Positions 1 to 64,000 of a DNA stretch of 64,000 nucleotides are shown here, in pieces. The position numbers and the translations under genes were made by a program. Source of the DNA: Caldicellulosiruptor obsidiansis OB47 (GTDB taxonomy: Bacteria; Bacillota; Thermoanaerobacteria; Caldicellulosiruptorales; Caldicellulosiruptoraceae); contig NC_014392.1 of assembly GCF_000145215.1 (NCBI RefSeq), positions 1,186,001 through 1,250,000 on the forward strand, written 5' to 3'. The notes below the pieces were generated by a model. It made no database searches. It saw only the letters and a list, made by a program, of their open reading frames with translations, and had not been told where the DNA came from. Each line of letters begins with the position of its first letter. Position 1 is the stretch's first letter.

Positions 1-681
1 TCAAAACCTACACTTTATAACAAAGAAGCAAGTAATAACAAAGAGGTACAATATGTTCTTTTGACAGTTCTTACAGATATATTAAAGCTTTTGCATCCGT
101 TTATGCCGTTTGTGACAGAGGAAATCTATTTGAACCTTCCACATGTTGAAGAAAGTCTTGTGATAGCAACTTGGCCCAGGCCAAGAGGATATAAATATCT
201 TGAGGATATTCAAATGGTTGAAAAGCTTGTAGAACTTATAAGAACCCTAAGAAATTTAAGGGTAGAGAAAGATATCAAGCCCGATATAAAACCTAAGGTG
301 TATATAAAGACAGATGACTTTTCAATGGTAAATCAGTTAAACTTATGGGAGATATACGTCAAAAGACTTGCAAATTTTGATCAGGTGATAATTTCAAATG
401 AGGTTCCGGAAGATAGCATAGCTTTAGTGTTATCTTGGGGAGTTGCGTATGTGAAATTAAAAGAAATAGTAGATATACAAGCAGAGCTTAAAAGGTTACT
501 TGGTGAAAAGGAAAGACTTTTAAAAGAGGTTGAGAGATCTGAGAAACTGCTAAATAACCAGAACTTTTTACAAAAAGCACCTGAAAAGGTTATAAATGAA
601 GAAAAGGAAAAATACGAAAGATATAAACAGATGCTGCTTTCAGTTGAGCAACAGATAGAACGAATAGAAAGTCTCAGGTGA
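1..681 (+). CDS. valS: Valine--tRNA ligase, C-terminal part (5' end outside window)
   Basis: Class I aminoacyl-tRNA synthetase that charges tRNA-Val in the cytoplasm. The frame is open from base 1, so only the last 226 residues are seen. They cover the anticodon-binding helical domain, with the typical segment HPFMPFVTEEIY near the start, and the C-terminal coiled-coil tRNA-binding arm. That arm has the family pattern of a Lys/Glu-rich helix, then NNQNFLQKAPEKVINEEKEK, then a second helix. The catalytic core, HIGH and KMSKS motifs lie upstream of the window. The TGA stop (679-681) overlaps the first possible folC start codons, suggesting one transcript with folC. Identity is secure from the C-terminal signature. 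Confidence 0.95.
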   Translation, partial: SKPTLYNKEASNNKEVQYVLLTVLTDILKLLHPFMPFVTEEIYLNLPHVEESLVIATWPRPRGYKYLEDIQMVEKLVELIRTLRNLRVEKDIKPDIKPKVYIKTDDFSMVNQLNLWEIYVKRLANFDQVIISNEVPEDSIALVLSWGVAYVKLKEIVDIQAELKRLLGEKERLLKEVERSEKLLNNQNFLQKAPEKVINEEKEKYERYKQMLLSVEQQIERIESLR

Positions 682-689
682 TGTTAAAA

Positions 690-1994
690 ATGACTATGAC
701 TTATGAGCAGGCTTTAGATTTTATTCATTCAACATATAAATTTGGTACAAAGCTTGGGCTTCAGAACATAAGAAAACTTCTTGAGTTTATGGGGAATCCC
801 CAGAAAGGGTTAAAGGTTATTCACATTGCAGGCACAAATGGGAAAGGTTCCACATGTGCTTTTATAAATCAGATGTTAATTGAGGCAGGATTTAGGGTGG
901 GGCTTTATACCTCACCCTTTCTTGAATATTTTAACGAGAGGATAAAACTTAATAATCAGCCAATAGATAATCAAGAGCTTGCCAGTATTACAGAGTTTGT
1001 AAAAGATAAAATTGAAGAGATGTTGAAACAAGGTTTTTCACATCCCACTGAGTTTGAGGTTGTAACTGCCATTGGTTTTGAATTTTTTAAAAGAAAAAAT
1101 GTAGACTTTGTAGTACTTGAGGTTGGGCTTGGAGGAAGATTTGATGCAACCAATGTGGTAGAAAACCCTGAACTTTGCATAATTACATCCATTGGTTTTG
1201 ACCATATGGACATTTTGGGTTCTACAATTGAAAAGATTGCTTTTGAGAAGGCAGGAATAATAAAGCAAAATAGCAAAGTAATACTGGGAGTTCAGCGATA
1301 TAAAGAGGTAAAAGAGGTTATTTCAAAAGTGTGCAAGCAGCAGAGTGCTCAGCTAATTGAGGTAGAAAAAGATTATCATATATTGAAAAATGCTCTGGAT
1401 GGAATGGTTTTTGATTGTGTAACTCCAAGAGGAATTTATAAAAACCTTGAGATTAAGCTACTTGGCACTCATCAGATAGAAAATGCTCTTAACTGTATCT
1501 ATGCGTATGAATGTTTGCGAGAAAATTACGATATAAAAACTGAAGCGTTAGTAAGGGGACTTTTGAATGCTCGGTGGAACGGACGGTTTGAGGTTTTTAT
1601 GAACTCACCTTTGATTGTATTAGATGGTGCGCACAATGTTGATGGGATGAAAGTGTTGGTAGAAAACTGCAAAACGTACTTAAGTAATAAAAAGATTGTG
1701 GCTGTAGCCGGAATTTTAAAGGACAAAGAGTATGAGAAGATGATTTCCTTACTTAAAAGCGTGGCGAGGGAAGTTATATTTACTCTTGTCCCTTATCAAA
1801 AACGGGCTTTCTCAGAAGAAGAAGCTCTTGATGTTTCAAATAGGTTTGGACTTGAATTTATAGCTGATTTTAAAGATGCAATTAAATATGCAATAAGTTT
1901 GTGTGGAGAAGATGGTGCAGTTATAATTTGTGGTTCTTTGTATCTTGTGGGGGCTGCAAGAGGTTTTCTAAAAAACATGTTAAGTGTGTTGTAA
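690..1994 (+). CDS. folC: Bifunctional folylpolyglutamate synthase / dihydrofolate synthase
   Basis: Cytoplasmic Mur-ligase-type enzyme that adds glutamate to dihydropteroate or tetrahydrofolate using ATP. The P-loop GTNGKGS lies near residue 48, followed by TSPFLEYFNERI (folate loop), VGLGGRFDATN, and the C-terminal-domain motif LDGAHNVDG. The length (about 434 aa) is normal for FolC. In-frame starts exist at GTG 678, ATG 681, ATG 690 and ATG 696. I prefer 690 because the AGGTG at 675-679 is then about 10 bases upstream, but 678 or 681 would give start/stop coupling with valS. The start is therefore uncertain by a few codons; the function is not. Confidence 0.93.
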   Translation: MTMTYEQALDFIHSTYKFGTKLGLQNIRKLLEFMGNPQKGLKVIHIAGTNGKGSTCAFINQMLIEAGFRVGLYTSPFLEYFNERIKLNNQPIDNQELASITEFVKDKIEEMLKQGFSHPTEFEVVTAIGFEFFKRKNVDFVVLEVGLGGRFDATNVVENPELCIITSIGFDHMDILGSTIEKIAFEKAGIIKQNSKVILGVQRYKEVKEVISKVCKQQSAQLIEVEKDYHILKNALDGMVFDCVTPRGIYKNLEIKLLGTHQIENALNCIYAYECLRENYDIKTEALVRGLLNARWNGRFEVFMNSPLIVLDGAHNVDGMKVLVENCKTYLSNKKIVAVAGILKDKEYEKMISLLKSVAREVIFTLVPYQKRAFSEEEALDVSNRFGLEFIADFKDAIKYAISLCGEDGAVIICGSLYLVGAARGFLKNMLSVL

Positions 1995-2057
1995 TTATAC
2001 ACCAGTTAGTATAAAATATAATACGAAGAAAATTGGAGGAAAGAGGTGTTGTCAAAA

Positions 2058-2711
2058 ATGAAACTTTTTATTGATACTGCAAATGTGAATGAGATAAGGG
2101 AAGCTCATTCGTGGGGAATAATATGTGGTGTTACCACAAATCCATCTTTGATTGCGAAAGAGGGCAGAGATTTTAAAGAAGTAGTCAATGAGATTTGTTC
2201 TATTGTGGACGGTCCAATCTCTGCAGAGGTAATTTCTCTTAAAGCAGAAGGTATGATTGAGGAAGCGAAAGATTTAGCAAAGATTCATAAAAATATAGTG
2301 ATTAAAATACCAATGACTGCAGAAGGGTTAAAGGCTGTATCTGTTCTTTCAAAAGAAGGTATTAAGACAAATGTAACCCTTATCTTCTCAGCAGCTCAAG
2401 CACTTTTAGCGGCAAAAGCGGGTGCAACTTATGTATCACCATTTGTGGGAAGACTTGACGATATTGGCCAAAATGGTATAGAGCTTATAAAGGAGATTGT
2501 ACAAATATTCAAGAATTATCCTGATATTAAAACAGAGATAATTGCAGCAAGTATAAGACATCCTATACATGTCATTGAAGCTGCAAAAGCAGGTGCTCAT
2601 ATAGCAACAGTACCATTTAAGGTTTTAGAGCAGATGACAAAACATGCTCTGACTGATGTTGGTATCGAGAGATTCTTGAAAGACTGGGAGAAGGTGCCTA
2701 AGAAAAGTTAA
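2058..2711 (+). CDS. tal: Small-type transaldolase (fructose-6-phosphate aldolase family)
   Basis: A 217-aa TIM-barrel enzyme of the short transaldolase / F6P aldolase subfamily, which moves dihydroxyacetone units in the non-oxidative pentose phosphate pathway. Visible family motifs are FIDTAN at the N-terminus, CGVTTNPSL, the Schiff-base lysine in VIKIPMT (Lys83), [19 protein letters not shown] and [13 protein letters not shown]. The open frame extends to a GTG at 2046, but ATG 2058 matches the family N-terminus (MKLFIDTAN) and is served by AGAGGTG about 10 bases upstream. True transaldolase and F6P aldolase activity cannot be separated here. A strong terminator follows directly, so this gene probably ends its transcript. 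Confidence 0.93.
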
Positions 2712-2743
2712 AGCAACCCTGAAAGAAGGGTTGCTGTTTTTTT
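2712..2743 (+). terminator. Rho-independent terminator after transaldolase
   Basis: Perfect 9-bp stem AGCAACCCT (2712-2720) / AGGGTTGCT (2727-2735) with a 6-base loop, followed by a T-run at 2737-2743. It starts one base after the transaldolase stop codon and separates that gene from pgeF. Confidence 0.9.
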
Positions 2744-2766
2744 AAATTTTTAACTGGAGGGGAAAG

Positions 2767-3561
2767 ATGGGATTTATAAAAGAGAATATTAAGGGAATAG
2801 AAATATTTGGAATAAGTGAATTTAAAGATTATGGTATAGAAGGATTTTTTACAACACGACAATGTTGTGGACATGATAATTTTAACCTGAGCTATAAATG
2901 GACAGAACGAAAAGAGGAAGTAGACAAAAACTTTCGCATTCTTTTTGAAGCTTTGCAAATAGACCATAGAAATATTTTCTATGCAAAACAGGTGCATAAA
3001 AATGATATAATAATTGTAGAAAGAGGATTTGATTTTTTTGAATATACTCCGCAAATAGAGGCAGACGGACTTGTAACGAATGTCCCCGGAATTACACTTA
3101 TAACAATGCATGCCGATTGCTTTCCTGTTTATATTGTTGATACAAAAAAAAGAGTAATTTCTCTGGTTCATTCTGGTTGGAGAGGGACTTTGCGGCATAT
3201 AACCGAAAATGCCCTACAGATTCTGAAGAAAAAATTTTTATCTGCAGCTGAAGATTTACTTGTTGCAATTGGTCCAGGGATATGTAGAAAACATTTTGAG
3301 GTGGGTAAGGATATTTACGAGATGTTTTTGAGAGAGTTTGGAGATGAAGTTTGTTTAGAATCTGAAAAGGGTCTTTTTGTCGATTTGAAAAAAGCAATAA
3401 TGATTGACTTGAAGAAGAATGGTATCGGAAGTTCTCAGATAATATGCTGTGAAATGTGCACCTATGAAAATGAAGAACTGTTTTTTTCGTATAGAAGAGA
3501 CCACAGCAAACCAGAAAGATTGGGAAGTATGGTGGCAATCTTGAGGATGGTGAGAAAGTAA
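2767..3561 (+). CDS. pgeF: Purine nucleoside phosphorylase / laccase-domain protein (YfiH/PgeF family)
   Basis: 264-aa member of the Cu-oxidase_4 (YfiH, YlmD) family. Characterised members cleave purine nucleosides such as adenosine and inosine, and the E. coli homologue has been linked to peptidoglycan editing. The three conserved metal-site residues are visible: His77 (KQVHKN), Cys118 (MHADCFP) and His135 (HSGWRGT). Length is normal. ATG 2767 follows the SD AACTGGAGGGG. It is 1 base from phoP and probably shares its transcript, which has no obvious functional logic. The old name multicopper polyphenol oxidase should not be taken literally. Confidence 0.88.
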   Translation: MGFIKENIKGIEIFGISEFKDYGIEGFFTTRQCCGHDNFNLSYKWTERKEEVDKNFRILFEALQIDHRNIFYAKQVHKNDIIIVERGFDFFEYTPQIEADGLVTNVPGITLITMHADCFPVYIVDTKKRVISLVHSGWRGTLRHITENALQILKKKFLSAAEDLLVAIGPGICRKHFEVGKDIYEMFLREFGDEVCLESEKGLFVDLKKAIMIDLKKNGIGSSQIICCEMCTYENEELFFSYRRDHSKPERLGSMVAILRMVRK

Positions 3562-3562
3562 G

Positions 3563-4261
3563 ATGAAAAGCATTTTAATAGTTGATGATGAGCAGCATAT
3601 TCTTGAACTTCTCAAATTTAATCTTAGGAAAGAAGGATATAATACATTTGAAGCGGACAGTGGAGTACAGGCATTGGAGATTTTAAAGAATAACAAAGTT
3701 GATCTTGTCATACTTGATATTATGATGAGTGACAAGGATGGATATGAAGTTTTAAAAGAGATTCGATTCAATAGAGATACTAAAAATCTTCCGGTGATTT
3801 TGCTGTCTGCTAAATCTGAAGAGATTGATAAGATACTTGGGCTTGAGCTCGGAGCAGATGACTATATAACAAAGCCTTTTAGTGTAAAAGAGCTGGTTGT
3901 AAGAGTGAAGGCACTTTTAAGAAGAGTAGAGAGTTTAAAGCCTGAGGTTGAAGATAAGGTCAAGTTTGGAGATGTAGAAGTGGACTTTTCAAAAAGAACT
4001 GTCAAGAAAAATAACCAGGATGTATCTCTTTCGTTCAAAGAATTTGAGCTTCTGAAGCTTCTTATCGAAAACAAAGGCAGGGTGTTGGACAGAGACTTTA
4101 TTTTGCAAAGGGTATGGGGATACGAGTTTGATGGAGATACACGAACGGTTGACGTACACATAAGGTTTTTGAGGAGAAAACTTGAAGATGATGAGAAAAA
4201 TCCGCGTTACATAGAAACTGTCAGGGGTGTGGGATACAGGTTTAATGAAAGGTCTGAGTAA
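3563..4261 (+). CDS. phoP: OmpR/PhoB-family response regulator, probably PhoP
   Basis: 232-aa cytoplasmic regulator with an N-terminal receiver domain (about 1-120) and a C-terminal winged-helix DNA-binding domain (about 135-230). Receiver residues are in place: acidic pair Asp8-Asp9, phospho-acceptor Asp52 (LVILDIMM), Ser82 and Lys104 (KPFS). The wHTH has the OmpR signatures FELLKLL, RVWGYEFDGDTRTVDVHIRFLRRKL and YIETVRGVGYRF. It is followed after 3 bases by a PAS-containing kinase, and the phosphate transporter genes lie next door behind a PhoP box. I therefore infer it is the phosphate-starvation regulator PhoP/PhoB. The family is certain; the phosphate role rests on context. Confidence 0.9.
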   Translation: MKSILIVDDEQHILELLKFNLRKEGYNTFEADSGVQALEILKNNKVDLVILDIMMSDKDGYEVLKEIRFNRDTKNLPVILLSAKSEEIDKILGLELGADDYITKPFSVKELVVRVKALLRRVESLKPEVEDKVKFGDVEVDFSKRTVKKNNQDVSLSFKEFELLKLLIENKGRVLDRDFILQRVWGYEFDGDTRTVDVHIRFLRRKLEDDEKNPRYIETVRGVGYRFNERSE

Positions 4262-4264
4262 AGC

Positions 4265-5995
4265 ATGAGGTTAAAGCTTTTTGGTTATACCATATTGGTT
4301 GTGGTGGTTATTACTTTTCTTCAAGGAGTTCTCTCGTATGAGGCTTATAAAAACATATATATAGATGAAAACAAAAGATGGCTTGTTGCCAAAATAAATG
4401 AAGTAGAAAAGTACATTTGGTCTTTTGGCATTGATAAGCTAAAAGACATCTACAACAAGGGGGATTTTAGGGTAACTATTGTGGGTAGCAGTGGGGTTGT
4501 TCTTTACGACTCTGAAGCAGATATAAAGAAAATGGAAAATCACTTAAAAAGACCAGAGATTGCAAATGCCAATAGAGTTTTTGGAAAAGTAGAGTTTTCG
4601 ATGAGAAGGAGCAAAACACTGGGACATTACTTTTTGTATGCAGCTAAAAAGGTTAAAATTCACAATACAATAATATTTATAAGAGTTTCAGTCTTGCTGA
4701 ACAAAGTTGACTCAATTTTAAAAAAAGTTTTGTTTAATACTCTGAAATTCGCAATTATATGTATTTTTCTGGGTATAGCATTAGCAATAGGGATATCATC
4801 GGTTTTATATCAACCATTAAAAGGGTTAATTTCTCTTATTTCAGAAGGCCTTGAAAAGTTCAGCATACACGATGTAAGAAGTACTAAAGATTTCAGATGG
4901 CTGAGTCTAAGCTTTTCAAAGATGTATCAGCTTTTAGAAGAAAAGATTAGCGAATCTAATATATTGAGAAAAAGGCTCACTTCGCTTTTAGACTCAATAG
5001 ACATTGGTATAATATTCTTTGATGTGAATAAGAGAATACTCATGTTCAATAGAGGAGCGGAAAACATTCTTGAAACTAACCTCAAGATTGGATTTAGTTT
5101 GCTTGAATGCGTCCGAGTATATGAACTGTTTGAATTTCTTTTTCAGCAGGATACAAAAGAAAAGGAATTGGAGATTAGTATAAATAATAAACTAAAATTT
5201 TTAAAAGTGAGCAAAAAGAAGATTTCTTATGAAGATGGTAAAGAGGGAATACTCCTCATCCTAAGTGATATTACTTTTTTGAAAAAATTAGAAAGAGTTC
5301 GATCAGACTTTGTGGCAAATGTCTCGCATGAACTCAAAACACCACTTACTTCAATAAAGGGTTTTGTAGAAACGCTTAAAGATGGTGCAATTGATGATAA
5401 AGATGTTGCCCTTAAGTTTCTTAACATAATTGAGGTTGAGGTAGAAAGGCTTGTGAGACTCATCAATGACCTTCTCTATCTTTCGGAAATAGAGAATGCA
5501 GCAATGCCCATTTTAGATGAAAAAGTGGTGGTTAAAGAGGTTGTGCTTGAGAGCATTGAACTTTTAAAGATAAAAGCTGAGAAAAAAAATATTCAATTTG
5601 TTGATATTAAAGTTCCAGATGGTCTTGAGATGAACATATATCGGGATTGGCTAAAGCAGATTTTTATAAATCTTATAGACAATGCAATTGTTTATAACAA
5701 AGAAAACGGAAAAGTTTGGGTAACAGTAGAGAAATCAAATGGTATGGTAGTTATAAAAGTTAAAGATACAGGAATTGGAATTCCCGAAAAAGAGATTGAA
5801 AGAATATTTGAAAGATTTTACAGAGTGGATAAAGGAAGGTCAAGAAAACTTGGGGGTACAGGCTTAGGTCTTTCTATTGTAAAGCATATAGTAGAACTTT
5901 ATGGAGGAAAGATTTGGGTTAAAAGTCAAGAAGGTTACGGCAGTGAATTTACAGTTATAATTCCAATTAACAAAAAGGCCGACCTACATCAGTAA
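4265..5995 (+). CDS. phoR: Membrane sensor histidine kinase, probably PhoR
   Basis: 576-aa kinase partner of the adjacent response regulator. Order of parts: TM helix 1 (about 5-24), an extracytoplasmic region of about 135 residues, TM helix 2 (about 160-182), a linker, a PAS domain (about 235-340), HisKA with the phospho-accepting His355 (VSHELKTPLTSIKGF), and HATPase_c. The ATPase domain shows the N box (FINLIDNAIVYN), G1 (DTGIGIPE), F box (ERFYRVD) and G2 (GGTGLGLSIVKHI). This architecture and PAS position match Gram-positive PhoR. Its last codons overlap a hairpin that probably terminates the converging pit transcript. The ligand cannot be read from sequence; phosphate is inferred from neighbours. 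Confidence 0.88.
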   Translation: MRLKLFGYTILVVVVITFLQGVLSYEAYKNIYIDENKRWLVAKINEVEKYIWSFGIDKLKDIYNKGDFRVTIVGSSGVVLYDSEADIKKMENHLKRPEIANANRVFGKVEFSMRRSKTLGHYFLYAAKKVKIHNTIIFIRVSVLLNKVDSILKKVLFNTLKFAIICIFLGIALAIGISSVLYQPLKGLISLISEGLEKFSIHDVRSTKDFRWLSLSFSKMYQLLEEKISESNILRKRLTSLLDSIDIGIIFFDVNKRILMFNRGAENILETNLKIGFSLLECVRVYELFEFLFQQDTKEKELEISINNKLKFLKVSKKKISYEDGKEGILLILSDITFLKKLERVRSDFVANVSHELKTPLTSIKGFVETLKDGAIDDKDVALKFLNIIEVEVERLVRLINDLLYLSEIENAAMPILDEKVVVKEVVLESIELLKIKAEKKNIQFVDIKVPDGLEMNIYRDWLKQIFINLIDNAIVYNKENGKVWVTVEKSNGMVVIKVKDTGIGIPEKEIERIFERFYRVDKGRSRKLGGTGLGLSIVKHIVELYGGKIWVKSQEGYGSEFTVIIPINKKADLHQ

Positions 5996-6007
5996 GTCAG
6001 CCTTTTT
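5972..6007 (-). terminator. Terminator hairpin for the pit operon, inside the phoR 3' end
   Basis: Arms 5972-5987 and 5992-6007 are complementary over 16 positions except two. On the minus-strand RNA both exceptions are G-U wobbles, while on the plus-strand RNA they are A-C mismatches. With flanking AAAAA/TTTTT, the hairpin is better for transcripts coming from pit (minus) than from phoR. It spans the phoR stop codon. Confidence 0.7.
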
Positions 6008-6011
6008 GTAG

Positions 6012-7010
6012 CTATGCTATCCAATTAATTAAGATAGAAATAATAGCTCCTAAAATAGCACACATTGGGATAGTCAAAACCCATGCAATAACGATATTTC
6101 TCGCAATTCCCCATCTAACGGCTGAAAACTTTTTACATGCACCTACTCCCATAATAGAGGACGAGATGACATGGGTTGTGGAAACTGGTGCACCTATATG
6201 AGTTGCAAACTGAATTGTTAGTGCTGCACCAGTCTCTGCTGCAAAGCCGTTTATTGGTGCAAGTTTTATTATCTTTATTCCCATTGTTTTAATTATTCGC
6301 CAGCCACCTACGGATGTACCGAGAGCCATGGCAAGAGCACAGGCAAATTTAACCCAGTCAGGTACAACAAACTCATTTAAAATTCCACTTCCTACCAGTG
6401 CCATGGTTATTATTCCCATGGATTTTTGAGCATCGTTTGAGCCATGACTGTATGCCATCCACATTGCAGATAGTATTTGAAGCTTTGAAAAATATCTATT
6501 AATTATGGTTGGATGTACTTTGGCAAACACTATGTAAAGAACCATCATAAATAAATATCCAAATACAAAACCTAAGATAGGAGATACAATAAGAGGAAGA
6601 ACAATCTTTTTGACAAATCCTGCCCAGTTTATATCGGCAAGTGATTTTGTTGCAGCAATTGCAGCGCCTACAAGACCGCCAATTATTGCATGTGATGAAG
6701 AAGAAGGTATTCCCCACCACCATGTAATCAGGTCCCAAACAATTGCTGCAATTACAGCCGCAAGTATAAGATTTTGTGTAACAAATCTCGGGTCAACAAT
6801 TCCATGACCAATGGTTTTAGCAACCTCTGTGTTTATCATTGCACCAAAGAAGTTAAATACTGCTGACATAAATATGGCAGTACGTGGTGTTAAAACTCTT
6901 GTTGAAACTGAGGTTGCAATAGCATTTGCTGTATCATGAAACCCATTTATAAAATCAAAAGTCAGCGCTAAAATGATTATTAAAAGTAGGTCCAGTGGTA
7001 TGTTATGCAT
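6012..7010 (-). CDS. pit: PiT-family low-affinity inorganic phosphate transporter
   Basis: 332-aa integral membrane phosphate permease, probably cation-coupled (H+ or Na+). The PiT duplicated signatures are present: FINGFHDTANAIATSVST near the N-terminus and AYSHGSNDAQKSMGIIT in the second half, plus GAPVSTTHVISSSIMGVG. About ten hydrophobic helices are seen. The length is short but typical for bacterial and archaeal PiT. It overlaps the upstream DUF47 gene by 8 bases, so the two form one operon read toward phoR. DUF47 proteins act with or on Pit in several bacteria. Position between phoPR and pstB-phoU supports a phosphate role. Confidence 0.95.
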   Translation of the reverse strand: MHNIPLDLLLIIILALTFDFINGFHDTANAIATSVSTRVLTPRTAIFMSAVFNFFGAMINTEVAKTIGHGIVDPRFVTQNLILAAVIAAIVWDLITWWWGIPSSSSHAIIGGLVGAAIAATKSLADINWAGFVKKIVLPLIVSPILGFVFGYLFMMVLYIVFAKVHPTIINRYFSKLQILSAMWMAYSHGSNDAQKSMGIITMALVGSGILNEFVVPDWVKFACALAMALGTSVGGWRIIKTMGIKIIKLAPINGFAAETGAALTIQFATHIGAPVSTTHVISSSIMGVGACKKFSAVRWGIARNIVIAWVLTIPMCAILGAIISILINWIA

Positions 7011-7629
7011 TTTTTGTCACAACTCCTTCTATCACATTTGCTACATCTTCACACGCATCAAGCGTGTCTTCCAGGAAACCAAAAATTTCTTTCCAAATAA
7101 TTACTTCAATAGGTTTGTCTTTATTTTCGGCAAATAGTTTTTTGATTGCGTTTCTGTACACAATGTCGCCCTCATCTTCAATTCTATTGACTTCTATTAT
7201 TTTTTCCTTTATGAGTCTAGTATTTTTTAAATCTTTTAAGTTTTCCACAACTCCTTTTAACTCTTTTGTGCAGTTTATGATCATCTCCGATAATATTTTT
7301 GCTTCAGGTCTGACGGTGTTTACATTATAGATTTCAAATCTGTGTGCAACTGTTTCGAGTGAATCGACAATGTTGTCAATCTCTTTGATTATTGCAAACA
7401 AATCTTCTCTGTCAAGAGGTGTGATAAAAGTTTTGTTGAGAAGTTCAATCACTTGGTGGGTAATATCATCCCCTTTGTTTTCAGCTTTTTCAAGCTTTGA
7501 GATTAGCTCTTGCATATTTGAGAGGTTATTGAGGAGTTGATTTAGCATCACCGCTGATTGATAAGCATTTTCAACAGCATCTTCTAGTAAAACAAAAAAC
7601 TGATTTTCTTTTGGAATTATACTCCACAT
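7003..7629 (-). CDS. DUF47 / PhoU-like Pit accessory protein
   Basis: 208-aa all-helical cytoplasmic protein of the PhoU_div (DUF47) family. It has the typical segments ITHQVIELLNKTFITPLDREDL and EIDNIVDSLETVAHRFEI, and the acidic stretch NRIEDEGDIVYRNA. Family members are encoded directly upstream of Pit and are thought to modulate it; a biochemical role is not established. The start ATG (7627-7629 on the plus strand) has GAAGGGG upstream on the minus strand. The stop overlaps the pit start by 8 bases, implying translational coupling. It diverges from pstB across a 223-bp regulatory gap. Confidence 0.9.
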   Translation of the reverse strand: MWSIIPKENQFFVLLEDAVENAYQSAVMLNQLLNNLSNMQELISKLEKAENKGDDITHQVIELLNKTFITPLDREDLFAIIKEIDNIVDSLETVAHRFEIYNVNTVRPEAKILSEMIINCTKELKGVVENLKDLKNTRLIKEKIIEVNRIEDEGDIVYRNAIKKLFAENKDKPIEVIIWKEIFGFLEDTLDACEDVANVIEGVVTKNA

Positions 7630-7754
7630 ATTTCACAACCCCTTCTTTGAAGAATTTTTGTCACAAAGACCATTTTAATAAAAGTGATTTTTGTTTATCA
7701 ATCCTGCGAACCTCATAAAAAGTTTTACATCGCACAAAGAATATTATATAATAT

Positions 7755-7793
7755 TTAACACAGTTTTAACATACATTAAACAAGAATTTAATG
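7755..7793 (+). promoter_or_regulatory. PhoP box: four 11-bp-phased TTAACA-like repeats upstream of pstB
   Basis: Hexamers start at 7755 (TTAACA), 7766 (TTAACA), 7777 (TAAACA) and 7788 (TTAATG), each exactly 11 bp apart. This is the arrangement of the Gram-positive PhoP binding site (TT-A/T/C-ACA repeats on one DNA face). A -10-like TATAAA at 7801-7806 places the repeats at about -58 to -20, where PhoP boxes of activated promoters such as B. subtilis pstS lie. No -35 hexamer is needed for such promoters. The pattern is direct; regulation by the nearby PhoP is inferred. Confidence 0.85.
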
Positions 7794-7800
7794 TTGGAAT

Positions 7801-7806
7801 TATAAA
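7801..7806 (+). promoter_or_regulatory. -10 element of the pstB-phoU promoter
   Basis: TATAAA downstream of the PhoP box, about 47 bases before the pstB start codon. There is no good -35; the PhoP repeats occupy that position, which fits an activator-dependent promoter. Confidence 0.6.
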
Positions 7807-7852
7807 ATATATAAGTTGTAGCTATTAAAAAGTAGGGAGAGGTTGCTTCAAG

Positions 7853-8602
7853 ATGGTAATAATAGAAACAAATGATTTAAATCTATATTATGGTGAAAAC
7901 CACGCTCTCAAAAATATAAACATAAAAATAAACGAAAAAGCTATAACCGCCCTAATAGGACCGTCTGGGTGTGGAAAATCTACTTTCTTGAGAACTCTAA
8001 ATAGAATGAATGATCTTATTGAAAATGTTAAGATAGAAGGAAAGGTATATTTTGAAGGTAAGGATGTTTACAAAGAAATAGATGTAATTACGCTTAGGAA
8101 AAAGATTGGAATGGTATTCCAAAAACCTAATCCTTTCCCAATGAGCATATATGACAATGTAGCATATGGACCAAGAATTCATGGTATTAAAAAGAAAGAA
8201 GTGCTTGATGAGATTGTAGAAAGCAGTCTTAAAAAAGCCTATCTGTGGGATGAAGTAAAGGATAGGCTGAAAAAAAGTGCATTTTCACTCTCTGGAGGTC
8301 AGCAGCAAAGACTCTGCATAGCAAGAGTTTTGGCGGTTGAACCTGAAGTAATTCTACTTGATGAGCCAACATCTGCCCTTGATCCTATTTCAACATTAAA
8401 AATAGAGGAGCTTTTAGAACAGCTCAAGAAAAACTACACAATAATAATAGTCACTCATAATATGCAACAGGCTGCTCGAATTTCTGATTTCACAGGATTT
8501 TTCTTAAATGGAGAACTTGTAGAGTTTGACAAAACAATCACTATATTTAATACTCCACGGGACAAAAGAACAGAGGACTATATTACCGGCAGGTTCGGAT
8601 AA
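7853..8602 (+). CDS. pstB: Phosphate ABC transporter ATP-binding protein PstB
   Basis: 249-aa ABC ATPase that energises high-affinity phosphate uptake with the PstC/PstA permease and PstS binding protein. Walker A is GPSGCGKS (36-43). The Q-loop is followed by the PstB-specific [20 protein letters not shown]. The signature is [16 protein letters not shown], Walker B is [13 protein letters not shown], and the switch His is in [13 protein letters not shown] 7853 has AGGGAGAGG about 10 bases upstream. Unusually, no pstS, pstC or pstA lies next to it, so the membrane partners must be elsewhere. It is probably co-transcribed with phoU (28-base gap) from the PhoP-box promoter. Confidence 0.95.
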
Positions 8603-8630
8603 TTATTATGTTGAGAGGTGAATTTTTGAT

Positions 8631-9308
8631 ATGACAAGACCGACATTTGAAAATGAGCTTAAAGAAATCCATCTTGATATTCTCAAGATGGGAGCTATGG
8701 CCGAAGAGGCTATTGACAAAGCAATTTTGGCACTTAAGACAAAAGATGTTGAACTTGCACAAAGAATAATAGACAATGATGATAAGATTGATGAGCTTAC
8801 CGAAGAGATAGAGAAAAAATGTGCTATTGTGATTGCGACCCAGCAGCCGCTTGCAAGTGATTTAAGACTTATTATAACTGCAATGAGAATTGCAACAGAT
8901 ATTGAGAGGATTGCTGACCATGCAGAGGATATTTCTCAGATAACACTCAAGCTTGCAAAAGAGGATTATGTAAAACCTTTAATTGACATTCCTAAAATGG
9001 CTGAAATCACTCGTTCGATGTTGAAAGATGCGTTAGACTCGTATGTAAATTCTGATATAGAACTTGCAAAATCTGTTGTCAAGCGTGACGATTTGGTTGA
9101 CACAATGTATCAAAACCTTATTGATGAGCTTGAGCAAATAATGAAAGAAAATTCGGCAGCAGTTTCTCAGTGTATCCAGTTCTTGTTGGTTATTAAATAC
9201 TTAGAGAGAATTGCAGACCATTCTACCAACATAGCCGAATGGGTTGTGTATAAGATAACAGGTATGCACAAGCATGAATGGGAAGGCAGGGAAAAGGAAA
9301 CAAAGTGA
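8631..9308 (+). CDS. phoU: Phosphate signalling regulator PhoU
   Basis: 225-aa cytoplasmic helical protein made of two PhoU repeats. Each carries the metal-binding consensus, seen as DIERIADHAEDISQ (first repeat) and YLERIADHSTNIAEW (second). PhoU links Pst transporter activity to PhoR and restrains phosphate uptake. ATG 8631 follows TTGAGAGGTG. It sits 28 bases after pstB, and its stop overlaps the GTG start of queT by four bases (GTGA, 9305-9308). Length is typical. Identification is secure. Confidence 0.95.
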   Translation: MTRPTFENELKEIHLDILKMGAMAEEAIDKAILALKTKDVELAQRIIDNDDKIDELTEEIEKKCAIVIATQQPLASDLRLIITAMRIATDIERIADHAEDISQITLKLAKEDYVKPLIDIPKMAEITRSMLKDALDSYVNSDIELAKSVVKRDDLVDTMYQNLIDELEQIMKENSAAVSQCIQFLLVIKYLERIADHSTNIAEWVVYKITGMHKHEWEGREKETK

Positions 9309-9844
9309 ATAAGAAAATTAAGATTGACAATAAAGTAATTGCACGGGCTGCTCTGATTGCAGCGCTATATTTTGTTTTAACTGCATTTTTACCGGCTATA
9401 TCGTATGGACCAGTGCAGATAAGAATATCAGAGGCTCTTACTCTTCTCCCTGCCCTGATGCCAGTTTCGGCTACGTTGGGTTTATTTGCTGGATGTTTGC
9501 TGGCAAACTTGTATGGTATGGCAATGAGCATCACAGGAATATATGACGTAATTTTTGGTTCTCTTGCAACACTGGTAGCGGCGCTACTTACAACAAGGAT
9601 AAAGAAAAAACCTTTTTTACCTCTGCCAACTATTATAGTAAATGCTGTGGTTGTATCAGCTTATATATGGCAGTATTTTATAGGCAGCTTGAAAATTGAG
9701 TGGTTGAAAAATCTAAGTCCAATTATCAGGTATCTTTTTACAATAGTGTCTATTGGAATGGGAGAGGCAATTGCCACATACTTCTTAGGTCTGCCTTTAT
9801 TTTTAGCACTTGAAAAACAGCTAAAAGGCAAAAAACTTTTATAA
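9305..9844 (+). CDS. queT: QueT-family queuosine-precursor transporter (ECF S component)
   Basis: 179-aa membrane protein with about five or six hydrophobic helices. The QueT N-terminal pattern is visible (IARAALIAALYFVLT, then GPVQIRISEALTLLPAL), followed by GLFAGCLLANLYG and IYDVIFGSLATLVAALL. Such proteins are substrate-binding S subunits that use a shared ECF energising module to import a queuosine precursor. I chose GTG 9305 because it has AAAGGAAA just upstream and gives a 4-base start/stop overlap with phoU. An in-frame ATG at 9278 would add nine hydrophilic residues that are not typical. No preQ1 riboswitch is seen, as expected for an operon-internal gene. Confidence 0.85.
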   Translation: MNKKIKIDNKVIARAALIAALYFVLTAFLPAISYGPVQIRISEALTLLPALMPVSATLGLFAGCLLANLYGMAMSITGIYDVIFGSLATLVAALLTTRIKKKPFLPLPTIIVNAVVVSAYIWQYFIGSLKIEWLKNLSPIIRYLFTIVSIGMGEAIATYFLGLPLFLALEKQLKGKKLL

Positions 9845-9857
9845 GATTCTAAACAAG

Positions 9858-9893
9858 TGGGGCCTTGTGTGTAAATAATGGCTCCATTTTTTT
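9858..9893 (+). terminator. Terminator after queT
   Basis: Stem TGGGGCC (9858-9864) / GGCTCCA (9880-9886), with one G-U pair, then seven T residues (9887-9893). It closes the pstB-phoU-queT unit. Confidence 0.8.
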
Positions 9894-9894
9894 A

Positions 9895-9923
9895 TTGCTT
9901 TTTCAGCTCTTTTGTAATATAAT
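9895..9923 (+). promoter_or_regulatory. Sigma-A-type promoter of the histidine operon
   Basis: TTGCTT (9895-9900), a 17-base spacer and a consensus TATAAT (9918-9923), 58 bases before the hisZ start. It lies immediately after the queT terminator and is the only good promoter before nine tightly packed his genes. Confidence 0.75.
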
Positions 9924-9946
9924 ATAACATGATATCTATTCATCAC

Positions 9947-9968
9947 TTCATTATGATAAAGTAATGAA
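9947..9968. promoter_or_regulatory. Inverted repeat in the hisZ leader
   Basis: Perfect 7-bp dyad TTCATTA (9947-9953) / TAATGAA (9962-9968) with an 8-base centre. It lies between the predicted transcription start (about 9930) and the hisZ ribosome-binding site AAAGGAAG. It could be a repressor operator or an RNA hairpin touching the SD. No T-box or His-codon leader peptide is visible. Regulatory role is inference. Confidence 0.4.
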
Positions 9969-9980
9969 AGGAAGTAAAAA

Positions 9981-11162
9981 ATGAGCAAGAAATTTGTAGA
10001 TTACTACCCCCCAACATCTGAGATGTTAGAAGAGATAAGAGAAAAGACCCTTTCTCTATTTAAAAAGTTTGGGTACAAAATAGTGGAACCATCGACTTTT
10101 GAGGATTATGAGAAGTCAAAAAGTTTAAATGGGAACAACACCATAAAATTTATGGACAGTGACGGAGCAGTACTTGCTTTAAGAAATGAATTTACTCCAA
10201 AGGTTGCAGAGATTGCTGCTAAGCTTCAAACAAATGTTTATCCGCTCAAATATTGTTACTTTGGTAGAGCATATCAATTCATTCAGCAAGAAGCTGGAGA
10301 TTTAAGAGAGTTTTTTCAAGCAGGGATAGAAAATTTTAATATATCTGATAGTTTTTATATAGACTTAGAGGTATTAGTACTTGCGGTAGAAAGTCTACGT
10401 GAACTCGGTGTGAATGGTTTTACAATAGATGTGGGTGAAGTAAATTTTTTCAAAGGAATTGCTAAAGACTGTGGAATTGATGAGGCTTCATCAGAAGTGC
10501 TCTGTAGGCTTGTTGACAAGAAGGACTATATAGGGATTGAAAACTTTTTGATTCGAAAAGGTATTTCCCAAAAGGTGATAGATGTTTTTAGGAGCCTAAC
10601 AAGACTTTATGGTAGAGAAGATAAGATAAAAGAGGCTAAAAAGTTTGCAAACAACGAGATATCTAAATTGGCGATAGAGAGACTGAGCGAGATATATAAC
10701 AACATAGTGAAACTGGGTTATCAAAGGTATATTACTATTGACTTTGGAATGGTTAAACATCTGAACTATTATACTGGCATCATATTTTCTGGGTATCTAC
10801 CACAGCTTGGTTATCCTGTCCTAAATGGTGGAAGGTATGATAATTTGTGTGAAGTATTTGGTAAAAAACTGAATGCCATTGGATTTGCAATTGGTGCAGA
10901 TAGAATTTTAGAGTGGAAACTAAAAAATGCTCAAAGAAGGGAAAGACAATACGACAGCCTTGTTTTATATAAGGAAGGGCACTTTGAAACGGCATTAAAA
11001 CTGCTTCTTAATACAGACAATGAAAAACAGAAGATTTACTTTTATACAGTGCCTGCAAAAATAGAAGAAGCCTTTCTTATTAGCAAAGCTATGAAAGTTG
11101 AAAAATTCATGTATGTAGATGAAGAAGGTGTAAAAACATATGTTTTGGAGGATTTAGAATGA
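9981..11162 (+). CDS. hisZ: ATP phosphoribosyltransferase regulatory subunit HisZ
   Basis: 393-aa histidyl-tRNA-synthetase-like protein without tRNA charging function. With the short HisG it forms the hetero-octameric ATP phosphoribosyltransferase that opens histidine biosynthesis. Class II synthetase-fold segments are seen: the N-terminal YYPPTSEMLEEIREKTLSLF, ALRNEFTPKVAEIAAKL (motif 2 region), FFQAGIENF, and YYTGIIFSGYLP...LNGGRYDNL. Presence in a his operon directly before a short HisG (overlap 4 bases) is decisive against it being HisS. ATG 9981 has AAAGGAAG upstream. It is the first gene of the operon. Confidence 0.93.
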   Translation: MSKKFVDYYPPTSEMLEEIREKTLSLFKKFGYKIVEPSTFEDYEKSKSLNGNNTIKFMDSDGAVLALRNEFTPKVAEIAAKLQTNVYPLKYCYFGRAYQFIQQEAGDLREFFQAGIENFNISDSFYIDLEVLVLAVESLRELGVNGFTIDVGEVNFFKGIAKDCGIDEASSEVLCRLVDKKDYIGIENFLIRKGISQKVIDVFRSLTRLYGREDKIKEAKKFANNEISKLAIERLSEIYNNIVKLGYQRYITIDFGMVKHLNYYTGIIFSGYLPQLGYPVLNGGRYDNLCEVFGKKLNAIGFAIGADRILEWKLKNAQRRERQYDSLVLYKEGHFETALKLLLNTDNEKQKIYFYTVPAKIEEAFLISKAMKVEKFMYVDEEGVKTYVLEDLE

Positions 11163-11788
11163 TCACTATCGCGTTGCCAAAGGGAAGATTAGCCCAGCAA
11201 ACAGTTGAACTTTTGAAAAGAGCATCACTTGTAGACATTGAAATATCTGAGGAAAGCAGAAAATTGATCATGGAAGACGCTCAAAATTCTCTGCGTTTTC
11301 TCATGGTAAAACCTTTTGACGTACCCACTTATGTGGAATATGGAGTTGCAGATGTTGGTGTTGTGGGTAAAGATGTTCTACTTGAAATGAATAAGAGAGT
11401 GTACGAACTTTTAGATTTAAAGATTGGGAAATGTTTTGTAGCCTTGGCAGGGCCTAAAGGGATGAGCAAACTGTTTTTAGAAAAGCCTGATAAAACAATT
11501 GCAACCAAATTTCCAAACATTGCCAAGGAATATTTTGAAAATGTTAGAGGAGAAGATGTAAAGATAATAAAACTCAACGGCTCGGTTGAACTTGCTCCTA
11601 TTTTGGGGCTTTCAGACATGATAGTAGATATTGTGGAAAGTGGTAGGACTTTAAAAGAAAATGGACTTGAAGTGTATGAAAAGCTATACGACATCAGTGC
11701 TCGGCTTATTGCAAACAGGGCAAGTCTAAAATTGAAAACTCAGATAGAAGATATTATAAATCGTTTGGAAAGGATGGTTGAAGAGTGA
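11159..11788 (+). CDS. hisG: ATP phosphoribosyltransferase, short form HisG
   Basis: 209-aa catalytic subunit joining ATP and PRPP, the first step of histidine biosynthesis. N-terminal ITIALPKGRLAQQTVELL and the PRPP-loop-like VELAPILGLSDMIVDIVESGRTLKENGL are typical. It lacks the C-terminal ACT-like regulatory domain of long HisG, consistent with dependence on HisZ for activity and histidine feedback. It overlaps hisZ and hisD by four bases on either side, so translation is probably coupled. Confidence 0.96.
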   Translation: MITIALPKGRLAQQTVELLKRASLVDIEISEESRKLIMEDAQNSLRFLMVKPFDVPTYVEYGVADVGVVGKDVLLEMNKRVYELLDLKIGKCFVALAGPKGMSKLFLEKPDKTIATKFPNIAKEYFENVRGEDVKIIKLNGSVELAPILGLSDMIVDIVESGRTLKENGLEVYEKLYDISARLIANRASLKLKTQIEDIINRLERMVEE

Positions 11789-13080
11789 GAATATTGAATA
11801 GTAAGCAACAGGTTGAAAACTACATAGAAATGGCTCAGATAAGAAAATGGGAAAACGAGGAAGAAATTGAACAAAAGGTTCGCAGAATAATCTCTGATGT
11901 AAAAGATAAAAAAGATGAAGCGTTGCTTTACTACACCCGGCTTTTTGATTGTGAGGGTATTTGCTTGGATGAGCTGCAAGTAAGCCAAGAAGAAATTGAA
12001 AGAGCATATTTTGAATGTGAAAGAGAAGATAAGGATTTCATAGATGCTTTGAACACTGCCTATAAGAATATCTATGAGTATCACATGAAACAAAAAGAGG
12101 AAAGCTGGTTTTATATAAAAAATGGATCGGTTCTTGGTCAGATCATAAAGCCTCTTGAAAAAGTAGGGATTTATGTTCCGGGAGGGAAAGGTGCGTACCC
12201 TTCAACAGTTTTGATGAATTCAGTTCCTGCAAAGGTTGCAGGCGTAGAGAAGATAATAATGGTAAGTCCACCTGACAAGAACAAGAGCATCAGCAAATAC
12301 ACTTTGGCAGCAGCAAAAATTTGTGGGATTGATGAGATTTATAGAGTAGGAGGGGCTCAAGCAGTTGCAGCACTTGCGTTTGGGACGCAGATTATACCCA
12401 AGGTAGATAAGATTGTGGGACCAGGAAATATCTATGTAGCAACTGCTAAAAAGTTGTTGTTTGGATATGTAGATATTGACTCAGTAGCAGGACCAAGTGA
12501 AGTCATGGTTATTGCAGACGAGTCTGCAAATCCGAAATACATTGCTGCAGATTTGCTGTCACAGGCGGAACATGATCCAATGGCAAGGTGTATTTTAGTA
12601 ACAACATCTTTGCAGGTGGCTCAAAAGGTTTCTGAGAGTGTTGAGAAGATGCTTGCAATCTTTGAAAACTCAGTTGCTTTGGAAGCTATAGAAAAAAACG
12701 GTGTGATAATAGTTGTTGAAAGTCTTTTTGAAGCTGCTGAGATTGCCAATATAATTGCACCTGAACACTTAGAGATTTGTTGCAATGATACAGAGGAAGT
12801 TTTGCTTAAAATTAAAAACGCTGGTGCAATTTTTATAGGTGAATATTCTCCTGAGCCTATTGGTGATTATATCGCAGGACCAAATCATGTGCTGCCAACG
12901 TCTGGCACAGCAAGTTTCTTCTCTCCCCTTGGGGTTTATGATTTTGTCAAAAGGATGAGTTTAATAAAATATTCAAAAGAACAGTTTTTTTTAGATGCTC
13001 AACATGCAATAAACATAGCGCAAAAAGAAGGTTTCCTCTTTCATGCAAATTCGTTGAAGGTGAGGTTGGAAGATGTTTAA
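11785..13080 (+). CDS. hisD: Histidinol dehydrogenase
   Basis: 431-aa zinc enzyme that oxidises L-histidinol to histidine in two NAD-dependent steps, the end of the pathway. Family blocks are present: VGIYVPGGKGAYPSTVLMN, VGPGNIYVATAKKLLFG, DSVAGPSEVMVIADE, LLSQAEHDPMARCILVT (Gln and His ligands), APEHLEI and GPNHVLPTSGTASFFSPL. It starts with GTG at 11785, overlapping hisG by 4 bases, and overlaps hisC by 8. Its place as the third gene is common in Firmicute his operons. Confidence 0.97.
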   Translation: MRILNSKQQVENYIEMAQIRKWENEEEIEQKVRRIISDVKDKKDEALLYYTRLFDCEGICLDELQVSQEEIERAYFECEREDKDFIDALNTAYKNIYEYHMKQKEESWFYIKNGSVLGQIIKPLEKVGIYVPGGKGAYPSTVLMNSVPAKVAGVEKIIMVSPPDKNKSISKYTLAAAKICGIDEIYRVGGAQAVAALAFGTQIIPKVDKIVGPGNIYVATAKKLLFGYVDIDSVAGPSEVMVIADESANPKYIAADLLSQAEHDPMARCILVTTSLQVAQKVSESVEKMLAIFENSVALEAIEKNGVIIVVESLFEAAEIANIIAPEHLEICCNDTEEVLLKIKNAGAIFIGEYSPEPIGDYIAGPNHVLPTSGTASFFSPLGVYDFVKRMSLIKYSKEQFFLDAQHAINIAQKEGFLFHANSLKVRLEDV

Positions 13081-14146
13081 AAAAAGATTAGAAAATTTTT
13101 CAAACTATACAACGCCCCAAATAGAATGTTTGGTCAAAGCGGATGCCAACGAAAATCTTCTTGAACTTCCTGAAGAGTTAAAAAATATAATTTTGGACAC
13201 CTTGAAAAATAGCATGTTTGATTTGCGTTTTTATCCAGAAATCAATTCTCAACCACTTAAAGAAGCTTTAGCAAGGTTTTACAGTTTGAAAAGTGAAAAT
13301 TTTATTGTAGGAAATGGATCGGATCAGATAATTCAGCTTATTATTCAAGCATGCTGTGAGGAGAATGACCAGATATTTTTTCTATATCCTTCGTTTACGA
13401 TGTATAGAATAACTGCTGACCTTTTTGGAGTTGGGTCCTGTTTTTTTGATATTACTCCCCACTGGGAAATTGATGTTGAAAAGGTGATTGATAAGATAAG
13501 AGTGAATGAGAGAATAAAAGTAATATTTATTGATACTCCAAATAATCCAACCGGGATTGTATGGAGCACTGAAAATTTAAAGGCTGTTGTGGAAGCATTT
13601 CCTTCAAAGCTTGTGGTAATTGACAATGCTTACGGTGAATACAGCAATATTGACTATATAGAGTTTGCAAGAAGATACAATAACACAATAATTATTAAAA
13701 CCTTTTCTAAAATAGGTTTTGCGGGTATAAGATGTGGTTATGGCATTGCAAATGAAAATATTATAAAAAACCTTCACAAAGTAAAACCGCCCTATAATGT
13801 CAATGTATTAACACAGCACATCGCTATCAAGGTTCTTGAAAATTTCGAGAAGCTAAAAAATAACATCCAGCTCATAAAAGATGAAAGAGATAAGATGATA
13901 CAAAAACTTAAAGAATATTACTTTGTTATTCGGTCTGAAGCAAACTTTGTAACAGTTGTAGATGAGTATGCCGACAAAATATTTGAATATCTTATTGCAA
14001 ACAAAATTCTTGTAAAAAAATTCGAGGTAGGGGAAAAAAAACTTTTAAGAATTACATTGGGCAAGCCTCAAGATAATGATATAATAATAGAAAATCTCAT
14101 TCGATTTAAAAAGGAGAACGCAAAAGATGGGTCAAAGAGTGGCTGA
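13073..14146 (+). CDS. hisC: Histidinol-phosphate aminotransferase
   Basis: 357-aa PLP-dependent class I/II aminotransferase that converts imidazole-acetol phosphate plus glutamate to histidinol phosphate. Visible features are the N-terminal KADANENLLELP substrate segment, GNGSDQIIQLI, DTPNNPTGIV, DNAYGEY (PLP-phenol contact), and the PLP lysine Lys213 in IIKTFSKIGFAGIRCGYG. Length is normal. The start ATG 13073 lies within the hisD 3' end, and the gene overlaps hisB by 20 bases. Confidence 0.95.
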   Translation: MFKKRLENFSNYTTPQIECLVKADANENLLELPEELKNIILDTLKNSMFDLRFYPEINSQPLKEALARFYSLKSENFIVGNGSDQIIQLIIQACCEENDQIFFLYPSFTMYRITADLFGVGSCFFDITPHWEIDVEKVIDKIRVNERIKVIFIDTPNNPTGIVWSTENLKAVVEAFPSKLVVIDNAYGEYSNIDYIEFARRYNNTIIIKTFSKIGFAGIRCGYGIANENIIKNLHKVKPPYNVNVLTQHIAIKVLENFEKLKNNIQLIKDERDKMIQKLKEYYFVIRSEANFVTVVDEYADKIFEYLIANKILVKKFEVGEKKLLRITLGKPQDNDIIIENLIRFKKENAKDGSKSG

Positions 14147-14711
14147 AGTTCAGAGAAAGACAAAAGAGACAGATATTAAGCTAATTCTCAATATTGATGG
14201 AAATGGTGATTATAAAATCTCAACAGGGATAGGCTTTTTTGACCACATGCTTCAGCTATTTTCTCATCACGGGAAATTTGACATTCAACTTGAAGCCAAA
14301 GGTGATATATATATTGACGACCATCACACCATAGAAGATGTTGGAATAGTTTTGGGGCAGGCTTTTTTAAAGGCTTTGTCAGATAAAAGAGGTATAAAAA
14401 GATATGCGCATGTTATTCTTCCCATGGATGAAGCACTTGTAATGGTGGCAGTGGATATCTCAGGAAGGCCTTATTTGGCGTTTGATGTAGATTTTAAGCT
14501 ACCAAAGCTTGGGGATATGACTTCTCAGATGGTTGTAGAGTTTTTCAAAGCTTTTGTTTGGTCTTCTAAAACCACAGTTCATATAAAGAAACTGAGTGGT
14601 GAGAATGACCATCATGTATGCGAGGCCATTTTTAAAGCTGTTGGGAGAACCTTAAAAGAGGCTTGTACAATAATCGATGATAGAATTCCATCCTCAAAAG
14701 GAGTGTTATAA
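14127..14711 (+). CDS. hisB: Imidazoleglycerol-phosphate dehydratase
   Basis: 194-aa monofunctional Mn-dependent dehydratase (sixth step of histidine synthesis). The two metal-binding HHxxE motifs are clear: DDHHTIEDVGI and NDHHVCEAIFKA. Also seen are GIGFFDHMLQLFSHHGKF and the C-terminal DDRIPSSKGVL. No fused histidinol-phosphatase is present, as expected outside enterobacteria, and no separate phosphatase gene lies in this operon. ATG 14127 has AAAAGGAG upstream, within the hisC 3' end. Confidence 0.97.
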   Translation: MGQRVAEVQRKTKETDIKLILNIDGNGDYKISTGIGFFDHMLQLFSHHGKFDIQLEAKGDIYIDDHHTIEDVGIVLGQAFLKALSDKRGIKRYAHVILPMDEALVMVAVDISGRPYLAFDVDFKLPKLGDMTSQMVVEFFKAFVWSSKTTVHIKKLSGENDHHVCEAIFKAVGRTLKEACTIIDDRIPSSKGVL

Positions 14712-14714
14712 GTT

Positions 14715-15320
14715 GTGAAAAAGATTTGTATTGTGGACTATGGTATGGGGAACTTGAGAAGTGTACAAAAAGCATTTGAATACATAGGCTTTGAAGCTTT
14801 TGTTACGTCAAGCAAAGACGAAATTGAAAAAGCTGAAGCGATTGTTTTGCCGGGTGTAGGAGCATTTGATGTCGCTATTTTTAATCTTGAAAGATTTAGG
14901 CTTGTTGACGTATTAAGAAAAAAAATAAAAGAGTCTTTATTTTTAGGTATATGCTTAGGTTATCAGCTTTTGTACGAATTTAGCGAAGAAGGCAGTTGTG
15001 AGGGTTTAAAAATTTTGAAGGGAGATGTCAAAAAGTTTTCTCAAAAAGAGAATATCAAGATTCCTCACATGGGATGGAACAGGATAAAAGTTAAAGGAAA
15101 TTCAAAGCTTTTAAAGGGTGTGGATAACCAGTTTGTCTATTTTGTTCACTCATATTATGTAGAAAATAAAGACAAATCGATAGTATCTTCTGTTTGTGAG
15201 CATGGTATTGAGTTTGACTCTTCAATAGAAGTTGGCAATATATTTGCTACTCAGTTTCATCCTGAAAAAAGTGGGGAAGTAGGACTGCAAATACTTAAGA
15301 ACTTTGGAGGTTTGTTATGA
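14715..15320 (+). CDS. hisH: Imidazole glycerol phosphate synthase, glutaminase subunit HisH
   Basis: 201-aa class I glutamine amidotransferase that feeds ammonia to HisF. The nucleophile is Cys80 in FLGICLGYQLL; the His-Glu pair lies in TQFHPEKSG near the C-terminus. N-terminal ICIVDYGMGNLRSVQKAF and LPGVGAFD are typical. It is 3 bases from hisB and overlaps hisA by 4. HisF is two genes downstream, so the complex is encoded in one operon with hisA in between. Confidence 0.97.
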   Translation: MKKICIVDYGMGNLRSVQKAFEYIGFEAFVTSSKDEIEKAEAIVLPGVGAFDVAIFNLERFRLVDVLRKKIKESLFLGICLGYQLLYEFSEEGSCEGLKILKGDVKKFSQKENIKIPHMGWNRIKVKGNSKLLKGVDNQFVYFVHSYYVENKDKSIVSSVCEHGIEFDSSIEVGNIFATQFHPEKSGEVGLQILKNFGGLL

Positions 15321-16030
15321 TTGTTATACCTGCAATAGACATTATAGATGGAAAGTGTGTAAGACTTACACAGGGGGATTATAACCAGGTTCAACTGTTC
15401 AATTTAGATCCGGTTGAGCAGGCAAAATTTTTTGAAAAAAGTGGTGCTAAATACATCCATGTTGTTGATCTGGATGGAGCAAAAACAGGAAAACCAGTGA
15501 ATTTTGAAGTTATAAAAAAGATAAAAATATCTACATGTTTGACAGTTGAATGTGGTGGAGGCATTAGGGATAAGGCTACAGTTGAACTTTACCTTTCTTC
15601 AGGAATTGATTATATCATTTTTGGTTCTGTTATTTTTAAAAATCCTGATTTTGTAAATGAAGTTATAAATCTGTTTGGTAAAGAAAGATTTATTGCTTCT
15701 CTTGATTTTAAAGATGGTTTTGTAAAACTTTCTGGATGGCAGGAAGCAACAACAATTACCATTGAAGAAGGGATTACAACAATAACAAATTTAGGATTTG
15801 AGAGGCTTATTTACACAGATATAACTACTGATGGAATGCTAAGAGGGCATAACTTCGAAGCTGCAAAATATATTCGGAAACTTTTTAATGGGTTTTTAAC
15901 AGCATCAGGTGGGATTTCATCAACAGAAGATATTGTAAGACTTAAAAGTATAGGGGTTGATGCGGCAATTGTAGGAAAGGCTCTTTATACAGGTCAGCTC
16001 AAGTTAGAGGAGATAATTAATATACTATAA
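15317..16030 (+). CDS. hisA: ProFAR isomerase HisA
   Basis: 237-aa beta-alpha barrel enzyme (Amadori isomerisation of ProFAR). Catalytic Asp8 is in [14 protein letters not shown]; the second catalytic Asp is in [12 protein letters not shown]. Phosphate-binding glycine motifs are VECGGGIR and ASGGISS. It shares ancestry and half-barrel repeats with HisF downstream. The start overlaps hisH by four bases; 25 bases separate it from hisF. Confidence 0.97.
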
Positions 16031-16055
16031 AATTTCAAAAAGGAGAAGGAGAAAA

Positions 16056-16808
16056 GTGGTTGCAAAGAGAATAATTCCCTGTCTTGATGTCAACAGAGGA
16101 AGGGTTGTTAAAGGTATAAACTTTATCAATCTTGTTGATGCTGGTGACCCTGTCGAGAGTGCTCAAGAGTATAATCAGCTCGGTGCTGATGAGCTGGTAT
16201 TTTTAGATATTACAGCGTCACATGAAGAAAGAAATATAATGATAGAAGTTGTAAAGAATGTGGCTGAAAAAGTTTTTATTCCTTTTACAGTAGGTGGCGG
16301 AATAAGAAATTTAGATGACATTAGAAATTTGCTTTTGGCTGGGGCTGATAAGGTTTCGATTAACTCTGCAGCAGTTAAAAACCCCGATCTTGTAAATGAA
16401 GCTGCAAAGGTTTTTGGTTCGCAGTGTATTGTGGTGGCAATTGATGCAAAGAGACATAATGATGGTTTTCATGTTTATATAAACGGCGGAAGAGTTGATA
16501 CGGGACTTGACGCTGTAAAATGGGCAAAAGAAGTTGAAATGAGAGGGGCAGGAGAAATATTACTTACTTCGATGGACAGAGATGGGACAAAAGCAGGATA
16601 TGATTTAGAGCTTTTAGAGGCTATATGTAGTAGCGTGAACATTCCTGTCATTGCCTCAGGTGGAGCAGGCAGGCCAGAACATTTTTTGGAGGCTTTCAAG
16701 GCTGGAGCAGAAGCTGCTTTGGCTGCTTCTATATTTCATTTTGGAGAGATTTTAATTGAAGATTTAAAAAATTACTTAAAAAATCACGGTATTGAGGTGA
16801 GGATATAA
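16056..16808 (+). CDS. hisF: Imidazole glycerol phosphate synthase, cyclase subunit HisF
   Basis: 250-aa barrel enzyme that uses ammonia from HisH to make imidazole glycerol phosphate and AICAR. AICAR feeds the purine genes later in this window. Catalytic Asp is in the N-terminal [16 protein letters not shown], and the second in [26 protein letters not shown] and [11 protein letters not shown] bind phosphate. It starts with GTG at 16056 after a strong SD AAAAGGAGAAGGAG. One base separates it from hisIE. Confidence 0.97.
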
Positions 16809-16809
16809 A

Positions 16810-17427
16810 ATGATAGATATTTCACAATTGAAGTTTGACCAAAATGGACTTATACCTGTTATTGTTCAAGATAGTTCAACAGGCAAAGTACTTATGCTGG
16901 CGTACATGAACAGGGAAGCTTTGGAACTTACAATTCAGACAGGATACATGCATTATTTTAGCCGAAGCAGAAACAAGATATGGAAAAAAGGAGAGACTTC
17001 AGGCAATGTCCAAAAACTGAAAAATTTGTTTTTGGATTGTGATGGTGACACTTTGCTTGCAATTGTCGAGCAGACAGGGGTGGCGTGTCACACAGGAAAC
17101 GAAACATGTTTTTTCACTACTTTAGAAGGTAATGGAGAAAAGATTGCAACTGATATTATCTTTTCATTGATGGAAACAATTAATGATAGAAAGCAAAATT
17201 ATGTAGAAGGTTCATATACCTGTTATTTATTTGAAAAAGGACTTGATAAGATAGTTAAGAAGATTGGCGAGGAGGCAACAGAGGTAGTAATTGGAGCAAA
17301 GAATGGTCAAAAAGAAGAGATTATCTATGAAATATCTGATTTGATGTATCACTTGAGTGTTTTGCTGGCGTATTTTAACCTCGACTGGCCAGATATTTTC
17401 AAAAGTTTGAAGGAGAGAATGAAATAA
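16810..17427 (+). CDS. hisI: Bifunctional PR-AMP cyclohydrolase / PR-ATP pyrophosphohydrolase
   Basis: 205-aa HisI-HisE fusion (hisIE) that performs steps two and three of histidine synthesis. The cyclohydrolase half (about 1-110) carries [28 protein letters not shown] (Mg site) and the zinc cysteines in [13 protein letters not shown]. The pyrophosphohydrolase half (about 115-205) shows [17 protein letters not shown] and [15 protein letters not shown], with the helical MazG-like metal motif. It is the last gene of the his operon; no clear terminator follows before the manC promoter. Confidence 0.96.
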
Positions 17428-17447
17428 TGTTTTTTAGCATTTTTCAG

Positions 17448-17477
17448 TTGTTTAAAATTTGAAAAATATTGTATAAT
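17448..17477 (+). promoter_or_regulatory. Promoter of manC
   Basis: TTGTTT (17448-17453), an 18-base spacer and TATAAT (17472-17477), 49 bases before the manC ATG. The consensus -10 makes this a likely separate start after the his operon. Confidence 0.6.
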
Positions 17478-17525
17478 ATAAATTGTTGAAGTTTTCTATA
17501 TTTCTTAAAGAGGAGGGGTTTAAAA

Positions 17526-18605
17526 ATGCAAAGATTTGCAGTGGTTATGGCAGGTGGTGGCGGTACAAGGTTTTGGCCTTTGTCACGAAGCTCATCGCCA
17601 AAACAATTTTTAAACCTCTCTGGAAATGACATTTTGATAAATGAAACAATTGATAGGATATCAAAGGTCATCCCTAAGGAAAATATCTTTATTGTTACCA
17701 ACATAAATCAAAAAGAGATGATAGAAAAGGTTCTTGATGAAGAGATAGATAGAAACAACATCATTTATGAACCAATTGGAAGAAACACAGCAGCTTGTAT
17801 TTTATATGCTGCACTTAAAATTAAAAAGATACATGAAGATGGAATAATGTGTGTATTTCCATCTGACCACTATATTAAAGATAATGATGGATTTGCTGAA
17901 GTAATAAATACCTGTATTGAAATTGCTGAAAAGCATGATAAACTTATAACAATTGGAATAAACCCCACTTTTCCTTCGACTGGTTATGGTTATATAAAGT
18001 TTGACAGAGATTCCAGTGATAAATATGAGAAAAAAGCTTACGAGGTTTTAGAATTTGTTGAAAAGCCATCATTTGACAGAGCAAAAGCGTATATAAAAAG
18101 TGGTAATTACTTGTGGAATAGTGGGATGTTTGTATGGAAGATAGACACAATTATTCAAAACTTCAATAGATTCTTGCCCAGAATCTACAATAGGTTTTAT
18201 TCTATATATGAGTATCTTTGGACAGACCAAGAGTTTGAGAAAATAGAGGAAATATATCCATCTCTTCAGGATATATCTATTGACTATGGAATAATGGAAA
18301 GAACTGACGAGGTAGTAGTGGTACCCGGTGATTTTGGCTGGAACGACGTAGGGTCATGGGATTCACTTGGTGCAATATTTCCGCCAGATGATGATGGTAA
18401 CATTGTGAAAGCTTTGCATGTTGGGATTGATACGCGTGACTGCATAATTTATGGAAATAACCGACTTATCGCCACAATTAATGTGTCTGATGTAATTATT
18501 GCTGAAACAGAAGATGCAGTTCTTGTTTGTTCAAAAAACAGAGCACAGGATGTTAAAAAGATTGTTGAAATGCTCAAAGAACGAAAGCTGGATAAGTTTA
18601 TTTAA
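17526..18605 (+). CDS. manC: Mannose-1-phosphate guanylyltransferase (GDP-mannose synthesis)
   Basis: 359-aa nucleotidyltransferase that makes GDP-mannose from mannose-1-phosphate and GTP. The N-terminal signature AGGGGTRFWPLSRSSSPKQF is diagnostic. FVEKPSFDRAKAYI and NSGMFVWK further down bind sugar phosphate. It ends at about 359 aa, without the C-terminal cupin phosphomannose isomerase domain of type II ManC enzymes, so it is monofunctional. ATG 17526 follows AGAGGAGGGG. The flippase murJ is next (41 bases), suggesting envelope polysaccharide or glycan supply, although no glycosyltransferase is nearby. Confidence 0.92.
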   Translation: MQRFAVVMAGGGGTRFWPLSRSSSPKQFLNLSGNDILINETIDRISKVIPKENIFIVTNINQKEMIEKVLDEEIDRNNIIYEPIGRNTAACILYAALKIKKIHEDGIMCVFPSDHYIKDNDGFAEVINTCIEIAEKHDKLITIGINPTFPSTGYGYIKFDRDSSDKYEKKAYEVLEFVEKPSFDRAKAYIKSGNYLWNSGMFVWKIDTIIQNFNRFLPRIYNRFYSIYEYLWTDQEFEKIEEIYPSLQDISIDYGIMERTDEVVVVPGDFGWNDVGSWDSLGAIFPPDDDGNIVKALHVGIDTRDCIIYGNNRLIATINVSDVIIAETEDAVLVCSKNRAQDVKKIVEMLKERKLDKFI

Positions 18606-18646
18606 TCTTTTTTGTTAATTTATTATTTTAAGAAGGGCGGTCTTAT

Positions 18647-20218
18647 ATGTCTGACAGTGCCAAGAAAATTACTAAAGCAACTTTTTTTGTTATCGTTGCA
18701 ACTATACTGTCAAAATTGTTTGGATTTTTGCGTGAGGTTGTTTTAGGTGCTTTCTACGGGACAAGTTATAAATTGGACTCTTTAATTGCAGCCCAGCTGT
18801 TGCCGGGCGTTTTTTTTGCAAGTATTTTAGCTTCTTTTTCTACTACCTTTATCCCTATATACAATGAAATATTAGTAAAAGAGAACAAAGAGAAAGCAAG
18901 CAGATTTGCAAGCAAGTCCCTTTTTTTAATTGTCTTAGCTGCGCTTGTAGTGGCGGTGATAGGTTCTATCTTTTCACCGTTTATAGTTGAAATGATATTT
19001 AGGGGATTTGATAGATCTACAAAACAGTTGACCTGGCAGCTGATGAGAATCACATTTTTTTATATAATTTTTTTAGGCGCTAACTATATCTTGCAAGGAT
19101 TTCTTCAGTCTAATGAAAATTTTGTGGTGCCTGTACTTGTAGGACTACCATTCAATGTAATTATCATCTTTTCAGCCTTTTTAAAGAAAGAATTTGACAT
19201 TTATGGTGTTGCTGTTGCATTTGTACTTGGATACTTTTCGATGGTATTGTTTCAAATACCATTTGCAGAAAAAAAAGGGTTTAAGTTTAAATTAGATTTT
19301 AACCTACGTGACCCGTATATAAATAAACTCTTTAAACTTGTTCTGCCCGTATTTATCGGTTCGTCGGTGATGTCGCTTAATTCTTTTGTTGACAGGTACT
19401 TAGCTTCATTTTTACCTGAGGGAAGTATTTCAGCTTTGAATTTTGCAGATAAACTCAATGGAGTAGTTTATGGTATATTTAGTGGTTCAATCTCGGCTGT
19501 AATTTATCCGTATTTATCACGATTTTTTTCAAGTGAAAAGAAAGAAGAGTTCAAAAAATACTTAGTACTTTCTATAAATTCTCTCATATTAATTATGGTG
19601 CCAATTACAGCTACAGTTTTGGTGTTATCACGCGAAATTGTTCAGTTTGTATATGAAAGAGGAGCGTTTGACAGCCGTTCAACTTATCTGACAAGTGGTG
19701 CGCTTATGTTTTTTTCTTTGGGGTATTTAGGATATGCGGTGAGAGAAATTCTTAGTAGGACTTTTTATTCGATTCAGGATACTCTCACACCTATGAAAAA
19801 TGGTATTTTTGCTGTAGTAATTAATATAATTTTAAATATTGTGCTTGTTAAATTTTTAAAACACAGAGGTTTAGCACTGGGTACCAGCATTGTTGCTTAT
19901 GTGTCAGTGTTTTTGCTTATGCGTAGTTTATTTAAAAAGATAGGAAAGATTGAACTAAAAAGCTCCTTGGTAGTATTCATAAAAGCCTTGTTTGCTTCTT
20001 TTGTAATGGCTATTAGTATTATTTTTGCAAAAAATCTGATACAAGTAAAAACGCCTGTGACGTTTATAACTAAGGTAATCAATCTTTCGATTTGGGGATT
20101 TTGTGGAGTAATTTCATATAGTACAGTAATTTATTTATTGAAAATAAAAGAGGCCCAATGGGTATTGGAAAATTCAATAAAAGTGATTAAAAAGGTTAGA
20201 GGATTAGCTGCAAAATAA
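18647..20218 (+). CDS. murJ: MurJ/MviN-type lipid II flippase
   Basis: 523-aa multi-spanning membrane protein of the MOP superfamily with about 14 predicted helices. It has the MviN N-terminal pattern TILSKLFGFLREVVLGAFYGTS, then LDSLIAAQLLPGVFF and LPVFIGSSVMSLNSFVDRYLAS. Characterised members translocate lipid II across the cytoplasmic membrane for peptidoglycan assembly. ATG 18647 has AAGAAGGGCGG upstream. The 3' end overlaps the converging acetyltransferase gene by 23 bases. In Gram-positives paralogues may move other polyprenyl-linked glycans, which the manC neighbour leaves open. Confidence 0.92.
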   Translation: MSDSAKKITKATFFVIVATILSKLFGFLREVVLGAFYGTSYKLDSLIAAQLLPGVFFASILASFSTTFIPIYNEILVKENKEKASRFASKSLFLIVLAALVVAVIGSIFSPFIVEMIFRGFDRSTKQLTWQLMRITFFYIIFLGANYILQGFLQSNENFVVPVLVGLPFNVIIIFSAFLKKEFDIYGVAVAFVLGYFSMVLFQIPFAEKKGFKFKLDFNLRDPYINKLFKLVLPVFIGSSVMSLNSFVDRYLASFLPEGSISALNFADKLNGVVYGIFSGSISAVIYPYLSRFFSSEKKEEFKKYLVLSINSLILIMVPITATVLVLSREIVQFVYERGAFDSRSTYLTSGALMFFSLGYLGYAVREILSRTFYSIQDTLTPMKNGIFAVVINIILNIVLVKFLKHRGLALGTSIVAYVSVFLLMRSLFKKIGKIELKSSLVVFIKALFASFVMAISIIFAKNLIQVKTPVTFITKVINLSIWGFCGVISYSTVIYLLKIKEAQWVLENSIKVIKKVRGLAAK

Positions 20219-20564
20219 TAACATCCAAAAACCTACCAAATTTGCTACCAACTTTGGTGAGCTTTCCGACTTCTACAAAACCAAATGATTTGTGTAGATG
20301 CAAACTCATACAGTTTTCAGCGCACACTTTTGCAATTATGTTTGCAGCCCCTGTGTCTTTAGCTCTTTTTATTAAAAATTTTAAAATCTGCTTGCCAATC
20401 CCTCTGCCCCTATACAATGGATGTATGTATATAGTGTCTTCAACTGTGATTGAATAAGCTTCTTTCTCTGAGAACGGGGAGAGATAACCATAACCCAATA
20501 TAGTGGAATTTTCTTCTGCTACATAAATAGGGTACCTGTGACTGTGGCTATCGAACAATTTCAA
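20196..20564 (-). pseudogene. N-terminally truncated GNAT acetyltransferase (phosphinothricin-acetyltransferase-like)
   Basis: 122 residues of a GNAT domain. The C-terminal two thirds are intact: VAEENSTILGYGYLSPF, VEDTIYIHPLYRGRGIGKQILKFLIKRA (motif A with the acetyl-CoA loop RGRGIGK) and NCMSLHLHKSFGFVEVG (motif B). The roughly 45 residues before YPIYVAEE that form the first strand and helices in this family are missing. A TAA stands four codons before the only usable start (TTG, 20562-20564 on the plus strand). AGAGGA lies just upstream of that TTG, so a short protein may still be made. It is either a decaying gene or an unusually short GNAT. It converges with murJ and diverges from nth. 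Confidence 0.6.
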
Positions 20565-20648
20565 AAAATCCTCTTACTTTTTTTCTCCTTTTATCAAAAT
20601 ATTTTTTGGGAGTGAACGAAGATTACTAAAAAAGAAAAAGCAAACTAT

Positions 20649-21257
20649 GTGATAAAAGAACTTTTAAAGATTTATCCACAGCCAAAGTGTACTTTAAATT
20701 ATAATAAACCATATGAGCTTTTAATTGCAACCATTTTAGCAGCACAGAGTACAGACGAGCGTGTAAATAAGATTACAGCTGAGCTTTTCAAAAAATATCC
20801 TACGCTTGAAAGTTTTGCAGAGGCAGACCTTTCTGAGCTTGAGAATGATATAAAGCCTGTTGGGTTTTATAAAAACAAAGCTAAAAGTATAAAAGAGACT
20901 GCAAGAATCTTAGTTGAAAAATATAATGGTACGTTGCCAACTACTATTGAAGAACTTGTAAAACTTAAAGGAGTTGGGAGAAAGACAGCAAATGTAATAA
21001 TGGCAAATATCTATGGAATACCTTCCATAATAGTTGACACTCACTGTATGAGACTTTCAAACAGGCTTGGACTTGTAAATAGTAAAGATGCAACAAAGAT
21101 AGAGCTTGAGCTGAGAGATATTGTAGAGCCTCAGTTGTACACTATATTTAGCAATTTGATGGTTTACCATGGGCGAGCAGTTTGCAAGGCAATAAAACCA
21201 AAATGTGAAGTGTGTACTATAAAAGATGTTTGTAAGTATTTCAAGGCCCGAAAATAG
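20649..21257 (+). CDS. nth: Endonuclease III (DNA glycosylase/AP lyase)
   Basis: HhH-GPD base-excision repair enzyme that removes oxidised pyrimidines. Seen are the helix-hairpin-helix LKGVGRKTANV with the catalytic Lys, the catalytic Asp in IIVDTHCMRLSNRLG, and a C-terminal [4Fe-4S] motif with exact C-x6-C-x2-C-x5-C spacing (CKAIKPKCEVCTIKDVC). From GTG 20649 the protein is 202 aa but has no SD and looks short at the N-terminus. The frame stays open upstream with a family-like sequence (TKKEKANY) to an ATT at 20622 that sits 7 bases after GGGAGTG. An ATT start giving 211 aa is therefore plausible. Confidence 0.95.
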   Translation: MIKELLKIYPQPKCTLNYNKPYELLIATILAAQSTDERVNKITAELFKKYPTLESFAEADLSELENDIKPVGFYKNKAKSIKETARILVEKYNGTLPTTIEELVKLKGVGRKTANVIMANIYGIPSIIVDTHCMRLSNRLGLVNSKDATKIELELRDIVEPQLYTIFSNLMVYHGRAVCKAIKPKCEVCTIKDVCKYFKARK

Positions 21258-21273
21258 AAGGGCCTATTTTTTT
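21244..21273 (+). terminator. Terminator after nth
   Basis: Stem AGGCCC (21244-21249) / GGGCCT (21260-21265), with the nth stop codon in the loop, followed by seven T residues (21267-21273). Confidence 0.8.
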
Positions 21274-21351
21274 GTATTTTTACTGCCAAAGTGGTGAAAA
21301 ATAAGTAAATAGAAAAAACGGTCTCAATCTTTGAAAGGGAGAATTGAAAAA

Positions 21352-22230
21352 GTGAAGGTAGGAGTTCCAAATAGTTTTTGCTATGCTGGAATGGAAAACT
21401 TTTTTATAAGAGTTATACCAGAAGTCTTAGAAGATTCTCAAATAATCTTTTCAGGCAAGACAACAAAAGAAATCGTAGAATATGGTCTTAAAAATAGTTG
21501 TGATGAACTCTGTATTCCCGTAAAAATCTTTATTGGACATGTAGAGTATTTGATAAAACAAAACCAGGTAGATGCCTTGTTTTTACCACGCCTTGTGTCT
21601 GTATTGCCAGGCACCTATTCATGTCCCAAAATTATTGGTATTCCGGATATCATAAAATCTAATTATCATGGGATTGAATTGGTGGTACCTGAGATAAATT
21701 TAAGAAAAAAGCGGAAAATAATGTCGGAAGAAAGTATGAAAAATGAACAACTTTTTGATTTTCCTATGGCCAAGATAGCTAAAACCAAAAATATAATGGT
21801 ATTGGCTCATAGCTATGTTATTTTTGATGAATTTCTAAACAAAGGTATATTGGAAACTATAAAAAACGCAGGCTACAATCCTATTTATCCCGCATACTAT
21901 CGTTTTAATTCTTTTTATATTTCCTCTGATTTGCCGAAAGAATTCTTCTGGTCCTCTGCTAGGGACATCTACAATTATTTTGAGTGGGCAAGAAATAGTA
22001 CAAATGTTGATGGAGTAATATACCTTATGACATTTGGATGTGGAATTGACTCTATTTTGCAAGAATTAATAATGAAAAAATGTAATAAAATTGGACTACC
22101 TTATCTTTGTATAACTGTGGACGAGCATTGTGCTGGTGTGGGGATACAAACAAGAATAGAAGCGTATTTAGATATGATTGAATGGAGGAGTAATAGAAAT
22201 GAAAAAAGTTGCCTTCCCGCACATGGGTAA
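21352..22230 (+). CDS. DUF2229-type protein, HgdC-associated (first subunit of activase cluster)
   Basis: 292-aa protein of the CoA-enzyme-activase-associated DUF2229 family. Its N-terminus (VGVPNSFCYAG), KTTKEIVEYGL, DELCIPVKIFIGHVEYLI and FLPRLVSVLPGTYSCPKIIGIPD match that family. Conserved cysteines are Cys10, Cys50, Cys54 and Cys91, with more in TFGCGID and DEHCAGVGIQTR near the C-terminus; several could bind an iron-sulfur cluster. GTG 21352 is chosen because GGGAGA lies about 10 bases upstream; the frame is open to 21331. It overlaps the next gene by 32 bases. In many Firmicutes this domain, the next one and the activase form one giant protein; here they are three genes. Substrate is unknown. 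Confidence 0.75.
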   Translation: MKVGVPNSFCYAGMENFFIRVIPEVLEDSQIIFSGKTTKEIVEYGLKNSCDELCIPVKIFIGHVEYLIKQNQVDALFLPRLVSVLPGTYSCPKIIGIPDIIKSNYHGIELVVPEINLRKKRKIMSEESMKNEQLFDFPMAKIAKTKNIMVLAHSYVIFDEFLNKGILETIKNAGYNPIYPAYYRFNSFYISSDLPKEFFWSSARDIYNYFEWARNSTNVDGVIYLMTFGCGIDSILQELIMKKCNKIGLPYLCITVDEHCAGVGIQTRIEAYLDMIEWRSNRNEKSCLPAHG

Positions 22231-23293
22231 TCTTTTTGTTATTGCTAAGGCTCTTTTTGAAGAACTTGGATTTGAAGTGGTCATTCCTCCATATAACAAC
22301 AAAAGCGCTCTTGAAATTGGAAAGAGACTTTCGCCCGAATGTATTTGCCTGCCTTTTAAATTGAACATGGGGAATTTCATCCAAGCAATTGAAATGGGCG
22401 CAGACACCATTGTAATTTTTGGTGGCTGTGGACCATGTAGATTTGGATACTATGGTGCACTTGAAAAGGAGATTATCAAAGATTTGGGCTATGATGTGGA
22501 GATGATAGTCATTGAACCTCTTTTTTATGGTCTTAGGAATTTTTTGGAGCAGGTGAGTAAGATATTTGCAAGAAAAAATATAGCCAGTGTATTAAAGAGA
22601 GTGTATAGGTTAGCCAAAAAGGTAGATGGAATTGAGAAAAAAGTACATTTTTTAAGACCAAGGGAAATGGTTAAGGGAAGCGTAGATAAAATATATGAAA
22701 GGTTCAGAAAGGAAGCACTAAAAGTTTGCGGAATTGATCAAATGGAAAGATTGGTTGATACCACGAATGTTTTGCTTGACAACTTGTACATTGTAAATGA
22801 GAAGGTCAGAAAAATAGGAATTGTAGGAGAGATATACACCATTATTGATAGTTTTTCAAGCTTGAACATTGAAAAAATACTTGGTGATATGGGATGCGAG
22901 GTTGAACGAAATCTTTATATTTCCCAGTGGATTGATACACATCTAATATATCCAATATTTAAAAGAAAAGATCCAATTATTAAGAGATATTCTAAAGGTA
23001 TAATGCCAGCTTTAATTGGAGGCCACGCAAGAGAGACTATTTCTTATGCCAAATACTTTGCAGCCCAGAAATATGATGGAATATTGCATATTTTTCCTCT
23101 CACATGTATGCCAGAAATAATAGCAAAATCAGTATTAAATGGTATCAAAAATCAAATTAATATTCCTATCCTACACGTTGTAGTAGACGAGGTTGACAGT
23201 GACGTAGGTATCAAAACACGTTTAGAAGCTTTTTTAGACTTAATCGAAGCAAGGAGTGATAACGTTGAGCAAAGACTTCTTTCTTGGGATTGA
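22199..23293 (+). CDS. HgdB-like CoA-dehydratase-related protein (second subunit of activase cluster)
   Basis: 364-aa protein resembling the 2-hydroxyacyl-CoA dehydratase / double-cubane-cluster scaffold superfamily. It begins KKVAFPHMGNLFVIAKALFE. Four cysteines lie in two tight groups: LSPECICLP (Cys48, Cys50) and FGGCGPCRFGYYG (Cys77, Cys80). Another is in FPLTCMPEI. The C-terminal DEVDSDVGIKTRLEAFLD mirrors DEHCAGVGIQTRIEAYLD of the preceding gene, so the two subunits are probably distant paralogues. ATG 22199 follows TGGAGGAG. It overlaps both neighbours, implying stoichiometric co-translation. No CoA-transferase or dehydratase substrate genes are nearby, so a classical fermentation role is not supported. 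Confidence 0.75.
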   Translation: MKKVAFPHMGNLFVIAKALFEELGFEVVIPPYNNKSALEIGKRLSPECICLPFKLNMGNFIQAIEMGADTIVIFGGCGPCRFGYYGALEKEIIKDLGYDVEMIVIEPLFYGLRNFLEQVSKIFARKNIASVLKRVYRLAKKVDGIEKKVHFLRPREMVKGSVDKIYERFRKEALKVCGIDQMERLVDTTNVLLDNLYIVNEKVRKIGIVGEIYTIIDSFSSLNIEKILGDMGCEVERNLYISQWIDTHLIYPIFKRKDPIIKRYSKGIMPALIGGHARETISYAKYFAAQKYDGILHIFPLTCMPEIIAKSVLNGIKNQINIPILHVVVDEVDSDVGIKTRLEAFLDLIEARSDNVEQRLLSWD

Positions 23294-24257
23294 CATTGGT
23301 TCTGTTAGTACTAATGTAGTATTGCTTGACCAAAGTGACAGAATTATTGAAAGCATGTATCTCAGAACCCAAGGAAAGCCTATTGAAATTTTACAAAAGG
23401 CTCTTGGCGCATTGTACGAAAAGTATGGAGATAGCTTGAGGATAAAAGGAGTTGGAACTACAGGGTCAGGAAGGCATTTAGCATCGCTGGTGGTAGGAGC
23501 AGACATTGTAAAAAATGAGATAACTGCTCATGCAAAGGCTGCAATCTTTTTTGTACCTGATGTAAGAACTATAATTGAAATAGGTGGACAAGATTCGAAA
23601 ATAATCTTAATAAAAGATAGAATTGTTATTGATTTTGCTATGAATACAATCTGTGCTGCGGGAACAGGTTCTTTTTTGGATAGACAAGCAGAGAGACTTA
23701 ATATTCCGATTGAAAAGTTTGGTGAAATAGCAATAAAATCACAAAATCCTGTAAGAATAGCTGGCAGGTGTGCTGTGTTTGCTGAGTCAGACATGATTCA
23801 CAAACAGCAGCTTGGACATCCTTGTGAAGATATTCTTTTTGGGCTGTGTTTAGCTATGGCGAGAAACTATCTTGCCAATTTGGCGAAAGGGAAAAGCTTG
23901 GAAAGTCCAATACTGTTCCAGGGCGGTGTTGCGGCAAATATAGCAATGAAAAAGGCTTTTGAGCAACTTCTTGGAACACAAATTATAGTTCCAAAATACT
24001 ACAATGTTATGGGAGCAATAGGTATTGCCCTGCTGGCAAAGGAGAGGACAAAAGGTCTTATCACCAAATTCAGGGGTTTTGAAAGCATCAATGGTTGCAA
24101 GTTTGAGACAAAAGGATTTGAGTGTCGGGATTGTTCAAATTATTGCGAGGTTGTTGGTTTTTATAGTAATGGCAATTTAGTGGCAAGGTGGGGTGATAAA
24201 TGCCAAAAATACTCATCTAACAGGAATTATCATATTGAAAACTCTAAAAATCTGTGA
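23265..24257 (+). CDS. BadF/HgdC-type ATP-dependent activase (archerase)
   Basis: 330-aa ASKHA-fold ATPase that, in characterised homologues, is a homodimer with one bridging [4Fe-4S] cluster and fires low-potential electrons into a partner using ATP. Phosphate-1 is GIDIGSVSTNVVL, with GTTGSGR, IEIGGQDSK, then Cys130 (CAAGTGSFLDRQ) and Cys169 (GRCAVFAESDMIH), the two positions that hold the cluster. FQGGVAANIAMKKAF is adenosine-2. After about residue 285 there is an extra Cys-rich tail (ECRDCSNYCEVVG and a final Cys in GDKCQKY) not needed for an activase. TTG 23265 is favoured by AAGGAGTG eight bases upstream. It overlaps the previous gene by 29 bases. The ncRNA promoter lies in its 3' end. 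Confidence 0.85.
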   Translation: MSKDFFLGIDIGSVSTNVVLLDQSDRIIESMYLRTQGKPIEILQKALGALYEKYGDSLRIKGVGTTGSGRHLASLVVGADIVKNEITAHAKAAIFFVPDVRTIIEIGGQDSKIILIKDRIVIDFAMNTICAAGTGSFLDRQAERLNIPIEKFGEIAIKSQNPVRIAGRCAVFAESDMIHKQQLGHPCEDILFGLCLAMARNYLANLAKGKSLESPILFQGGVAANIAMKKAFEQLLGTQIIVPKYYNVMGAIGIALLAKERTKGLITKFRGFESINGCKFETKGFECRDCSNYCEVVGFYSNGNLVARWGDKCQKYSSNRNYHIENSKNL

Positions 24258-24263
24258 TATATT
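24235..24263 (+). promoter_or_regulatory. Promoter of the structured RNA gene
   Basis: TTGAAA (24235-24240), a 17-base spacer and TATATT (24258-24263). It lies across the activase stop codon and predicts a transcript starting near 24270. Near-consensus spacing and hexamers support independent transcription of the RNA. Confidence 0.65.
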
Positions 24264-24269
24264 TAAATT

Positions 24270-24553
24270 AGAAATAGCAAAACAAAGCTATGGCAGGAAC
24301 TCTGCCGTGTGCGTTACAAGATGGTGAAGTTCCAGGCCAACACCATCAAAAAAGGGAATCCGGAGTCCAATAGTGGCGCATAGGCTTCCCACCCAAGTAT
24401 ATCTTGGGTGACAAACAGGAAGTAATGCAAAGCTATTGGCAGGATACCCACCTGCTGAGGCAGGGTCTGGGAAACTCCCTGAGGACGGCATGGTGGAGTT
24501 CCTGACATGTAAAGAAGAAAGACCCAAAACCAAAAAGGGTCTTTATTTTTTTT
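24270..24553 (+). ncRNA. Highly structured non-coding RNA, class not recognised
   Basis: No plausible protein is encoded. Bases 24291-24510 are about 52% G+C (115 of 220 counted), against 11 of 50 just upstream. Helices found by eye: closing helix 24294-24302/24496-24504 (9 perfect pairs) continued by 24303-24307/24486-24490 with a 5-base bulge; 24310-24317/24422-24429 (8 pairs, one G-U); hairpin 24320-24326/24341-24347; hairpin 24354-24358/24386-24390; hairpin 24391-24397/24403-24409; hairpin 24451-24455/24460-24464. Loop bases 24367-24373 pair perfectly with 24433-24439, giving a pseudoknot. It has its own promoter and terminator. Hallmarks of RNase P, SRP RNA, tmRNA and 6S RNA are absent. 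A raiA-type or another Clostridia-specific class is possible but unproven. Confidence 0.8.
24518..24553 (+). terminator. Terminator of the structured RNA
   Basis: Perfect 8-bp stem AAAGACCC (24518-24525) / GGGTCTTT (24537-24544), an A-rich loop and a run of eight T residues (24546-24553). It lies 21 bases before the tcdA start. Confidence 0.88.
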
Positions 24554-24573
24554 GAAAGGGGAGAATTTGAATA

Positions 24574-25302
24574 TTGATAGGTCCAGAAGATATTTTCCAA
24601 AGAACTATGATGCTAATTGGAGAAGATAAGATTGAAAAACTGTCAAAGGCAAAAGTAGCAGTGTGTGGGCTTGGTGGAGTTGGAAGTTTTGCGTTTGAAG
24701 CTCTTGTTCGCTGTGGAGTAGGAAATTTTGTTATTGTTGACAAAGATAGAGTTGTTCCCTCTAATTTGAACCGCCAACTAATAGCAACTATGCCGAGTAT
24801 AGGAAGATATAAAGTGGAGATTGCACGTGAAAGGGCAGTTGAAATAAACCCTTTTGTGAAAATAGAAATAATACCTAAGAAAGTTACATCCGAGAATATT
24901 TATGAGATTTTTGAGAATGTGAATTTGGATTATATAGTAGATGCAATAGATGATATTGGGGCAAAGGTTGCACTTATCAAATTTTCTTCAAAAGAGAACA
25001 TAAAAATAATAAGTTGTATGGGTATGGGCAACAGGATAAATCCTTTGCTTGTAAAAGTTTCTGATATATATTCTACACGTTATTGTCCGCTTGCTAAAAA
25101 ACTTAGAAGTATTCTGAGAAAAGAAAATATTAAGAGTTTAAAGGTTGTATACTCTGAGGAAAAACCATCAAAACCCGATTATAGATATTTAAAAGAAAAG
25201 TCAGAAAAAAAGCATGTTCCAGCAAGTATTTCGTTTGTTCCACCTGTTGCAGGATTTATTATGGCTTATGAGGTGGTAAAGGACCTGGTTTTTGGTGATT
25301 AA
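24574..25302 (+). CDS. tcdA: tRNA threonylcarbamoyladenosine dehydratase (TcdA, ThiF/E1-like)
   Basis: 242-aa E1-like enzyme that in E. coli cyclises t6A37 of tRNAs to ct6A using ATP. N-terminal FQRTMMLIGEDKIEKL is the TcdA hallmark. Also seen are the Rossmann loop VCGLGGVGSFAFEAL, the E1 segment VDKDRVVPSNLNRQ, DAIDDIGAKVALI, and VSDIYSTRYCPLAKKLR. It lacks the C-terminal zinc cysteines of MoeB/ThiF, which supports TcdA. Start TTG 24574 follows GAAAGGGGAG; an in-frame TGA at 24568 excludes a longer form. Confidence 0.88.
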   Translation: MIGPEDIFQRTMMLIGEDKIEKLSKAKVAVCGLGGVGSFAFEALVRCGVGNFVIVDKDRVVPSNLNRQLIATMPSIGRYKVEIARERAVEINPFVKIEIIPKKVTSENIYEIFENVNLDYIVDAIDDIGAKVALIKFSSKENIKIISCMGMGNRINPLLVKVSDIYSTRYCPLAKKLRSILRKENIKSLKVVYSEEKPSKPDYRYLKEKSEKKHVPASISFVPPVAGFIMAYEVVKDLVFGD

Positions 25303-25374
25303 TTTTGATATACAAAAATAATCTTTTTTGTGTTAAAATATTCAAAAAGGTCTTAAGAGAATCTGGAGGGAAAA

Positions 25375-25830
25375 ATGAATACATACAAATTTGCAAGGGC
25401 TTTTAGGGGTTTTAAACCAAGTTCTGTGATAGAGTATTTAAATAATTTGGAGATGACCTATGAAAAAGAAATAAAAGAGAAACAGGAAAAGATTGAAGAG
25501 CTCCAGAAAGAAAATGAGGAGTTAAAGAATACTTTGAAAAAGCTTGAGGAAGAGCTTTCAAAGTTGAACGAGCAAAAAATAAAAATTGCTGAGCTTCTCA
25601 TAATTGCTCAGGAAAAGGCAGAGAGTATCGTATCAAAAGCAATTGAAGAGGGAGAAAACAAAAAGAGAGCTCTTCTTGCTGAAATTGAGGAGCATGAAAA
25701 GCTTCTTCAAAATTTAAAAGACGAAATAAAGCGAATAAAAGGAGAACTTCAATCCTTCATTTCTAAATTTGATGAGAAAGCTATAGGTAGCTCTCAACCT
25801 GAACTTCAAGAAGAGAGTAGCATTATGTAA
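25375..25830 (+). CDS. DivIVA-like coiled-coil protein
   Basis: 151-aa protein, nearly all charged alpha-helix. The N-terminus (FARAFRGFKPSSVIEYLNNLEMTYEKEI) resembles the DivIVA/GpsB membrane-curvature domain, where an F/Y-RG-Y/F turn is followed by a helix. A long coiled coil (about 28-135) and a disordered tail follow. DivIVA proteins mark cell poles and septa and recruit division or wall-growth factors. It is shorter and more divergent than canonical DivIVA, so the exact role is unclear. ATG 25375 has TCTGGAGGG upstream. It is followed by a strong terminator. Confidence 0.7.
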   Translation: MNTYKFARAFRGFKPSSVIEYLNNLEMTYEKEIKEKQEKIEELQKENEELKNTLKKLEEELSKLNEQKIKIAELLIIAQEKAESIVSKAIEEGENKKRALLAEIEEHEKLLQNLKDEIKRIKGELQSFISKFDEKAIGSSQPELQEESSIM

Positions 25831-25853
25831 AAAGTATGCTACTCTAATTTTTT
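25814..25853 (+). terminator. Terminator after the DivIVA-like gene
   Basis: Perfect 10-bp stem AGAGTAGCAT (25814-25823) / ATGCTACTCT (25836-25845), then a T-rich tract ending at 25853. The left arm is inside the last codons of the gene. Confidence 0.85.
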
Positions 25854-25911
25854 CATATTATTACTGTCATTTTCATAAATTTACCTTAGAACAAACTTTG
25901 TAGAATGAATA

Positions 25912-26679
25912 ATGATAAAAGTTTTTAACATTTCCAAAATTATAAGGCTGGTCTTACTCGCAATTCTTATTTTGCTCATAATAAACACTATTTTTATCTA
26001 TTCAAGGCTAACTGTAGAGGTTGTAACTCTAAAAAAGCTTCTACCAATCTACTGTGTTAACAGGGATGACAAGAAAATAGCTCTAACATTTGATGCTGCA
26101 TGGGGAAACGACGATACAAAAGAACTGCTTAGTATACTCAAAAGATTCAATGCAAAAGCTACTTTTTTCCTTGTAGGTTTTTGGGTAGAAAAATATCCCG
26201 AAGATGTAAAGAATATCTTCAGTCAAGGGCATGAAATAGGAAGCCATTCTGACAAACATCTTCACATGTCAAGATTATCTGAAGCTGAGATAATTAGAGA
26301 TATTAAAAGCTGTGAAGAAAAAATTATAAAGATTATTCACAAAAAACCAGTGGTTTTCAGACCTCCATATGGAGATTACAATAATACTTTAATAAGAACT
26401 CTTTCTTCCTTGGGATATTATGTTATTCAGTGGGATGTTGATTCACTTGATTGGAAAGATTTATCTGCCCAAGAGATTGCACAGAGAGTATTGAAGAGAG
26501 TAAAAAGCGGCTCTATTGTATTGTTTCATAATAATGCCGAAAATACTAAATTTGCTCTGCCGATTATACTCAGTAGTCTTTCCAAGCAAGGGTATCAATT
26601 TGTAACAGTATCAGAACTAATATATAAAGATGGTTATTATATTGACCACCAAGGTGTTCAGAGAAAAATAGAAAGGTGA
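25912..26679 (+). CDS. Membrane-anchored polysaccharide deacetylase (PdaB-like)
   Basis: 255-aa NodB-domain protein with an N-terminal membrane anchor (about residues 10-31), so it acts outside the cell on peptidoglycan or another N-acetylated glycan. Carbohydrate esterase 4 motifs are all present: TFDAAWGND (catalytic base Asp and metal Asp), HSDKHLHMS (metal His pair), RPPYGDYN, DVDSLDWKD and IVLFHNN. The order and the TFDAAWG variant resemble PdaB, which deacetylates spore-cortex or vegetative wall peptidoglycan. Sporulation cannot be inferred from this gene alone. ATG 25912 has no strong SD visible. Confidence 0.85.
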   Translation: MIKVFNISKIIRLVLLAILILLIINTIFIYSRLTVEVVTLKKLLPIYCVNRDDKKIALTFDAAWGNDDTKELLSILKRFNAKATFFLVGFWVEKYPEDVKNIFSQGHEIGSHSDKHLHMSRLSEAEIIRDIKSCEEKIIKIIHKKPVVFRPPYGDYNNTLIRTLSSLGYYVIQWDVDSLDWKDLSAQEIAQRVLKRVKSGSIVLFHNNAENTKFALPIILSSLSKQGYQFVTVSELIYKDGYYIDHQGVQRKIER

Positions 26680-26745
26680 TTTAATAATTGAAAAAAGAAT
26701 GGTCACACTAATAAATGCGGTAAAAACAATGAGGAGAAAAATAAA

Positions 26746-27339
26746 ATGGTAAAGATAGGAGTGTTGTATGAAAACCCCTTGTACAAGAAGATATTTAAGA
26801 GTGATTTTGTTGATTTTGCAAAAAAAAAGGGTAAAAAAATATTAGAGATAGATTTAGCGAACGAAAAGATCAGTGCCGAAAAAATTACAAATTTGCTTAT
26901 AGACTTTAATCTTCCATTTGATTATATCATTTTTTATTTGGATTGTCCACAAAATGTTGTAAAATATTGTGAATTCATTGTTGTCCTTCAGAATGAGATT
27001 TTAAGTAGGTGGAAAGACACTTTTAATAAACACCATAAAATTTTAATCTTTATGGATAATAACGTACCTTTGGCATTAAAAAATACTTCTTGTAATGTTA
27101 TTGATATAGGCTTTTCATCCCAAAACACCATAAATATAACTCATCTTGATTATGGCAGTGACAACAAGGTAAGCCTGAGCCTATTTTTCCAGAGAGCTGT
27201 TGAGACCATTGATGGCAATATTATTGCCGAGAAAGAAATAAAAGAAAAAGAAAATCTACAAAAAGAGGAAGAGGGGATATCTGTCTGTGTAATTTCTGCC
27301 ACTTTAAAAAGTTTGTGTGGTTTGAATTTGAATGTCTAA
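26746..27339 (+). CDS. Conserved-looking protein of unknown function
   Basis: 197-aa soluble protein that I do not recognise. Visible pattern: alternating strands and helices in the first 120 residues (MVKIGVLYENPLYKKIF; FDYIIFYLDCPQNVVKYCEFIVVL; HKILIFMDNNVPLAL), suggesting a Rossmann-like alpha/beta fold. A segment SSQNTINITHLDYGSDNKVSLSLFFQRA follows, vaguely like a ligand-binding region, then a charged Lys/Glu helix. ATG 26746 follows AATGAGGAGAAAA. It lies between a polysaccharide deacetylase and ssb, each about 65 bases away. No cleavable signal peptide or TM helix is evident. Confidence 0.65.
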   Translation: MVKIGVLYENPLYKKIFKSDFVDFAKKKGKKILEIDLANEKISAEKITNLLIDFNLPFDYIIFYLDCPQNVVKYCEFIVVLQNEILSRWKDTFNKHHKILIFMDNNVPLALKNTSCNVIDIGFSSQNTINITHLDYGSDNKVSLSLFFQRAVETIDGNIIAEKEIKEKENLQKEEEGISVCVISATLKSLCGLNLNV

Positions 27340-27402
27340 AAATTTACTTTGTTGAATAGTATAAAAATAGGCTAAAAAAGTACGAAAGGATGAGTGTTTG
27401 CC

Positions 27403-28047
27403 ATGTCTCAAAACCCTTTAGAAAACAACAGAGTTTACTTGTGTGGAAAGGTTGTTACTCCACTTAATTTTAGTCATGAGAGTTTTGGTGAAAAATTTTT
27501 TACATTTAAGCTTGAAGTTCCCCGACTTTCTCAGCAAAAGGATATTTTAATTGTAACAGTTTCTGATAGACTTTTAATCAATGTAAATCTTGAAGAGGGA
27601 AACTCGGTAGAGGTAATAGGACAGTTTAGGTCATACAATAATCCTTCAAATGTAGGAAACAGACTCATCTTAACAGTATTTGCAAGGGACATTAAAAATG
27701 TTGAGAGTATTGACCCTTCGAAGAATATCAATGAGATATTTTTAAATGGATATGTGTGCAAAAAACCTCAGTATCGCACCACGCCTTTAGGAAGGGAAAT
27801 AACAGATATTTTGCTCGCGGTAAATAGACTGTATGGGAAGTCAGATTATATTCCTTGCATTGCTTGGGGGAGAAATGCCCGTTTTGCAAGTACATTTCAA
27901 ATAGGTGATAACATAAAAATATGGGGAAGAGTGCAAAGTAGAGATTATCAAAAGAAATTGGAAGATGGTAGGGTAGAGATAAGAACTGCTTATGAGGTTT
28001 CTATATTTAAGCTTGAAAAAGTAGAAAAGGAAGAGAATGCGAACTAA
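27403..28047 (+). CDS. ssb: Single-stranded DNA-binding protein with two OB folds
   Basis: About 214 aa in two tandem OB-fold halves. The first (about 5-105) has NNRVYLCGKVV, FFTFKLEVPR, NLEEGNSVEVIGQFRSYN and ILTVFARDI. The second (about 110-210) repeats the pattern with NEIFLNGYVCKKPQYRTTPLGREITDILLAVNR, YIPCIAWGRNARFA and GDNIKIWGRVQSRDYQK. It lacks the acidic C-terminal partner-binding tail of canonical SSB, ending instead in KLEKVEKEENAN. The first half is more diverged. Such two-domain forms occur in Clostridia beside a normal SSB. The start is ATG 27403 (SD AAAGGATG); GTG 27394 is possible. Confidence 0.8.
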   Translation: MSQNPLENNRVYLCGKVVTPLNFSHESFGEKFFTFKLEVPRLSQQKDILIVTVSDRLLINVNLEEGNSVEVIGQFRSYNNPSNVGNRLILTVFARDIKNVESIDPSKNINEIFLNGYVCKKPQYRTTPLGREITDILLAVNRLYGKSDYIPCIAWGRNARFASTFQIGDNIKIWGRVQSRDYQKKLEDGRVEIRTAYEVSIFKLEKVEKEENAN

Positions 28048-28122
28048 AGATGTGATATAGATATTATCTTTGAAATATGATAAAATCATAAAAAGTGACA
28101 AAAGAAAAAAGAGGTGTAGTTG

Positions 28123-28659
28123 TTGAATCTACCAAATATTCTCACAATTTTAAGATTTATATTAGTACCAGTATTTGCTGCAATATTTCTTTCTCATCTG
28201 AAGTACAATTATCTGATAGCGCTAAGTATGTTTTTATTATCAGGCCTCACTGATGTTTTAGATGGTTTTATTGCACGAAGATACAATATGGTTACACAAT
28301 TTGGAAAACTATTTGACCCGCTTGCAGACAAGTTGATGATACTTACTGTCTTGTGGTGCCTTGTTTTGAAAGAATATATACCTTCATGGGTTTTTTATAT
28401 TGTTCTTGCAAAAGAGATTTTTATGATAGTAGGTTCAGCTCTCTTATATGGGAAAATAAAAATAGTGGTTTCTGCTAATATATATGGAAAAATTTCAACT
28501 TTTTTGTTTTACATAGCCATTGTCGCGTTAATCTTAAGATGGCAGATATCCTTTTTTACACTCATATTAGCTCTAATTTTTGCTGTTTTTGCACTTGTAA
28601 TGTATGTATCAAAATATGTAAATGAATATAAAAGACTCAAAAGCACCTCCCGTGAATAA
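28123..28659 (+). CDS. pgsA: CDP-diacylglycerol--glycerol-3-phosphate 3-phosphatidyltransferase
   Basis: 178-aa integral membrane enzyme making phosphatidylglycerol phosphate. The CDP-alcohol phosphotransferase signature DG-x2-AR-x8-G-x3-D-x3-D is exact: DVLDGFIARRYN, then FGKLFDPLADKL. N-terminal LPNILTILRFILVPVFA is typical of PgsA. Four to six helices are expected. There are adjacent TTG codons at 28120 and 28123 after GAGGTG; 28123 fits the family N-terminus (MNLPNILT). Its 3' end contains the left arm of a 13-bp inverted repeat whose right arm covers the next gene's SD. Confidence 0.93.
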   Translation: MNLPNILTILRFILVPVFAAIFLSHLKYNYLIALSMFLLSGLTDVLDGFIARRYNMVTQFGKLFDPLADKLMILTVLWCLVLKEYIPSWVFYIVLAKEIFMIVGSALLYGKIKIVVSANIYGKISTFLFYIAIVALILRWQISFFTLILALIFAVFALVMYVSKYVNEYKRLKSTSRE

Positions 28660-28702
28660 CTGCATTATAAGTTGGTTAACCTACAAATAGGAGGTGCTTT
28701 TG
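28638..28702. repeat. 13-bp perfect inverted repeat masking a ribosome-binding site
   Basis: CAAAAGCACCTCC (28638-28650) and its exact complement GGAGGTGCTTTTG (28690-28702) with a 39-base loop. The left arm is in the last codons of pgsA; the right arm includes the GGAGGTG Shine-Dalgarno of the holin-like gene (ATG 28705). In a read-through mRNA the SD would be base-paired. It has only a short T tract, so it is not a typical terminator. Confidence 0.75.
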
Positions 28703-28704
28703 TT

Positions 28705-29064
28705 ATGAGTGAAAAAACTGAAAAAAGGTATGCAAGCTGGCTTGGTATAATTGTGAGATTTGTTGTTGCTTCATTTATGATGCTTTTGATGCAGCTCATT
28801 TACCCTAACTTTGTATTCAGTAATTGGATGATAGGAATAGCTTTAATTGTAGCAATATCTGTGATAACATATATAATTGAAAGAATAACAACACTTTATA
28901 GAACCCCTATAGGAAGAGGAATAATTGCTTTTTTAGTAACTTTTGCCATCTTATATTTTGGTAATATGTCAGTACCAGGTATCAAAATACCAATTATCGC
29001 TAATTTGGTTACCTCTTTTGTGGTGGGAATGTTTGATATATTTTTGCCAGACAGGGTATTTTAA
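28705..29064 (+). CDS. Four-helix small membrane protein (holin-like family)
   Basis: 119-aa protein with four predicted TM helices (about residues 12-32, 38-56, 72-90 and 94-112) and charged ends. It resembles the small four-TM families labelled phage holin family / DUF2512 in Bacilli and Clostridia, whose role is unknown. There is no prophage context, so a lytic role is not supported. ATG 28705 has a strong GGAGGTG eight bases upstream, which lies in the right arm of a 13-bp inverted repeat. The open frame extends to 28672 but the SD fixes the start. Confidence 0.75.
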   Translation: MSEKTEKRYASWLGIIVRFVVASFMMLLMQLIYPNFVFSNWMIGIALIVAISVITYIIERITTLYRTPIGRGIIAFLVTFAILYFGNMSVPGIKIPIIANLVTSFVVGMFDIFLPDRVF

Positions 29065-29090
29065 ATTAGAAAGGCAAAGGGGGTCTTTTT

Positions 29091-30068
29091 TTGGATATAG
29101 GAAAGGTACCTGTAGAGATACTACAAAAACATATCTTTAGTAAATCAAAAACAAGCAAAAACATTTTGTTGTTTCCTAATATTGGAGAAGATTGTGCTGC
29201 TGTAGATATTGAAGGAGAAATAGCTGTTCTTACTATGGATCCAATTACAGCAGGCGATAGTATGAGCGGTTTTTTATCGGTTATTGTTGCTTGCAATGAT
29301 TTGGCGGCAGCTGGAGCACAGCCACTTGGAATACTTACTACTGTGCTTCTTCCCCCTGGAAGTGGTGAGGATGAATTTGCGCATATATTAACTCAAATAA
29401 GAGATGCTTGCAATAAATTAAACATACATCTTTTGGGCGGACACAGTGAAGTGACAACTGCAGTTACAAGACCATTGATTGTTTCAACTGGATTTGGAAG
29501 GGTAAAAAAAGAGTTTCTTGTTTCTACAGGTGGAGCAAAGCCTGGTGATAAAATTGTTATAACAAAAACAATAGGTTTAGAAGGTATTTTTATTTTATAT
29601 AACAAGTATAAAGAAAAACTAAAGGATATATTAAATAGCCACGAAGAAAAAGAAATAGAAAGCTTTGTAGAAAAATTAAGTGTTGTAAAGGAAGGGATGA
29701 TAGCAAGAGAATATGCCTCCAGTATGCATGATATTACAGAAGGTGGACTTTTTGGAGCTATATATGAGGTGTGCAGAGCATCAAGTAAAGGTGCAGTAAT
29801 ATATGAAAATATGATAAATCTCAGTAGTGCAGTTCAAAAAGTGTGCGCTTTTTTTAATTTAAATCCATATAAGCTTATCTCAAGTGGAAGTATGTTAATT
29901 ACGACAAACAGGGCAGATGAACTGGTAAAAAAGCTTTGGAGAAATGGCATTGAATGCTGTGTAGTAGGAGAAATTATGGAAAGACCAAATATAGAATTTA
30001 TATCTAAAAGTGGAGAGATAATTTATATCAATGAGTTGCCAATAGATGAAATATATAAAGTTGTGTAA
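29091..30068 (+). CDS. AIR synthase-related (HypE/PurM-like) protein
   Basis: 325-aa ATP-binding protein of the PurM/HypE/ThiL/SelD superfamily. Superfamily blocks: NIGEDCAAVDI (metal/ATP), TMDPITAG, VIVACNDLAAAGAQPLGILTTVLLPPG, LLGGHSEVTTAVTRP, GDKIVITKTIGLEG, HDITEGGLFGAIYEV and LISSGSMLI. HypE (hydrogenase maturation) is the closest feel, but it lacks the C-terminal catalytic Cys of true HypE; the protein ends PIDEIYKVV. Cyanide-group chemistry on Cys is therefore unlikely. Start TTG 29091. It precedes a two-component system by 18 bases. Substrate unknown. Confidence 0.75.
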   Translation: MDIGKVPVEILQKHIFSKSKTSKNILLFPNIGEDCAAVDIEGEIAVLTMDPITAGDSMSGFLSVIVACNDLAAAGAQPLGILTTVLLPPGSGEDEFAHILTQIRDACNKLNIHLLGGHSEVTTAVTRPLIVSTGFGRVKKEFLVSTGGAKPGDKIVITKTIGLEGIFILYNKYKEKLKDILNSHEEKEIESFVEKLSVVKEGMIAREYASSMHDITEGGLFGAIYEVCRASSKGAVIYENMINLSSAVQKVCAFFNLNPYKLISSGSMLITTNRADELVKKLWRNGIECCVVGEIMERPNIEFISKSGEIIYINELPIDEIYKVV

Positions 30069-30086
30069 AAGAGAGGTAGAAAGAGG

Positions 30087-30758
30087 ATGAAAATCCTTGT
30101 TATTGATGATGATATAAAGATATGTGAGGTAATAAAACTCTACTTAGAAAAAGAAGGGTTTGAAGTGGTAGTTACTCACAATGGTATGGATGGAATTTCT
30201 GTTTTCAAAAATGAAATGCCCGACCTGGTTATATTAGATATTATGTTGCCCAAAAAAGATGGATATGAGGTTTGTAGAGAACTCAGAAAGATTAGTAACA
30301 TTCCAATTATAATGCTCACTGCTAAAGGAGAGACTTTTGATAAGGTACTTGGATTAGAGTTAGGAGCAGATGACTATATTGTAAAACCGTTTGATCCTAA
30401 AGAGTTAATTGCACGTATAAAAGCAGTACTGAGAAGAACACAGGGTGAAGTCAATGATGAAAAGGTTGTGGTATATCCAAATCTGACAGTAAATCTCACT
30501 ACATATGAGGTGAAACTTGAAGATAAAGTAATAGATATGCCGCCGAAAGAGATAGAGCTTTTGTATTTTTTAGCATCGCATCCTAATAAAGTGTTTACCC
30601 GTGAACAACTTCTTGACCATATATGGGGTTACAATTTTGTTGGTGACACTCGAACAGTTGACGTACACATCAAAAGAATAAGAGAAAAGATCGAAAATAA
30701 TAAGTATCCTTGGAAGATAAAAACCGTATGGGGTGTAGGTTATAAATTTGAAATTTAG
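30087..30758 (+). CDS. OmpR-family response regulator (second two-component system)
   Basis: 223-aa regulator with receiver domain (about 1-118) and winged-helix DNA-binding domain (about 130-222). Phospho-acceptor Asp51 is in LVILDIMLPKKDGYE; the acidic patch is DDD (7-9); the conserved Thr is in MLTAKGE; Lys is in VKPFDPKE. The wHTH shows EIELLYFLASHPNKVFTREQLLDHIWGYNF and TRTVDVHIKRIREKI. The cognate kinase follows after 24 bases and an HtrA protease is next, resembling envelope-stress systems such as CssRS-HtrA. ATG 30087 follows AGAGAGGTAGAAAGAGG. Confidence 0.92.
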   Translation: MKILVIDDDIKICEVIKLYLEKEGFEVVVTHNGMDGISVFKNEMPDLVILDIMLPKKDGYEVCRELRKISNIPIIMLTAKGETFDKVLGLELGADDYIVKPFDPKELIARIKAVLRRTQGEVNDEKVVVYPNLTVNLTTYEVKLEDKVIDMPPKEIELLYFLASHPNKVFTREQLLDHIWGYNFVGDTRTVDVHIKRIREKIENNKYPWKIKTVWGVGYKFEI

Positions 30759-30782
30759 ATTTATTTAGGGAAGTGAAAAGAA

Positions 30783-32186
30783 TTGAAATCCATATATTTT
30801 AAATTTGTACTGACATATACAATCATAATTGCAGTCGGATTTTTAATTTTTGGAACAGTACTCAATAACTTGACAGAAAACTATTTTATCTCTCAAAAGC
30901 AGACTCAGCTTGTTCGTGAAGCAGAAAAGATTGCAACTGGACTGGCTCTGTGGTATATCACAGGTTTTTTGGAGCAAGATAGACTTAGGTTTGAGATTAG
31001 ATTTTTACGAGATTATCTTAATGCTTCAATCCTATTGATAAACAAAAATGCAAATGTAATATTAAACTCGGACGAACAGGTGTATATAGATGACTTTAAT
31101 CTGAGAAAGATAAGAGACAAGGTCTTTGAAGGCGAAATTGCTGTAAAAAAGCTTCTTATAGGTGATATTATAAAAAGAGAGTATTTGGTTATAGGGTATC
31201 CGGTTGTGATAAACAATCATATTATTTCAGGACTGCTTCTTATCACTTCCACCGATGAAATAAGGCAAACATTAAAGATGTACAACAGAATAATTTGGCT
31301 TGTTACATTATTCGAAGTTTTAGTTGTCCTGATAATAACATATGCACTGACTCAAAGGATTATCACTCCCATTAAAAAGCTTGCACAGGCTTCAAGAAGG
31401 ATAGCCGAAGGTGATTTTTCGCAAAAAATACCTATTCCAAATAACAGTGATGATGAAATTAGCGAACTTATTTCATCTTTTAATTATATGACAGAAAAAT
31501 TAGAAAACTTGGAGATGATGCGAAAAAGTTTTATTTCTAATGTGTCACATGAACTCAGGTCTCCTCTTACTTCAATAAGAGGATTTGTGGAAGGTATATT
31601 AGATAGAACTATTCCAGATGACAAAAGAGATTTTTATTTGACTCTTGTAAAAGAGGAAGTTATAAAGCTTAACAACTTGATTAATCAACTTTTAGAATTG
31701 TCAAGACTTGAATGGGGAAAAATAAATGTTAATTTGAGTGAATTTAAGATTTATTCTGTGATTGCAGAAGAACTCATTAAATTTGAAAAGCGAATAGAAG
31801 AAAAAGAAATAGATGTAAGTTTACAAGTGGATGAAGAACTTGTTGTCAAGGCTGATAGAGATTTGATAAGCAGAGTTATTCACAATCTTCTGGACAATGC
31901 TATAAAGTACAACAAGGTTGGCGGGAAGATATATATATATTCTGAAGTAGTAAATGGTAAAGCCTATATAACAATACAAGATACAGGCGTGGGTATTCCT
32001 GAAAAGCTACAAAAGCTTATCTGGGAAAGGTTTTATAAGGTTGATGAGTCAAGAAGCCTTGAAAATGGAGTTGGGTTAGGGCTTTCAATTGTAAAAGAGA
32101 TTATAAAGCTTCATAAACAGAACATCTGGGTTGAAAGTGAGGAAGGTGTGGGCTCAAAGTTTACATTTACGCTTGATTTAAAATAA
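30783..32186 (+). CDS. HAMP-containing sensor histidine kinase (second two-component system)
   Basis: 467-aa membrane kinase: TM1 (about 8-27), an extracytoplasmic sensor of about 140 residues, TM2 (about 170-190), HAMP (about 190-243), HisKA with His256 (VSHELRSPLTSIRGF) and HATPase_c. The ATPase has NLLDNAIKYNKVGG, DTGVGIPEK, WERFYKVDESRS and GVGLGLSIVKEI. No PAS domain is present, unlike the phoR kinase at 4265. TTG start 30783 follows GGGAAGTG. The adjacent htrA suggests it senses misfolded or damaged envelope proteins; this is inference. Confidence 0.92.
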   Translation: MKSIYFKFVLTYTIIIAVGFLIFGTVLNNLTENYFISQKQTQLVREAEKIATGLALWYITGFLEQDRLRFEIRFLRDYLNASILLINKNANVILNSDEQVYIDDFNLRKIRDKVFEGEIAVKKLLIGDIIKREYLVIGYPVVINNHIISGLLLITSTDEIRQTLKMYNRIIWLVTLFEVLVVLIITYALTQRIITPIKKLAQASRRIAEGDFSQKIPIPNNSDDEISELISSFNYMTEKLENLEMMRKSFISNVSHELRSPLTSIRGFVEGILDRTIPDDKRDFYLTLVKEEVIKLNNLINQLLELSRLEWGKINVNLSEFKIYSVIAEELIKFEKRIEEKEIDVSLQVDEELVVKADRDLISRVIHNLLDNAIKYNKVGGKIYIYSEVVNGKAYITIQDTGVGIPEKLQKLIWERFYKVDESRSLENGVGLGLSIVKEIIKLHKQNIWVESEEGVGSKFTFTLDLK

Positions 32187-32277
32187 TTTTTATTATTTGT
32201 TAACAATTCGTTAATAATTTTTTCAAAAACAAGGGGTAGAATTATAAGTGAAAAAACAAAGTGAGAGGTGAACAAAG

Positions 32278-33507
32278 ATGACAGATAAATTTGATTTCGA
32301 AACTCCAAACTATCAACCATATTACAGTCCTATTAATTTTGAGATTCCTAAAACAATTAGAAAGAAAAAATCTATAAAAGAGTATTTAGTTGCAGGACTT
32401 ATAGGTGGCATAATTGGTGCGTTGTTGGTTTCAATATTTTTTATTGGTTATTTTGGAGTAAACTTTAATAATTTCAAAAATAATGCAAATTCAACGCTAA
32501 ATACCCTAAACTTGAATAGTTCGAGCAATGCAGAACCACTGACAAAAACAGTTGTCCTGAATTCAGGTAACAGTTCTTTTGTGACAGATGTAGCTCAAAA
32601 AGTTGGTCCGGCTGTTGTGGGTATTAAAAATAAAGGGACAGCTTATAACTGGTGGACTGATGAAGAACAGGAAATCACAATAGGTGAGGGTTCTGGTGTC
32701 ATAATTAGTAAAGATGGTTATATTGTAACAAATAACCATGTTGTTTCGGGTGCAAAATCTGTGTCCGTGATTTTATCAGGCGAAAAAGAAGTTCCAGCTA
32801 CAATTGTTGGTACAGACGCTTTGAGTGATATAGCGCTTTTAAAAATTGATCCGAAATATGTAAAGGCTGTTGCTCCTCTTGGTGATTCATCTAAGGTAAA
32901 AGTTGGAGAGTTTGTTATTGCAATAGGAAATCCTTTGGGACAAGAGTTTGCTGGCACAGTTACATTTGGCGTTGTGAGTGCAGTAAATAGAAAGCTTGAT
33001 ATGGGAAATGGTGTTCAGATTCCACTTATTCAAACTGATGCTGCAATAAATCCGGGTAACAGTGGTGGTGCACTTGTAAATAGTAATGGTGAAGTTATTG
33101 GTATTAACACAGCCAAGATTTCTCAAACAGGTGTTGAAGGAATGGGATTTGCTATTCCAATAAACTATGTAAAACCGATTATAAATGATTTGATGAAATA
33201 CAAAAAAGTTTTAAGACCAACCATAGGCATATCTGTTATGGAATATTATGATAGAAATGGTAATGTAATGGGGATGTATATTTCAAAGGTTTATTCAGGT
33301 ACGGGCGCTGCCAAAGCTGGTTTAAAAGAAGGAGATATAATTTTGCAGATAGATGGTAAGAAAGTTACTACATTTTCAGATATTCAATCAATACTTTCAA
33401 ATCATAAAATTGGTGATGTAGTAATCATAAGAGTTCTGCGGGATGGCCAGACCAAGGACTTCAAAGTGACTTTGGGTACTCCTGTTGATACAACTACTGA
33501 TGACTAA
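32278..33507 (+). CDS. htrA: HtrA/DegP-type membrane-anchored serine protease
   Basis: 409-aa S1C protease with a cytoplasmic N-terminus, one TM anchor (about 37-60), a linker, the trypsin-like domain and one C-terminal PDZ domain (about 320-400). Catalytic triad: His154 (TNNHVVSG), Asp184 (ALSDIALLKI) and Ser262 (NPGNSGGALVN). It degrades or refolds damaged proteins outside the membrane. ATG 32278 follows GTGAGAGGTG. Position 91 bases after a HAMP kinase suggests co-regulation. A strong terminator follows. Confidence 0.94.
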   Translation: MTDKFDFETPNYQPYYSPINFEIPKTIRKKKSIKEYLVAGLIGGIIGALLVSIFFIGYFGVNFNNFKNNANSTLNTLNLNSSSNAEPLTKTVVLNSGNSSFVTDVAQKVGPAVVGIKNKGTAYNWWTDEEQEITIGEGSGVIISKDGYIVTNNHVVSGAKSVSVILSGEKEVPATIVGTDALSDIALLKIDPKYVKAVAPLGDSSKVKVGEFVIAIGNPLGQEFAGTVTFGVVSAVNRKLDMGNGVQIPLIQTDAAINPGNSGGALVNSNGEVIGINTAKISQTGVEGMGFAIPINYVKPIINDLMKYKKVLRPTIGISVMEYYDRNGNVMGMYISKVYSGTGAAKAGLKEGDIILQIDGKKVTTFSDIQSILSNHKIGDVVIIRVLRDGQTKDFKVTLGTPVDTTTDD

Positions 33508-33530
33508 AATTAATTTCGGAAAGATTTGAT

Positions 33531-33571
33531 CAGGTTACATCTTTTTCCTAAAAGATGTGACCTGTTTTTTT
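33531..33571 (+). terminator. Terminator after htrA
   Basis: 15-bp stem 33531-33545 / 33550-33564 with one G-U pair and a TCCT loop, then seven T residues (33565-33571). Confidence 0.9.
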
Positions 33572-33584
33572 GTATATTATCATT

Positions 33585-33709
33585 CCGAATATTATCCCGA
33601 AATATTTTAATTTTGTTCACAATTAATTATTGACATAAAGCGTGTTGCTTTGATAATATGTACTTGTAGATGCCAAACATTCGGATAATATATTAAAAAA
33701 ATGTTCGAA
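33585..33709. promoter_or_regulatory. Four CGAA-core elements around the azgA promoter (PurR-box-like)
   Basis: Two direct copies lie upstream of the promoter: CCGAATATT (33585-33593) and CCGAAATATT (33597-33606). Two inverted copies lie downstream: AACATTCGG (33676-33684) and AATGTTCGAA (33700-33709). All resemble the Firmicute PurBox core CCGAACAWT or its complement. Since the gene is a purine permease next to the pur operon, PurR-type control is a reasonable guess. The matches are imperfect, and no such boxes are seen before purC. No guanine riboswitch core is present. Confidence 0.35.
33630..33657 (+). promoter_or_regulatory. Promoter of the azgA-type permease
   Basis: Consensus TTGACA (33630-33635), a 16-base spacer and GATAAT (33652-33657), giving a start near 33664 and a leader of about 60 bases. 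Confidence 0.75.
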
Positions 33710-33725
33710 GAAAGGTGGTATACTT

Positions 33726-35114
33726 GTGTTAGAAAATATTTTTAAGCTCAAGGAAAGAAAAACTGATGCGAAGACAGAGGTCATTGCAGGTTTTACCACA
33801 TTTATCACAATGGCGTACATAATCTTTGTCAATCCTTCTATTCTCAGCACAACTGGACTTGACAAGCAAGCTGTCTTTTTTGCAACATGTATTGGTGCGG
33901 CGGTTGGAACTCTTATTATGGCACTTTACGCTAATCTTCCATTTGCTCTTGCACCTGGCATGGGTCTTAACGCTTTCTTTACCTACACTGTATGCCTTCA
34001 AATGAAGTATACTCCTCAACAAGCATTGGCAGCGGTGTTTATATCAGGTATTATATTCATAATAATTACTCTAATGGGGCTTCGACAAGCTATAATTAGG
34101 TCAATTCCCATTTCGCTAAAGCATGCCATGACAGCAGGAATAGGGTTATTTATTTCATTTATTGGATTTATAAATGCAGGAATTGTGGTTATTGATTCAG
34201 GAACGAAATTGCCTAAATTTGGAGATTTTACAAGTGCATTTAAACCACTCACAAGCAATCCTAGTATAAATCAACAAATACTTACTTCTCGAGGGGCAGT
34301 ACTTGCCTTGATTGGGCTCTTACTGATAGGCGTGCTAATAGCTAAGAGAGTAAAGGGTGCAATTATAATAGGAATAGTAATTACTACACTACTAAGTTTT
34401 ATAGCAAAGTTGGTTGATATTTCTAAATTTACTTTTTCATTAAATTCATTCAGATTAAAAGCTTTCAATTTTGATTTTAAGGGATTATTTGCTGCACAAA
34501 CTCATGATAAAGGCTTTGTAGCTTTATTTTTGAGTTTGTTTGCAGTTGTATTAACATTTACACTTATTGATATGTTTGACAATATAGGAACGCTTGTAGG
34601 TCTTGCTGATAAAGCGGGCATGCTTGACGAAAAAGGTGATATTCCTAACATGGATAGGGCGTTGATGGCAGATGCGTTTGCTACAACTATAGGGGCAATT
34701 TTGGGAACCTCCACAGTTACAACATATATTGAAAGTGCAGCTGGTATAGAAGAGGGCGGAAGGACAGGTCTTACATCCTTGGTTACAGGTATTTTATTTA
34801 TCCTTGCATTGGTGATTGCGCCGTTTATAGGGCTTGTGCCATCCCAGGCAACTGCTCCAGCCTTGATTGCTGTTGGTGTGATGATGATCAGCTCTATCAA
34901 AAAGATTGATTTTAACGATTTTGAGGAAGCTCTTCCAGCGTTTTTAACAATTGTAATTATGCCGTTTACTTACAGCATTGCGAACGGTATTTCGGCGGGT
35001 ATTATATTCTATGTTTTGGTTAAACTTTTAAGAGGAAAAGCAAAAGAGGTTCATCCTATAACATATATTCTTGCTATACTTTTTATTCTGAGATTCATGG
35101 TTATTGCACACTAA
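33726..35114 (+). CDS. AzgA/PbuG-type purine (hypoxanthine/guanine/adenine) permease
   Basis: 462-aa membrane transporter of the AzgA branch of nucleobase permeases, about 13-14 helices. Family blocks: the N-terminal KTEVIAGFTTFITMAYIIFVNP, ANLPFALAPGMGLNAFFTYTV, LTFTLIDMFDNIGTLVG and GTSTVTTYIESAAGIEEGGRTG. It imports purine bases for salvage by H+ symport. GTG 33726 follows AAAGGTGG. A bidirectional hairpin separates it from the de novo purine operon, so salvage and synthesis genes are adjacent but separately transcribed. Confidence 0.92.
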   Translation: MLENIFKLKERKTDAKTEVIAGFTTFITMAYIIFVNPSILSTTGLDKQAVFFATCIGAAVGTLIMALYANLPFALAPGMGLNAFFTYTVCLQMKYTPQQALAAVFISGIIFIIITLMGLRQAIIRSIPISLKHAMTAGIGLFISFIGFINAGIVVIDSGTKLPKFGDFTSAFKPLTSNPSINQQILTSRGAVLALIGLLLIGVLIAKRVKGAIIIGIVITTLLSFIAKLVDISKFTFSLNSFRLKAFNFDFKGLFAAQTHDKGFVALFLSLFAVVLTFTLIDMFDNIGTLVGLADKAGMLDEKGDIPNMDRALMADAFATTIGAILGTSTVTTYIESAAGIEEGGRTGLTSLVTGILFILALVIAPFIGLVPSQATAPALIAVGVMMISSIKKIDFNDFEEALPAFLTIVIMPFTYSIANGISAGIIFYVLVKLLRGKAKEVHPITYILAILFILRFMVIAH

Positions 35115-35118
35115 ATAA

Positions 35119-35147
35119 AAAGGGGAGCATATAAGTTGCTCCCCTTT
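35119..35147. terminator. Hairpin terminator between azgA-type gene and purC
   Basis: Perfect 10-bp stem AAAGGGGAGC (35119-35128) / GCTCCCCTTT (35138-35147) with a 9-base loop. The T tract on the plus strand is short, so termination may be partial. Confidence 0.7.
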
Positions 35148-35235
35148 AAAAATCCAGGTATTGCATAAATATACATTGCTTACATTAAAGAATGCTTATA
35201 CTTTTACACTAATTGATAAGTGGGAGGTTTTTCCA

Positions 35236-35958
35236 ATGAGTTATGTTATTACAAAACTTTTGTATGAAGGCAAAGCAAAGAAGATTTATGAAACTAATCA
35301 TCAAGATGTTGTTGTGATTGAATACAAAGATGATGCGACAGCTTTTGACGGCACAAAAAGAGGTATAATTAATAATAAAGGAATTGTCAACAACTTAGTA
35401 TCAAACCATTTTTTCAAAATATTAGAGTCCAACAAAATTCCTACACATTTTATAGAACAGATTGATGAGAGAAAGACAGCTGTTAAGAAAGTACAGATAA
35501 TTCCAGTTGAAGTTATTGTGAGAAATATAGCTGCAGGTTCACTATGCAAAAGACTTGGACTTGAAGAAGGAGCGATTTTGAAAAGACCCATCTTAGAATT
35601 TTGTTACAAGAACGATGCCCTTCGCGACCCTCAGGTGAACCAATACCATATCTTGGCTTTGGAACTTGCAACTGAGGATGAGATTAAAAAGATTGAAGAG
35701 TATTCTTTTAAAATTAACGATGTGCTCAGAAACTATCTAAAACAAGTTAACATCAACCTTATCGATTTCAAACTTGAATTTGGCAGGTACAAAGGAGAGA
35801 TAATCTTGGCTGACGAGATTTCTCCAGACACCTGTAGGTTTTGGGACGTTGCGACTAAAGAAAAGCTTGATAAGGATAGATTTAGAAGAGATCTTGGAAA
35901 TGTCGAAGAGGCGTACATGGAAATATTAAAAAGACTTGGTCTTGATAAGACGAAGTAA
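35236..35958 (+). CDS. purC: SAICAR synthetase
   Basis: 240-aa ATP-dependent ligase joining CAIR and aspartate. Motifs: [13 protein letters not shown] (ATP loop), [50 protein letters not shown]. The frame is open to 35161, but ATG 35236 has GGGAGG ten bases upstream and gives the normal N-terminus. It is the first gene of a nine-gene purine operon. purE, purK and purB, needed for the complete pathway, are not in this cluster. Confidence 0.97.
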
Positions 35959-35995
35959 TTAAACTGAAAATAATTGTTTGAAAGGGGAAATATCA

Positions 35996-36244
35996 ATGCT
36001 TAAAGCTGAGATTTTTGTATATTTAAAAAAATCAATTTCAGACCCACCAGGAATTGCTGTGTTGAATTCTTTAAAGAGTCTGGGATTTGACAATGTAGAA
36101 AAAGTCAGAATGGGAAAGTATATTGTGGTATATTTGAACGAAAATGATATTGAAAAAGCAAAAGAACAGGTAAAACTCATGTGTGAAAAGCTTTTATGCA
36201 ACCCTGTCATGGAAGAATACAAGTTTAACATTTCGGAGGAGTAA
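35996..36244 (+). CDS. purS: FGAM synthase subunit PurS
   Basis: 82-aa small subunit that bridges PurL and PurQ in the Gram-positive FGAM synthase complex. Typical pattern: KAEIFVYLKKSISDPPGIAVLNSLKSLGFDNVEKVRMGK, cut here by convention, then ERAKEQ-like helix and NPVMEEY at the end. ATG 35996 follows GAAAGGGG; upstream in-frame codons lack an SD. It is 3 bases from purQ. Confidence 0.95.
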   Translation: MLKAEIFVYLKKSISDPPGIAVLNSLKSLGFDNVEKVRMGKYIVVYLNENDIEKAKEQVKLMCEKLLCNPVMEEYKFNISEE

Positions 36245-36247
36245 GAG

Positions 36248-36946
36248 ATGAAGTTTGGCGTTGTAGTGTTTCCGGGTTCTAACTGTGATAGTGATTGTTT
36301 TCATGTTATTAAAGATGTTATCAATGAAGATGTCGAGTATATTTGGCACGACAGTGATGAAAAATTAACGGGGTTTGATTGTATAATCTTGCCTGGCGGA
36401 TTTTCGTACGGGGATTATTTGAGAGCTGGAGCAATAGCAAGGTTTTCGAAAGTAATGCCAAGGATAGAGGAATTTGCGCACAATGGAGGACTTGTGATAG
36501 GGATATGCAATGGGTTTCAGATCCTTACTGAGAGTCATCTTTTGCCAGGTGCGCTGATAAGAAATAAAAATCTTAAATTTATCTGTAGTGACCAGTATGT
36601 AAAGGTAGTGAATACAAACACTCCTTTTACTAATCTCTACACAAAAGGTGAAGTAATAAATCTGCCTATTGCCCATGGTGAGGGTAACTATGTTGTAGAT
36701 GAAGAAACATTAAAACAAATGATTCAAAATCAGCAGATTGTTTTGCAGTATTGTGACAAATATGGCAACGTCAATGATGAAACAAATCCCAATGGTTCTA
36801 TTCTAAGTATAGCAGGTGTGTGTAACAAGGAGAAAAATGTTTTTGGACTGATGCCCCATCCTGAAAGAAGTAGCGAGAAAATCTTAGGTTGCGAAGATGG
36901 TAAAAGAGTATTTTTAAGTATTGTCAATTTTTTGAAGTCGAGGTGA
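36248..36946 (+). CDS. purQ: FGAM synthase glutaminase subunit PurQ
   Basis: 232-aa class I glutamine amidotransferase supplying ammonia to PurL. Nucleophile Cys87 is in [11 protein letters not shown]; the catalytic His-Glu pair is in [10 protein letters not shown]-terminal [14 protein letters not shown] and [17 protein letters not shown] are diagnostic. It is embedded between purS and purL with 3- and 6-base gaps, which matches the three-subunit complex. Confidence 0.97.
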
Positions 36947-36952
36947 GAGGTT

Positions 36953-39145
36953 TTGAAAAAACATCTTTATGAAGAAGTAGGTCTGACATACGATGAGTAC
37001 AAAATGATTGTGGAGATTTTAGGGAGAGAACCGAATGAACTTGAGCTTAATCTTTTTGGAGTTATGTGGTCTGAACACTGTGGATATAAAAACTCAAAAG
37101 CCTATTTAAAAAACCTTCCTACAAAAGGTGGACATATACTTCAAGGTCCAGGTGAAAATGCAGGGATTGTTGACATAGGTGATGGATATGCAGTGTGTTT
37201 TAAAGTAGAGAGTCACAATCACCCCTCAGCAGTAGAACCGTACGAGGGTGCAGCAACAGGAGTTGGCGGGATAATACGAGATATATTTACAATGGGAGCA
37301 AGACCAATAGCTCTTTTAGATTCGCTCAAGTTTGGTAATCTCAATGATAACAGAACTAAATATTTGTTTGAAGGGGTTGTAGCTGGTATTGCAGGATATG
37401 GTAACTGTGTAGGTATCCCTACTGTAGGCGGTGAGACTACATTTGACCCTGTTTACAAAAACAATATCTTGGTCAATGTTATGTGTGTAGGTATTATGAA
37501 AAAAGATAAAATTTTCAAAGGGGTTGCGCAAGGAGTAGGCAATTCTGTGTTTTATGTTGGGCATACCACTGGCAGAGATGGAATGGGTGGAGCCACATTT
37601 GCATCAACCGATCTTACAGCTGAATCAGAAGAAAAAAGATCTGCTGTGCAGGTTGGAGATCCATTTATGGAAAAACTTCTTCTAGAAGCGTGTTTAGAGC
37701 TTTTTCAGACTGATGCAGTTGTTGGTATTCAGGACATGGGCGCAGCAGGGCTTACTTCTTCAACGTGCGAAACAGCTGCAAGAGCTGGAACAGGCATCGA
37801 AATAGATGTAGCACTTGTTCCAAAAAGAGAAGAAGGTATGAACCCAATTGAAATTATGCTTTCAGAGTCACAAGAAAGAATGCTTGTAATTGTTAAAAAA
37901 GAAAGAGAGGAAGAAGTATACAAAATATTCGAAAAATGGGGACTTCATGCAGTAAAGATAGGAAGAGTAACAGATGATGGTATGCTCCGAGTTCTTGACA
38001 ATGGCAAGGTGTTAGCAGAGGTTCCTGCGAAGGCACTTGCTCATGCGCCAGCCTATGTCAGAGAAGTAAAAGAGCCAGCGATAATAAAAGAGGCTGAAAA
38101 ATTTGATGTATATTCAATTCCGCAACCAAATGATCTAAACGAGGTTATTTGCAAGATGATTTCAAATCCTAACCTTGCAAGCAAAGAGTACATCTATCGC
38201 CAGTATGACCATATGGTCAGAACAGATACTGTCATAAGACCAGGTCATGATGCAAGTCTTTTGAGAATAAAAGGAACAAAGAAAGGAATTGCTGTCACAA
38301 TAGATAGCAACGGTAGATATTGTTATTTAAATCCATATGAAGGAGTTCAACTTGTGTTGGCAGAAAGTTATAGAAATATCGTGGCTGTGGGAGCAAAACC
38401 GCTTGCAATCACAGATGGACTTAACTTTGGAAATCCGCACTATCCAGAAATTTATTACCAATTTGTCAAAACAATTGAAGGAATGAAAGTTGCATGCGAG
38501 TATTTCGAAACTCCTGTAACTGGCGGAAATGTATCGTTCTACAACCAGTCAGAAGAAGGAGCTATTTACCCTACACCTGTAATTGGAATGATAGGTAGAA
38601 TTGACGATATCGAAAAAGCGGTTGACATTTCTTTCAAAAATGAAGGTGATTTGGTTGCAGTTATTGGAAAAACCTCAGATGATATTGGAGCAAGTGAATA
38701 TCTAAGTTTTTATCATGGAATAGTTTCTGGTAGGGTGCCAAAACTCGATTTAAAGCTTCACAAAAAAGTATGTGATAAAGTCTTAGAATGTATCAACAAA
38801 GCTCTTTTCAACTCTGTTCATGATATTTCAGATGGAGGTTTTGCAATTGCTCTTATAGAAAGTGCAATAAGAGGTTCAAAGGGTGCTGAATTGCAAATAA
38901 AAACAGAGCTAAGAGAAGATTTTTATCTTTTCAGTGAAACGCCAGGAAGGTTTGTTGTTACATTCCAAGAAAGTAATTTAAGAAAAATACAGGATATATT
39001 AGATGACATTGAGCTTACTGTGGTAGGAAGAGTAACAAATGAGTTTGTGATAAATGGTAAGATAAATAATAAGGAGATTCTTTTGGACCTAAAAGAGGTT
39101 GAGAGGATATATCAGGAGGCAATACCATGTGCTTTAAAGAGTTAG
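36953..39145 (+). CDS. purL: FGAM synthase large subunit PurL (small, Gram-positive type)
   Basis: 730-aa ATP-dependent amidotransferase core converting FGAR to FGAM. Two PurM-like halves are visible. N-terminal [46 protein letters not shown] and [16 protein letters not shown] in the first; [27 protein letters not shown] and [16 protein letters not shown] in the second. Length fits the PurS/PurQ-dependent form, not the 1300-aa proteobacterial fusion. TTG start 36953 after GAGAGGT. The 3' end overlaps purF by 19 bases. Confidence 0.97.
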
Positions 39146-40551
39146 AAGAGAGTTTTAAAGACCATTGCGGAATATTTGGCATATATTGTCCAGATGGTAA
39201 ACTTGATGTTGCGAAGATTACTTATTTTGGACTTTACGCTCTTCAACACAGAGGTCAGGAAAGTAGCGGTATAGCTGTAAATGACTCGGGAAATATCATT
39301 TATCATAAGGACAATGGCCTTGTCAATGAAGTTTTCAACGAAGTGGTGCTAAATCATCTAAAAGGATATTCAGCAATTGGTCATGTAAGGTATTCTACTA
39401 CAGGCAAAAGTGACAGAGAAAACGCTCAGCCTCTTGTCATAAAATACAGAAAAGGTCATATGGCTCTTGCGCACAATGGCAATCTTGTTAATGCACATAT
39501 AATAAGAGAGAAACTTGAGCAAGAAGGAGCAATCTTTCAGACAACTATTGATTCTGAAGTTATTGCAAGTTTGATTTCACGTAACAGAATAAAGTCCGAA
39601 AATATTGAAGAAGCCATTTTAAAAACTATGGATGAAATAAAAGGAGCGTATTCTTTGCTGATTTTAACACCCAACAAACTTATTGCAGTAAGAGACCCTT
39701 ATGGTCTCAGGCCTTTGGTTATGGGAAAGATAAACAACAGTATTTGTTTTGCATCAGAAACATGTGCCCTGGACACTATCGGAGCAGAATATATCCGAGA
39801 TGTTGAACCAGGAGAGATAATTTCGGTAACTAAAAGTGGTATTAAGAGTGAAAAATACAATAATAACACTAAACACTTATGTGTATTTGAATTTATCTAC
39901 TTTGCAAGGGCTGATTCATACTTGGAAGGAATAAGCGTTTATGAAATAAGAAAAAGGCTTGGGAAACAACTTTGCAAAGAGTCTTATGTGGACTGCGACA
40001 TTGTAATTGGTGTGCCAGATTCTGGGACAACTGCTGCCATCGGTTTTGCCGAAGAAGCTGGTATTCCATTTTCAGAAGGTTTTATAAAGAATAGGTATAT
40101 AGGAAGAACATTTATAAAGCCTGAACAGACCCAAAGGGAAATAGCTGTAAAAATAAAGCTCAATGTTTTAAAAAATAATGTGGCAGGCAAAAGAGTGGTT
40201 TTAATTGATGATTCTATTGTAAGGGGAACAACATCGCGAAAGATAATAAAAATGTTGAGAGATGCAGGGGCATTGGAGGTTCATCTTAGAATAAGTTCTC
40301 CGCCTGTTCTTTTCCCTTGTTACTATGGTATAGATACACCTGACAGGAAAGAACTAATCGCAGCAAATTACTCAACTGAGGAGATTGCAAGAATTTTAGG
40401 TGCTGACTCTTTAGAATACCTAAGCTTAAATGGGCTGAATGAGGTCTTTGATGGGAAAATCTATCAATTTTGTACAGCATGTTTTAGCGGAGATTATGTA
40501 ACTGAGATACCAGGAAATTTTAATAAATATATTCTTGAAGAGGGTGTTTGA
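39127..40551 (+). CDS. purF: Amidophosphoribosyltransferase
   Basis: 474-aa committing enzyme of purine synthesis. The glutaminase nucleophile is Cys14 ([10 protein letters not shown]), preceded by a 13-residue propeptide that must be removed, as in B. subtilis. [11 protein letters not shown] and [11 protein letters not shown] follow. The PRPP-binding loop is [17 protein letters not shown]. Cysteines in [18 protein letters not shown] and upstream positions fit the structural [4Fe-4S] cluster of the Bacillus-type enzyme, often an oxygen-sensitive switch. ATG 39127 lies in the end of purL with TCAGGAGG upstream. Confidence 0.97.
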
Positions 40552-40554
40552 AGA

Positions 40555-41580
40555 ATGACCACATATAAAGATGCAGGTGTGAACATTGAAGAAGGCTACA
40601 AAGCAGTGAATTTAATTAAAGGTTTGGCGAGAGAAACTTTTGATTCAAATGTTATTACTGACATAGGTAGTTTTGGGAGTATGTATCTATTGAATATTGG
40701 AAGTTCTGAATATATCTTGGTTTCTGGTACAGATGGAGTTGGTACTAAACTGAAGATTGCATTTTATCTTGATAAGCATGATACAGTTGGAATAGACTGT
40801 GTTGCTATGTGTGTGAATGATATTTTATGTCATGGAGCAACACCTCTTTTCTTTTTAGATTATATTGCATGTGGAAAACTAAGCAGTAGCAAAGTTGCAA
40901 GTATTGTGAAAGGTATTGTGGAAGGTTGCAAAATGGCTGGCTGTTCACTTGTAGGCGGGGAGACTGCTGAGATGCCAGGATTTTACAAAGATAATGAGTA
41001 CGATTTGGCAGGGTTTGCAGTTGGGATTGTAGAAAAGCAAAAAGCGGTGTATGGCAAAGATGTAACTACGGGAGATGTATTAATTGGTCTTGCTTCAAGC
41101 GGTGTTCATAGTAATGGTTATTCACTTGTAAGAAGAATTTTTGGAATAGATGATGACCCCAAAGTGCTTGGAAAGGTATATGAAGAACTTGGAGTATCAC
41201 TTGGTGAAGAACTATTGAGACCAACAATGATATATGTAAAACCTGTTTTGAAAGTGCTTGAAAAGGTAAAAGTTAAAGGAATAGCTCATATAACTGGTGG
41301 AGGATTTTTTGAAAACATACCCCGAGCTTTTCCGAAAGGTTACTCTGCTGTTATTGAAAGAGGTAGCTGGGAAGTTCCTGCTATATTTAAGTTGATTCAA
41401 GAACATGGGAAAGTAGAAGAAAAGGAGATGTTTTCAACATTTAACATGGGAATAGGTATGGTTCTAATAGTTTCCAAAGAAGATGTAAATTTAACGTTGA
41501 AGATATTAGAGCAAGAAGGAATAAAGGCATGGGTGATAGGTACAATTCAAAAAGGTGAAGACGGAGTTGTCCTAAGATGA
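40555..41580 (+). CDS. purM: AIR synthetase
   Basis: 341-aa enzyme closing FGAM to AIR with ATP. Diagnostic blocks: YKDAGVNIEEGYKAV, SGTDGVGTKLKIAF, GIDCVAMCVNDILCHGATPLFFLDYIACGK, GGETAEMPGFY, IAHITGGGFFENIPRAFP and NMGIGMVLIV. It starts 3 bases after purF and overlaps purN by 4. It is a paralogue in fold of the HypE-like protein at 29091. Confidence 0.97.
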   Translation: MTTYKDAGVNIEEGYKAVNLIKGLARETFDSNVITDIGSFGSMYLLNIGSSEYILVSGTDGVGTKLKIAFYLDKHDTVGIDCVAMCVNDILCHGATPLFFLDYIACGKLSSSKVASIVKGIVEGCKMAGCSLVGGETAEMPGFYKDNEYDLAGFAVGIVEKQKAVYGKDVTTGDVLIGLASSGVHSNGYSLVRRIFGIDDDPKVLGKVYEELGVSLGEELLRPTMIYVKPVLKVLEKVKVKGIAHITGGGFFENIPRAFPKGYSAVIERGSWEVPAIFKLIQEHGKVEEKEMFSTFNMGIGMVLIVSKEDVNLTLKILEQEGIKAWVIGTIQKGEDGVVLR

Positions 41581-42233
41581 AAAAGTTAGCTGTATTTGTA
41601 TCAGGTTCAGGTTCTAACCTTCAGGCCATCATTGACCAAATAAAAGTTGGGGAAATTCCTGCTACAATTTCCTGCGTTATATCCAACAAAAAAGATGCAT
41701 ATGCGCTTGAAAGAGCAAGAAAAAACAATATTCAGGGAATTTATATATCTAAAAAAGATTTTTCCTCTTCTTTGGAGTATGAAAAGTATCTTGTAAACTT
41801 TCTTAAAAGTCAAAAAATTGATTTTGTCATTTTAGCAGGTTTCCTTTATATATTCTCCGAATATTTTGTAGAAGAGTTCAAAAACAGAATTATAAACATT
41901 CATCCTTCCTTGCTTCCGGCATTTGGTGGAAAAGGTATGTACGGTATAAACGTGCATAGAAGCGTGTTAGAGTATGGAATGAAGGTAACAGGTGCAACAG
42001 TTCACTTTGTTGATGTAGTACCAGACGGTGGACCAATAATATTGCAAAAAGCTATATATGTAAAAGATGATGATACTCCTGAAACCCTCCAAAAGAGGGT
42101 ACTTGAGGAGGTTGAATGGAAGATATATCCTTTAGCTATAAAGCTTCTTTGTGAAGATAAAATAGAAGTTGTAGGTAGGAAAGTTATTATAAAGGACAAG
42201 GAAATCTTAAAAAAGGTGGGAATTGAAATATGA
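41577..42233 (+). CDS. purN: GAR formyltransferase (folate-dependent)
   Basis: 218-aa enzyme that formylates GAR using 10-formyl-THF. Motifs: [13 protein letters not shown] (phosphate loop), [17 protein letters not shown] with the catalytic Asn-His, and [19 protein letters not shown] with the catalytic Asp. It overlaps purM and purH by four bases at each end (ATGA-type), a sign of translational coupling. The folate cofactor ties it to folC at the left of the window. Confidence 0.96.
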
Positions 42234-43771
42234 ACAAGAGAGCAATTATAAGTGTTTACAATAAAAACGGGATAGTGGAATTTGCAAAAAAGCTAAAAGA
42301 GTTTGGATATGACATTATCTCAACGGGCGGTACTATGAAGTATTTGACCGAAAATGGGATTGAGGTTATAAACATCTCTGACGTGACCCGTTTTCCAGAA
42401 ATTTTGGATGGCAGAGTAAAAACTCTTCATCCAAATATTCACGCAGGAATTCTTGCAATAAAGGATAATAAAGAACATTTAGAAACTTTAAAGGCATTGG
42501 ATATTCTACCAATCGACATGGTTATAGTTAACCTTTATCCCTTTAAAGAGACTATTTTCAAAAAGAATGTTAAGCTTGAAGAGGTTATAGAGAATATAGA
42601 TATAGGCGGACCTACTATGATTCGAGCGGCTGCAAAAAATTTTAAATACACAACGGTAATAGTTGACCCTGAAGATTACGATACAGTAGCAATGGAAATA
42701 GAAAAAAATGGAGAGGTTTCTCTTGAGACAAGATTTTATCTTGCTACAAAAGTTTTCGAGTATACCTCATATTATGATTCAATGATTTTTAACTATTTCA
42801 AACATGTGCGAAAAGATCAGACGTTTTCAAAACATTTTACAGTTCCATTAGAACTTTTGCAAAGCTTAAGATATGGTGAAAATCCTCATCAAAAGGCATC
42901 TTTCTATAAAATATCATTACCATTTATTGAAACTTCAAATATTGTGAACTGCGTTCAACTTCATGGCAAAGAACTTTCATATAATAATATCCTTGATAGT
43001 GACAGTGCTATAGAGCTTTTGAAAGAGTTTGATGAACCTACATGCGTTGCTATAAAGCACAACAACCCATGTGCGGTAGCATCGGCAGAGAATATCTTTG
43101 ATGCTTACAAGAAGGTATATGAAAGTGACCCAGTGTCTATATTTGGTGGCATTGTTGCTTTTAATAAAAAGGTTGACAAGGACACAGCAGAGCAACTCAA
43201 AAAGATTTTTCTTGAAATTGTTATTGCCCCAGAGTTTGATGAGGATGCTCTTTCTATTCTATGTTCTAAAAAAGATTTGAGGATTTTAAAATTGGCTTCT
43301 TTGGAGAGAACTGAAGCTTTCTATGATATTAAATCTGTAAATGGTGGTGTTTTAGTACAAGAAAAGGATAGAATGCTTCTTGCAGACCAGCTTCAGGTTG
43401 TCACAGAAAGAAAACCTTCGGAAAAGGAATTGGAAGATTTAATCTTTGCTTGGAAAGTTGTAAAACATGTAAAATCGAATGCTATAGTAATAGCAAAGAA
43501 TAGAATGACTCTGGGCATTGGAATGGGTCAGACAAATAGAATATGGGCTGTTGAACATGCAATTTCAAGATCGCGTTTTGATTTACAAGGATCAGTGCTT
43601 GCATCTGATGCATTTTTCCCATTTTCAGACAGTGTAGAGGCTGCAGGTAAAGCGGGAATTAGCGCTATTATACAACCAGGGGGGTCTATCCGCGACAAGG
43701 ATTCTATCGAAATGGCAAATAAATTTAATATAGCTATGGTATTCACAGGCATAAGACATTTTAGGCATTAA
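42230..43771 (+). CDS. purH: Bifunctional AICAR formyltransferase / IMP cyclohydrolase
   Basis: 513-aa enzyme completing IMP synthesis. N-terminal IMP cyclohydrolase (about 1-195): [51 protein letters not shown]-terminal AICAR transformylase (about 200-513): [44 protein letters not shown] (catalytic Lys-His), [34 protein letters not shown] also arrives from HisF in the his operon of this window. It overlaps purN by 4 bases and is 22 bases from purD. Confidence 0.97.
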
Positions 43772-43793
43772 ATAAAGAGGTGATATTTTAGCT

Positions 43794-45056
43794 ATGAGAG
43801 TGTTAATTATTGGGAATGGTGGGCGTGAGCATGCAATTGCATGGAAAATATACAATGAAGGTTACAAAGAGTTGTTCTGTGTTCCGGGCAATGCAGGAAT
43901 AAGTGAAATAGCTGAATGCACTGATATTAAAGTAAATGAGTTTGAAAAGATAAAAGATTTTTGTTTAGAAAAAAAAATAGATTTTGTGATTGTTGGTCCT
44001 GACAATCCACTGGCTGACGGGATTGTTGACTATCTTGAGTCCTTTGGTGTAAAGACTTTTGGACCTACAAAAGATGCTGCAATGATAGAAAGCAGTAAAG
44101 CTTTTGCAAAGGATTTGATGAAGAAATATGGAATTAAAACTGCAAGATATGAGGTGTTTACCAACTATGAAGATGCATACAAGTTTGTAAATCAAACATC
44201 TAAGTATCCAATTGTGATAAAAGCAGATGGGCTTGCTTTGGGTAAAGGTGTTATTATTGCAAAAACTAAGCAAGATGCTATAGAAGCTTTGAATCTCATT
44301 ATGAAAGAAAGAGTTTTTGGAACTGCAGGCAACAGGATAGTTATTGAAGATTATCTTGTGGGCGAAGAAGTTTCAGTATTTGTTGTTTCTGACGGAAAAG
44401 ATATTGTTCCTCTCACAACAGCAAGAGATCATAAAAAGGCATTTGATGGTGATGAAGGTCCAAATACAGGTGGGATGGGGGCTTTTTCACCATCTAAACT
44501 TGTCAATAAAGCTATTTTTGAAAATATATTAGAAGACATAATGTTAAGAGCAGTATATGGTATGCGAAAGGAAGGACGAACTTTCAAGGGAGTATTGTAT
44601 GGAGGACTTATTTTAACAGAAGAGGGGCCAAAGGTTTTAGAGTTTAATGCACGTTTTGGGGACCCAGAAGCCCAGACAATTTTGCCACTTATGAATAGTG
44701 AGCTTATGGAGATAATGGTTAAGGCAAGGGAAGGAAATTTGAAAGGTATTGAGGCAAAGTTTAACCAGGATTATTCTCTATGTGTGGTGCTTGCTTCAAA
44801 AGGTTATCCTGACAAATATGAAACTGGGTTTGAAATAAGTGGATTAGAAAACCTTGATGAAAAGACAATAATATTTCATGCAAATACAAAGAAAGAAAAT
44901 GGCAAGGTAAAAACAGCTGGTGGAAGGGTGTTGAATGTAGTAAGAATAGAAAAAACTTTAAAAGAGGCAAAAGAAAAAGTATATGAAGAGATAAAAAAGA
45001 TTTATTTTGAGAATATATTTTACAGAAATGATATTGGAGATAAAGAGATTGAGTGA
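43794..45056 (+). CDS. purD: GAR synthetase
   Basis: 420-aa ATP-grasp ligase joining phosphoribosylamine and glycine. Motifs: VLIIGNGGREHAIAWK, FVIVGPDNPLADGI, the ATP-grasp core YPIVIKADGLALGKGV, ARDHKKAFDGDEGPNTGGMGA (glycine loop), and LEFNARFGDPEAQTILP. ATG 43794 follows AGAGGTGAT. It is the last enzyme gene of the operon; a rubredoxin gene follows after 81 bases, then a terminator. Confidence 0.97.
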   Translation: MRVLIIGNGGREHAIAWKIYNEGYKELFCVPGNAGISEIAECTDIKVNEFEKIKDFCLEKKIDFVIVGPDNPLADGIVDYLESFGVKTFGPTKDAAMIESSKAFAKDLMKKYGIKTARYEVFTNYEDAYKFVNQTSKYPIVIKADGLALGKGVIIAKTKQDAIEALNLIMKERVFGTAGNRIVIEDYLVGEEVSVFVVSDGKDIVPLTTARDHKKAFDGDEGPNTGGMGAFSPSKLVNKAIFENILEDIMLRAVYGMRKEGRTFKGVLYGGLILTEEGPKVLEFNARFGDPEAQTILPLMNSELMEIMVKAREGNLKGIEAKFNQDYSLCVVLASKGYPDKYETGFEISGLENLDEKTIIFHANTKKENGKVKTAGGRVLNVVRIEKTLKEAKEKVYEEIKKIYFENIFYRNDIGDKEIE

Positions 45057-45137
45057 AATTTTTGTTTTAAAAGAAGAAAAATGAGGTATAAATTATTTGA
45101 CAGTTTAAAATTCTTAAAAGAGGAGTGAACATTTTAA

Positions 45138-45296
45138 ATGGAGATTTGGGTATGCAGTATATGCGGATACGAATACAATCCTGAAAATGGAGACCCGGAA
45201 AACGGTATTGAGCCGGGAACAAAGTTTGAAGATTTACCTAACGATTGGGTTTGTCCTATTTGCGGTGTAGGCAAGGATATGTTTGAAAAAAAATAA
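45138..45296 (+). CDS. Rubredoxin
   Basis: 52-aa redox protein with one Fe(Cys)4 site. Cysteine pairs are exact for the family: Cys6 and Cys9 in [20 protein letters not shown], Cys39 and Cys42 in [15 protein letters not shown]. The aromatic residues and the G-x-E-P-G-T-x-F-x-D-L-P-x-D-W-V-C stretch are conserved. ATG 45138 follows AGAGGAGTG. It probably shuttles electrons between the NADH:rubredoxin oxidoreductase (55351) and the flavodiiron protein (56551), 10 kb away on the other strand. It ends the purine gene cluster and is closed by a strong hairpin. Confidence 0.97.
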
Positions 45297-45316
45297 GTTT
45301 GATAAGTTGTTTGGAG

Positions 45317-45365
45317 TACCCTAAGTCATCTCTGGGAGTTTATGAAGATGACTTAGGGTATTTTT
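45317..45365 (+). terminator. Terminator after rubredoxin
   Basis: Perfect 15-bp stem 45317-45331 / 45346-45360 with a 14-base loop and five T residues (45361-45365). It closes the purine-rubredoxin transcript. Confidence 0.85.
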
Positions 45366-45411
45366 ATGGTATATAATAATTCTATAGGAATATAAAAGAG
45401 GTATAAAAACA

Positions 45412-46704
45412 ATGCTTGTAAATACTCCTTCATATATTTTTTTGAACGATGTTTTTACACAGGCTGGCAGAGATTTAAAAAAGATCTCTTATCAAATTAT
45501 AAATGACGTGGATGGTTTTTCTGTAAATTTCTTTTTTACCGATGATTGTGAAGTCAACAATATAGGAATAGCTTTAGAACTTCAAAATGCTGAACTTGTT
45601 TTTATGCCAAAACTCCAGAAAGGTAAAAAAGGTCTTGTTTGCAACAACTCGAATATACAGATGATACTTTTGAGATCTAACAATTCGTTTTTTCTATTAA
45701 AAATTTATGGTATTTTGCAGCTAAAAGAAAGATATTTAAGATTTGCGACAAAGTTAAAAGAAAAACTTTTATGTATCGGATTTTTCAATTCTTTTTGGAT
45801 AGATGAAGGTACAGAGAGTTTTTGTTATCAAAACTTGCTCTCGGTTTCTGAAATAAAAAAAGGTTCAAATATAAAAATAGAAATCAAATTTCAGAGAGGA
45901 AATTCCATTTATGATTGTGTTGAAAACTTTAATGAGAAGCTAAAATTTTTTGAAGTTGGACTTGATTTAGAATCAGCAAAAAGTCCAATGTATATTGGTA
46001 CTGTAGATATTATGAGATATTCAAAAATAGATATTGCAACAAGATATCAATTTTCGTTTGTTGTTCCAGCAAAAGTATCGAAATTTTGCTTTTTTTATCT
46101 GCCCAGAAAAGTTATAAACTATAATCTTTCTTATACGTCCTCGTTACAATCCTCCAGTTTTTATTATTTAAATGTTTTAAGTGAGCTTAAGAAGAGTGAA
46201 ATTTTAAATCTTAAAGAAAACATAGAAATATTAGCCTCAAATGAAAATATTTATTTTAATTTTTACAATAAAAATCTTATGTTAACCTCAATGAAAACTT
46301 ATTATCATCTACCCTATGTTTTGCTTCTTTATATTAAACTTTGTTCTTTGACAGGAGAAGAAATAAAAGCTTCTGTTGAGAAATTTGTTGATGATATAGA
46401 GTGGTATGTTATAAAAAGCAAAAAATTCTTTTCAGATGAAACTTTGAAAAACATAAAAGAGTTTGATAAAAATTTTGAAAATGAAATATATCCAAATGAA
46501 GTCCTCACAATATATATTTGTTATGAACTGTACAGACTTCTCTTCCACTACTATGAAGATTTAAGTTATCATAAAATGAGTAATGATTTAAAAGCTTTAT
46601 TGTTTCTATACTATGATTTTGAACGCAAGTATTTTTATAAAAACAACTATTCATTTAGAAAAGAAGAATTTTTAAGAATTATTAGAAGGGAAGACTTGAA
46701 ATGA
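45412..46704 (+). CDS. 430-aa protein of unknown function
   Basis: I do not recognise this protein. It is rich in Phe, Tyr, Lys and Asn. No TM helix or signal peptide is evident despite many aromatic patches. The N-terminal 250 residues look beta-rich (FSVNFFFTDDCEVNNIGIALELQNAELVF cut by convention; FFLLKIYGILQLKERY; FSFVVPAKVSKFCFFYLP). The C-terminal 150 are helical, with SYHKMSNDLKALLFLYYDF near the end. ATG 45412 follows AAAAGAGG, about 40 bases after TATAAT-like sequence. Its last 4 bases overlap polA (ATGA), so it is probably translated with polA. A polysaccharide- or surface-related role cannot be excluded; nothing in the sequence proves it. Confidence 0.65.
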   Translation: MLVNTPSYIFLNDVFTQAGRDLKKISYQIINDVDGFSVNFFFTDDCEVNNIGIALELQNAELVFMPKLQKGKKGLVCNNSNIQMILLRSNNSFFLLKIYGILQLKERYLRFATKLKEKLLCIGFFNSFWIDEGTESFCYQNLLSVSEIKKGSNIKIEIKFQRGNSIYDCVENFNEKLKFFEVGLDLESAKSPMYIGTVDIMRYSKIDIATRYQFSFVVPAKVSKFCFFYLPRKVINYNLSYTSSLQSSSFYYLNVLSELKKSEILNLKENIEILASNENIYFNFYNKNLMLTSMKTYYHLPYVLLLYIKLCSLTGEEIKASVEKFVDDIEWYVIKSKKFFSDETLKNIKEFDKNFENEIYPNEVLTIYICYELYRLLFHYYEDLSYHKMSNDLKALLFLYYDFERKYFYKNNYSFRKEEFLRIIRREDLK

Positions 46705-49253
46705 AATTAGTTATATTTGATGGTAACAGTATTTTATACAGAGCTTTTTTTGCTCTTCCTGAACTGACAACTTCGAGTAATATTCCTACAAATGCTATTT
46801 ATGGGTTTATAAATGTAATATTGAAATATTTAGAGCAAGAGAATCCTGATTATGTTGCAGTTGCATTTGATAAGAAAGGAAGACAGGCACGAAAAAGCGA
46901 ATATGAAGAATACAAAGCTAACAGAAAACCTATGCCAGATAATCTTCAAGTACAAATCCCTTATGTTAGGGAGATTCTTTATGCTCTTAATATTCCAATT
47001 ATTGAGTTTGAAGGTTATGAAGCGGATGATGTAATTGGCTCGCTTGTAAACATGTTCAAAAATACTGATTTAGATATTGTTATTATTACTGGTGATAAGG
47101 ATACTCTTCAGTTGTTAGATAAAAACGTAGTTGTGAAGATTGTTTCAACAAAATTTGATAAAACAACAGAAGATTTATATACTGCAGAGAATGTAAAAGA
47201 AAAATATGGAGTTTGGGCAAATCAAGTACCGGATTATAAAGCGCTTGTTGGAGATCAATCAGATAACATTCCAGGGGTAAAAGGAATTGGGGCAAAGAGT
47301 GCTCAAAAACTTTTGGAGGAGTATTCCTCTTTGGAAGAGATATATCAAAATCTAAATAACATCAAAGGTTCTATACGTGAAAAATTAGAGGCTAGCAAAG
47401 ACATTGCGTTTTTATCCAAGCGTTTAGCGACAATTGTATGTGATTTACCATTAAATATTAAACTTGAGGATTTAAGAACAAGAGAGTGGAACAAGAAAAG
47501 ATTATATGAAATTTTACTCCAATTAGAATTCAAGAGTATAATAAAACGGTTAGGGCTGTCAGAAGAGGTTCAAGTTGAGTTTGTTCAACAGCTAACTAAT
47601 ATTCACGATGTAGAGCAAAAAAAGCTTGAAGGAATATCACAGATAAGATCAAAAGATATCTCATTAATGTTTGTGCCAGAAGAAAAATGTTTTTATTTAT
47701 ACGACCAAGAAAGTAATACTGTGTTTGTAACAGAAGAAAGACATTTAGTAGAGGAGATTTTAAAAAGTGAATCTGTAAAAATTGTATATGATTTGAAAAA
47801 TATATTTCATGAACTCTACTTAGAGAACACAGATAATATCAGAAATTGTGAGGATGTAATGATTGCTTCTTATGTTCTTGACAGCACAAGAAGTTCATAT
47901 GAATTGGAAACATTGTTTATATCCTACTTAAATACCGACTTAGCAGCTGTGAAAAAGGATAAAAAAGTAACATCGGTAATACTTTTGAAACGATTATGGG
48001 ACGAACTTTCAAGCTTAATTGATTTAAATTCATGCCAGTTTGTGTATACAAATATAGAACGTCCTCTTATTCCTATTCTATACGAGATGGAAAAAGCAGG
48101 ATTTAAGGTAGACAGAGATGCACTACTTCAGTATACTAAGGAGATTGAAAGCAAAATATTAAATCTTGAGAAGCAGATATATCAAATTGCAGGTGAGTGG
48201 TTTAATATAAATTCACCCAAACAACTTTCTTACATTTTGTTTGAGAAATTAAAACTTCCTGTAATAAAAAAGACAAAAACAGGATATTCCACTGATGCTG
48301 AGGTTTTAGAAGAGCTTTTTGACAAACATGAAATAGTTCCTCTTATTTTGGATTACAGGATGTATACCAAGATACTAACAACCTATTGTCAAGGATTACT
48401 CCAGGCAATAAATCCTTCTTCAGGCAGAGTCCATACAACATTTATCCAAACAGGCACAGCGACAGGAAGACTTGCAAGTAGTGATCCTAATTTACAAAAT
48501 ATACCTGTGAAATACGATGAAGGAAGATTAATAAGAAAGGTTTTTATACCTGAAGAAGGGCATGTCCTGATTGATGCGGATTATTCACAAATTGAACTGA
48601 GAATACTTGCTCATATTTCTGAAGATGAGAGACTTATAAATGCCTTCAAAAATAACGTTGACATCCATTCGCAGACAGCAGCTGAGGTTTTTGGTGTAGA
48701 TATAGACGATGTTACCCCAGAGATGAGAAGTCAAGCTAAAGCAGTAAATTTTGGTATCGTTTATGGGATTTCTGATTATGGACTTGCAAGGGATATTAAG
48801 ATTTCCAGGAAAGAAGCTGCAGAGTTTATAAACAGGTATTTTGAACGTTATCCTAAAGTTAAAGAGTATTTAGATAATATTGTCAAATTTGCTCGTGATA
48901 ACGGATATGTTTTAACCCTATTCAACAGAAGGAGATATGTAAAGGACATAAAATCTGCAAACAGGAATGCAAGAAACTATGCCGAAAGGATTGCAATGAA
49001 TTCGCCAATTCAGGGCAGCGCTGCTGATATCATGAAATTGGCAATGATTAAAGTGTATCAAAAGCTCAAGGAGAATAATCTTAAATCAAAAATAATTTTG
49101 CAGGTACACGATGAGCTTTTAATTGAAGCTCCATACGAAGAAAAGGATATAGTAAAAGAAATAGTAAAAAGAGAAATGGAAAATGCAGTAGCTTTAAAAG
49201 TGCCTCTGGTAGTTGAGGTGAAAGAAGGACTGAACTGGTATGAGACAAAATAA
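46701..49253 (+). CDS. polA: DNA polymerase I without functional proofreading domain
   Basis: 850-aa family A polymerase. The N-terminal 5'-nuclease (about 1-290) has FDGNSILYRAFFALP, RKSEYEEYKANRKPMP and GDKDTLQLLD...GDQSDNIPGVKGIGAKSA. The middle domain (about 300-470) keeps the 3'-5' exonuclease fold region, but the DxE metal-binding motif expected at its start is not visible, as in Bacillus stearothermophilus and Taq enzymes. The polymerase domain has motif A (DADYSQIELRILAHIS), motif B (RSQAKAVNFGIVYGISDYG) and motif C (QVHDELLIEAP). It overlaps the unknown gene before it and coaE after it. Confidence 0.96.
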   Translation: MKLVIFDGNSILYRAFFALPELTTSSNIPTNAIYGFINVILKYLEQENPDYVAVAFDKKGRQARKSEYEEYKANRKPMPDNLQVQIPYVREILYALNIPIIEFEGYEADDVIGSLVNMFKNTDLDIVIITGDKDTLQLLDKNVVVKIVSTKFDKTTEDLYTAENVKEKYGVWANQVPDYKALVGDQSDNIPGVKGIGAKSAQKLLEEYSSLEEIYQNLNNIKGSIREKLEASKDIAFLSKRLATIVCDLPLNIKLEDLRTREWNKKRLYEILLQLEFKSIIKRLGLSEEVQVEFVQQLTNIHDVEQKKLEGISQIRSKDISLMFVPEEKCFYLYDQESNTVFVTEERHLVEEILKSESVKIVYDLKNIFHELYLENTDNIRNCEDVMIASYVLDSTRSSYELETLFISYLNTDLAAVKKDKKVTSVILLKRLWDELSSLIDLNSCQFVYTNIERPLIPILYEMEKAGFKVDRDALLQYTKEIESKILNLEKQIYQIAGEWFNINSPKQLSYILFEKLKLPVIKKTKTGYSTDAEVLEELFDKHEIVPLILDYRMYTKILTTYCQGLLQAINPSSGRVHTTFIQTGTATGRLASSDPNLQNIPVKYDEGRLIRKVFIPEEGHVLIDADYSQIELRILAHISEDERLINAFKNNVDIHSQTAAEVFGVDIDDVTPEMRSQAKAVNFGIVYGISDYGLARDIKISRKEAAEFINRYFERYPKVKEYLDNIVKFARDNGYVLTLFNRRRYVKDIKSANRNARNYAERIAMNSPIQGSAADIMKLAMIKVYQKLKENNLKSKIILQVHDELLIEAPYEEKDIVKEIVKREMENAVALKVPLVVEVKEGLNWYETK

Positions 49254-49839
49254 AGTTTTGGGAATTACAGGGAAGATGGGTTCAGGTAAGAGTACTATCA
49301 GTAGTATATTAGCACAAAATTACGGCTTTAAGGTAATTGATGTTGACAAAGAATATCATGTACTTTTGGAAGAGAACGAAGAACTCAAGAAGAAATTGAC
49401 TGATGTTTTTGGGAAAGAAATATTGGTATCAGGGAAAATAGACCGAAACAAGTTGAGAACTTTAGTTACTGCCGACAGATCACGTTTTGAGATTTTAAAT
49501 AAAATAACCCATGCATTTATTTTTGAAAGGGTAAGCTACTTAGTTTTAGAGGTCTTGAAAGGATGCCATACGGTTATAGATGCTGCACTTTTATTTGAGA
49601 TAGGCCTCCACAAACTCTGTTCGGTTGTATGGTTTGTGGAGGCAGAAGAAGATGTATTGGTTGAGAGAATAATAAAAAGAAATGGATGGAGTGAAAAAGA
49701 GATAAAATCTTTTTTAGAAAGGCAGAAAATATTAGAGAGCTATAAGAATCTTGCTAACAGGGTTATAGTGAATAATTTTGACATTGAAGAGTTAAAAAGT
49801 GTAATAAGAAAATATCTAAAAGAGGATGGGTTGATTTGA
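49240..49839 (+). CDS. coaE: Dephospho-CoA kinase
   Basis: 199-aa P-loop kinase performing the last step of coenzyme A synthesis. Walker A is GITGKMGSGKST (Gly11-Thr19 region), followed by VIDVDKEYHVL (acceptor-binding Asp), ITHAFIFERV and DAALLFEIGLHKLCSVVWFV. The late RNGWSEKEIKSFLERQ is typical of the lid. It overlaps polA by 14 bases and the transglycosylase gene by 4; the polA-coaE pairing is common in Firmicutes. Confidence 0.95.
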   Translation: MRQNKVLGITGKMGSGKSTISSILAQNYGFKVIDVDKEYHVLLEENEELKKKLTDVFGKEILVSGKIDRNKLRTLVTADRSRFEILNKITHAFIFERVSYLVLEVLKGCHTVIDAALLFEIGLHKLCSVVWFVEAEEDVLVERIIKRNGWSEKEIKSFLERQKILESYKNLANRVIVNNFDIEELKSVIRKYLKEDGLI

Positions 49840-50399
49840 AGAAGAAGGTTGTTATAATAGTCTTGCTACTTGTTTTTCTTTTATTCTTTGAAAGATTTTA
49901 TTTTTTTGTTCTGAAGCAAATATATCCTTTGAAGTTTTCTGAAAGTATAAGTAGATATAGCACGGAAATAGGAGTAGATCCATATTTGATATGTGCAATA
50001 ATAAAATCTGAAAGTAACTTTAACCAATATGCAGTTTCAAGAAAAGGTGCTGTTGGACTTATGCAGCTTTCACCTCCAACTGCAAAGTGGGTTGCTCAAA
50101 AGCTTAAAACAGAATATTTAGAAGATAGCCTCTACGACCCTGATTACAATATAAGGCTTGGTTCGTGGTATATAAAATATCTAATAGACTACTACTCTGG
50201 TGATACAAAGCTTGCAGTTGCAGCTTACAATGCAGGTATGACAAATGTAAATAAATGGCTTTCAATTAGAAAAAGAAACACCATTGAAATAACAGAAATT
50301 CCTTTTAAAGAGACAAACTATTTTGTAAAAAAGGTTTTTAAGAGTTACGAGATGTACAAAAAACTTTATCCAAAGGCATTCAAATATAAAGATTATTGA
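49836..50399 (+). CDS. Membrane-anchored lytic transglycosylase (SLT domain)
   Basis: 187-aa protein with an N-terminal TM anchor or signal (about 4-22) and a soluble lytic transglycosylase domain (about 35-175), so it acts outside the membrane on peptidoglycan glycan strands. Catalytic Glu59 lies in AIIKSESNFNQYAVSRKGAVGLMQL, cut here at the convention limit. Also seen are PPTAKWVA, NIRLGSWYIKYLI and LAVAAYNAGMTNVNKWL. TTG start, overlapping coaE by four bases. Placement after coaE is a conserved Firmicute arrangement (YjbJ-like). Confidence 0.9.
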   Translation: MKKKVVIIVLLLVFLLFFERFYFFVLKQIYPLKFSESISRYSTEIGVDPYLICAIIKSESNFNQYAVSRKGAVGLMQLSPPTAKWVAQKLKTEYLEDSLYDPDYNIRLGSWYIKYLIDYYSGDTKLAVAAYNAGMTNVNKWLSIRKRNTIEITEIPFKETNYFVKKVFKSYEMYKKLYPKAFKYKDY

Positions 50400-50478
50400 A
50401 GAAACTGTAGCATAGATTTCCAAACATACGTTTGAAATTTGAGGATGAATGAGATAAAATAAAACTTGGTGATTGAAG

Positions 50479-52467
50479 ATGAAAAAATTTAGGCTTGTTT
50501 CAGACTTTAGACCAACAGGTGATCAGCCAAAAGCAATAGAGATGTTAACAGAAGGAATTTTAAAAGGCGAAAAATTTCAGACCCTTTTAGGTGTTACTGG
50601 GTCGGGCAAGACATTTACAATGGCAAAGGTCATAGAGAATGTTCAAAGACCTACACTTGTCTTGGCACATAACAAAACCTTAGCTGCACAGCTTTGTAGT
50701 GAGTTTAGAGAATTTTTCCCAGAAAATGCAGTGGAATTCTTTGTGAGTTATTATGACTATTATCAGCCTGAAGCTTATATCCCGGAGACTGACACATATA
50801 TTGAAAAAGATTCGTCTATAAATGAAGAGATTGACAAGCTGAGACATTCAGCTACATCTGCCTTATTTGAAAGAAGAGATGTTATAATTGTTGCAAGTGT
50901 ATCCTGTATTTACAGTTTGGGTAGTCCTGAAGATTATTTAAATCTTACTATTTCTTTGCGCCCTGGCATGACAAAAGACAGAGATGAGGTCATAAGAGAA
51001 CTTATAAGAATGCAGTATGAAAGAAATGATGTTGACTTTCGAAGAGGCAGATTTAGAGTAAGAGGGGATGTACTTGAAGTTTTCCCTGCTTCTAATACGG
51101 ACAGGGCAATAAGAATAGAATTTTTCGGAGATGAAATAGAAAGGATTACAGAATTTGATGTCGTGACAGGTGAGATAATTGGGCGAAGGAATCATGTTGC
51201 AATATTTCCAGCATCTCACTATGTAACAACAGCTGAGAAGTTAAAAAGAGCGATAAAAAGTATAGAAGAAGAACTTGAACAAAGGCTAAATGAACTAAGA
51301 AGTATGGGGAAGCTTGTTGAAGCTCAGAGGTTAGAGCAGAGAACGCGCTATGACATAGAGATGCTTCAGGAAATGGGTTTTTGCAAGGGGATAGAGAACT
51401 ATTCAAGGCACTTAACTGGCAGGCCGCCAGGAAGTCCGCCGTATACCCTACTTGATTATTTTCCAAAGGATTTCATAATGTTCGTTGACGAGTCACATGT
51501 TACTATACCTCAAGTAAGAGCTATGTACAATGGTGACAAAGCAAGAAAAGATGCTCTTGTTGAATATGGTTTTAGACTTCCATCTGCGTATGATAACAGA
51601 CCGTTGACATTCGAAGAATTTGAAGAAAAGCTCAACCAAGTAATTTTTGTAAGTGCAACACCCGGGCCTTATGAACTCAAAAAGTCTTCACGCATTGTTG
51701 AGCAGATTATAAGACCGACAGGGCTTGTTGACCCTGAAATTGAGGTTCATCCTGTCCAAGGTCAGATTGACCATCTAATTGGTGAGATACGAAAAAGAGT
51801 GGAAAAGAACCAGAGAGTACTTGTCACTACCCTTACCAAAAAGATGGCTGAAAGCCTTACTGACTATTTAAAAGATGTGGGAATCAGGGTCCGATATATG
51901 CATTCAGACATAGACACAATTGAGCGTATGCAGATTATCAGAGATTTACGGCTTGGCAAGTTTGATGTGCTGGTGGGGATAAATCTGCTTAGAGAAGGTC
52001 TTGACCTTCCTGAGGTGTCACTTGTTGCAATTTTGGATGCTGACAAGGAAGGTTTTTTGAGGTCAGAGACTTCGCTTATCCAGACAATTGGCCGGGCTGC
52101 AAGAAATGTTGATGGAAAGGTTATAATGTATGCAGATAGAATCACAAATGCTATGCAAAGAGCTATTGATGAAACAAATCGACGAAGAAAAATTCAAATA
52201 GAATACAATCAGAAATATGGAATTGTACCTCAGACTGTTAGAAAAGGGATAAGACAGATAATTGAAGCGACAGTTTCTGTAGCTGAAGAAGAAGAAGAGA
52301 AATATGAAGTTGTGGAAAAAGACATTATAAAGAATATGACAAAAGAAGAGATAGAAGAATATATCAAGGAGCTTGAACAGGAAATGAAAAAGTTTGCTAT
52401 AGAACTTGAATTTGAAAAAGCTGCTAAAGTAAGAGACAAAATATTTGAGCTGAAGAAACTTCTTTAA
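50479..52467 (+). CDS. uvrB: Excinuclease ABC subunit B
   Basis: 662-aa helicase-like core of nucleotide excision repair that receives damaged DNA from UvrA. Walker A is [12 protein letters not shown]. The beta-hairpin that probes damage is seen in [31 protein letters not shown] (Walker B), [10 protein letters not shown] and the helicase motifs [20 protein letters not shown] and [11 protein letters not shown] follow. The C-terminal UVR motif ([14 protein letters not shown]) binds UvrC or UvrA. ATG 50479 is used; a TTG at 50473 is also in frame. It precedes uvrA by 29 bases. Confidence 0.97.
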
Positions 52468-52496
52468 TGGTTTTATTGCTTGGAGGAGAAAAGAAG

Positions 52497-55325
52497 ATGT
52501 CAAAAGAGTATATAGTTATAAAAGGTGCAAAGGAACACAACCTCAAAAATATTGACTTGGTACTTCCTCGAGACAAACTCATAGTCTTTACTGGGATCTC
52601 TGGTTCTGGCAAATCGTCTTTGGCTTTTGATACTATCTATGCAGAAGGACAGAGAAGATATATTGAATCTCTCTCTTCTTATGCAAGACAATTTTTAGGA
52701 ATGATGGAAAAACCAGATGTAGACTATATTGAAGGATTGTCCCCGGCTATTTCAATTGACCAAAAGACTACTTCCAAAAATCCACGTTCAACAGTGGGAA
52801 CAATTACTGAGATTTACGACTATTTGAGACTTTTATTTGCAAGAGTTGGTAAGCCTCACTGCTATATTTGTGGGAAACCTATTTCCCAACAAACAGTTGA
52901 CCAGATGGTGGATGAGGTATTGAAACTTAAAGAGGGTACAAAGATTCAAGTACTTGCACCGGTTGTAAGAGGAAGAAAAGGTGAGTACCAGAAGCTATTT
53001 GAGGACTTAAGAAGGAGTGGGTTTGCAAGAGTTAGAGTAGATGGTATTGTGTATGAACTTGAAGAAGAGATAAGACTTGATAAGAACAAAAAGCACAATA
53101 TTGATGTCGTTGTAGATAGGCTCATAGTAAAAGAGGGGATAGAATCAAGACTTGCGGGTTCAATAGAAACAGCGCTTCAGCTCGCAGGTGGGATTGTAAA
53201 TGTATCTATTGTTGATGGAGATGAGATTGTGTTTTCACAAAACTTTGCATGTGTAGACTGTGGAGTTTCGTATGAAGAAATAACTCCACGTCTTTTTTCA
53301 TTCAACACACCATATGGTGCATGTCCAACGTGCACGGGACTTGGTTATTTGCAAAAGGTTGACCCTGAGCTGTTGATTCCTGACAAATCTATTCCCATAG
53401 GTCAGGTTACAATAAATGGATGGAACTTTACTGAGACAAATTCATATGCGAGAATGATTTTGGAATCACTTGCAAAAGAGTATAATTTCAGTCTAAATAC
53501 TCCTGTTGAAAAACTGGACAAAAAAATTTTGGATATCTTTTTATATGGAACAGGTGAGGAGAAGATAAAAATTTATACTCCACGTGGTATATACTTTGCG
53601 AAATATGAAGGGCTTGTAAATAACCTTGAAAGAAGATACAAGGAAACCCAGTCAGAGTATGTCAAGCAAGAGATTGAAGAGTATATGAGCACATTTACAT
53701 GCTCCGATTGTCAAGGTAAAAGACTCAAAAAAGAGGCTTTGGCTGTTTTGATAGAGGGAAAATCTATAGCAGATATTGCTGACATGACAGTATTGCAAGC
53801 AAAAGAATTTCTTCAGAGCCTCAACCTTAAGGGTAAGGATAGAGTAATTGCCCAGCCAGTAATAAAAGAAATTTTGGCAAGATTAGACTTTTTAATAGAT
53901 GTAGGTCTTGATTATTTAACTCTTTCACGTTCGGCAAGCACACTTTCTGGCGGAGAGGCACAGAGAATAAGACTTGCTACCCAGATTGGGTCTGGACTTG
54001 TTGGAGTTTTGTATATTCTTGATGAGCCAAGTATAGGATTGCATCAGCGTGACAATCACAGACTAATAAAAACTCTCAAAAAACTAAGAGACCTTGGCAA
54101 CACGCTAATTGTTGTGGAACATGATGAGGACACAATAAGGTCAGCTGACTTTATTGTAGACATTGGACCTGGAGCAGGTGAGCATGGTGGAAGAGTGGTT
54201 GCTGCAGGGACATTGGGTGATATAATTTCGTGTGAAGAGTCTATCACAGGACAGTATCTTTCAGGCAAGAAAAGAATAGAGATACCTGAGAGAAGAAGAA
54301 AGCCTGATGGTAGATGGCTTACTATAAAAGGTGCAAGCGAAAACAATCTCAAAAATATTGATGTAAGCTTTCCTGTTGGGCTTTTTACTTGTGTTACCGG
54401 TGTTTCGGGCTCTGGCAAAAGCACTCTTGTGAACGAGATACTTTATAAGGCAGCAAGTGCAATTTTGAACAAGTCAAAAGAAAAACCAGGTAAGTTTCAA
54501 GAGATAATTGGCCTCGAACATTTTGATAAGGTTATAAATATAGACCAGTCCCCTATAGGAAGAACTCCACGGTCAAACCCTGCGACTTACACAGGTGTTT
54601 TTGATCATATAAGGGAAGTTTTTGCCCAAACGCCCGAGGCAAAGCTCAGAGGTTATAAGGCAGGAAGATTTAGCTTTAACTTGAAAGGTGGGAGATGTGA
54701 AGCTTGCTCAGGTGATGGTATTATAAAAATAGAAATGCATTTTTTACCTGATGTATATGTACCGTGCGATGTGTGCAAAGGGAAAAGGTATAACAGAGAG
54801 ACGTTAGAGGTAAAGTACAAGGATAAGACTATTGCCGATGTGCTTGAGATGACAGTGGAAGAGGCGCTGGAATTTTTCAAAAACATACCGAGGATAAAAT
54901 CCAAGCTTCAGACACTTTATGATGTAGGACTTGGTTATATAAAGCTGGGTCAGCCTTCCACCACTCTGTCTGGTGGAGAAGCTCAGAGAGTAAAGCTTGC
55001 AACAGAACTTTCTAAAAAAGCAACTGGAAGGACTTTGTATATTTTAGATGAGCCTACAACAGGTCTTCACATGGATGATGTCAATAAGTTAATTGCTGTT
55101 CTTCAGCGACTTGTGGATATGGGCAACACGGTAATTGTAATTGAACATAATCTTGATGTTATTAAAGTAGCAGATTATATAATTGATTTGGGACCGGAGG
55201 GCGGTGATAAAGGCGGCGAGGTAGTTGTGTGTGGCAGTCCCGAGGAAGTGGCTATGTGCGAAAGGTCATATACAGGTATGTTTTTAAAAGAAATCCTGAA
55301 AGATAGGATTTATGCTAAAAAATAA
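52497..55325 (+). CDS. uvrA: Excinuclease ABC subunit A
   Basis: 942-aa dimeric ABC-type ATPase that finds DNA damage. Two ABC modules: Walker [15 protein letters not shown] and [14 protein letters not shown]; signatures [19 protein letters not shown] and [18 protein letters not shown]; Walker [14 protein letters not shown] and [13 protein letters not shown]. Zinc-binding cysteines are in [18 protein letters not shown] and [20 protein letters not shown] 52497 has TTGGAGGAG upstream; the frame is open to 52467 but lacks an SD there. A bidirectional terminator follows the stop. Confidence 0.98.
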
Positions 55326-55352
55326 GCGGAGCGTTTGCCAGCTCCGCTTTTT
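55325..55352. terminator. Bidirectional terminator between uvrA and the NADH:rubredoxin reductase gene
   Basis: Perfect 8-bp stem AGCGGAGC (55325-55332) / GCTCCGCT (55341-55348), with T-rich tracts on both strands. It serves the converging uvrBA and fprA-nror transcripts. Confidence 0.88.
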
Positions 55353-56532
55353 ATTTCAAAAGGTTTTCTAGCAATTTTATGTCAACATGACTATTTAAAA
55401 ACTTAGAAAGCTGCAAATGTGTTTTGGTGTTATTTAAGAGAAGGTAGGCGGTTAACTTGTCGTTTTTTACCACAAACTTTTTGTAAATCATTTTACTCTT
55501 GTCTAAAAATTCAAGTATATTTGCATCTTGCAGATTTTGCATATCACCTACAGAAACAATCTCAAGCCCAAACGCTTTTAAGAAATATGGCAGTGGCATA
55601 TTTTGATAGAAGGTTTCAAATCCCAAAATATTTTTTGCAACTATTTTTGCACTTTCTAAAGCAAACGTCCAGGTTCCTGGATTCTGACCATCAATGTGGG
55701 CAACATCACCACAAGCATACACGTTTGAAATCTTGGTCTGCATTTTGTAATTAACTTCAATTCTCTTTATGCTATTCAAAATATTCTCAGGTGACTTTAT
55801 AAACTCAGTGTTTGGCACAACTCCTGCCGAAAAAATGAGTATGTCACAATAAATTGGTTGACCATTTGAAAGTACTATTTCTAATCCATTGTGATAAGTT
55901 TCAATATTTTTAATTTTGGTACCTAAAATAATTTCAATTCCTTTTTTTTCTACATAGTCTTTTAACAGAAATGAAGCAACTTCGTCCAACTGCTTTGGCA
56001 ATATCCTTTCGCTCAGCTCAATTATTGTTATTTTCTTACCCTCAAGTGCAGATGCAAGTTCTAATCCTAAAAGCCCAGCACCAACAATTACAACTTTGTT
56101 GACCTGTGATAACCTTTTTTGGAGCAAAAGCAAATCATTATAGTTTCTGAAAGTGAACACAAAGTTTTGTGTCTTTTCAGTTAACAGATGCTCAGGAAGG
56201 TAAGGTTTTGACCCTGAGGCAATAACAAGAAAATCCCAATGTATCTTTTTGGTCTCTGAGAACACAACTTTTTCTTCGAAATTGCACTCTTTGACTCTAC
56301 TATTCAGCATCAATCTTATATTGTTTGCTTTGTACCAATCTGAAGATTTTAAAAAGAACTTTTCGTCTATGGGATTTTGAAGATAATATCCAAGTTTTAA
56401 TCTGTAATAGGGCAAAACCTTCTCCTGACTTAGTATGCAAACTGATACATTTTTGTTTTCTTTTCTTATTTGTTCAGCAACGGTTACACCCGCAGGTCCC
56501 CCACCAATTATAACAATGTCATACTTTTCCAT
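55351..56532 (-). CDS. NAD(P)H:rubredoxin oxidoreductase-like flavoprotein
   Basis: 393-aa FAD-dependent pyridine nucleotide-disulfide oxidoreductase family member. FAD-binding GxGxxG is YDIVIIGGGPAGVTVAEQIR at the N-terminus; the NAD(P)H loop is VVIVGAGLLGLELASALEG; the late FAD motif is VYACGDVAHI. There is no redox-active Cys pair of the disulfide reductases, which fits rubredoxin reductases (NROR of C. acetobutylicum). It lies 18 bases downstream of the flavodiiron protein gene, so the two probably make an NADH to rubredoxin to FDP oxygen-reducing chain. The C-terminus (about 320-393) would be the partner-binding domain. Substrate is by context. Confidence 0.85.
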   Translation of the reverse strand: MEKYDIVIIGGGPAGVTVAEQIRKENKNVSVCILSQEKVLPYYRLKLGYYLQNPIDEKFFLKSSDWYKANNIRLMLNSRVKECNFEEKVVFSETKKIHWDFLVIASGSKPYLPEHLLTEKTQNFVFTFRNYNDLLLLQKRLSQVNKVVIVGAGLLGLELASALEGKKITIIELSERILPKQLDEVASFLLKDYVEKKGIEIILGTKIKNIETYHNGLEIVLSNGQPIYCDILIFSAGVVPNTEFIKSPENILNSIKRIEVNYKMQTKISNVYACGDVAHIDGQNPGTWTFALESAKIVAKNILGFETFYQNMPLPYFLKAFGLEIVSVGDMQNLQDANILEFLDKSKMIYKKFVVKNDKLTAYLLLNNTKTHLQLSKFLNSHVDIKLLENLLK

Positions 56533-56550
56533 TGTATATGCACCAGCTTT

Positions 56551-57753
56551 TTATTCTTTTATCTTTTCAGCAAATAGTATACCAAATTCAAATGATTTTT
56601 TTAACTCCTCTTCGTTTGGTTTAAAATTGACCTTTAACCCGGGCAGGACAACTTTTAATCTTATCTGTTTTAGACGGCTTTCAATGTTTGGCACAGCTTC
56701 ACCGCTCCATCCATATGAACCAAATGCAGCTGCCACTTTTCCACCATGCACAATAGGGTTTAGTCTTATTAGTATCTCATAAATAGGAGGCAAGGCATCC
56801 GAATTTATGGTTGGCGAACCAAAAAGCACGCCACTTGCAAAGTATATTTTTTCTACAATCTCTTCTGGCTTGTGTTCAATTGCGTTGTATACAAGAACAT
56901 CTACACCACTTTGTTGGATACCTTCTGCAATCTTTTTTGCAAGCATTTCTGTATACCCATATGCCGATACATATACTATTACGACATAGGGCTTTGATGG
57001 TTTTTCTGAAAGCTTTTCAGACCATGACTTATATAAGGAGATAAGGTCATCTTTATAATTTGTTAATATAGGACCATGTCCCGGAGCAATTATATCAATT
57101 TCTAAATCTTTTATTTTATCTATTGCTTGCAGAACATAACTTTTAAACGGTGACATAATGACGTTGTAATAGTACTTGTAAGCATCCATAAAGCCTTCTT
57201 TGTCGTTTTGCATAACCCAGTTTATATCAAGGTTTTCAGTACTAAAATGGCAACCGAACGAGTCACAGGTGAATAGAATTTTGTCTTCTACCAAATACGT
57301 ATAAATAGAATCAGGCCAGTGTAAAAAAGGTGCAGAAATAAATCTTAGAGTTTTATTTCCAAGCGAAATCTGGTCGTTGTGATTTACAACTTGAAATTCA
57401 AAGTCCTTATTTGTGATCTTTTTCAGAAATTTTATTGCTGTACTACTGCCAAAGACCTTTATATTGGGATTTAGCTCTAAAAGTTTCTCAATTGACCCTG
57501 AATGATCTGGTTCTGTGTGGTTTATTATCAAGTAGTCTATTTTTTCTGGTGAGATAATCTCTTTTATGTTGTCTAAAAATTGTTCAAAAAACTTATATTT
57601 AACATTTTCAATTAAAGCTATTTTTTCACTTCCAATAACCAAATAAGAATTATAGGTAGTTCCGTATTTAGTGTACATAACGATATCAAATATCCTCAAG
57701 TCTGGATCTTGTACACCGACAGAGAAAACTCCATCTCTTAGTTTAGTATGCAT
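56551..57753 (-). CDS. fprA: Flavodiiron protein (rubredoxin:oxygen oxidoreductase)
   Basis: 400-aa enzyme that reduces O2 (or NO) to water (or N2O) at a diiron site, protecting anaerobes. The beta-lactamase-like domain (about 1-250) keeps the iron ligands: His79, Glu81, Asp83, His84 (INHTEPDHSGS), His145 (APFLHWPDSIYTY), Asp164 (CDSFGCHF) and His226 (IIAPGHGPI). The flavodoxin domain (about 255-400) starts YVVIVYVSAYGYTEMLAKKI and binds FMN. No fused rubredoxin domain is present, so the free rubredoxin at 45138 is the likely donor. The start ATG has GGAGGG about 10 bases upstream on the minus strand, with a good promoter further up. Confidence 0.95.
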   Translation of the reverse strand: MHTKLRDGVFSVGVQDPDLRIFDIVMYTKYGTTYNSYLVIGSEKIALIENVKYKFFEQFLDNIKEIISPEKIDYLIINHTEPDHSGSIEKLLELNPNIKVFGSSTAIKFLKKITNKDFEFQVVNHNDQISLGNKTLRFISAPFLHWPDSIYTYLVEDKILFTCDSFGCHFSTENLDINWVMQNDKEGFMDAYKYYYNVIMSPFKSYVLQAIDKIKDLEIDIIAPGHGPILTNYKDDLISLYKSWSEKLSEKPSKPYVVIVYVSAYGYTEMLAKKIAEGIQQSGVDVLVYNAIEHKPEEIVEKIYFASGVLFGSPTINSDALPPIYEILIRLNPIVHGGKVAAAFGSYGWSGEAVPNIESRLKQIRLKVVLPGLKVNFKPNEEELKKSFEFGILFAEKIKE

Positions 57754-57801
57754 TTTTCTTTCCCTCCGCTTTCTAAGGATGATTCTTGGTATTCGAAATT
57801 A

Positions 57802-57830
57802 TTTATACCCTAATTTTTTTTGGTAAACAA
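57802..57830 (-). promoter_or_regulatory. Promoter of the fprA-rubredoxin reductase operon
   Basis: On the minus strand TTGTTT (57825-57830), a 17-base spacer and TATAAA (57802-57807), about 50 bases before the fprA start. No obvious PerR-type palindrome is seen around it. Confidence 0.65.
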
Positions 57831-57903
57831 ATTAGTGATAGAAAATGCACTTAAATAATATATTTTAGTAGAAACATTATTTGGTAAGGGAGATAATAAA
57901 GAT

Positions 57904-58521
57904 ATGCTCAGCAAAGTTTCAAACAGATTTTTAGCTGTTACAATTTTAGCTATCTTTGTTATAGCTTTGGTAGGAATAATTTCCAACAAAAGTCTTGAAA
58001 GTTCAAAATTAACTTCTACAGAACTCCAAAAAAATTCATCTGTACCAGTATCTGAGCAGGTTTCTAAAGTTGAGGGTCTGAAAGGTTATTTGCAGGTTAT
58101 GGTTGTTGACAGCAAAACTGGTCTACCCATTGAAGGTGCAAACGTAGTGTTTTCAAACTTAGATCAGCTATATACCACAGGCAAAGATGGAAAAACTCAG
58201 ATTATTCCTATGCAGATTAAAGTTTCAGAATCTTCAAAGATTTTATCGCAGCCATATGAAGAAGTAGTAATTGGAGTGTTCAAACAGGGATATGCAGATT
58301 ATATTTTAATGGGGTCTAAAGTTCGCCCTACTACACAGGATAAACCTCAACTTAAAATTATAAGAATAGTAAAAGCATCAACTCCAACAACAGCACCTGT
58401 TTTTGCGATGGAAAAATACTCTGCTGATGTTGCAAAAGAAGTGATGAATAAAATGAAAGAAAAACTCAACTCACTTGCAAATAACTTACAAGAAGTTGAA
58501 GAAATAGAGATTACAGAATAA
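57904..58521 (+). CDS. Membrane-anchored protein with a carboxypeptidase-regulatory-like domain, function unknown
   Basis: 205-aa protein with an N-terminal TM anchor (about 9-27), a Ser/Thr-rich linker (about 30-55), and a beta-sandwich segment (about 58-150). That segment starts GYLQVMVVDSKTGLPIEGANVVF, and its repeat-like pattern of DSKTGLPIEGA plus TTGKDGKTQI is typical of CarboxypepD_reg / transthyretin-like surface domains. A helical acidic tail ends the protein. It probably sits outside the cell. ATG 57904 follows AAGGGAGATAA. It diverges from fprA. The function is unknown; the domain guess is from pattern only. Confidence 0.7.
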   Translation: MLSKVSNRFLAVTILAIFVIALVGIISNKSLESSKLTSTELQKNSSVPVSEQVSKVEGLKGYLQVMVVDSKTGLPIEGANVVFSNLDQLYTTGKDGKTQIIPMQIKVSESSKILSQPYEEVVIGVFKQGYADYILMGSKVRPTTQDKPQLKIIRIVKASTPTTAPVFAMEKYSADVAKEVMNKMKEKLNSLANNLQEVEEIEITE

Positions 58522-58549
58522 AGTGCCTTGTAAAAAGGCACTTTTTTTT
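58521..58549 (+). terminator. Terminator after the anchored beta-sandwich protein
   Basis: Perfect 9-bp stem AAGTGCCTT (58521-58529) / AAGGCACTT (58535-58543), 5-base loop, then a long T-run to 58549. A TATAAT-like sequence right after may drive the next gene. Confidence 0.9.
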
Positions 58550-58610
58550 ATATAATAGAGCTTGAATATTTAAGAGTGTATTTTTTATTTTTAGAAAGGT
58601 TTTGGCGGCA

Positions 58611-59573
58611 ATGAATAAGGAAGTTTTGATTCTTTTGAAAAATTTACTGTTTCTTTTCTCTGTTATATTCATAGGATTTGTGGGAACAAAGCTCAAGCTA
58701 TTTTCAAATGTAGTAAAAGACTCTGTAAGCGAACTTATTGTAAAAGTGACAGCACCTATTTTGCTTTTTACTACGATAAGTAGTCAACCTTTCTCTGGAC
58801 AGGTATTAAGGAATGTTTTCACTTTGATACTTTCAGCTTTTGCTGGAATTATGATTTTGCTCTTACTTGGTTACATAACGGGATATTTATTTAGGTTAAA
58901 AGGAAAGACTTTTTATACTCATATTTTTTGTTCTGCCTTCGGTAATACAGGATTTTTGTCGTATCCTTTGTTATACTCAATATTTGGCGAAAAAGGTGTT
59001 TTCTTTGCTGCAAGTTATAATATCATGCATGATTTTTTAGCTTGGTCCTTAGGACTTTTAATAATAACTCGACATAATCGTGAAAAAACTAAATTTGGCT
59101 TTGTAAATGCAAATTCAATTGCTGTGTTTTCGGCATTTATTATTTATCTGATAAAGGGAGTATTACCGGCTGGTGTGAAAAGTTTATATGACAAGATATT
59201 TTTGACCATTTATGATGCTTTAAATCCATTTGGGAAGACCACAATTTACCTTTCAATGTTTTTTATTGGATGTTTGCTGGCAGAAATATCATTTAAAGAG
59301 ACATTAAAAACCTCATCAGCCTATGCAATCACATTATTCAAAATGGTCTTGTTACCACTTGGTATTATGTATCTTACAAAATATTTGCCGATAAACAATT
59401 TTACAAGACTCATAATTATACTTCAAACTGGGATGCCAACAGCTATAATAAGCTCTGTGCTTTCTTATAGGTATGATGGTGATAGCCACTATGCAACACG
59501 GACAATATTTATAACAACCATTTTTTCGCTTATAACAATTCCTTTATTAGTGTTTTTATATTATCGTATATAA
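58611..59573 (+). CDS. AEC-family (auxin efflux carrier-like) transporter
   Basis: 320-aa membrane protein with about ten helices. AEC family features: N-terminal LFLFSVIFIGFVGTKL and VTAPILLFTTI, GYITGYLFRLKGKTF, then CSAFGNTGFLSYPLLYSIFGEKGV (discontinuous helix with N-T-G-F). The C-terminal half repeats the fold with LIIILQTGMPTAIISSVLSYRYDGD and the late FITTIFSLITIPLL. Bacterial homologues export or import organic acids such as malate; the substrate here is unknown. ATG 58611 is 11 bases after AGAAAGG; TTG 58602 is too close to that SD. guaA follows after 28 bases. Confidence 0.88.
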   Translation: MNKEVLILLKNLLFLFSVIFIGFVGTKLKLFSNVVKDSVSELIVKVTAPILLFTTISSQPFSGQVLRNVFTLILSAFAGIMILLLLGYITGYLFRLKGKTFYTHIFCSAFGNTGFLSYPLLYSIFGEKGVFFAASYNIMHDFLAWSLGLLIITRHNREKTKFGFVNANSIAVFSAFIIYLIKGVLPAGVKSLYDKIFLTIYDALNPFGKTTIYLSMFFIGCLLAEISFKETLKTSSAYAITLFKMVLLPLGIMYLTKYLPINNFTRLIIILQTGMPTAIISSVLSYRYDGDSHYATRTIFITTIFSLITIPLLVFLYYRI

Positions 59574-59601
59574 TAATCTATTTAAGAAAGGATGAGATGG
59601 T

Positions 59602-61137
59602 TTGCAACATGAGATTGTAATAGTTCTGGACTTTGGTGGTCAGTATAACCAGCTTATTGCAAGAAGAGTAAGAGAATGCGGAGTGTACTGTGAAATTTGG
59701 CCATACGATACACCTCTTGAAAAGATAGTTAGTAAAAATCCAAAAGGAATTATATTTACAGGTGGACCGTCAAGTGTATACGAGCCAAACGCTCCTATGA
59801 TTGACAAAGAACTATTTGAAAAAGGTATTCCGATACTTGGAATATGTTATGGGAATCAGCTAATTGCTTATGTTTTGGGAGGAAAAGTATCAAGAGCATT
59901 ATTTAGAGAGTATGGAAAAACACAAATAAAGTATGATATTTCTTCTCCTCTTTTCAGCGGAATACCTGAACATTCTGTGTGTTGGATGAGTCATACAGAT
60001 TTTGTAGAAAAGCTTCCAGAGGGGTTTAAGGTTTTAGCTTCTACTGAAAATTGTGCAATTGCAGCGTTTGGAGATGATACTAAGAAGATTTATGGAGTTC
60101 AATTTCATCCTGAGGTTGTCCATACCGAATATGGACGGGAAATAATAAAAAACTTTTTATTTAACATTTGTCAATGCAGCGGTGATTGGAAAACTTCATC
60201 ATTTATTGAGGAAAAGGTTAATGAGATAAAAAGTATTGTAGGCAACCAAAAAGTAGTATGTGCTCTTTCAGGTGGTGTGGACTCTTCTGTTGCAGCAGTA
60301 CTTGTTCACAAAGCTATAGGGAAAAATCTTTATTGCATATTTGTTGACCATGGTCTTTTAAGAAAAGGCGAAGCTGAAGAGGTTATGAGTGTTTTTAGGG
60401 ATAAGTTTGATATGAATGTAATTAAAGTTGATGCAAAGGACAGATTTTTAAGTGCTTTGAGAGGTGTTATTGATCCTGAGGAAAAGCGAAAAATTATTGG
60501 AAGGGAATTTATAAGGGTTTTTGAAGAAGAAGCAGAAAAACTTGGTGATATAAAGTTTTTGGTTCAAGGGACTATTTATCCTGATGTTGTTGAGAGCGGG
60601 GTTGGCAAGGCTGCAACTATAAAAAGTCATCACAATGTCGGTGGCCTTCCAGAGAAAATAAAGTTCGAGAAAATAATTGAGCCGCTCAGGGAATTGTTTA
60701 AAGATGAGGTAAGAAGGGTAGGAATAGAATTAGGAATACCTGAAAAGATTGTCAAAAGACAACCTTTCCCCGGCCCTGGTCTTGCAATAAGGATAATTGG
60801 AGAAGTTACAGAGGAAAAATTGGAGATACTGCGCGAGGTTGACTGGATTTTTAGAAGGGAGATTGAGCAAAGTGGTCTTGACAATGAAATATGGCAGTAC
60901 TTTGCGATATTAACCAATATGAGAAGTGTTGGTGTAATGGGTGATGAGAGAACTTATGATTACACAGTTGCTCTAAGAGCTGTCACAAGTATTGATGGGA
61001 TGACAGCCGACTGGGCTAAAATTCCTTATGAAGTTTTAGAAAGGGTTTCAAATGAGATTGTAAACAGTGTGAAAAAGGTCAACAGGGTTGTGTATGATAT
61101 CACTTCAAAACCTCCTGCTACAATTGAATGGGAATAG
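59602..61137 (+). CDS. guaA: GMP synthase (glutamine-hydrolysing)
   Basis: 511-aa enzyme converting XMP to GMP. Class I amidotransferase domain (about 1-190) with [15 protein letters not shown] (nucleophile Cys) and [16 protein letters not shown] pyrophosphatase domain (about 200-395) with [19 protein letters not shown] (P-loop) and the dimerisation domain ending in [26 protein letters not shown] is also seen. TTG start 59602 follows AAAGGATGAGATGG. Its last 10 bases overlap the start of the atpI-like gene, placing purine synthesis and ATP synthase in one likely transcript. Confidence 0.97.
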
Positions 61138-61604
61138 AAAAAATTTTTTTGATGGGCTTGAAATTTCTCACAGAAGGGTGTAACATATTTATAAGTTTTC
61201 TCTTTGGAGAGTATAGAAGAGAAATGAAGCCTTATGTGGTAAACTTGAGTTTAAAGTTAGTTTCGTTTATTTACCTGTGCCTGTGCATATGCTTATTTAT
61301 ATATTCTAAAAAAGCAGAGGTTTTGTTAATTTCAGCGGTATTGAGTATACTGATTGTTTCTACAGTTTATACCTTAAGTAAAGTAGTGGAAAAAGCTCTT
61401 ACAAAACAATTTAGCATTTTCTACTTTATAATTCACTATTTGATTGTCGTTCTCTTGATCATTTTGTCTTCTTTTATATCCGCCTGCATCAGACAAAGAG
61501 CTTTATATATTGTGATTCTTCTAATAAGCTATCCTATAGCCTTGATAATCTCGTTTGGTATTGCCTATGTTTACTCTAAAAAGCTTTCAAGGGAAGTGAA
61601 GTGA
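61128..61604 (+). CDS. Four-TM membrane protein in the AtpI position
   Basis: 158 residues with four predicted TM helices (about 32-56, 62-82, 92-118 and 124-148). It is positioned directly before atpB like the AtpI assembly factor of F-type ATP synthases, and has the same helix count. It is longer than usual (about 120-130 aa) and I see no clear AtpI motif, so the identification is by position. ATG 61128 overlaps guaA by ten bases; ATG 61152 or 61224 could also be the real start. The stop is 3 bases before atpB. Confidence 0.65.
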
Positions 61605-61607
61605 AAG

Positions 61608-62288
61608 ATGGGCGAAAGCGTATTGAAGGTTTTATTTACCATTCCTATTGGAAAAGGCATACCTGTGAGAGTTGCAGTTGTTGAAATGTGGGCTGTTATG
61701 GCATTCTTGATTGGTCTTGCTTTTTATTTAACATCTAATATGAAACTTGTGCCCACGAAAAAACAGATGATTGCTGAATTTATTGTTGATTCTATGAATA
61801 AAATAACCAAAAACTTTTTGGGCCATTATTGGCGAATTTTTTCACCATATCTTGGGACTCTGTTTTTGTTCTTGCTAAGCCTGAATCTGTTGGGACTTTT
61901 TGGTTTTCAGCCACCAACAAGTAACTTGAATGTTACTGCAAGTTTTGGTGTAATGTCTATTCTGATATTAATTGTTTCAACAATAATACTTAAAAATCCG
62001 GTGAGATGGTTTTTAAGTCATTTTAAACCCATCATTATTATTTTCCCGTTTAAGTTTCTGGATTATTTTACAAGGACGCTTTCATTATCTGCCCGATTAT
62101 TCGGTAATATTCTTGCTGGGACTACCATTATGGAGCTCATTTATCATGGCCTCATAAAATCTCACATACCTCCTATTGGTATTCCAGCAGCAGCAAGTTT
62201 ATATTTTGATATATTTGATGGAGTTCTTCAGGCAGTAATCTTTACATTTCTCTCTCTAATTTATCTTTATGAAGCCTTGGAAGAATAA
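61608..62288 (+). CDS. atpB: F0F1 ATP synthase subunit a
   Basis: 226-aa membrane stator subunit with the ion half-channels, about five or six helices. The essential arginine is in LSLSARLFGNILAGTTIMELIYH, cut here by convention to LSARLFGNILAG; FLLSLNLLGLFGFQPPTSNLN is the conserved second block. The C-terminus FDIFDGVLQAVIFTFLSLIYL is typical. ATG 61608 follows GAAGTGAAG. It contacts the c-ring encoded next (26-base gap). Confidence 0.95.
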   Translation: MGESVLKVLFTIPIGKGIPVRVAVVEMWAVMAFLIGLAFYLTSNMKLVPTKKQMIAEFIVDSMNKITKNFLGHYWRIFSPYLGTLFLFLLSLNLLGLFGFQPPTSNLNVTASFGVMSILILIVSTIILKNPVRWFLSHFKPIIIIFPFKFLDYFTRTLSLSARLFGNILAGTTIMELIYHGLIKSHIPPIGIPAAASLYFDIFDGVLQAVIFTFLSLIYLYEALEE

Positions 62289-62296
62289 ATTTTTAA

Positions 62297-62527
<231 letters not shown>

Positions 62528-62528
62528 G

Positions 62529-62553
62529 CGCTCTCCATATTTTTTGGGGAGCG
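62529..62553 (+). terminator. Weak intra-operon hairpin after atpE
   Basis: 8-bp stem CGCTCTCC (62529-62536) / GGGGAGCG (62546-62553) with one G-U pair; the loop is ATATTTTTT and there is no strong T-run after it. It may be a partial terminator or an mRNA-stabilising hairpin that raises c-subunit dosage. Confidence 0.5.
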
Positions 62554-62561
62554 TCATCTCT

Positions 62562-62601
62562 TTTCATTCACTGAATTTTACTTTCATTCACTGAATTTTA
62601 C
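62562..62601 (+). repeat. Perfect tandem 20-bp repeat between atpE and atpF
   Basis: The 20-base unit TTTCATTCACTGAATTTTAC occurs twice in a row (62562-62581 and 62582-62601). Each copy contains the palindrome ATTCA-C-TGAAT. It is 61 bases before atpF. The two dyads are two helical turns apart, which would suit paired protein binding, but a simple slippage duplication is also possible. Confidence 0.8.
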
Positions 62602-62661
62602 TTAAATATTATGTTGATTACTCTCTATAAATAGGGTCTAAAAAGGAGATGATAGAATAAG

Positions 62662-63153
62662 ATGTTTAGCCTTGAGATCTTTGAGAATATATTCTTTTGG
62701 GCAATTATAAACTTTTTGATACTTTATCTAATATACAAAAAGTTTTTCTTCCAAAGAGTTACGCAGTTTATGGAAAAGAGATCTCAGATGATTCAAGAAC
62801 AGCTTGATTTTGCAGCAAAGTCAAAAGAAGAGGCAATAAAACTAAAGGAAGAATATGAGAATATACTTGCCCAGGCACATGCCAAAGCAAACGAGATTGT
62901 TGAGAAGGCAACTTTGGAAGCACAAAGACAAGCAACAGAAATTATTGAAAATGCAAAACTTGAAGCTAACAGAATTATTGAAGATGCGCTCAGACAATTT
63001 GAGATTGAAAAGAAGAAACAAATAAACGAACTTAAAAATCAGTTTGTATCAATTGCTCTTCTTGCTGCGTCCAGGGTAATTGAGAAAAACCTGAATACAG
63101 AAGAAAATAGAAAGATGGTTGAGAACATATTTGATGAGGCAGGGGTTGCTTGA
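62662..63153 (+). CDS. atpF: F0F1 ATP synthase subunit b
   Basis: 163-aa peripheral stalk subunit: one N-terminal TM helix (about 8-27), then a long charged helix (about 35-150) that dimerises and ends at the F1 head. The typical pattern [23 protein letters not shown] begins the stalk. ATG 62662 follows AAAAGGAGATGA. It overlaps atpH by 4 bases. It is separated from atpE by 134 bases holding a hairpin and a tandem repeat. Confidence 0.93.
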
Positions 63154-63698
63154 AGATGTTGCCAGCAAAAAGATATGCAGAGGCTCTTATAAAGCTTGGT
63201 CAAGAGGAAGGTAATCTGGAAAAATTTTATAATCATTTGTTCAAATTATTTGAGATTATCAAAAGTAATAATGAATTTAATAATATTTGGTTTGATTTAG
63301 AAATGAAGCGTTCAGAAAAGAAACAAAAAATCAAAGCATTTTTTGATGATGACATTGACAGTTACATTTTGAACCTCCTTTATCTCCTTATTGATAAACG
63401 CAGAGAAATAATTCTTCCCTATATACCTCTTTATTACAAGCAGATGTACGATAAAATTGTGGGGAATGTTGATGTTGAGGTTATTGTTGCGCATGAAATT
63501 GGGAGCGATGTGTTGAACAAGATTTCTAAATGGCTTGGGAAAAGATATGGAGTCAAAAATCCGAGGTTTATTGTAAAGATTGACAGGAACATAATTGGCG
63601 GGATAAAACTTTTATTTAATAACATTGAAGTTGATGCTTCAATAAAAGGTGCTCTTGATTCAATAAGAAAAGAGCTTGTAAAGATAGCTATTTTGTAG
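63150..63698 (+). CDS. atpH: F0F1 ATP synthase subunit delta
   Basis: 182-aa OSCP-type subunit that joins the peripheral stalk to F1. N-terminal helical domain with [22 protein letters not shown]-terminal part with [34 protein letters not shown], cut here by convention to [12 protein letters not shown]. It begins with a 4-base overlap on atpF (ATGA-type) and is 15 bases from atpA. Length is normal. Confidence 0.93.
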
Positions 63699-63704
63699 GG
63701 GTGA

Positions 63705-64000
<296 letters not shown>

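Follow-up and report, generated by a model that had tools for sequence, protein, structure and literature searches.

Three genes of the anaerobic thermophile Caldicellulosiruptor obsidiansis OB47, here called A, B and C, very probably encode an ATP-driven, low-potential [4Fe-4S] reductase of the benzoyl-CoA reductase/2-hydroxyacyl-CoA dehydratase family, as judged from their sequences. The kind of enzyme is known from PlsA; what is new is its split A-B-C form, which is widespread in anaerobic Firmicutes. The best overall explanation, to which we give about even weight, is an ATP-driven, PlsA-like split reductase whose most likely target is an acyl ester bond in a membrane lipid.

Gene organization and predicted cluster sites

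The genes occupy positions 21352-24257 of the window, the whole 64,000-nucleotide stretch analyzed (C1:1186001-1250000 of the complete, 2.53 Mb host genome). All three lie on the + strand, and each start follows a GGAG or GGGAG ribosome-binding site. The nth gene (endonuclease III) is upstream of A, and a 6S RNA and then a ThiF/TcdA-like gene are downstream of C. In window coordinates, the features are:

21352..22230, +, gene A, 'Red1'-type reductase subunit: 292 aa, GTG start; DUF2229 and HGD-D C-terminus
21511, 21622 and 22039, +, codons of the putative cluster cysteines Cys54, Cys91 and Cys230 of A
22199..22230, +, A/B overlap, 32 bases
22199..23293, +, gene B, 'Red2'/PlsR-type reductase subunit, paralogue of A: 364 aa, ATG start (22199)
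22346, 22436 and 23105, +, codons of the putative cluster cysteines Cys50, Cys80 and Cys303 of B
23265..23293, +, B/C overlap, 29 bases
23265..24257, +, gene C, BadF/HgdC-type activase ATPase: 330 aa, TTG start (23265)
23652 and 23769, +, codons of the putative bridging cysteines Cys130 and Cys169 of C
24063..24254, +, C-terminal tail of C, with Cys287 (24123), Cys290 (24132), Cys294 (24144) and Cys313 (24201)
24296-24503, +, 6S RNA (Rfam RF00013, 87 bits), 38 bases past the stop codon of C

Reading frames, starts and overlaps agree with those of the initial annotation, and translation is likely coupled across both overlaps. The profile searches that it proposed return matches to DUF2229, HGD-D and BcrAD_BadFG. 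In A, Pfam identifies DUF2229 (8.7e-28) and an HGD-D C-terminus (6.6e-8); in B, it identifies part of the DUF2229 domain (7.2e-12) and a weak HGD-D end, below cut-off. Assignment of C as an HgdC/BadF-type activase is borne out by BcrAD_BadFG (Pfam, 3e-51) and by TIGR00241 (8.2e-61; 205.7 bits against a cut-off of 125.4), and C also matches the MbdQ activase (E 1.5e-40). The C-terminal segments of A and B had been described as paralogous; the paralogy stands but is not restricted to the C-terminus, the two proteins being paralogous end to end (hhalign probability 100%, E 2.7e-39, 311 columns).

AlphaFold models of A (mean pLDDT 87) and B (mean pLDDT 91) have as their nearest solved folds HadBC, DCCP and BzdNO for A, and DCCP, HadBC, MbdON and BzdNO for B. 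All Foldseek matches to the PDB with E < 0.001 are to HadBC, DCCP, BzdNO or MbdON chains, with a probability of 1.00. With moderate TM-scores (0.43-0.61), the fold itself can be assigned safely, whereas its details cannot. On these models, A and B are dehydratase/reductase-type subunits with the fold of 2-hydroxyacyl-CoA dehydratase and benzoyl-CoA reductase subunits. The initial statement that the activase has no dehydratase partner is thus misleading.

Conservation of cysteines delimits the predicted metal sites. Exactly three are invariant in A (54, 91 and 230; 130-132 of 132 aligned relatives) and exactly three in B (50, 80 and 303; all 141 aligned relatives), whereas C has six (130, 169, 287, 290, 294 and 313; all 111 relatives). 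The cluster cysteines 130 and 169 noted originally in the activase are therefore both present and invariant, and their loss in homologues, which would have spoken against the assignment, is not seen in any of the 111 C proteins; those of A and B are likewise kept across the 132 and 141 relatives. The extra C-x2-C-x3-C tail of the activase is also real, but that set was incomplete: a fourth cysteine, Cys313, is invariant, and the tail is a family-wide feature found also in fused proteins. Alignments of C to solved HgdC-type activases stop short of this four-cysteine tail, which is probably a second metal site, with a predicted [4Fe-4S] cluster.

In BzdO and HadB, a [4Fe-4S] cluster is bound by three cysteines (95, 128 and 380), which leaves one of its irons free (PMC11971306). 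A and B have the same number in the same layout: two lie in the N-terminal half, and the third is close to the C-terminus. Six cysteines are required for a double-cubane site; the A-B pair is thus predicted to carry two [4Fe-4S]-type clusters, as does HadBC. The initial annotation had suggested either cluster type; [4Fe-4S] is retained as the predicted one, while a double-cubane cluster in A-B is rejected on cysteine count. The system could still be imagined as a double-cubane-cluster reductase, given the fold and activase superfamily that it shares with DCCP and DCCP-R and profile matches chiefly in the C-terminal half. However, the DCCP profile NF040772 gives A only 20.9 bits, over its last 63 residues, against a cut-off of 350, and does not match B. 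DCCP is a homodimer whose collected relatives have eight invariant cysteines, in contrast to three each in A and B, and we consider this identity highly improbable.

Two further relatives differ in context as well as in sequence. Class I benzoyl-CoA reductases (BzdNO/PQ, MbdONQP) resemble the present system in fold, in a three-cysteine [4Fe-4S] subunit and in their activase, but BzdN has a double-cubane cluster, unlike A and B, and no aromatic-degradation genes lie near the operon. None of the profiles TIGR02259, TIGR02261 and TIGR03192 reaches its cut-off (113, 79 and 91 bits against 578, 313 and 380). A 2-hydroxyacyl-CoA dehydratase with its activase, serving amino-acid fermentation, would have the fold and activase family of HadBC/HadI, and the likeness extends to a paralogous heterodimer, three cysteines per cluster and an activase of the homodimeric type. 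However, there is little similarity outside the C-terminal part: the subunits of such a dehydratase both match HGD-D over their length, whereas A and B do so at the C-terminus only (B below cut-off) and match PlsA and PlsR over their whole length. The four-cysteine activase tail is a further difference.

The genomic setting argues in the same direction. As first noted, no CoA-transferase, dehydrogenase or amino-acid fermentation gene lies beside the operon, and a search of the host genome finds no fused PlsA, no DCCP, no classical dehydratase and no HGD-D protein outside two A-B-C sets. A conserved dehydratase partner, which the initial annotation had named as evidence against its reading, is thus not found beyond those sets, although A and B are themselves of dehydratase type. 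A role in 2-hydroxyacyl-CoA dehydration is very unlikely indeed; the earlier preference for an ATP-driven, archerase-type reductase gains support from this lack of a fermentation context and from the fused homologues described below.

It is also conceivable that A-B-C feeds low-potential electrons to the metal center of another protein. ATP-driven metalloenzyme activators exist, such as the MCR activation complex (PMC12176620), and C scores 138 bits to the methanogenesis marker 15 model, below its cut-off. However, the reductase fold is complete in A and B, both three-cysteine sites with the free iron position are retained, and no conserved client gene adjoins the operon, making such an activator role improbable, if less so than either a dehydratase or a double-cubane enzyme.

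Relation to the fused PlsA-PlsR/Ger proteins

The same domains do occur as one giant protein in many Firmicutes, as the initial annotation had stated. Fused forms of ~1420 aa have the order activase-activase-(CxxCxxxC)-A-B, and a two-gene form consists of a ~980-codon activase-activase-A gene followed by a separate ~430-codon B gene. All the cluster cysteines found in A, B and C have counterparts at the matching places in the fused proteins, including those of B (NDACxP, GGCRA and PFACLP), and the C-x2-C-x3-C motif joins the activase to DUF2229. One fused protein aligns over 99% of its length with a protein of Listeria, at 56% identity, and PlsA/PlsR orthologues are known from that genus (PMC9702350). 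From architecture, size and this match, we identify the giant Firmicutes protein as PlsA-PlsR/Ger. A rarer fused form (~1330 aa, activase-activase-A-B; L222, L223 and L224) has lost the cysteines of the tail as well as the three of B, and is possibly a changed or one-cluster enzyme.

PlsA/PlsR comprises two activation and two reduction domains of the BCR/HAD family; PlsA-PlsR is encoded by two genes in Clostridium perfringens, and PlsA is a single ORF in enterococci and lactococci (PMC12838417). Expression in E. coli yields plasmalogens, which are vinyl ethers, in the case of PlsA-PlsR (PMC12838417), and alkyl ethers in the case of Ger (PMC11150832). The initial view of a wholly unknown substrate therefore overlooks that the giant relative acts by reducing ester bonds in membrane lipids (PMC12838417, PMC9702350, PMC11150832, PMC13274423).

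Like PlsA-PlsR/Ger, the present system brings together activase, Red1 (A) and Red2 (B) modules, here in one operon, and the two systems share the six cluster cysteines of Red1 and Red2 as well as the two bridging and four tail cysteines of the activase. The split system differs in having three genes rather than one or two, and a single stand-alone activase gene where the fused proteins join two activase domains in tandem to Red1. In a tree of activase plus A, in which branches are long, all 36 split rows are separated from all nine PlsA-like fused rows by a branch with 100% support, placing the split system outside the fused clade. Identity to the fused domains is 21-27% for A and B and 31-35% for C (the latter against fused forms with the tail). 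By these comparisons, split A-B-C is a separate sister clade of the fused proteins and not PlsA cut in three; given this deep branch and the low identity of A and B, PlsA/Ger activity cannot simply be transferred to it. Since some genomes, such as G112, hold both forms, their roles probably differ, being related but not identical.

HgdC/HadI and DCCP-R are homodimers with a bridging [4Fe-4S] cluster, in which ATP drives an electron into the partner protein. From characterized relatives of this kind, we infer cluster types, electron path and complex formation for A-B-C. Domain for domain, fused Act-Act-Red1-Red2 would correspond to C + C, A and B; because the two fused activase domains mimic a homodimer, one C gene suffices. 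Electrons from ferredoxin or a like donor would enter at the four-cysteine tail of C. The C homodimer would hold one bridging [4Fe-4S] cluster, bound by Cys130 and Cys169 of each chain, and hydrolyze ATP, and the resulting conformational change would pass single electrons of very low potential into an A-B heterodimer. Three cysteines in each of A and B would bind a [4Fe-4S] cluster that has a free iron site, and the substrate would be reduced at one of these two clusters. In the favored reaction, an acyl ester of a glycerophospholipid or of a membrane-spanning diacid lipid would be converted to a vinyl or alkyl ether. The complex is expected to be oxygen-sensitive.

Distribution in Firmicutes and candidate substrates

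DUF2229 is present in 278 of 300 phylum genomes, in open frames of ~1440, 980 or 330 codons. Fused proteins in this survey score E 1e-70 or better; the seven genus members that it covered all have split forms only, with best E values from 1e-47 to 1e-50. Split B occurs in about three quarters of the phylum genomes (115/150), often in two copies per genome. Comparison of gene neighbors across genomes, another of the checks first proposed, finds A-B-C in the same order in 74 of the 109 loci examined, and in 12 more on the other strand; such a fixed order, recurring throughout Clostridia, is not a chance arrangement.

Neighbors in other lineages include rapZ-yvcK/whiA, rodZ, greA-lysS, spoVA or glpP-glpK. 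These are housekeeping or spore genes that differ by lineage, so no common pathway emerges, and no lipid gene consistently adjoins the operon across the loci compared. Of 79 named loci, 31, from at least ten genera, have the operon behind genes of the spoVAC-spoVAD-spoVAE type, a set in which Desulfosporosinus is over-represented; in 26, a GerA-type (SpoVAF-like) gene precedes A by ~80 bases. These spoVA-linked operons and the window copy fall in different branches, and the spoVA genes of the host genome (C1:2495316-2497107) are far from the operon. For the linked sets (e.g., L126, L135, L152, L161, L173 and L183), a connection to the spore membrane or forespore is possible.

Two other neighborhoods are worth recording. 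Genes for glpP and/or glycerol kinase lie ~2-3 kb downstream of A-B-C in eight loci (L112, L114, L142, L146, L154, L165, L168 and L176); as evidence for a lipid substrate this was judged weak, the loci representing one lineage and the genes being 2 kb away. In L098, L099, L101, L103, L104 and L106, A-B pairs without an adjacent activase adjoin rodZ-like and glycoside hydrolase genes; an activase for them would have to be encoded at another place in the genome.

Acyl-ester reduction in membrane glycerolipids is the only experimentally known reaction of the nearest relatives, and for this reason a lipid ester is the leading guess for the substrate, at a likelihood that we set somewhat short of even. 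Several observations count against it: the clade separation, the inconstant neighbors, and two results from the literature. Ger2, a close paralogue of Ger, forms no ethers in E. coli (PMC11150832). Caldicellulosiruptoraceae are listed as carrying 'Ger', and C. owensensis is assigned Ger, but only ester-type diacids, with no ether or vinyl ether, are listed for it; vinyl ethers appear under two other strains (PMC13274423, Table 1). In genomes like the present one, which lacks a fused PlsA, DCCP and any other HGD-D protein, that 'Ger' listing would derive from the split genes only.

The main alternative is that the same machine acts on a non-lipid substrate, with a function distinct from PlsA/Ger and common to anaerobic Firmicutes. 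The split family would then be a second ATP-driven reductase, not a lipid ether synthase, with an unrecognized substrate and with one branch directly behind the spoVA operon in many spore formers. Full support for the split clade, its frequency and copy number across the phylum, the presence of both forms in some genomes, the lineage-dependent housekeeping or spore neighbors, and the fact that no ethers are listed for the Caldicellulosiruptor examined (PMC13274423) are all consistent with this alternative. Nevertheless, the nearest characterized relatives act on lipid esters, every cluster cysteine is identical, and no neighboring gene points to another substrate. A non-lipid substrate is a serious contender at roughly one chance in three, and a membrane-lipid ester is preferred.

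The distinction matters because PlsA/Ger homologues serve to predict which organisms make plasmalogens and membrane-spanning ether lipids, including the sources of lipid proxies for paleoclimate. A BLAST-based 'Ger' call in Caldicellulosiruptor rests on the separate split clade, and caution is warranted in predicting lipids from it. A 2026 study also reports extra PlsA homologues 'lacking' the activation domain in Bacillota genomes (PMC13274423); the present comparison suggests that each of these is subunit A of a complete three-gene system in which gene C supplies the activation domain. With two split sets and no fused enzyme, Caldicellulosiruptor is a clean test case.

Two copies in Caldicellulosiruptor

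The second complete A-B-C operon of the host genome (L007:8918-12029 in G000:C1) lies behind greA-lysS. It is present in all genus members, with 85% identity for A and 94% for B and C. The window copy is less conserved: between the host and genome G304, identity is 50% for A, 69% for B and 75% for C, compared to 71-77% for its neighbors nth, the tcdA-like gene and murJ. By this measure, A of the window copy evolves fast. Recent duplication is ruled out as the origin of the two operons, as the two sets fall in different clades.

The window copy occupies the same nth/ThiF site in 10 of the 11 other genus members examined and in one further genome of the family. It is confined to this family, as is the fixed neighborhood of nth, 6S RNA and tcdA-like ThiF gene. 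One of the 10 copies, in G303, is a wreck with all three genes frameshifted and a transposase gene upstream, and G302 has the 6S RNA and ThiF gene after nth, with only the last codons of C remaining. Together with the rapid evolution of A, and set against a second operon that is conserved and always present, this decay and deletion mark the window copy as the dispensable one of the pair.

Transposase-like genes have inserted into operons of both kinds: one, encoding 505 aa, beside the decayed window-type set of G303 (L087/L232), and another, of 491 aa, in the second set of G304 (L090), where it separates A from B. In G302, the 6S RNA survives despite the deletion of A-B-C.

Follow-up and report, generated by a model that had tools for sequence, protein, structure and literature searches.

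A locus at positions 24270-24553 of the window, the 64,000-nucleotide stretch of Caldicellulosiruptor obsidiansis OB47 DNA analysed here, is this genome's gene for 6S RNA, an already known RNA that occurs widely in bacteria, has been studied in depth and holds RNA polymerase by mimicking an open promoter. The parts of the RNA gene described below, and the tcdA-like gene after it, lie on the plus strand unless otherwise stated. A cmscan search of 4227 Rfam families, among which we take the raiA, ROOL and HEARO models to be included, returned a match to RF00013 (6S / SsrS RNA) at 24296-24503 that, with 87.2 bits, clears the gathering score of 46.4 and so places the RNA in that family, and that covers the model completely (positions 1-187 of 187; E 2.2e-17 when a 2-kb stretch was searched and 7.1e-16 for the whole window). 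RF00013 is the sole Rfam family above its gathering score anywhere in the window, and in the 2-kb search the only further match at E<=1 was to DUF2693 RNA, at 19 bits against a cut-off of 81.3. The search had been proposed in the earlier note, which took the RNA for one of unrecognised class and named 6S RNA only to set it aside; in returning a known class it overturned that part of the note. The best explanation overall is that the genome has one 6S RNA gene and that this locus is it, with the 6S-1 (bsrA) type as the most likely one; its transcript, probably trimmed, would act as an open-promoter mimic that is released by pRNA synthesis. We regard the 6S identity as practically certain because of the full RF00013 match, the fold, the covariation, the gene neighbourhood and the conserved promoter and terminator. 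Our search of a literature collection that lacks most subscription journals, and that says nothing on what is in print overall, yielded no paper joining 6S RNA with Caldicellulosiruptor.

The gene lies in the gap noted previously, the length of which is confirmed as 316 bases, between an open reading frame that ends at 24257 and one that starts at 24574. The upstream gene (23256-24257) encodes an acyl-CoA dehydratase activase (TIGR00241 above cut-off), and the downstream gene (24574-25302) is tcdA-like, with a Pfam ThiF match above cut-off and a best NCBIfam match to TcdA whose 132.7 bits fall under the cut-off of 304. Two minus-strand open reading frames within the gap (24288-24533 and 24314-24508) gave nothing in Pfam at E<=0.001; we take them as chance and reject a protein-coding reading of the gap. 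The G+C-rich island described earlier is also real, since 24291-24510 has a G+C content of 52.3% compared with 34.5% for the window, a value attained by 0.0125% of the window's 220-base stretches, the richest of which begins at 24287.

The predicted minimum-energy fold of the RNA (-101.2 kcal/mol, z -6.2, with none of 200 shuffled sequences as good) bears out the claim of a structured RNA and has the 6S architecture of a closing stem, a large central bubble and an interrupted apical arm, forming a rod that is nested throughout. The long closing helix of the earlier note is present as 17 bp between 24294-24310 and 24488-24504, within a closing stem whose 5' strand (24294-24315) pairs with its 3' strand (24484-24504). 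A perfect pseudoknot of 7 bp had been proposed between CCAATAG (24367-24373) and CTATTGG (24433-24439). These arms are indeed perfectly complementary; however, they form part of a nested stem (24367-24374 with 24432-24439) of the apical arm (24354-24449), both in the minimum-energy fold and in the Rfam structure, and the pseudoknot is thereby ruled out. The RNA shares with RF00013 the whole model, including the closing stem, the central bubble, the apical arm and the conserved bases flanking the bubble, and differs from it in length, 208 bases here compared with 187 model positions. Most of this surplus is accounted for by a hairpin at the tip, a feature of the organism's own family (24390-24410, with 24390-24397 paired to 24403-24410), the columns of which are gapped in 23-24 of 28 aligned sequences; it is kept in the 12 rows of the genus and shortened in G012, the representative of a sister genus.

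Covariation in homologues, a check that the earlier note had also suggested, supports this structure. When the 13 sequences of the family (11 of them distinct) were aligned, 97.8% of cells were paired and six pairs showed double-sided changes, a number reached by none of 500 shuffles. The closing stem was paired in 94.9% of cells in the family and in 90.8% in a wider set of 28 of the 51 loci, from which eight of the 13 family loci, nine of the 30 other main loci (near-duplicates) and six second copies had been omitted, and in this wider set double-sided changes occurred at 10 of its 19 pairs. For the three shared helices of the apical arm the proportion of paired cells was 97.4, 96.8 and 82.4%, and the stem containing the two arms of the supposed pseudoknot (96.8%) showed double-sided changes at 8 of its 9 pairs. 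Over the whole structure 78.5% of cells were paired, and the covariation score was 0.328, compared with a shuffled mean of 0.172 and with 0.070-0.101 for slid structures, over which the tested structure, being the window's own fold, has an advantage. Double-sided changes were seen at 39 pairs compared with 33.7 in shuffles (39 being reached by 4 of 500), and the count of pair types in the 28 sequences did not exceed that of shuffles (112 of 500). The alignment was made by sequence (MAFFT), without fitting to structure, and three helices in the bubble were poorly paired in it, namely a 5'-bubble hairpin (44.0%), a 3'-bubble hairpin (47.1%) and the helix at 24466-24482 (40.0%).

As judged from sequence alone, the RNA has the signals of a free-standing gene. 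At 24235-24263, where a promoter had been proposed, there is a promoter-like site of the extended -10 type, made up of TTGAAA and TATATT at a spacing of 17, with a TG just ahead of the latter. The promoter scan is by itself not significant (two sites on both strands compared with 1.0 expected from shuffles), and it is conservation that upholds the proposal, as inspection of the alignment by eye showed TTGAAA and the stretch TGTGATATA to be identical in 13/13 family loci and the second hexamer to be kept in 12/13. Some 24 bases separate the promoter from the closing stem, and this presumed 5' leader (24270-24293), which varies in both length and sequence within the family, is probably trimmed off. 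At the other end, the earlier note's strong terminator is found at 24518-24553 as an 8-bp stem (24518-24525 with 24537-24544) enclosing a loop of 11 bases and followed by a T run. The standard terminator scan, which covers loops of 3-8 bases, found no terminators; a scan with loops up to 14, run without a shuffle control, found one at all 13 family loci, with stems of 6-11 pairs. The earlier interpretation stands in that the RNA is structured, comes from a free-standing gene that has a promoter and a terminator to itself, and probably acts in trans and not as a leader; it fails as regards the unrecognised class and the pseudoknot.

The gene neighbourhood was followed over about 1.2-1.5 kb on each side of each locus, with distances measured to the start of the match. 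At all 13 family loci a tcdA match lies 70-110 bases past the 6S match on the same strand, and a match within 103 bases is seen at 23 of the 30 more distant main loci (in two pieces in G036). The remaining seven main loci comprise one with a partial tcdA match 1.2 kb away and six with none, and no tcdA match was found near the other eight of the 51 loci, which are six second copies and two single copies of family f2. At one locus of genome G034 (L008, after position 1684) the bases directly past the 6S match look like the beginning of tcdA in its relatives; at the protein level no match to tcdA came up at this locus. The activase lies upstream at 12 of the 13 family loci, and none of the other 38 showed it.

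We take yrvM of Bacillus to be the orthologue of tcdA, and with that assumption the locus shares its downstream neighbour with Bacillus 6S-1 (bsrA); the 3'-bubble hairpin is shared as well. It differs in having the activase upstream, where Bacillus has aspS, and in that a 7-bp 5'-bubble hairpin is predicted and the one candidate collapse helix modelled is not. Because the upstream gene is the activase and not aspS, 'bsrA type' denotes a likeness of neighbourhood and no filed membership. In B. subtilis the 6S-1 gene is flanked by aspS and yrvM (PMC11077062), and bsrA of B. licheniformis is placed between the same two genes (PMC3871023).

A single copy of 6S RNA is found in the genome (2.53 Mb, one contig), with no second match up to E 10, a limit at which weak matches mean little because those obtained in control genomes include one in an archaeon. 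Among 14 well-known genomes used as controls, eight had a match at E<=10 (four above the cut-off), and five had one under the stricter filters (again four above the cut-off) that were applied in a search of 61 genomes, the source genome and 60 relatives. This search, the filters of which are able to lose weak copies, gave a 6S match at E<=0.001 in 59 of the 61, and 58 of these were above the cut-off. All 12 genomes of the genus have one copy each, as does the other genome of the family. Two genomes of family f4 (G021 and G031, 99 and 96% complete) gave no match in the 61-genome search, which would reflect either loss or a diverged copy that escapes the stricter filters. Two copies are present in 19 of the 20 genomes of family f3, and most of the main copies in f3 score above the 87.2 bits of the window's RNA, with a maximum of 119.6. 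The second copies are likewise members of RF00013 above cut-off; they differ from the gene described here in that a tcdA match is missing beside all six that were examined, five of them from f3 and one from G042.

Within the central bubble, a hairpin in the 3' strand (24451-24464, CCTGC/GCAGG) corresponds to one known from B. subtilis 6S-1 (PMC8876501). In an alignment-free scan 46 of the 51 loci showed a hairpin here with 5 pairs or more, 38 of them in the CCTG register, and the low pairing of this hairpin in the 28-sequence alignment is therefore in good part a matter of misalignment or of another register. Stems of 5 pairs in the 3'-bubble stretch are common among shuffles, and within the family the hairpin is no better than these (0.24-0.45); in many of the other loci it is better. 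The predicted pRNA template is placed at 24328-24341, within the bubble's 5' strand, by comparing the RNA without gaps with the pRNA published for B. subtilis (PMC12005410). The predicted pRNA is the 14-mer GUUGGCCUGGAACU, starting opposite C24341. At 8 of 15 identical positions the resemblance to B. subtilis is weak when taken alone, and three of the 13 family loci have an equally good second place; the GCCAAC core of the predicted template is common to many homologues. The putative pRNA has GG at positions 4 and 5 and an A beside the start site, as have other 6S RNAs, and lacks the AA at positions 9 and 10 that is typical in lactic acid bacteria (PMC8414754).

From what is known of the 6S family we infer how the RNA would be made and act. 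Transcription would run from about 24270 to about 24550, and the transcript would probably be trimmed to about 210 nt. The long rod into which it is predicted to fold, with a central bubble that would imitate an open promoter, may then bind and block the sigma-A RNA polymerase holoenzyme. With nucleotides plentiful, the polymerase would use the bubble's 5' strand as the template for a short pRNA, upon which the 6S RNA would refold and the polymerase be freed. For this last step we modelled a candidate collapse helix (24341-24346 with 24490-24495) after that of B. subtilis 6S-1 (PMC8876501). This was the one pairing tried; its six bases are complementary, but its probability was 0.00 in all 36 folds (four temperatures by nine lengths of blocked template), and we dropped it as support.

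Two other readings of the whole locus have to be weighed against that of a 6S RNA gene. That the RNA belongs to a new class of trans-acting structured RNAs with a pseudoknot, the view from which the analysis set out, is right in so far as the RNA is free-standing, has a genuine structure that folds better than chance and carries claimed arms that are perfectly complementary, but it scores highly across the whole of RF00013, and the arms both nest and covary as a nested stem; match and covariation rule a new class out, and we give it next to no credence. Alternatively, the RNA could be a cis-acting leader of tcdA, which lies close downstream at 13/13 family loci and at 23 of 30 others. Read-through occurs in B. 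subtilis, where RIP-seq of sigma-A also enriches parts of aspS and yrvM joined to 6S-1 (PMC11077062). However, a terminator separates the RNA from the gene at all 13 family loci, the architecture is that of a complete 6S RNA, and 6S copies exist with no tcdA match beside them (8 of the 51 loci, and six of the 30 other main loci, within the roughly 1.2 kb scanned). Terminator and copies without tcdA together rule out the leader as the main reading, and it seems to us highly improbable.

A third possibility keeps the 6S identity and adds to it a lineage-specific control, in which the 5'-bubble hairpin of 7 bp (24320-24347, formed by 24320-24326 with 24341-24347) hides or presents the predicted pRNA template that it surrounds and so tunes the release of polymerase. 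The hairpin is predicted in 12/12 genus loci, its loop taking in the greater part of the predicted template, and in the sister genus (G012) a different 7-bp helix takes its place. Yet the genus sequences are nearly identical here, so that the 12 hairpins amount to one observation rather than twelve and covariation gains no purchase on them, and three of the hairpin's outer pairs are broken in the sister genus. The shuffle values (0.018-0.066 per sequence), the pairing of 44.0% of cells in the 28 sequences and the loci outside the family, 36 of 38 of which have 6 pairs or fewer at this place and are mostly no better than shuffles, count against the idea as well; the last of these rules out a hairpin common to the whole class. 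In B. subtilis 6S-1 the counterpart is a weak predicted hairpin that probing did not confirm (PMC8876501). When the template stretch is held unpaired in the fold at 37 C, the modelled hairpin stays closed until 20 bases are blocked, which also counts against such a control. RNAfold gives the hairpin a probability of 0.98 at 37 C, which falls to 0.21 at 70 C, and it might on that ground serve as a temperature gate, with the template held in the loop, shut at low temperature and for the most part open at high temperature, that would govern pRNA synthesis and polymerase release. On these predictions any functional role for the hairpin is unlikely: we doubt that it provides a lineage-specific control, and doubt still more that it works as a temperature gate.

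We therefore return to a 6S RNA gene, most likely of the 6S-1 type. What sets this 6S RNA apart is, as far as can be predicted, confined to the longer apical stem and the 7-bp 5'-bubble hairpin, two small structural variants seen in this lineage. The main gain is one of annotation, in that the genome now has its 6S RNA assigned. The 6S-tcdA neighbourhood, described in Bacillus as bsrA-yrvM, is moreover kept at most of the main loci examined of the class and phylum.
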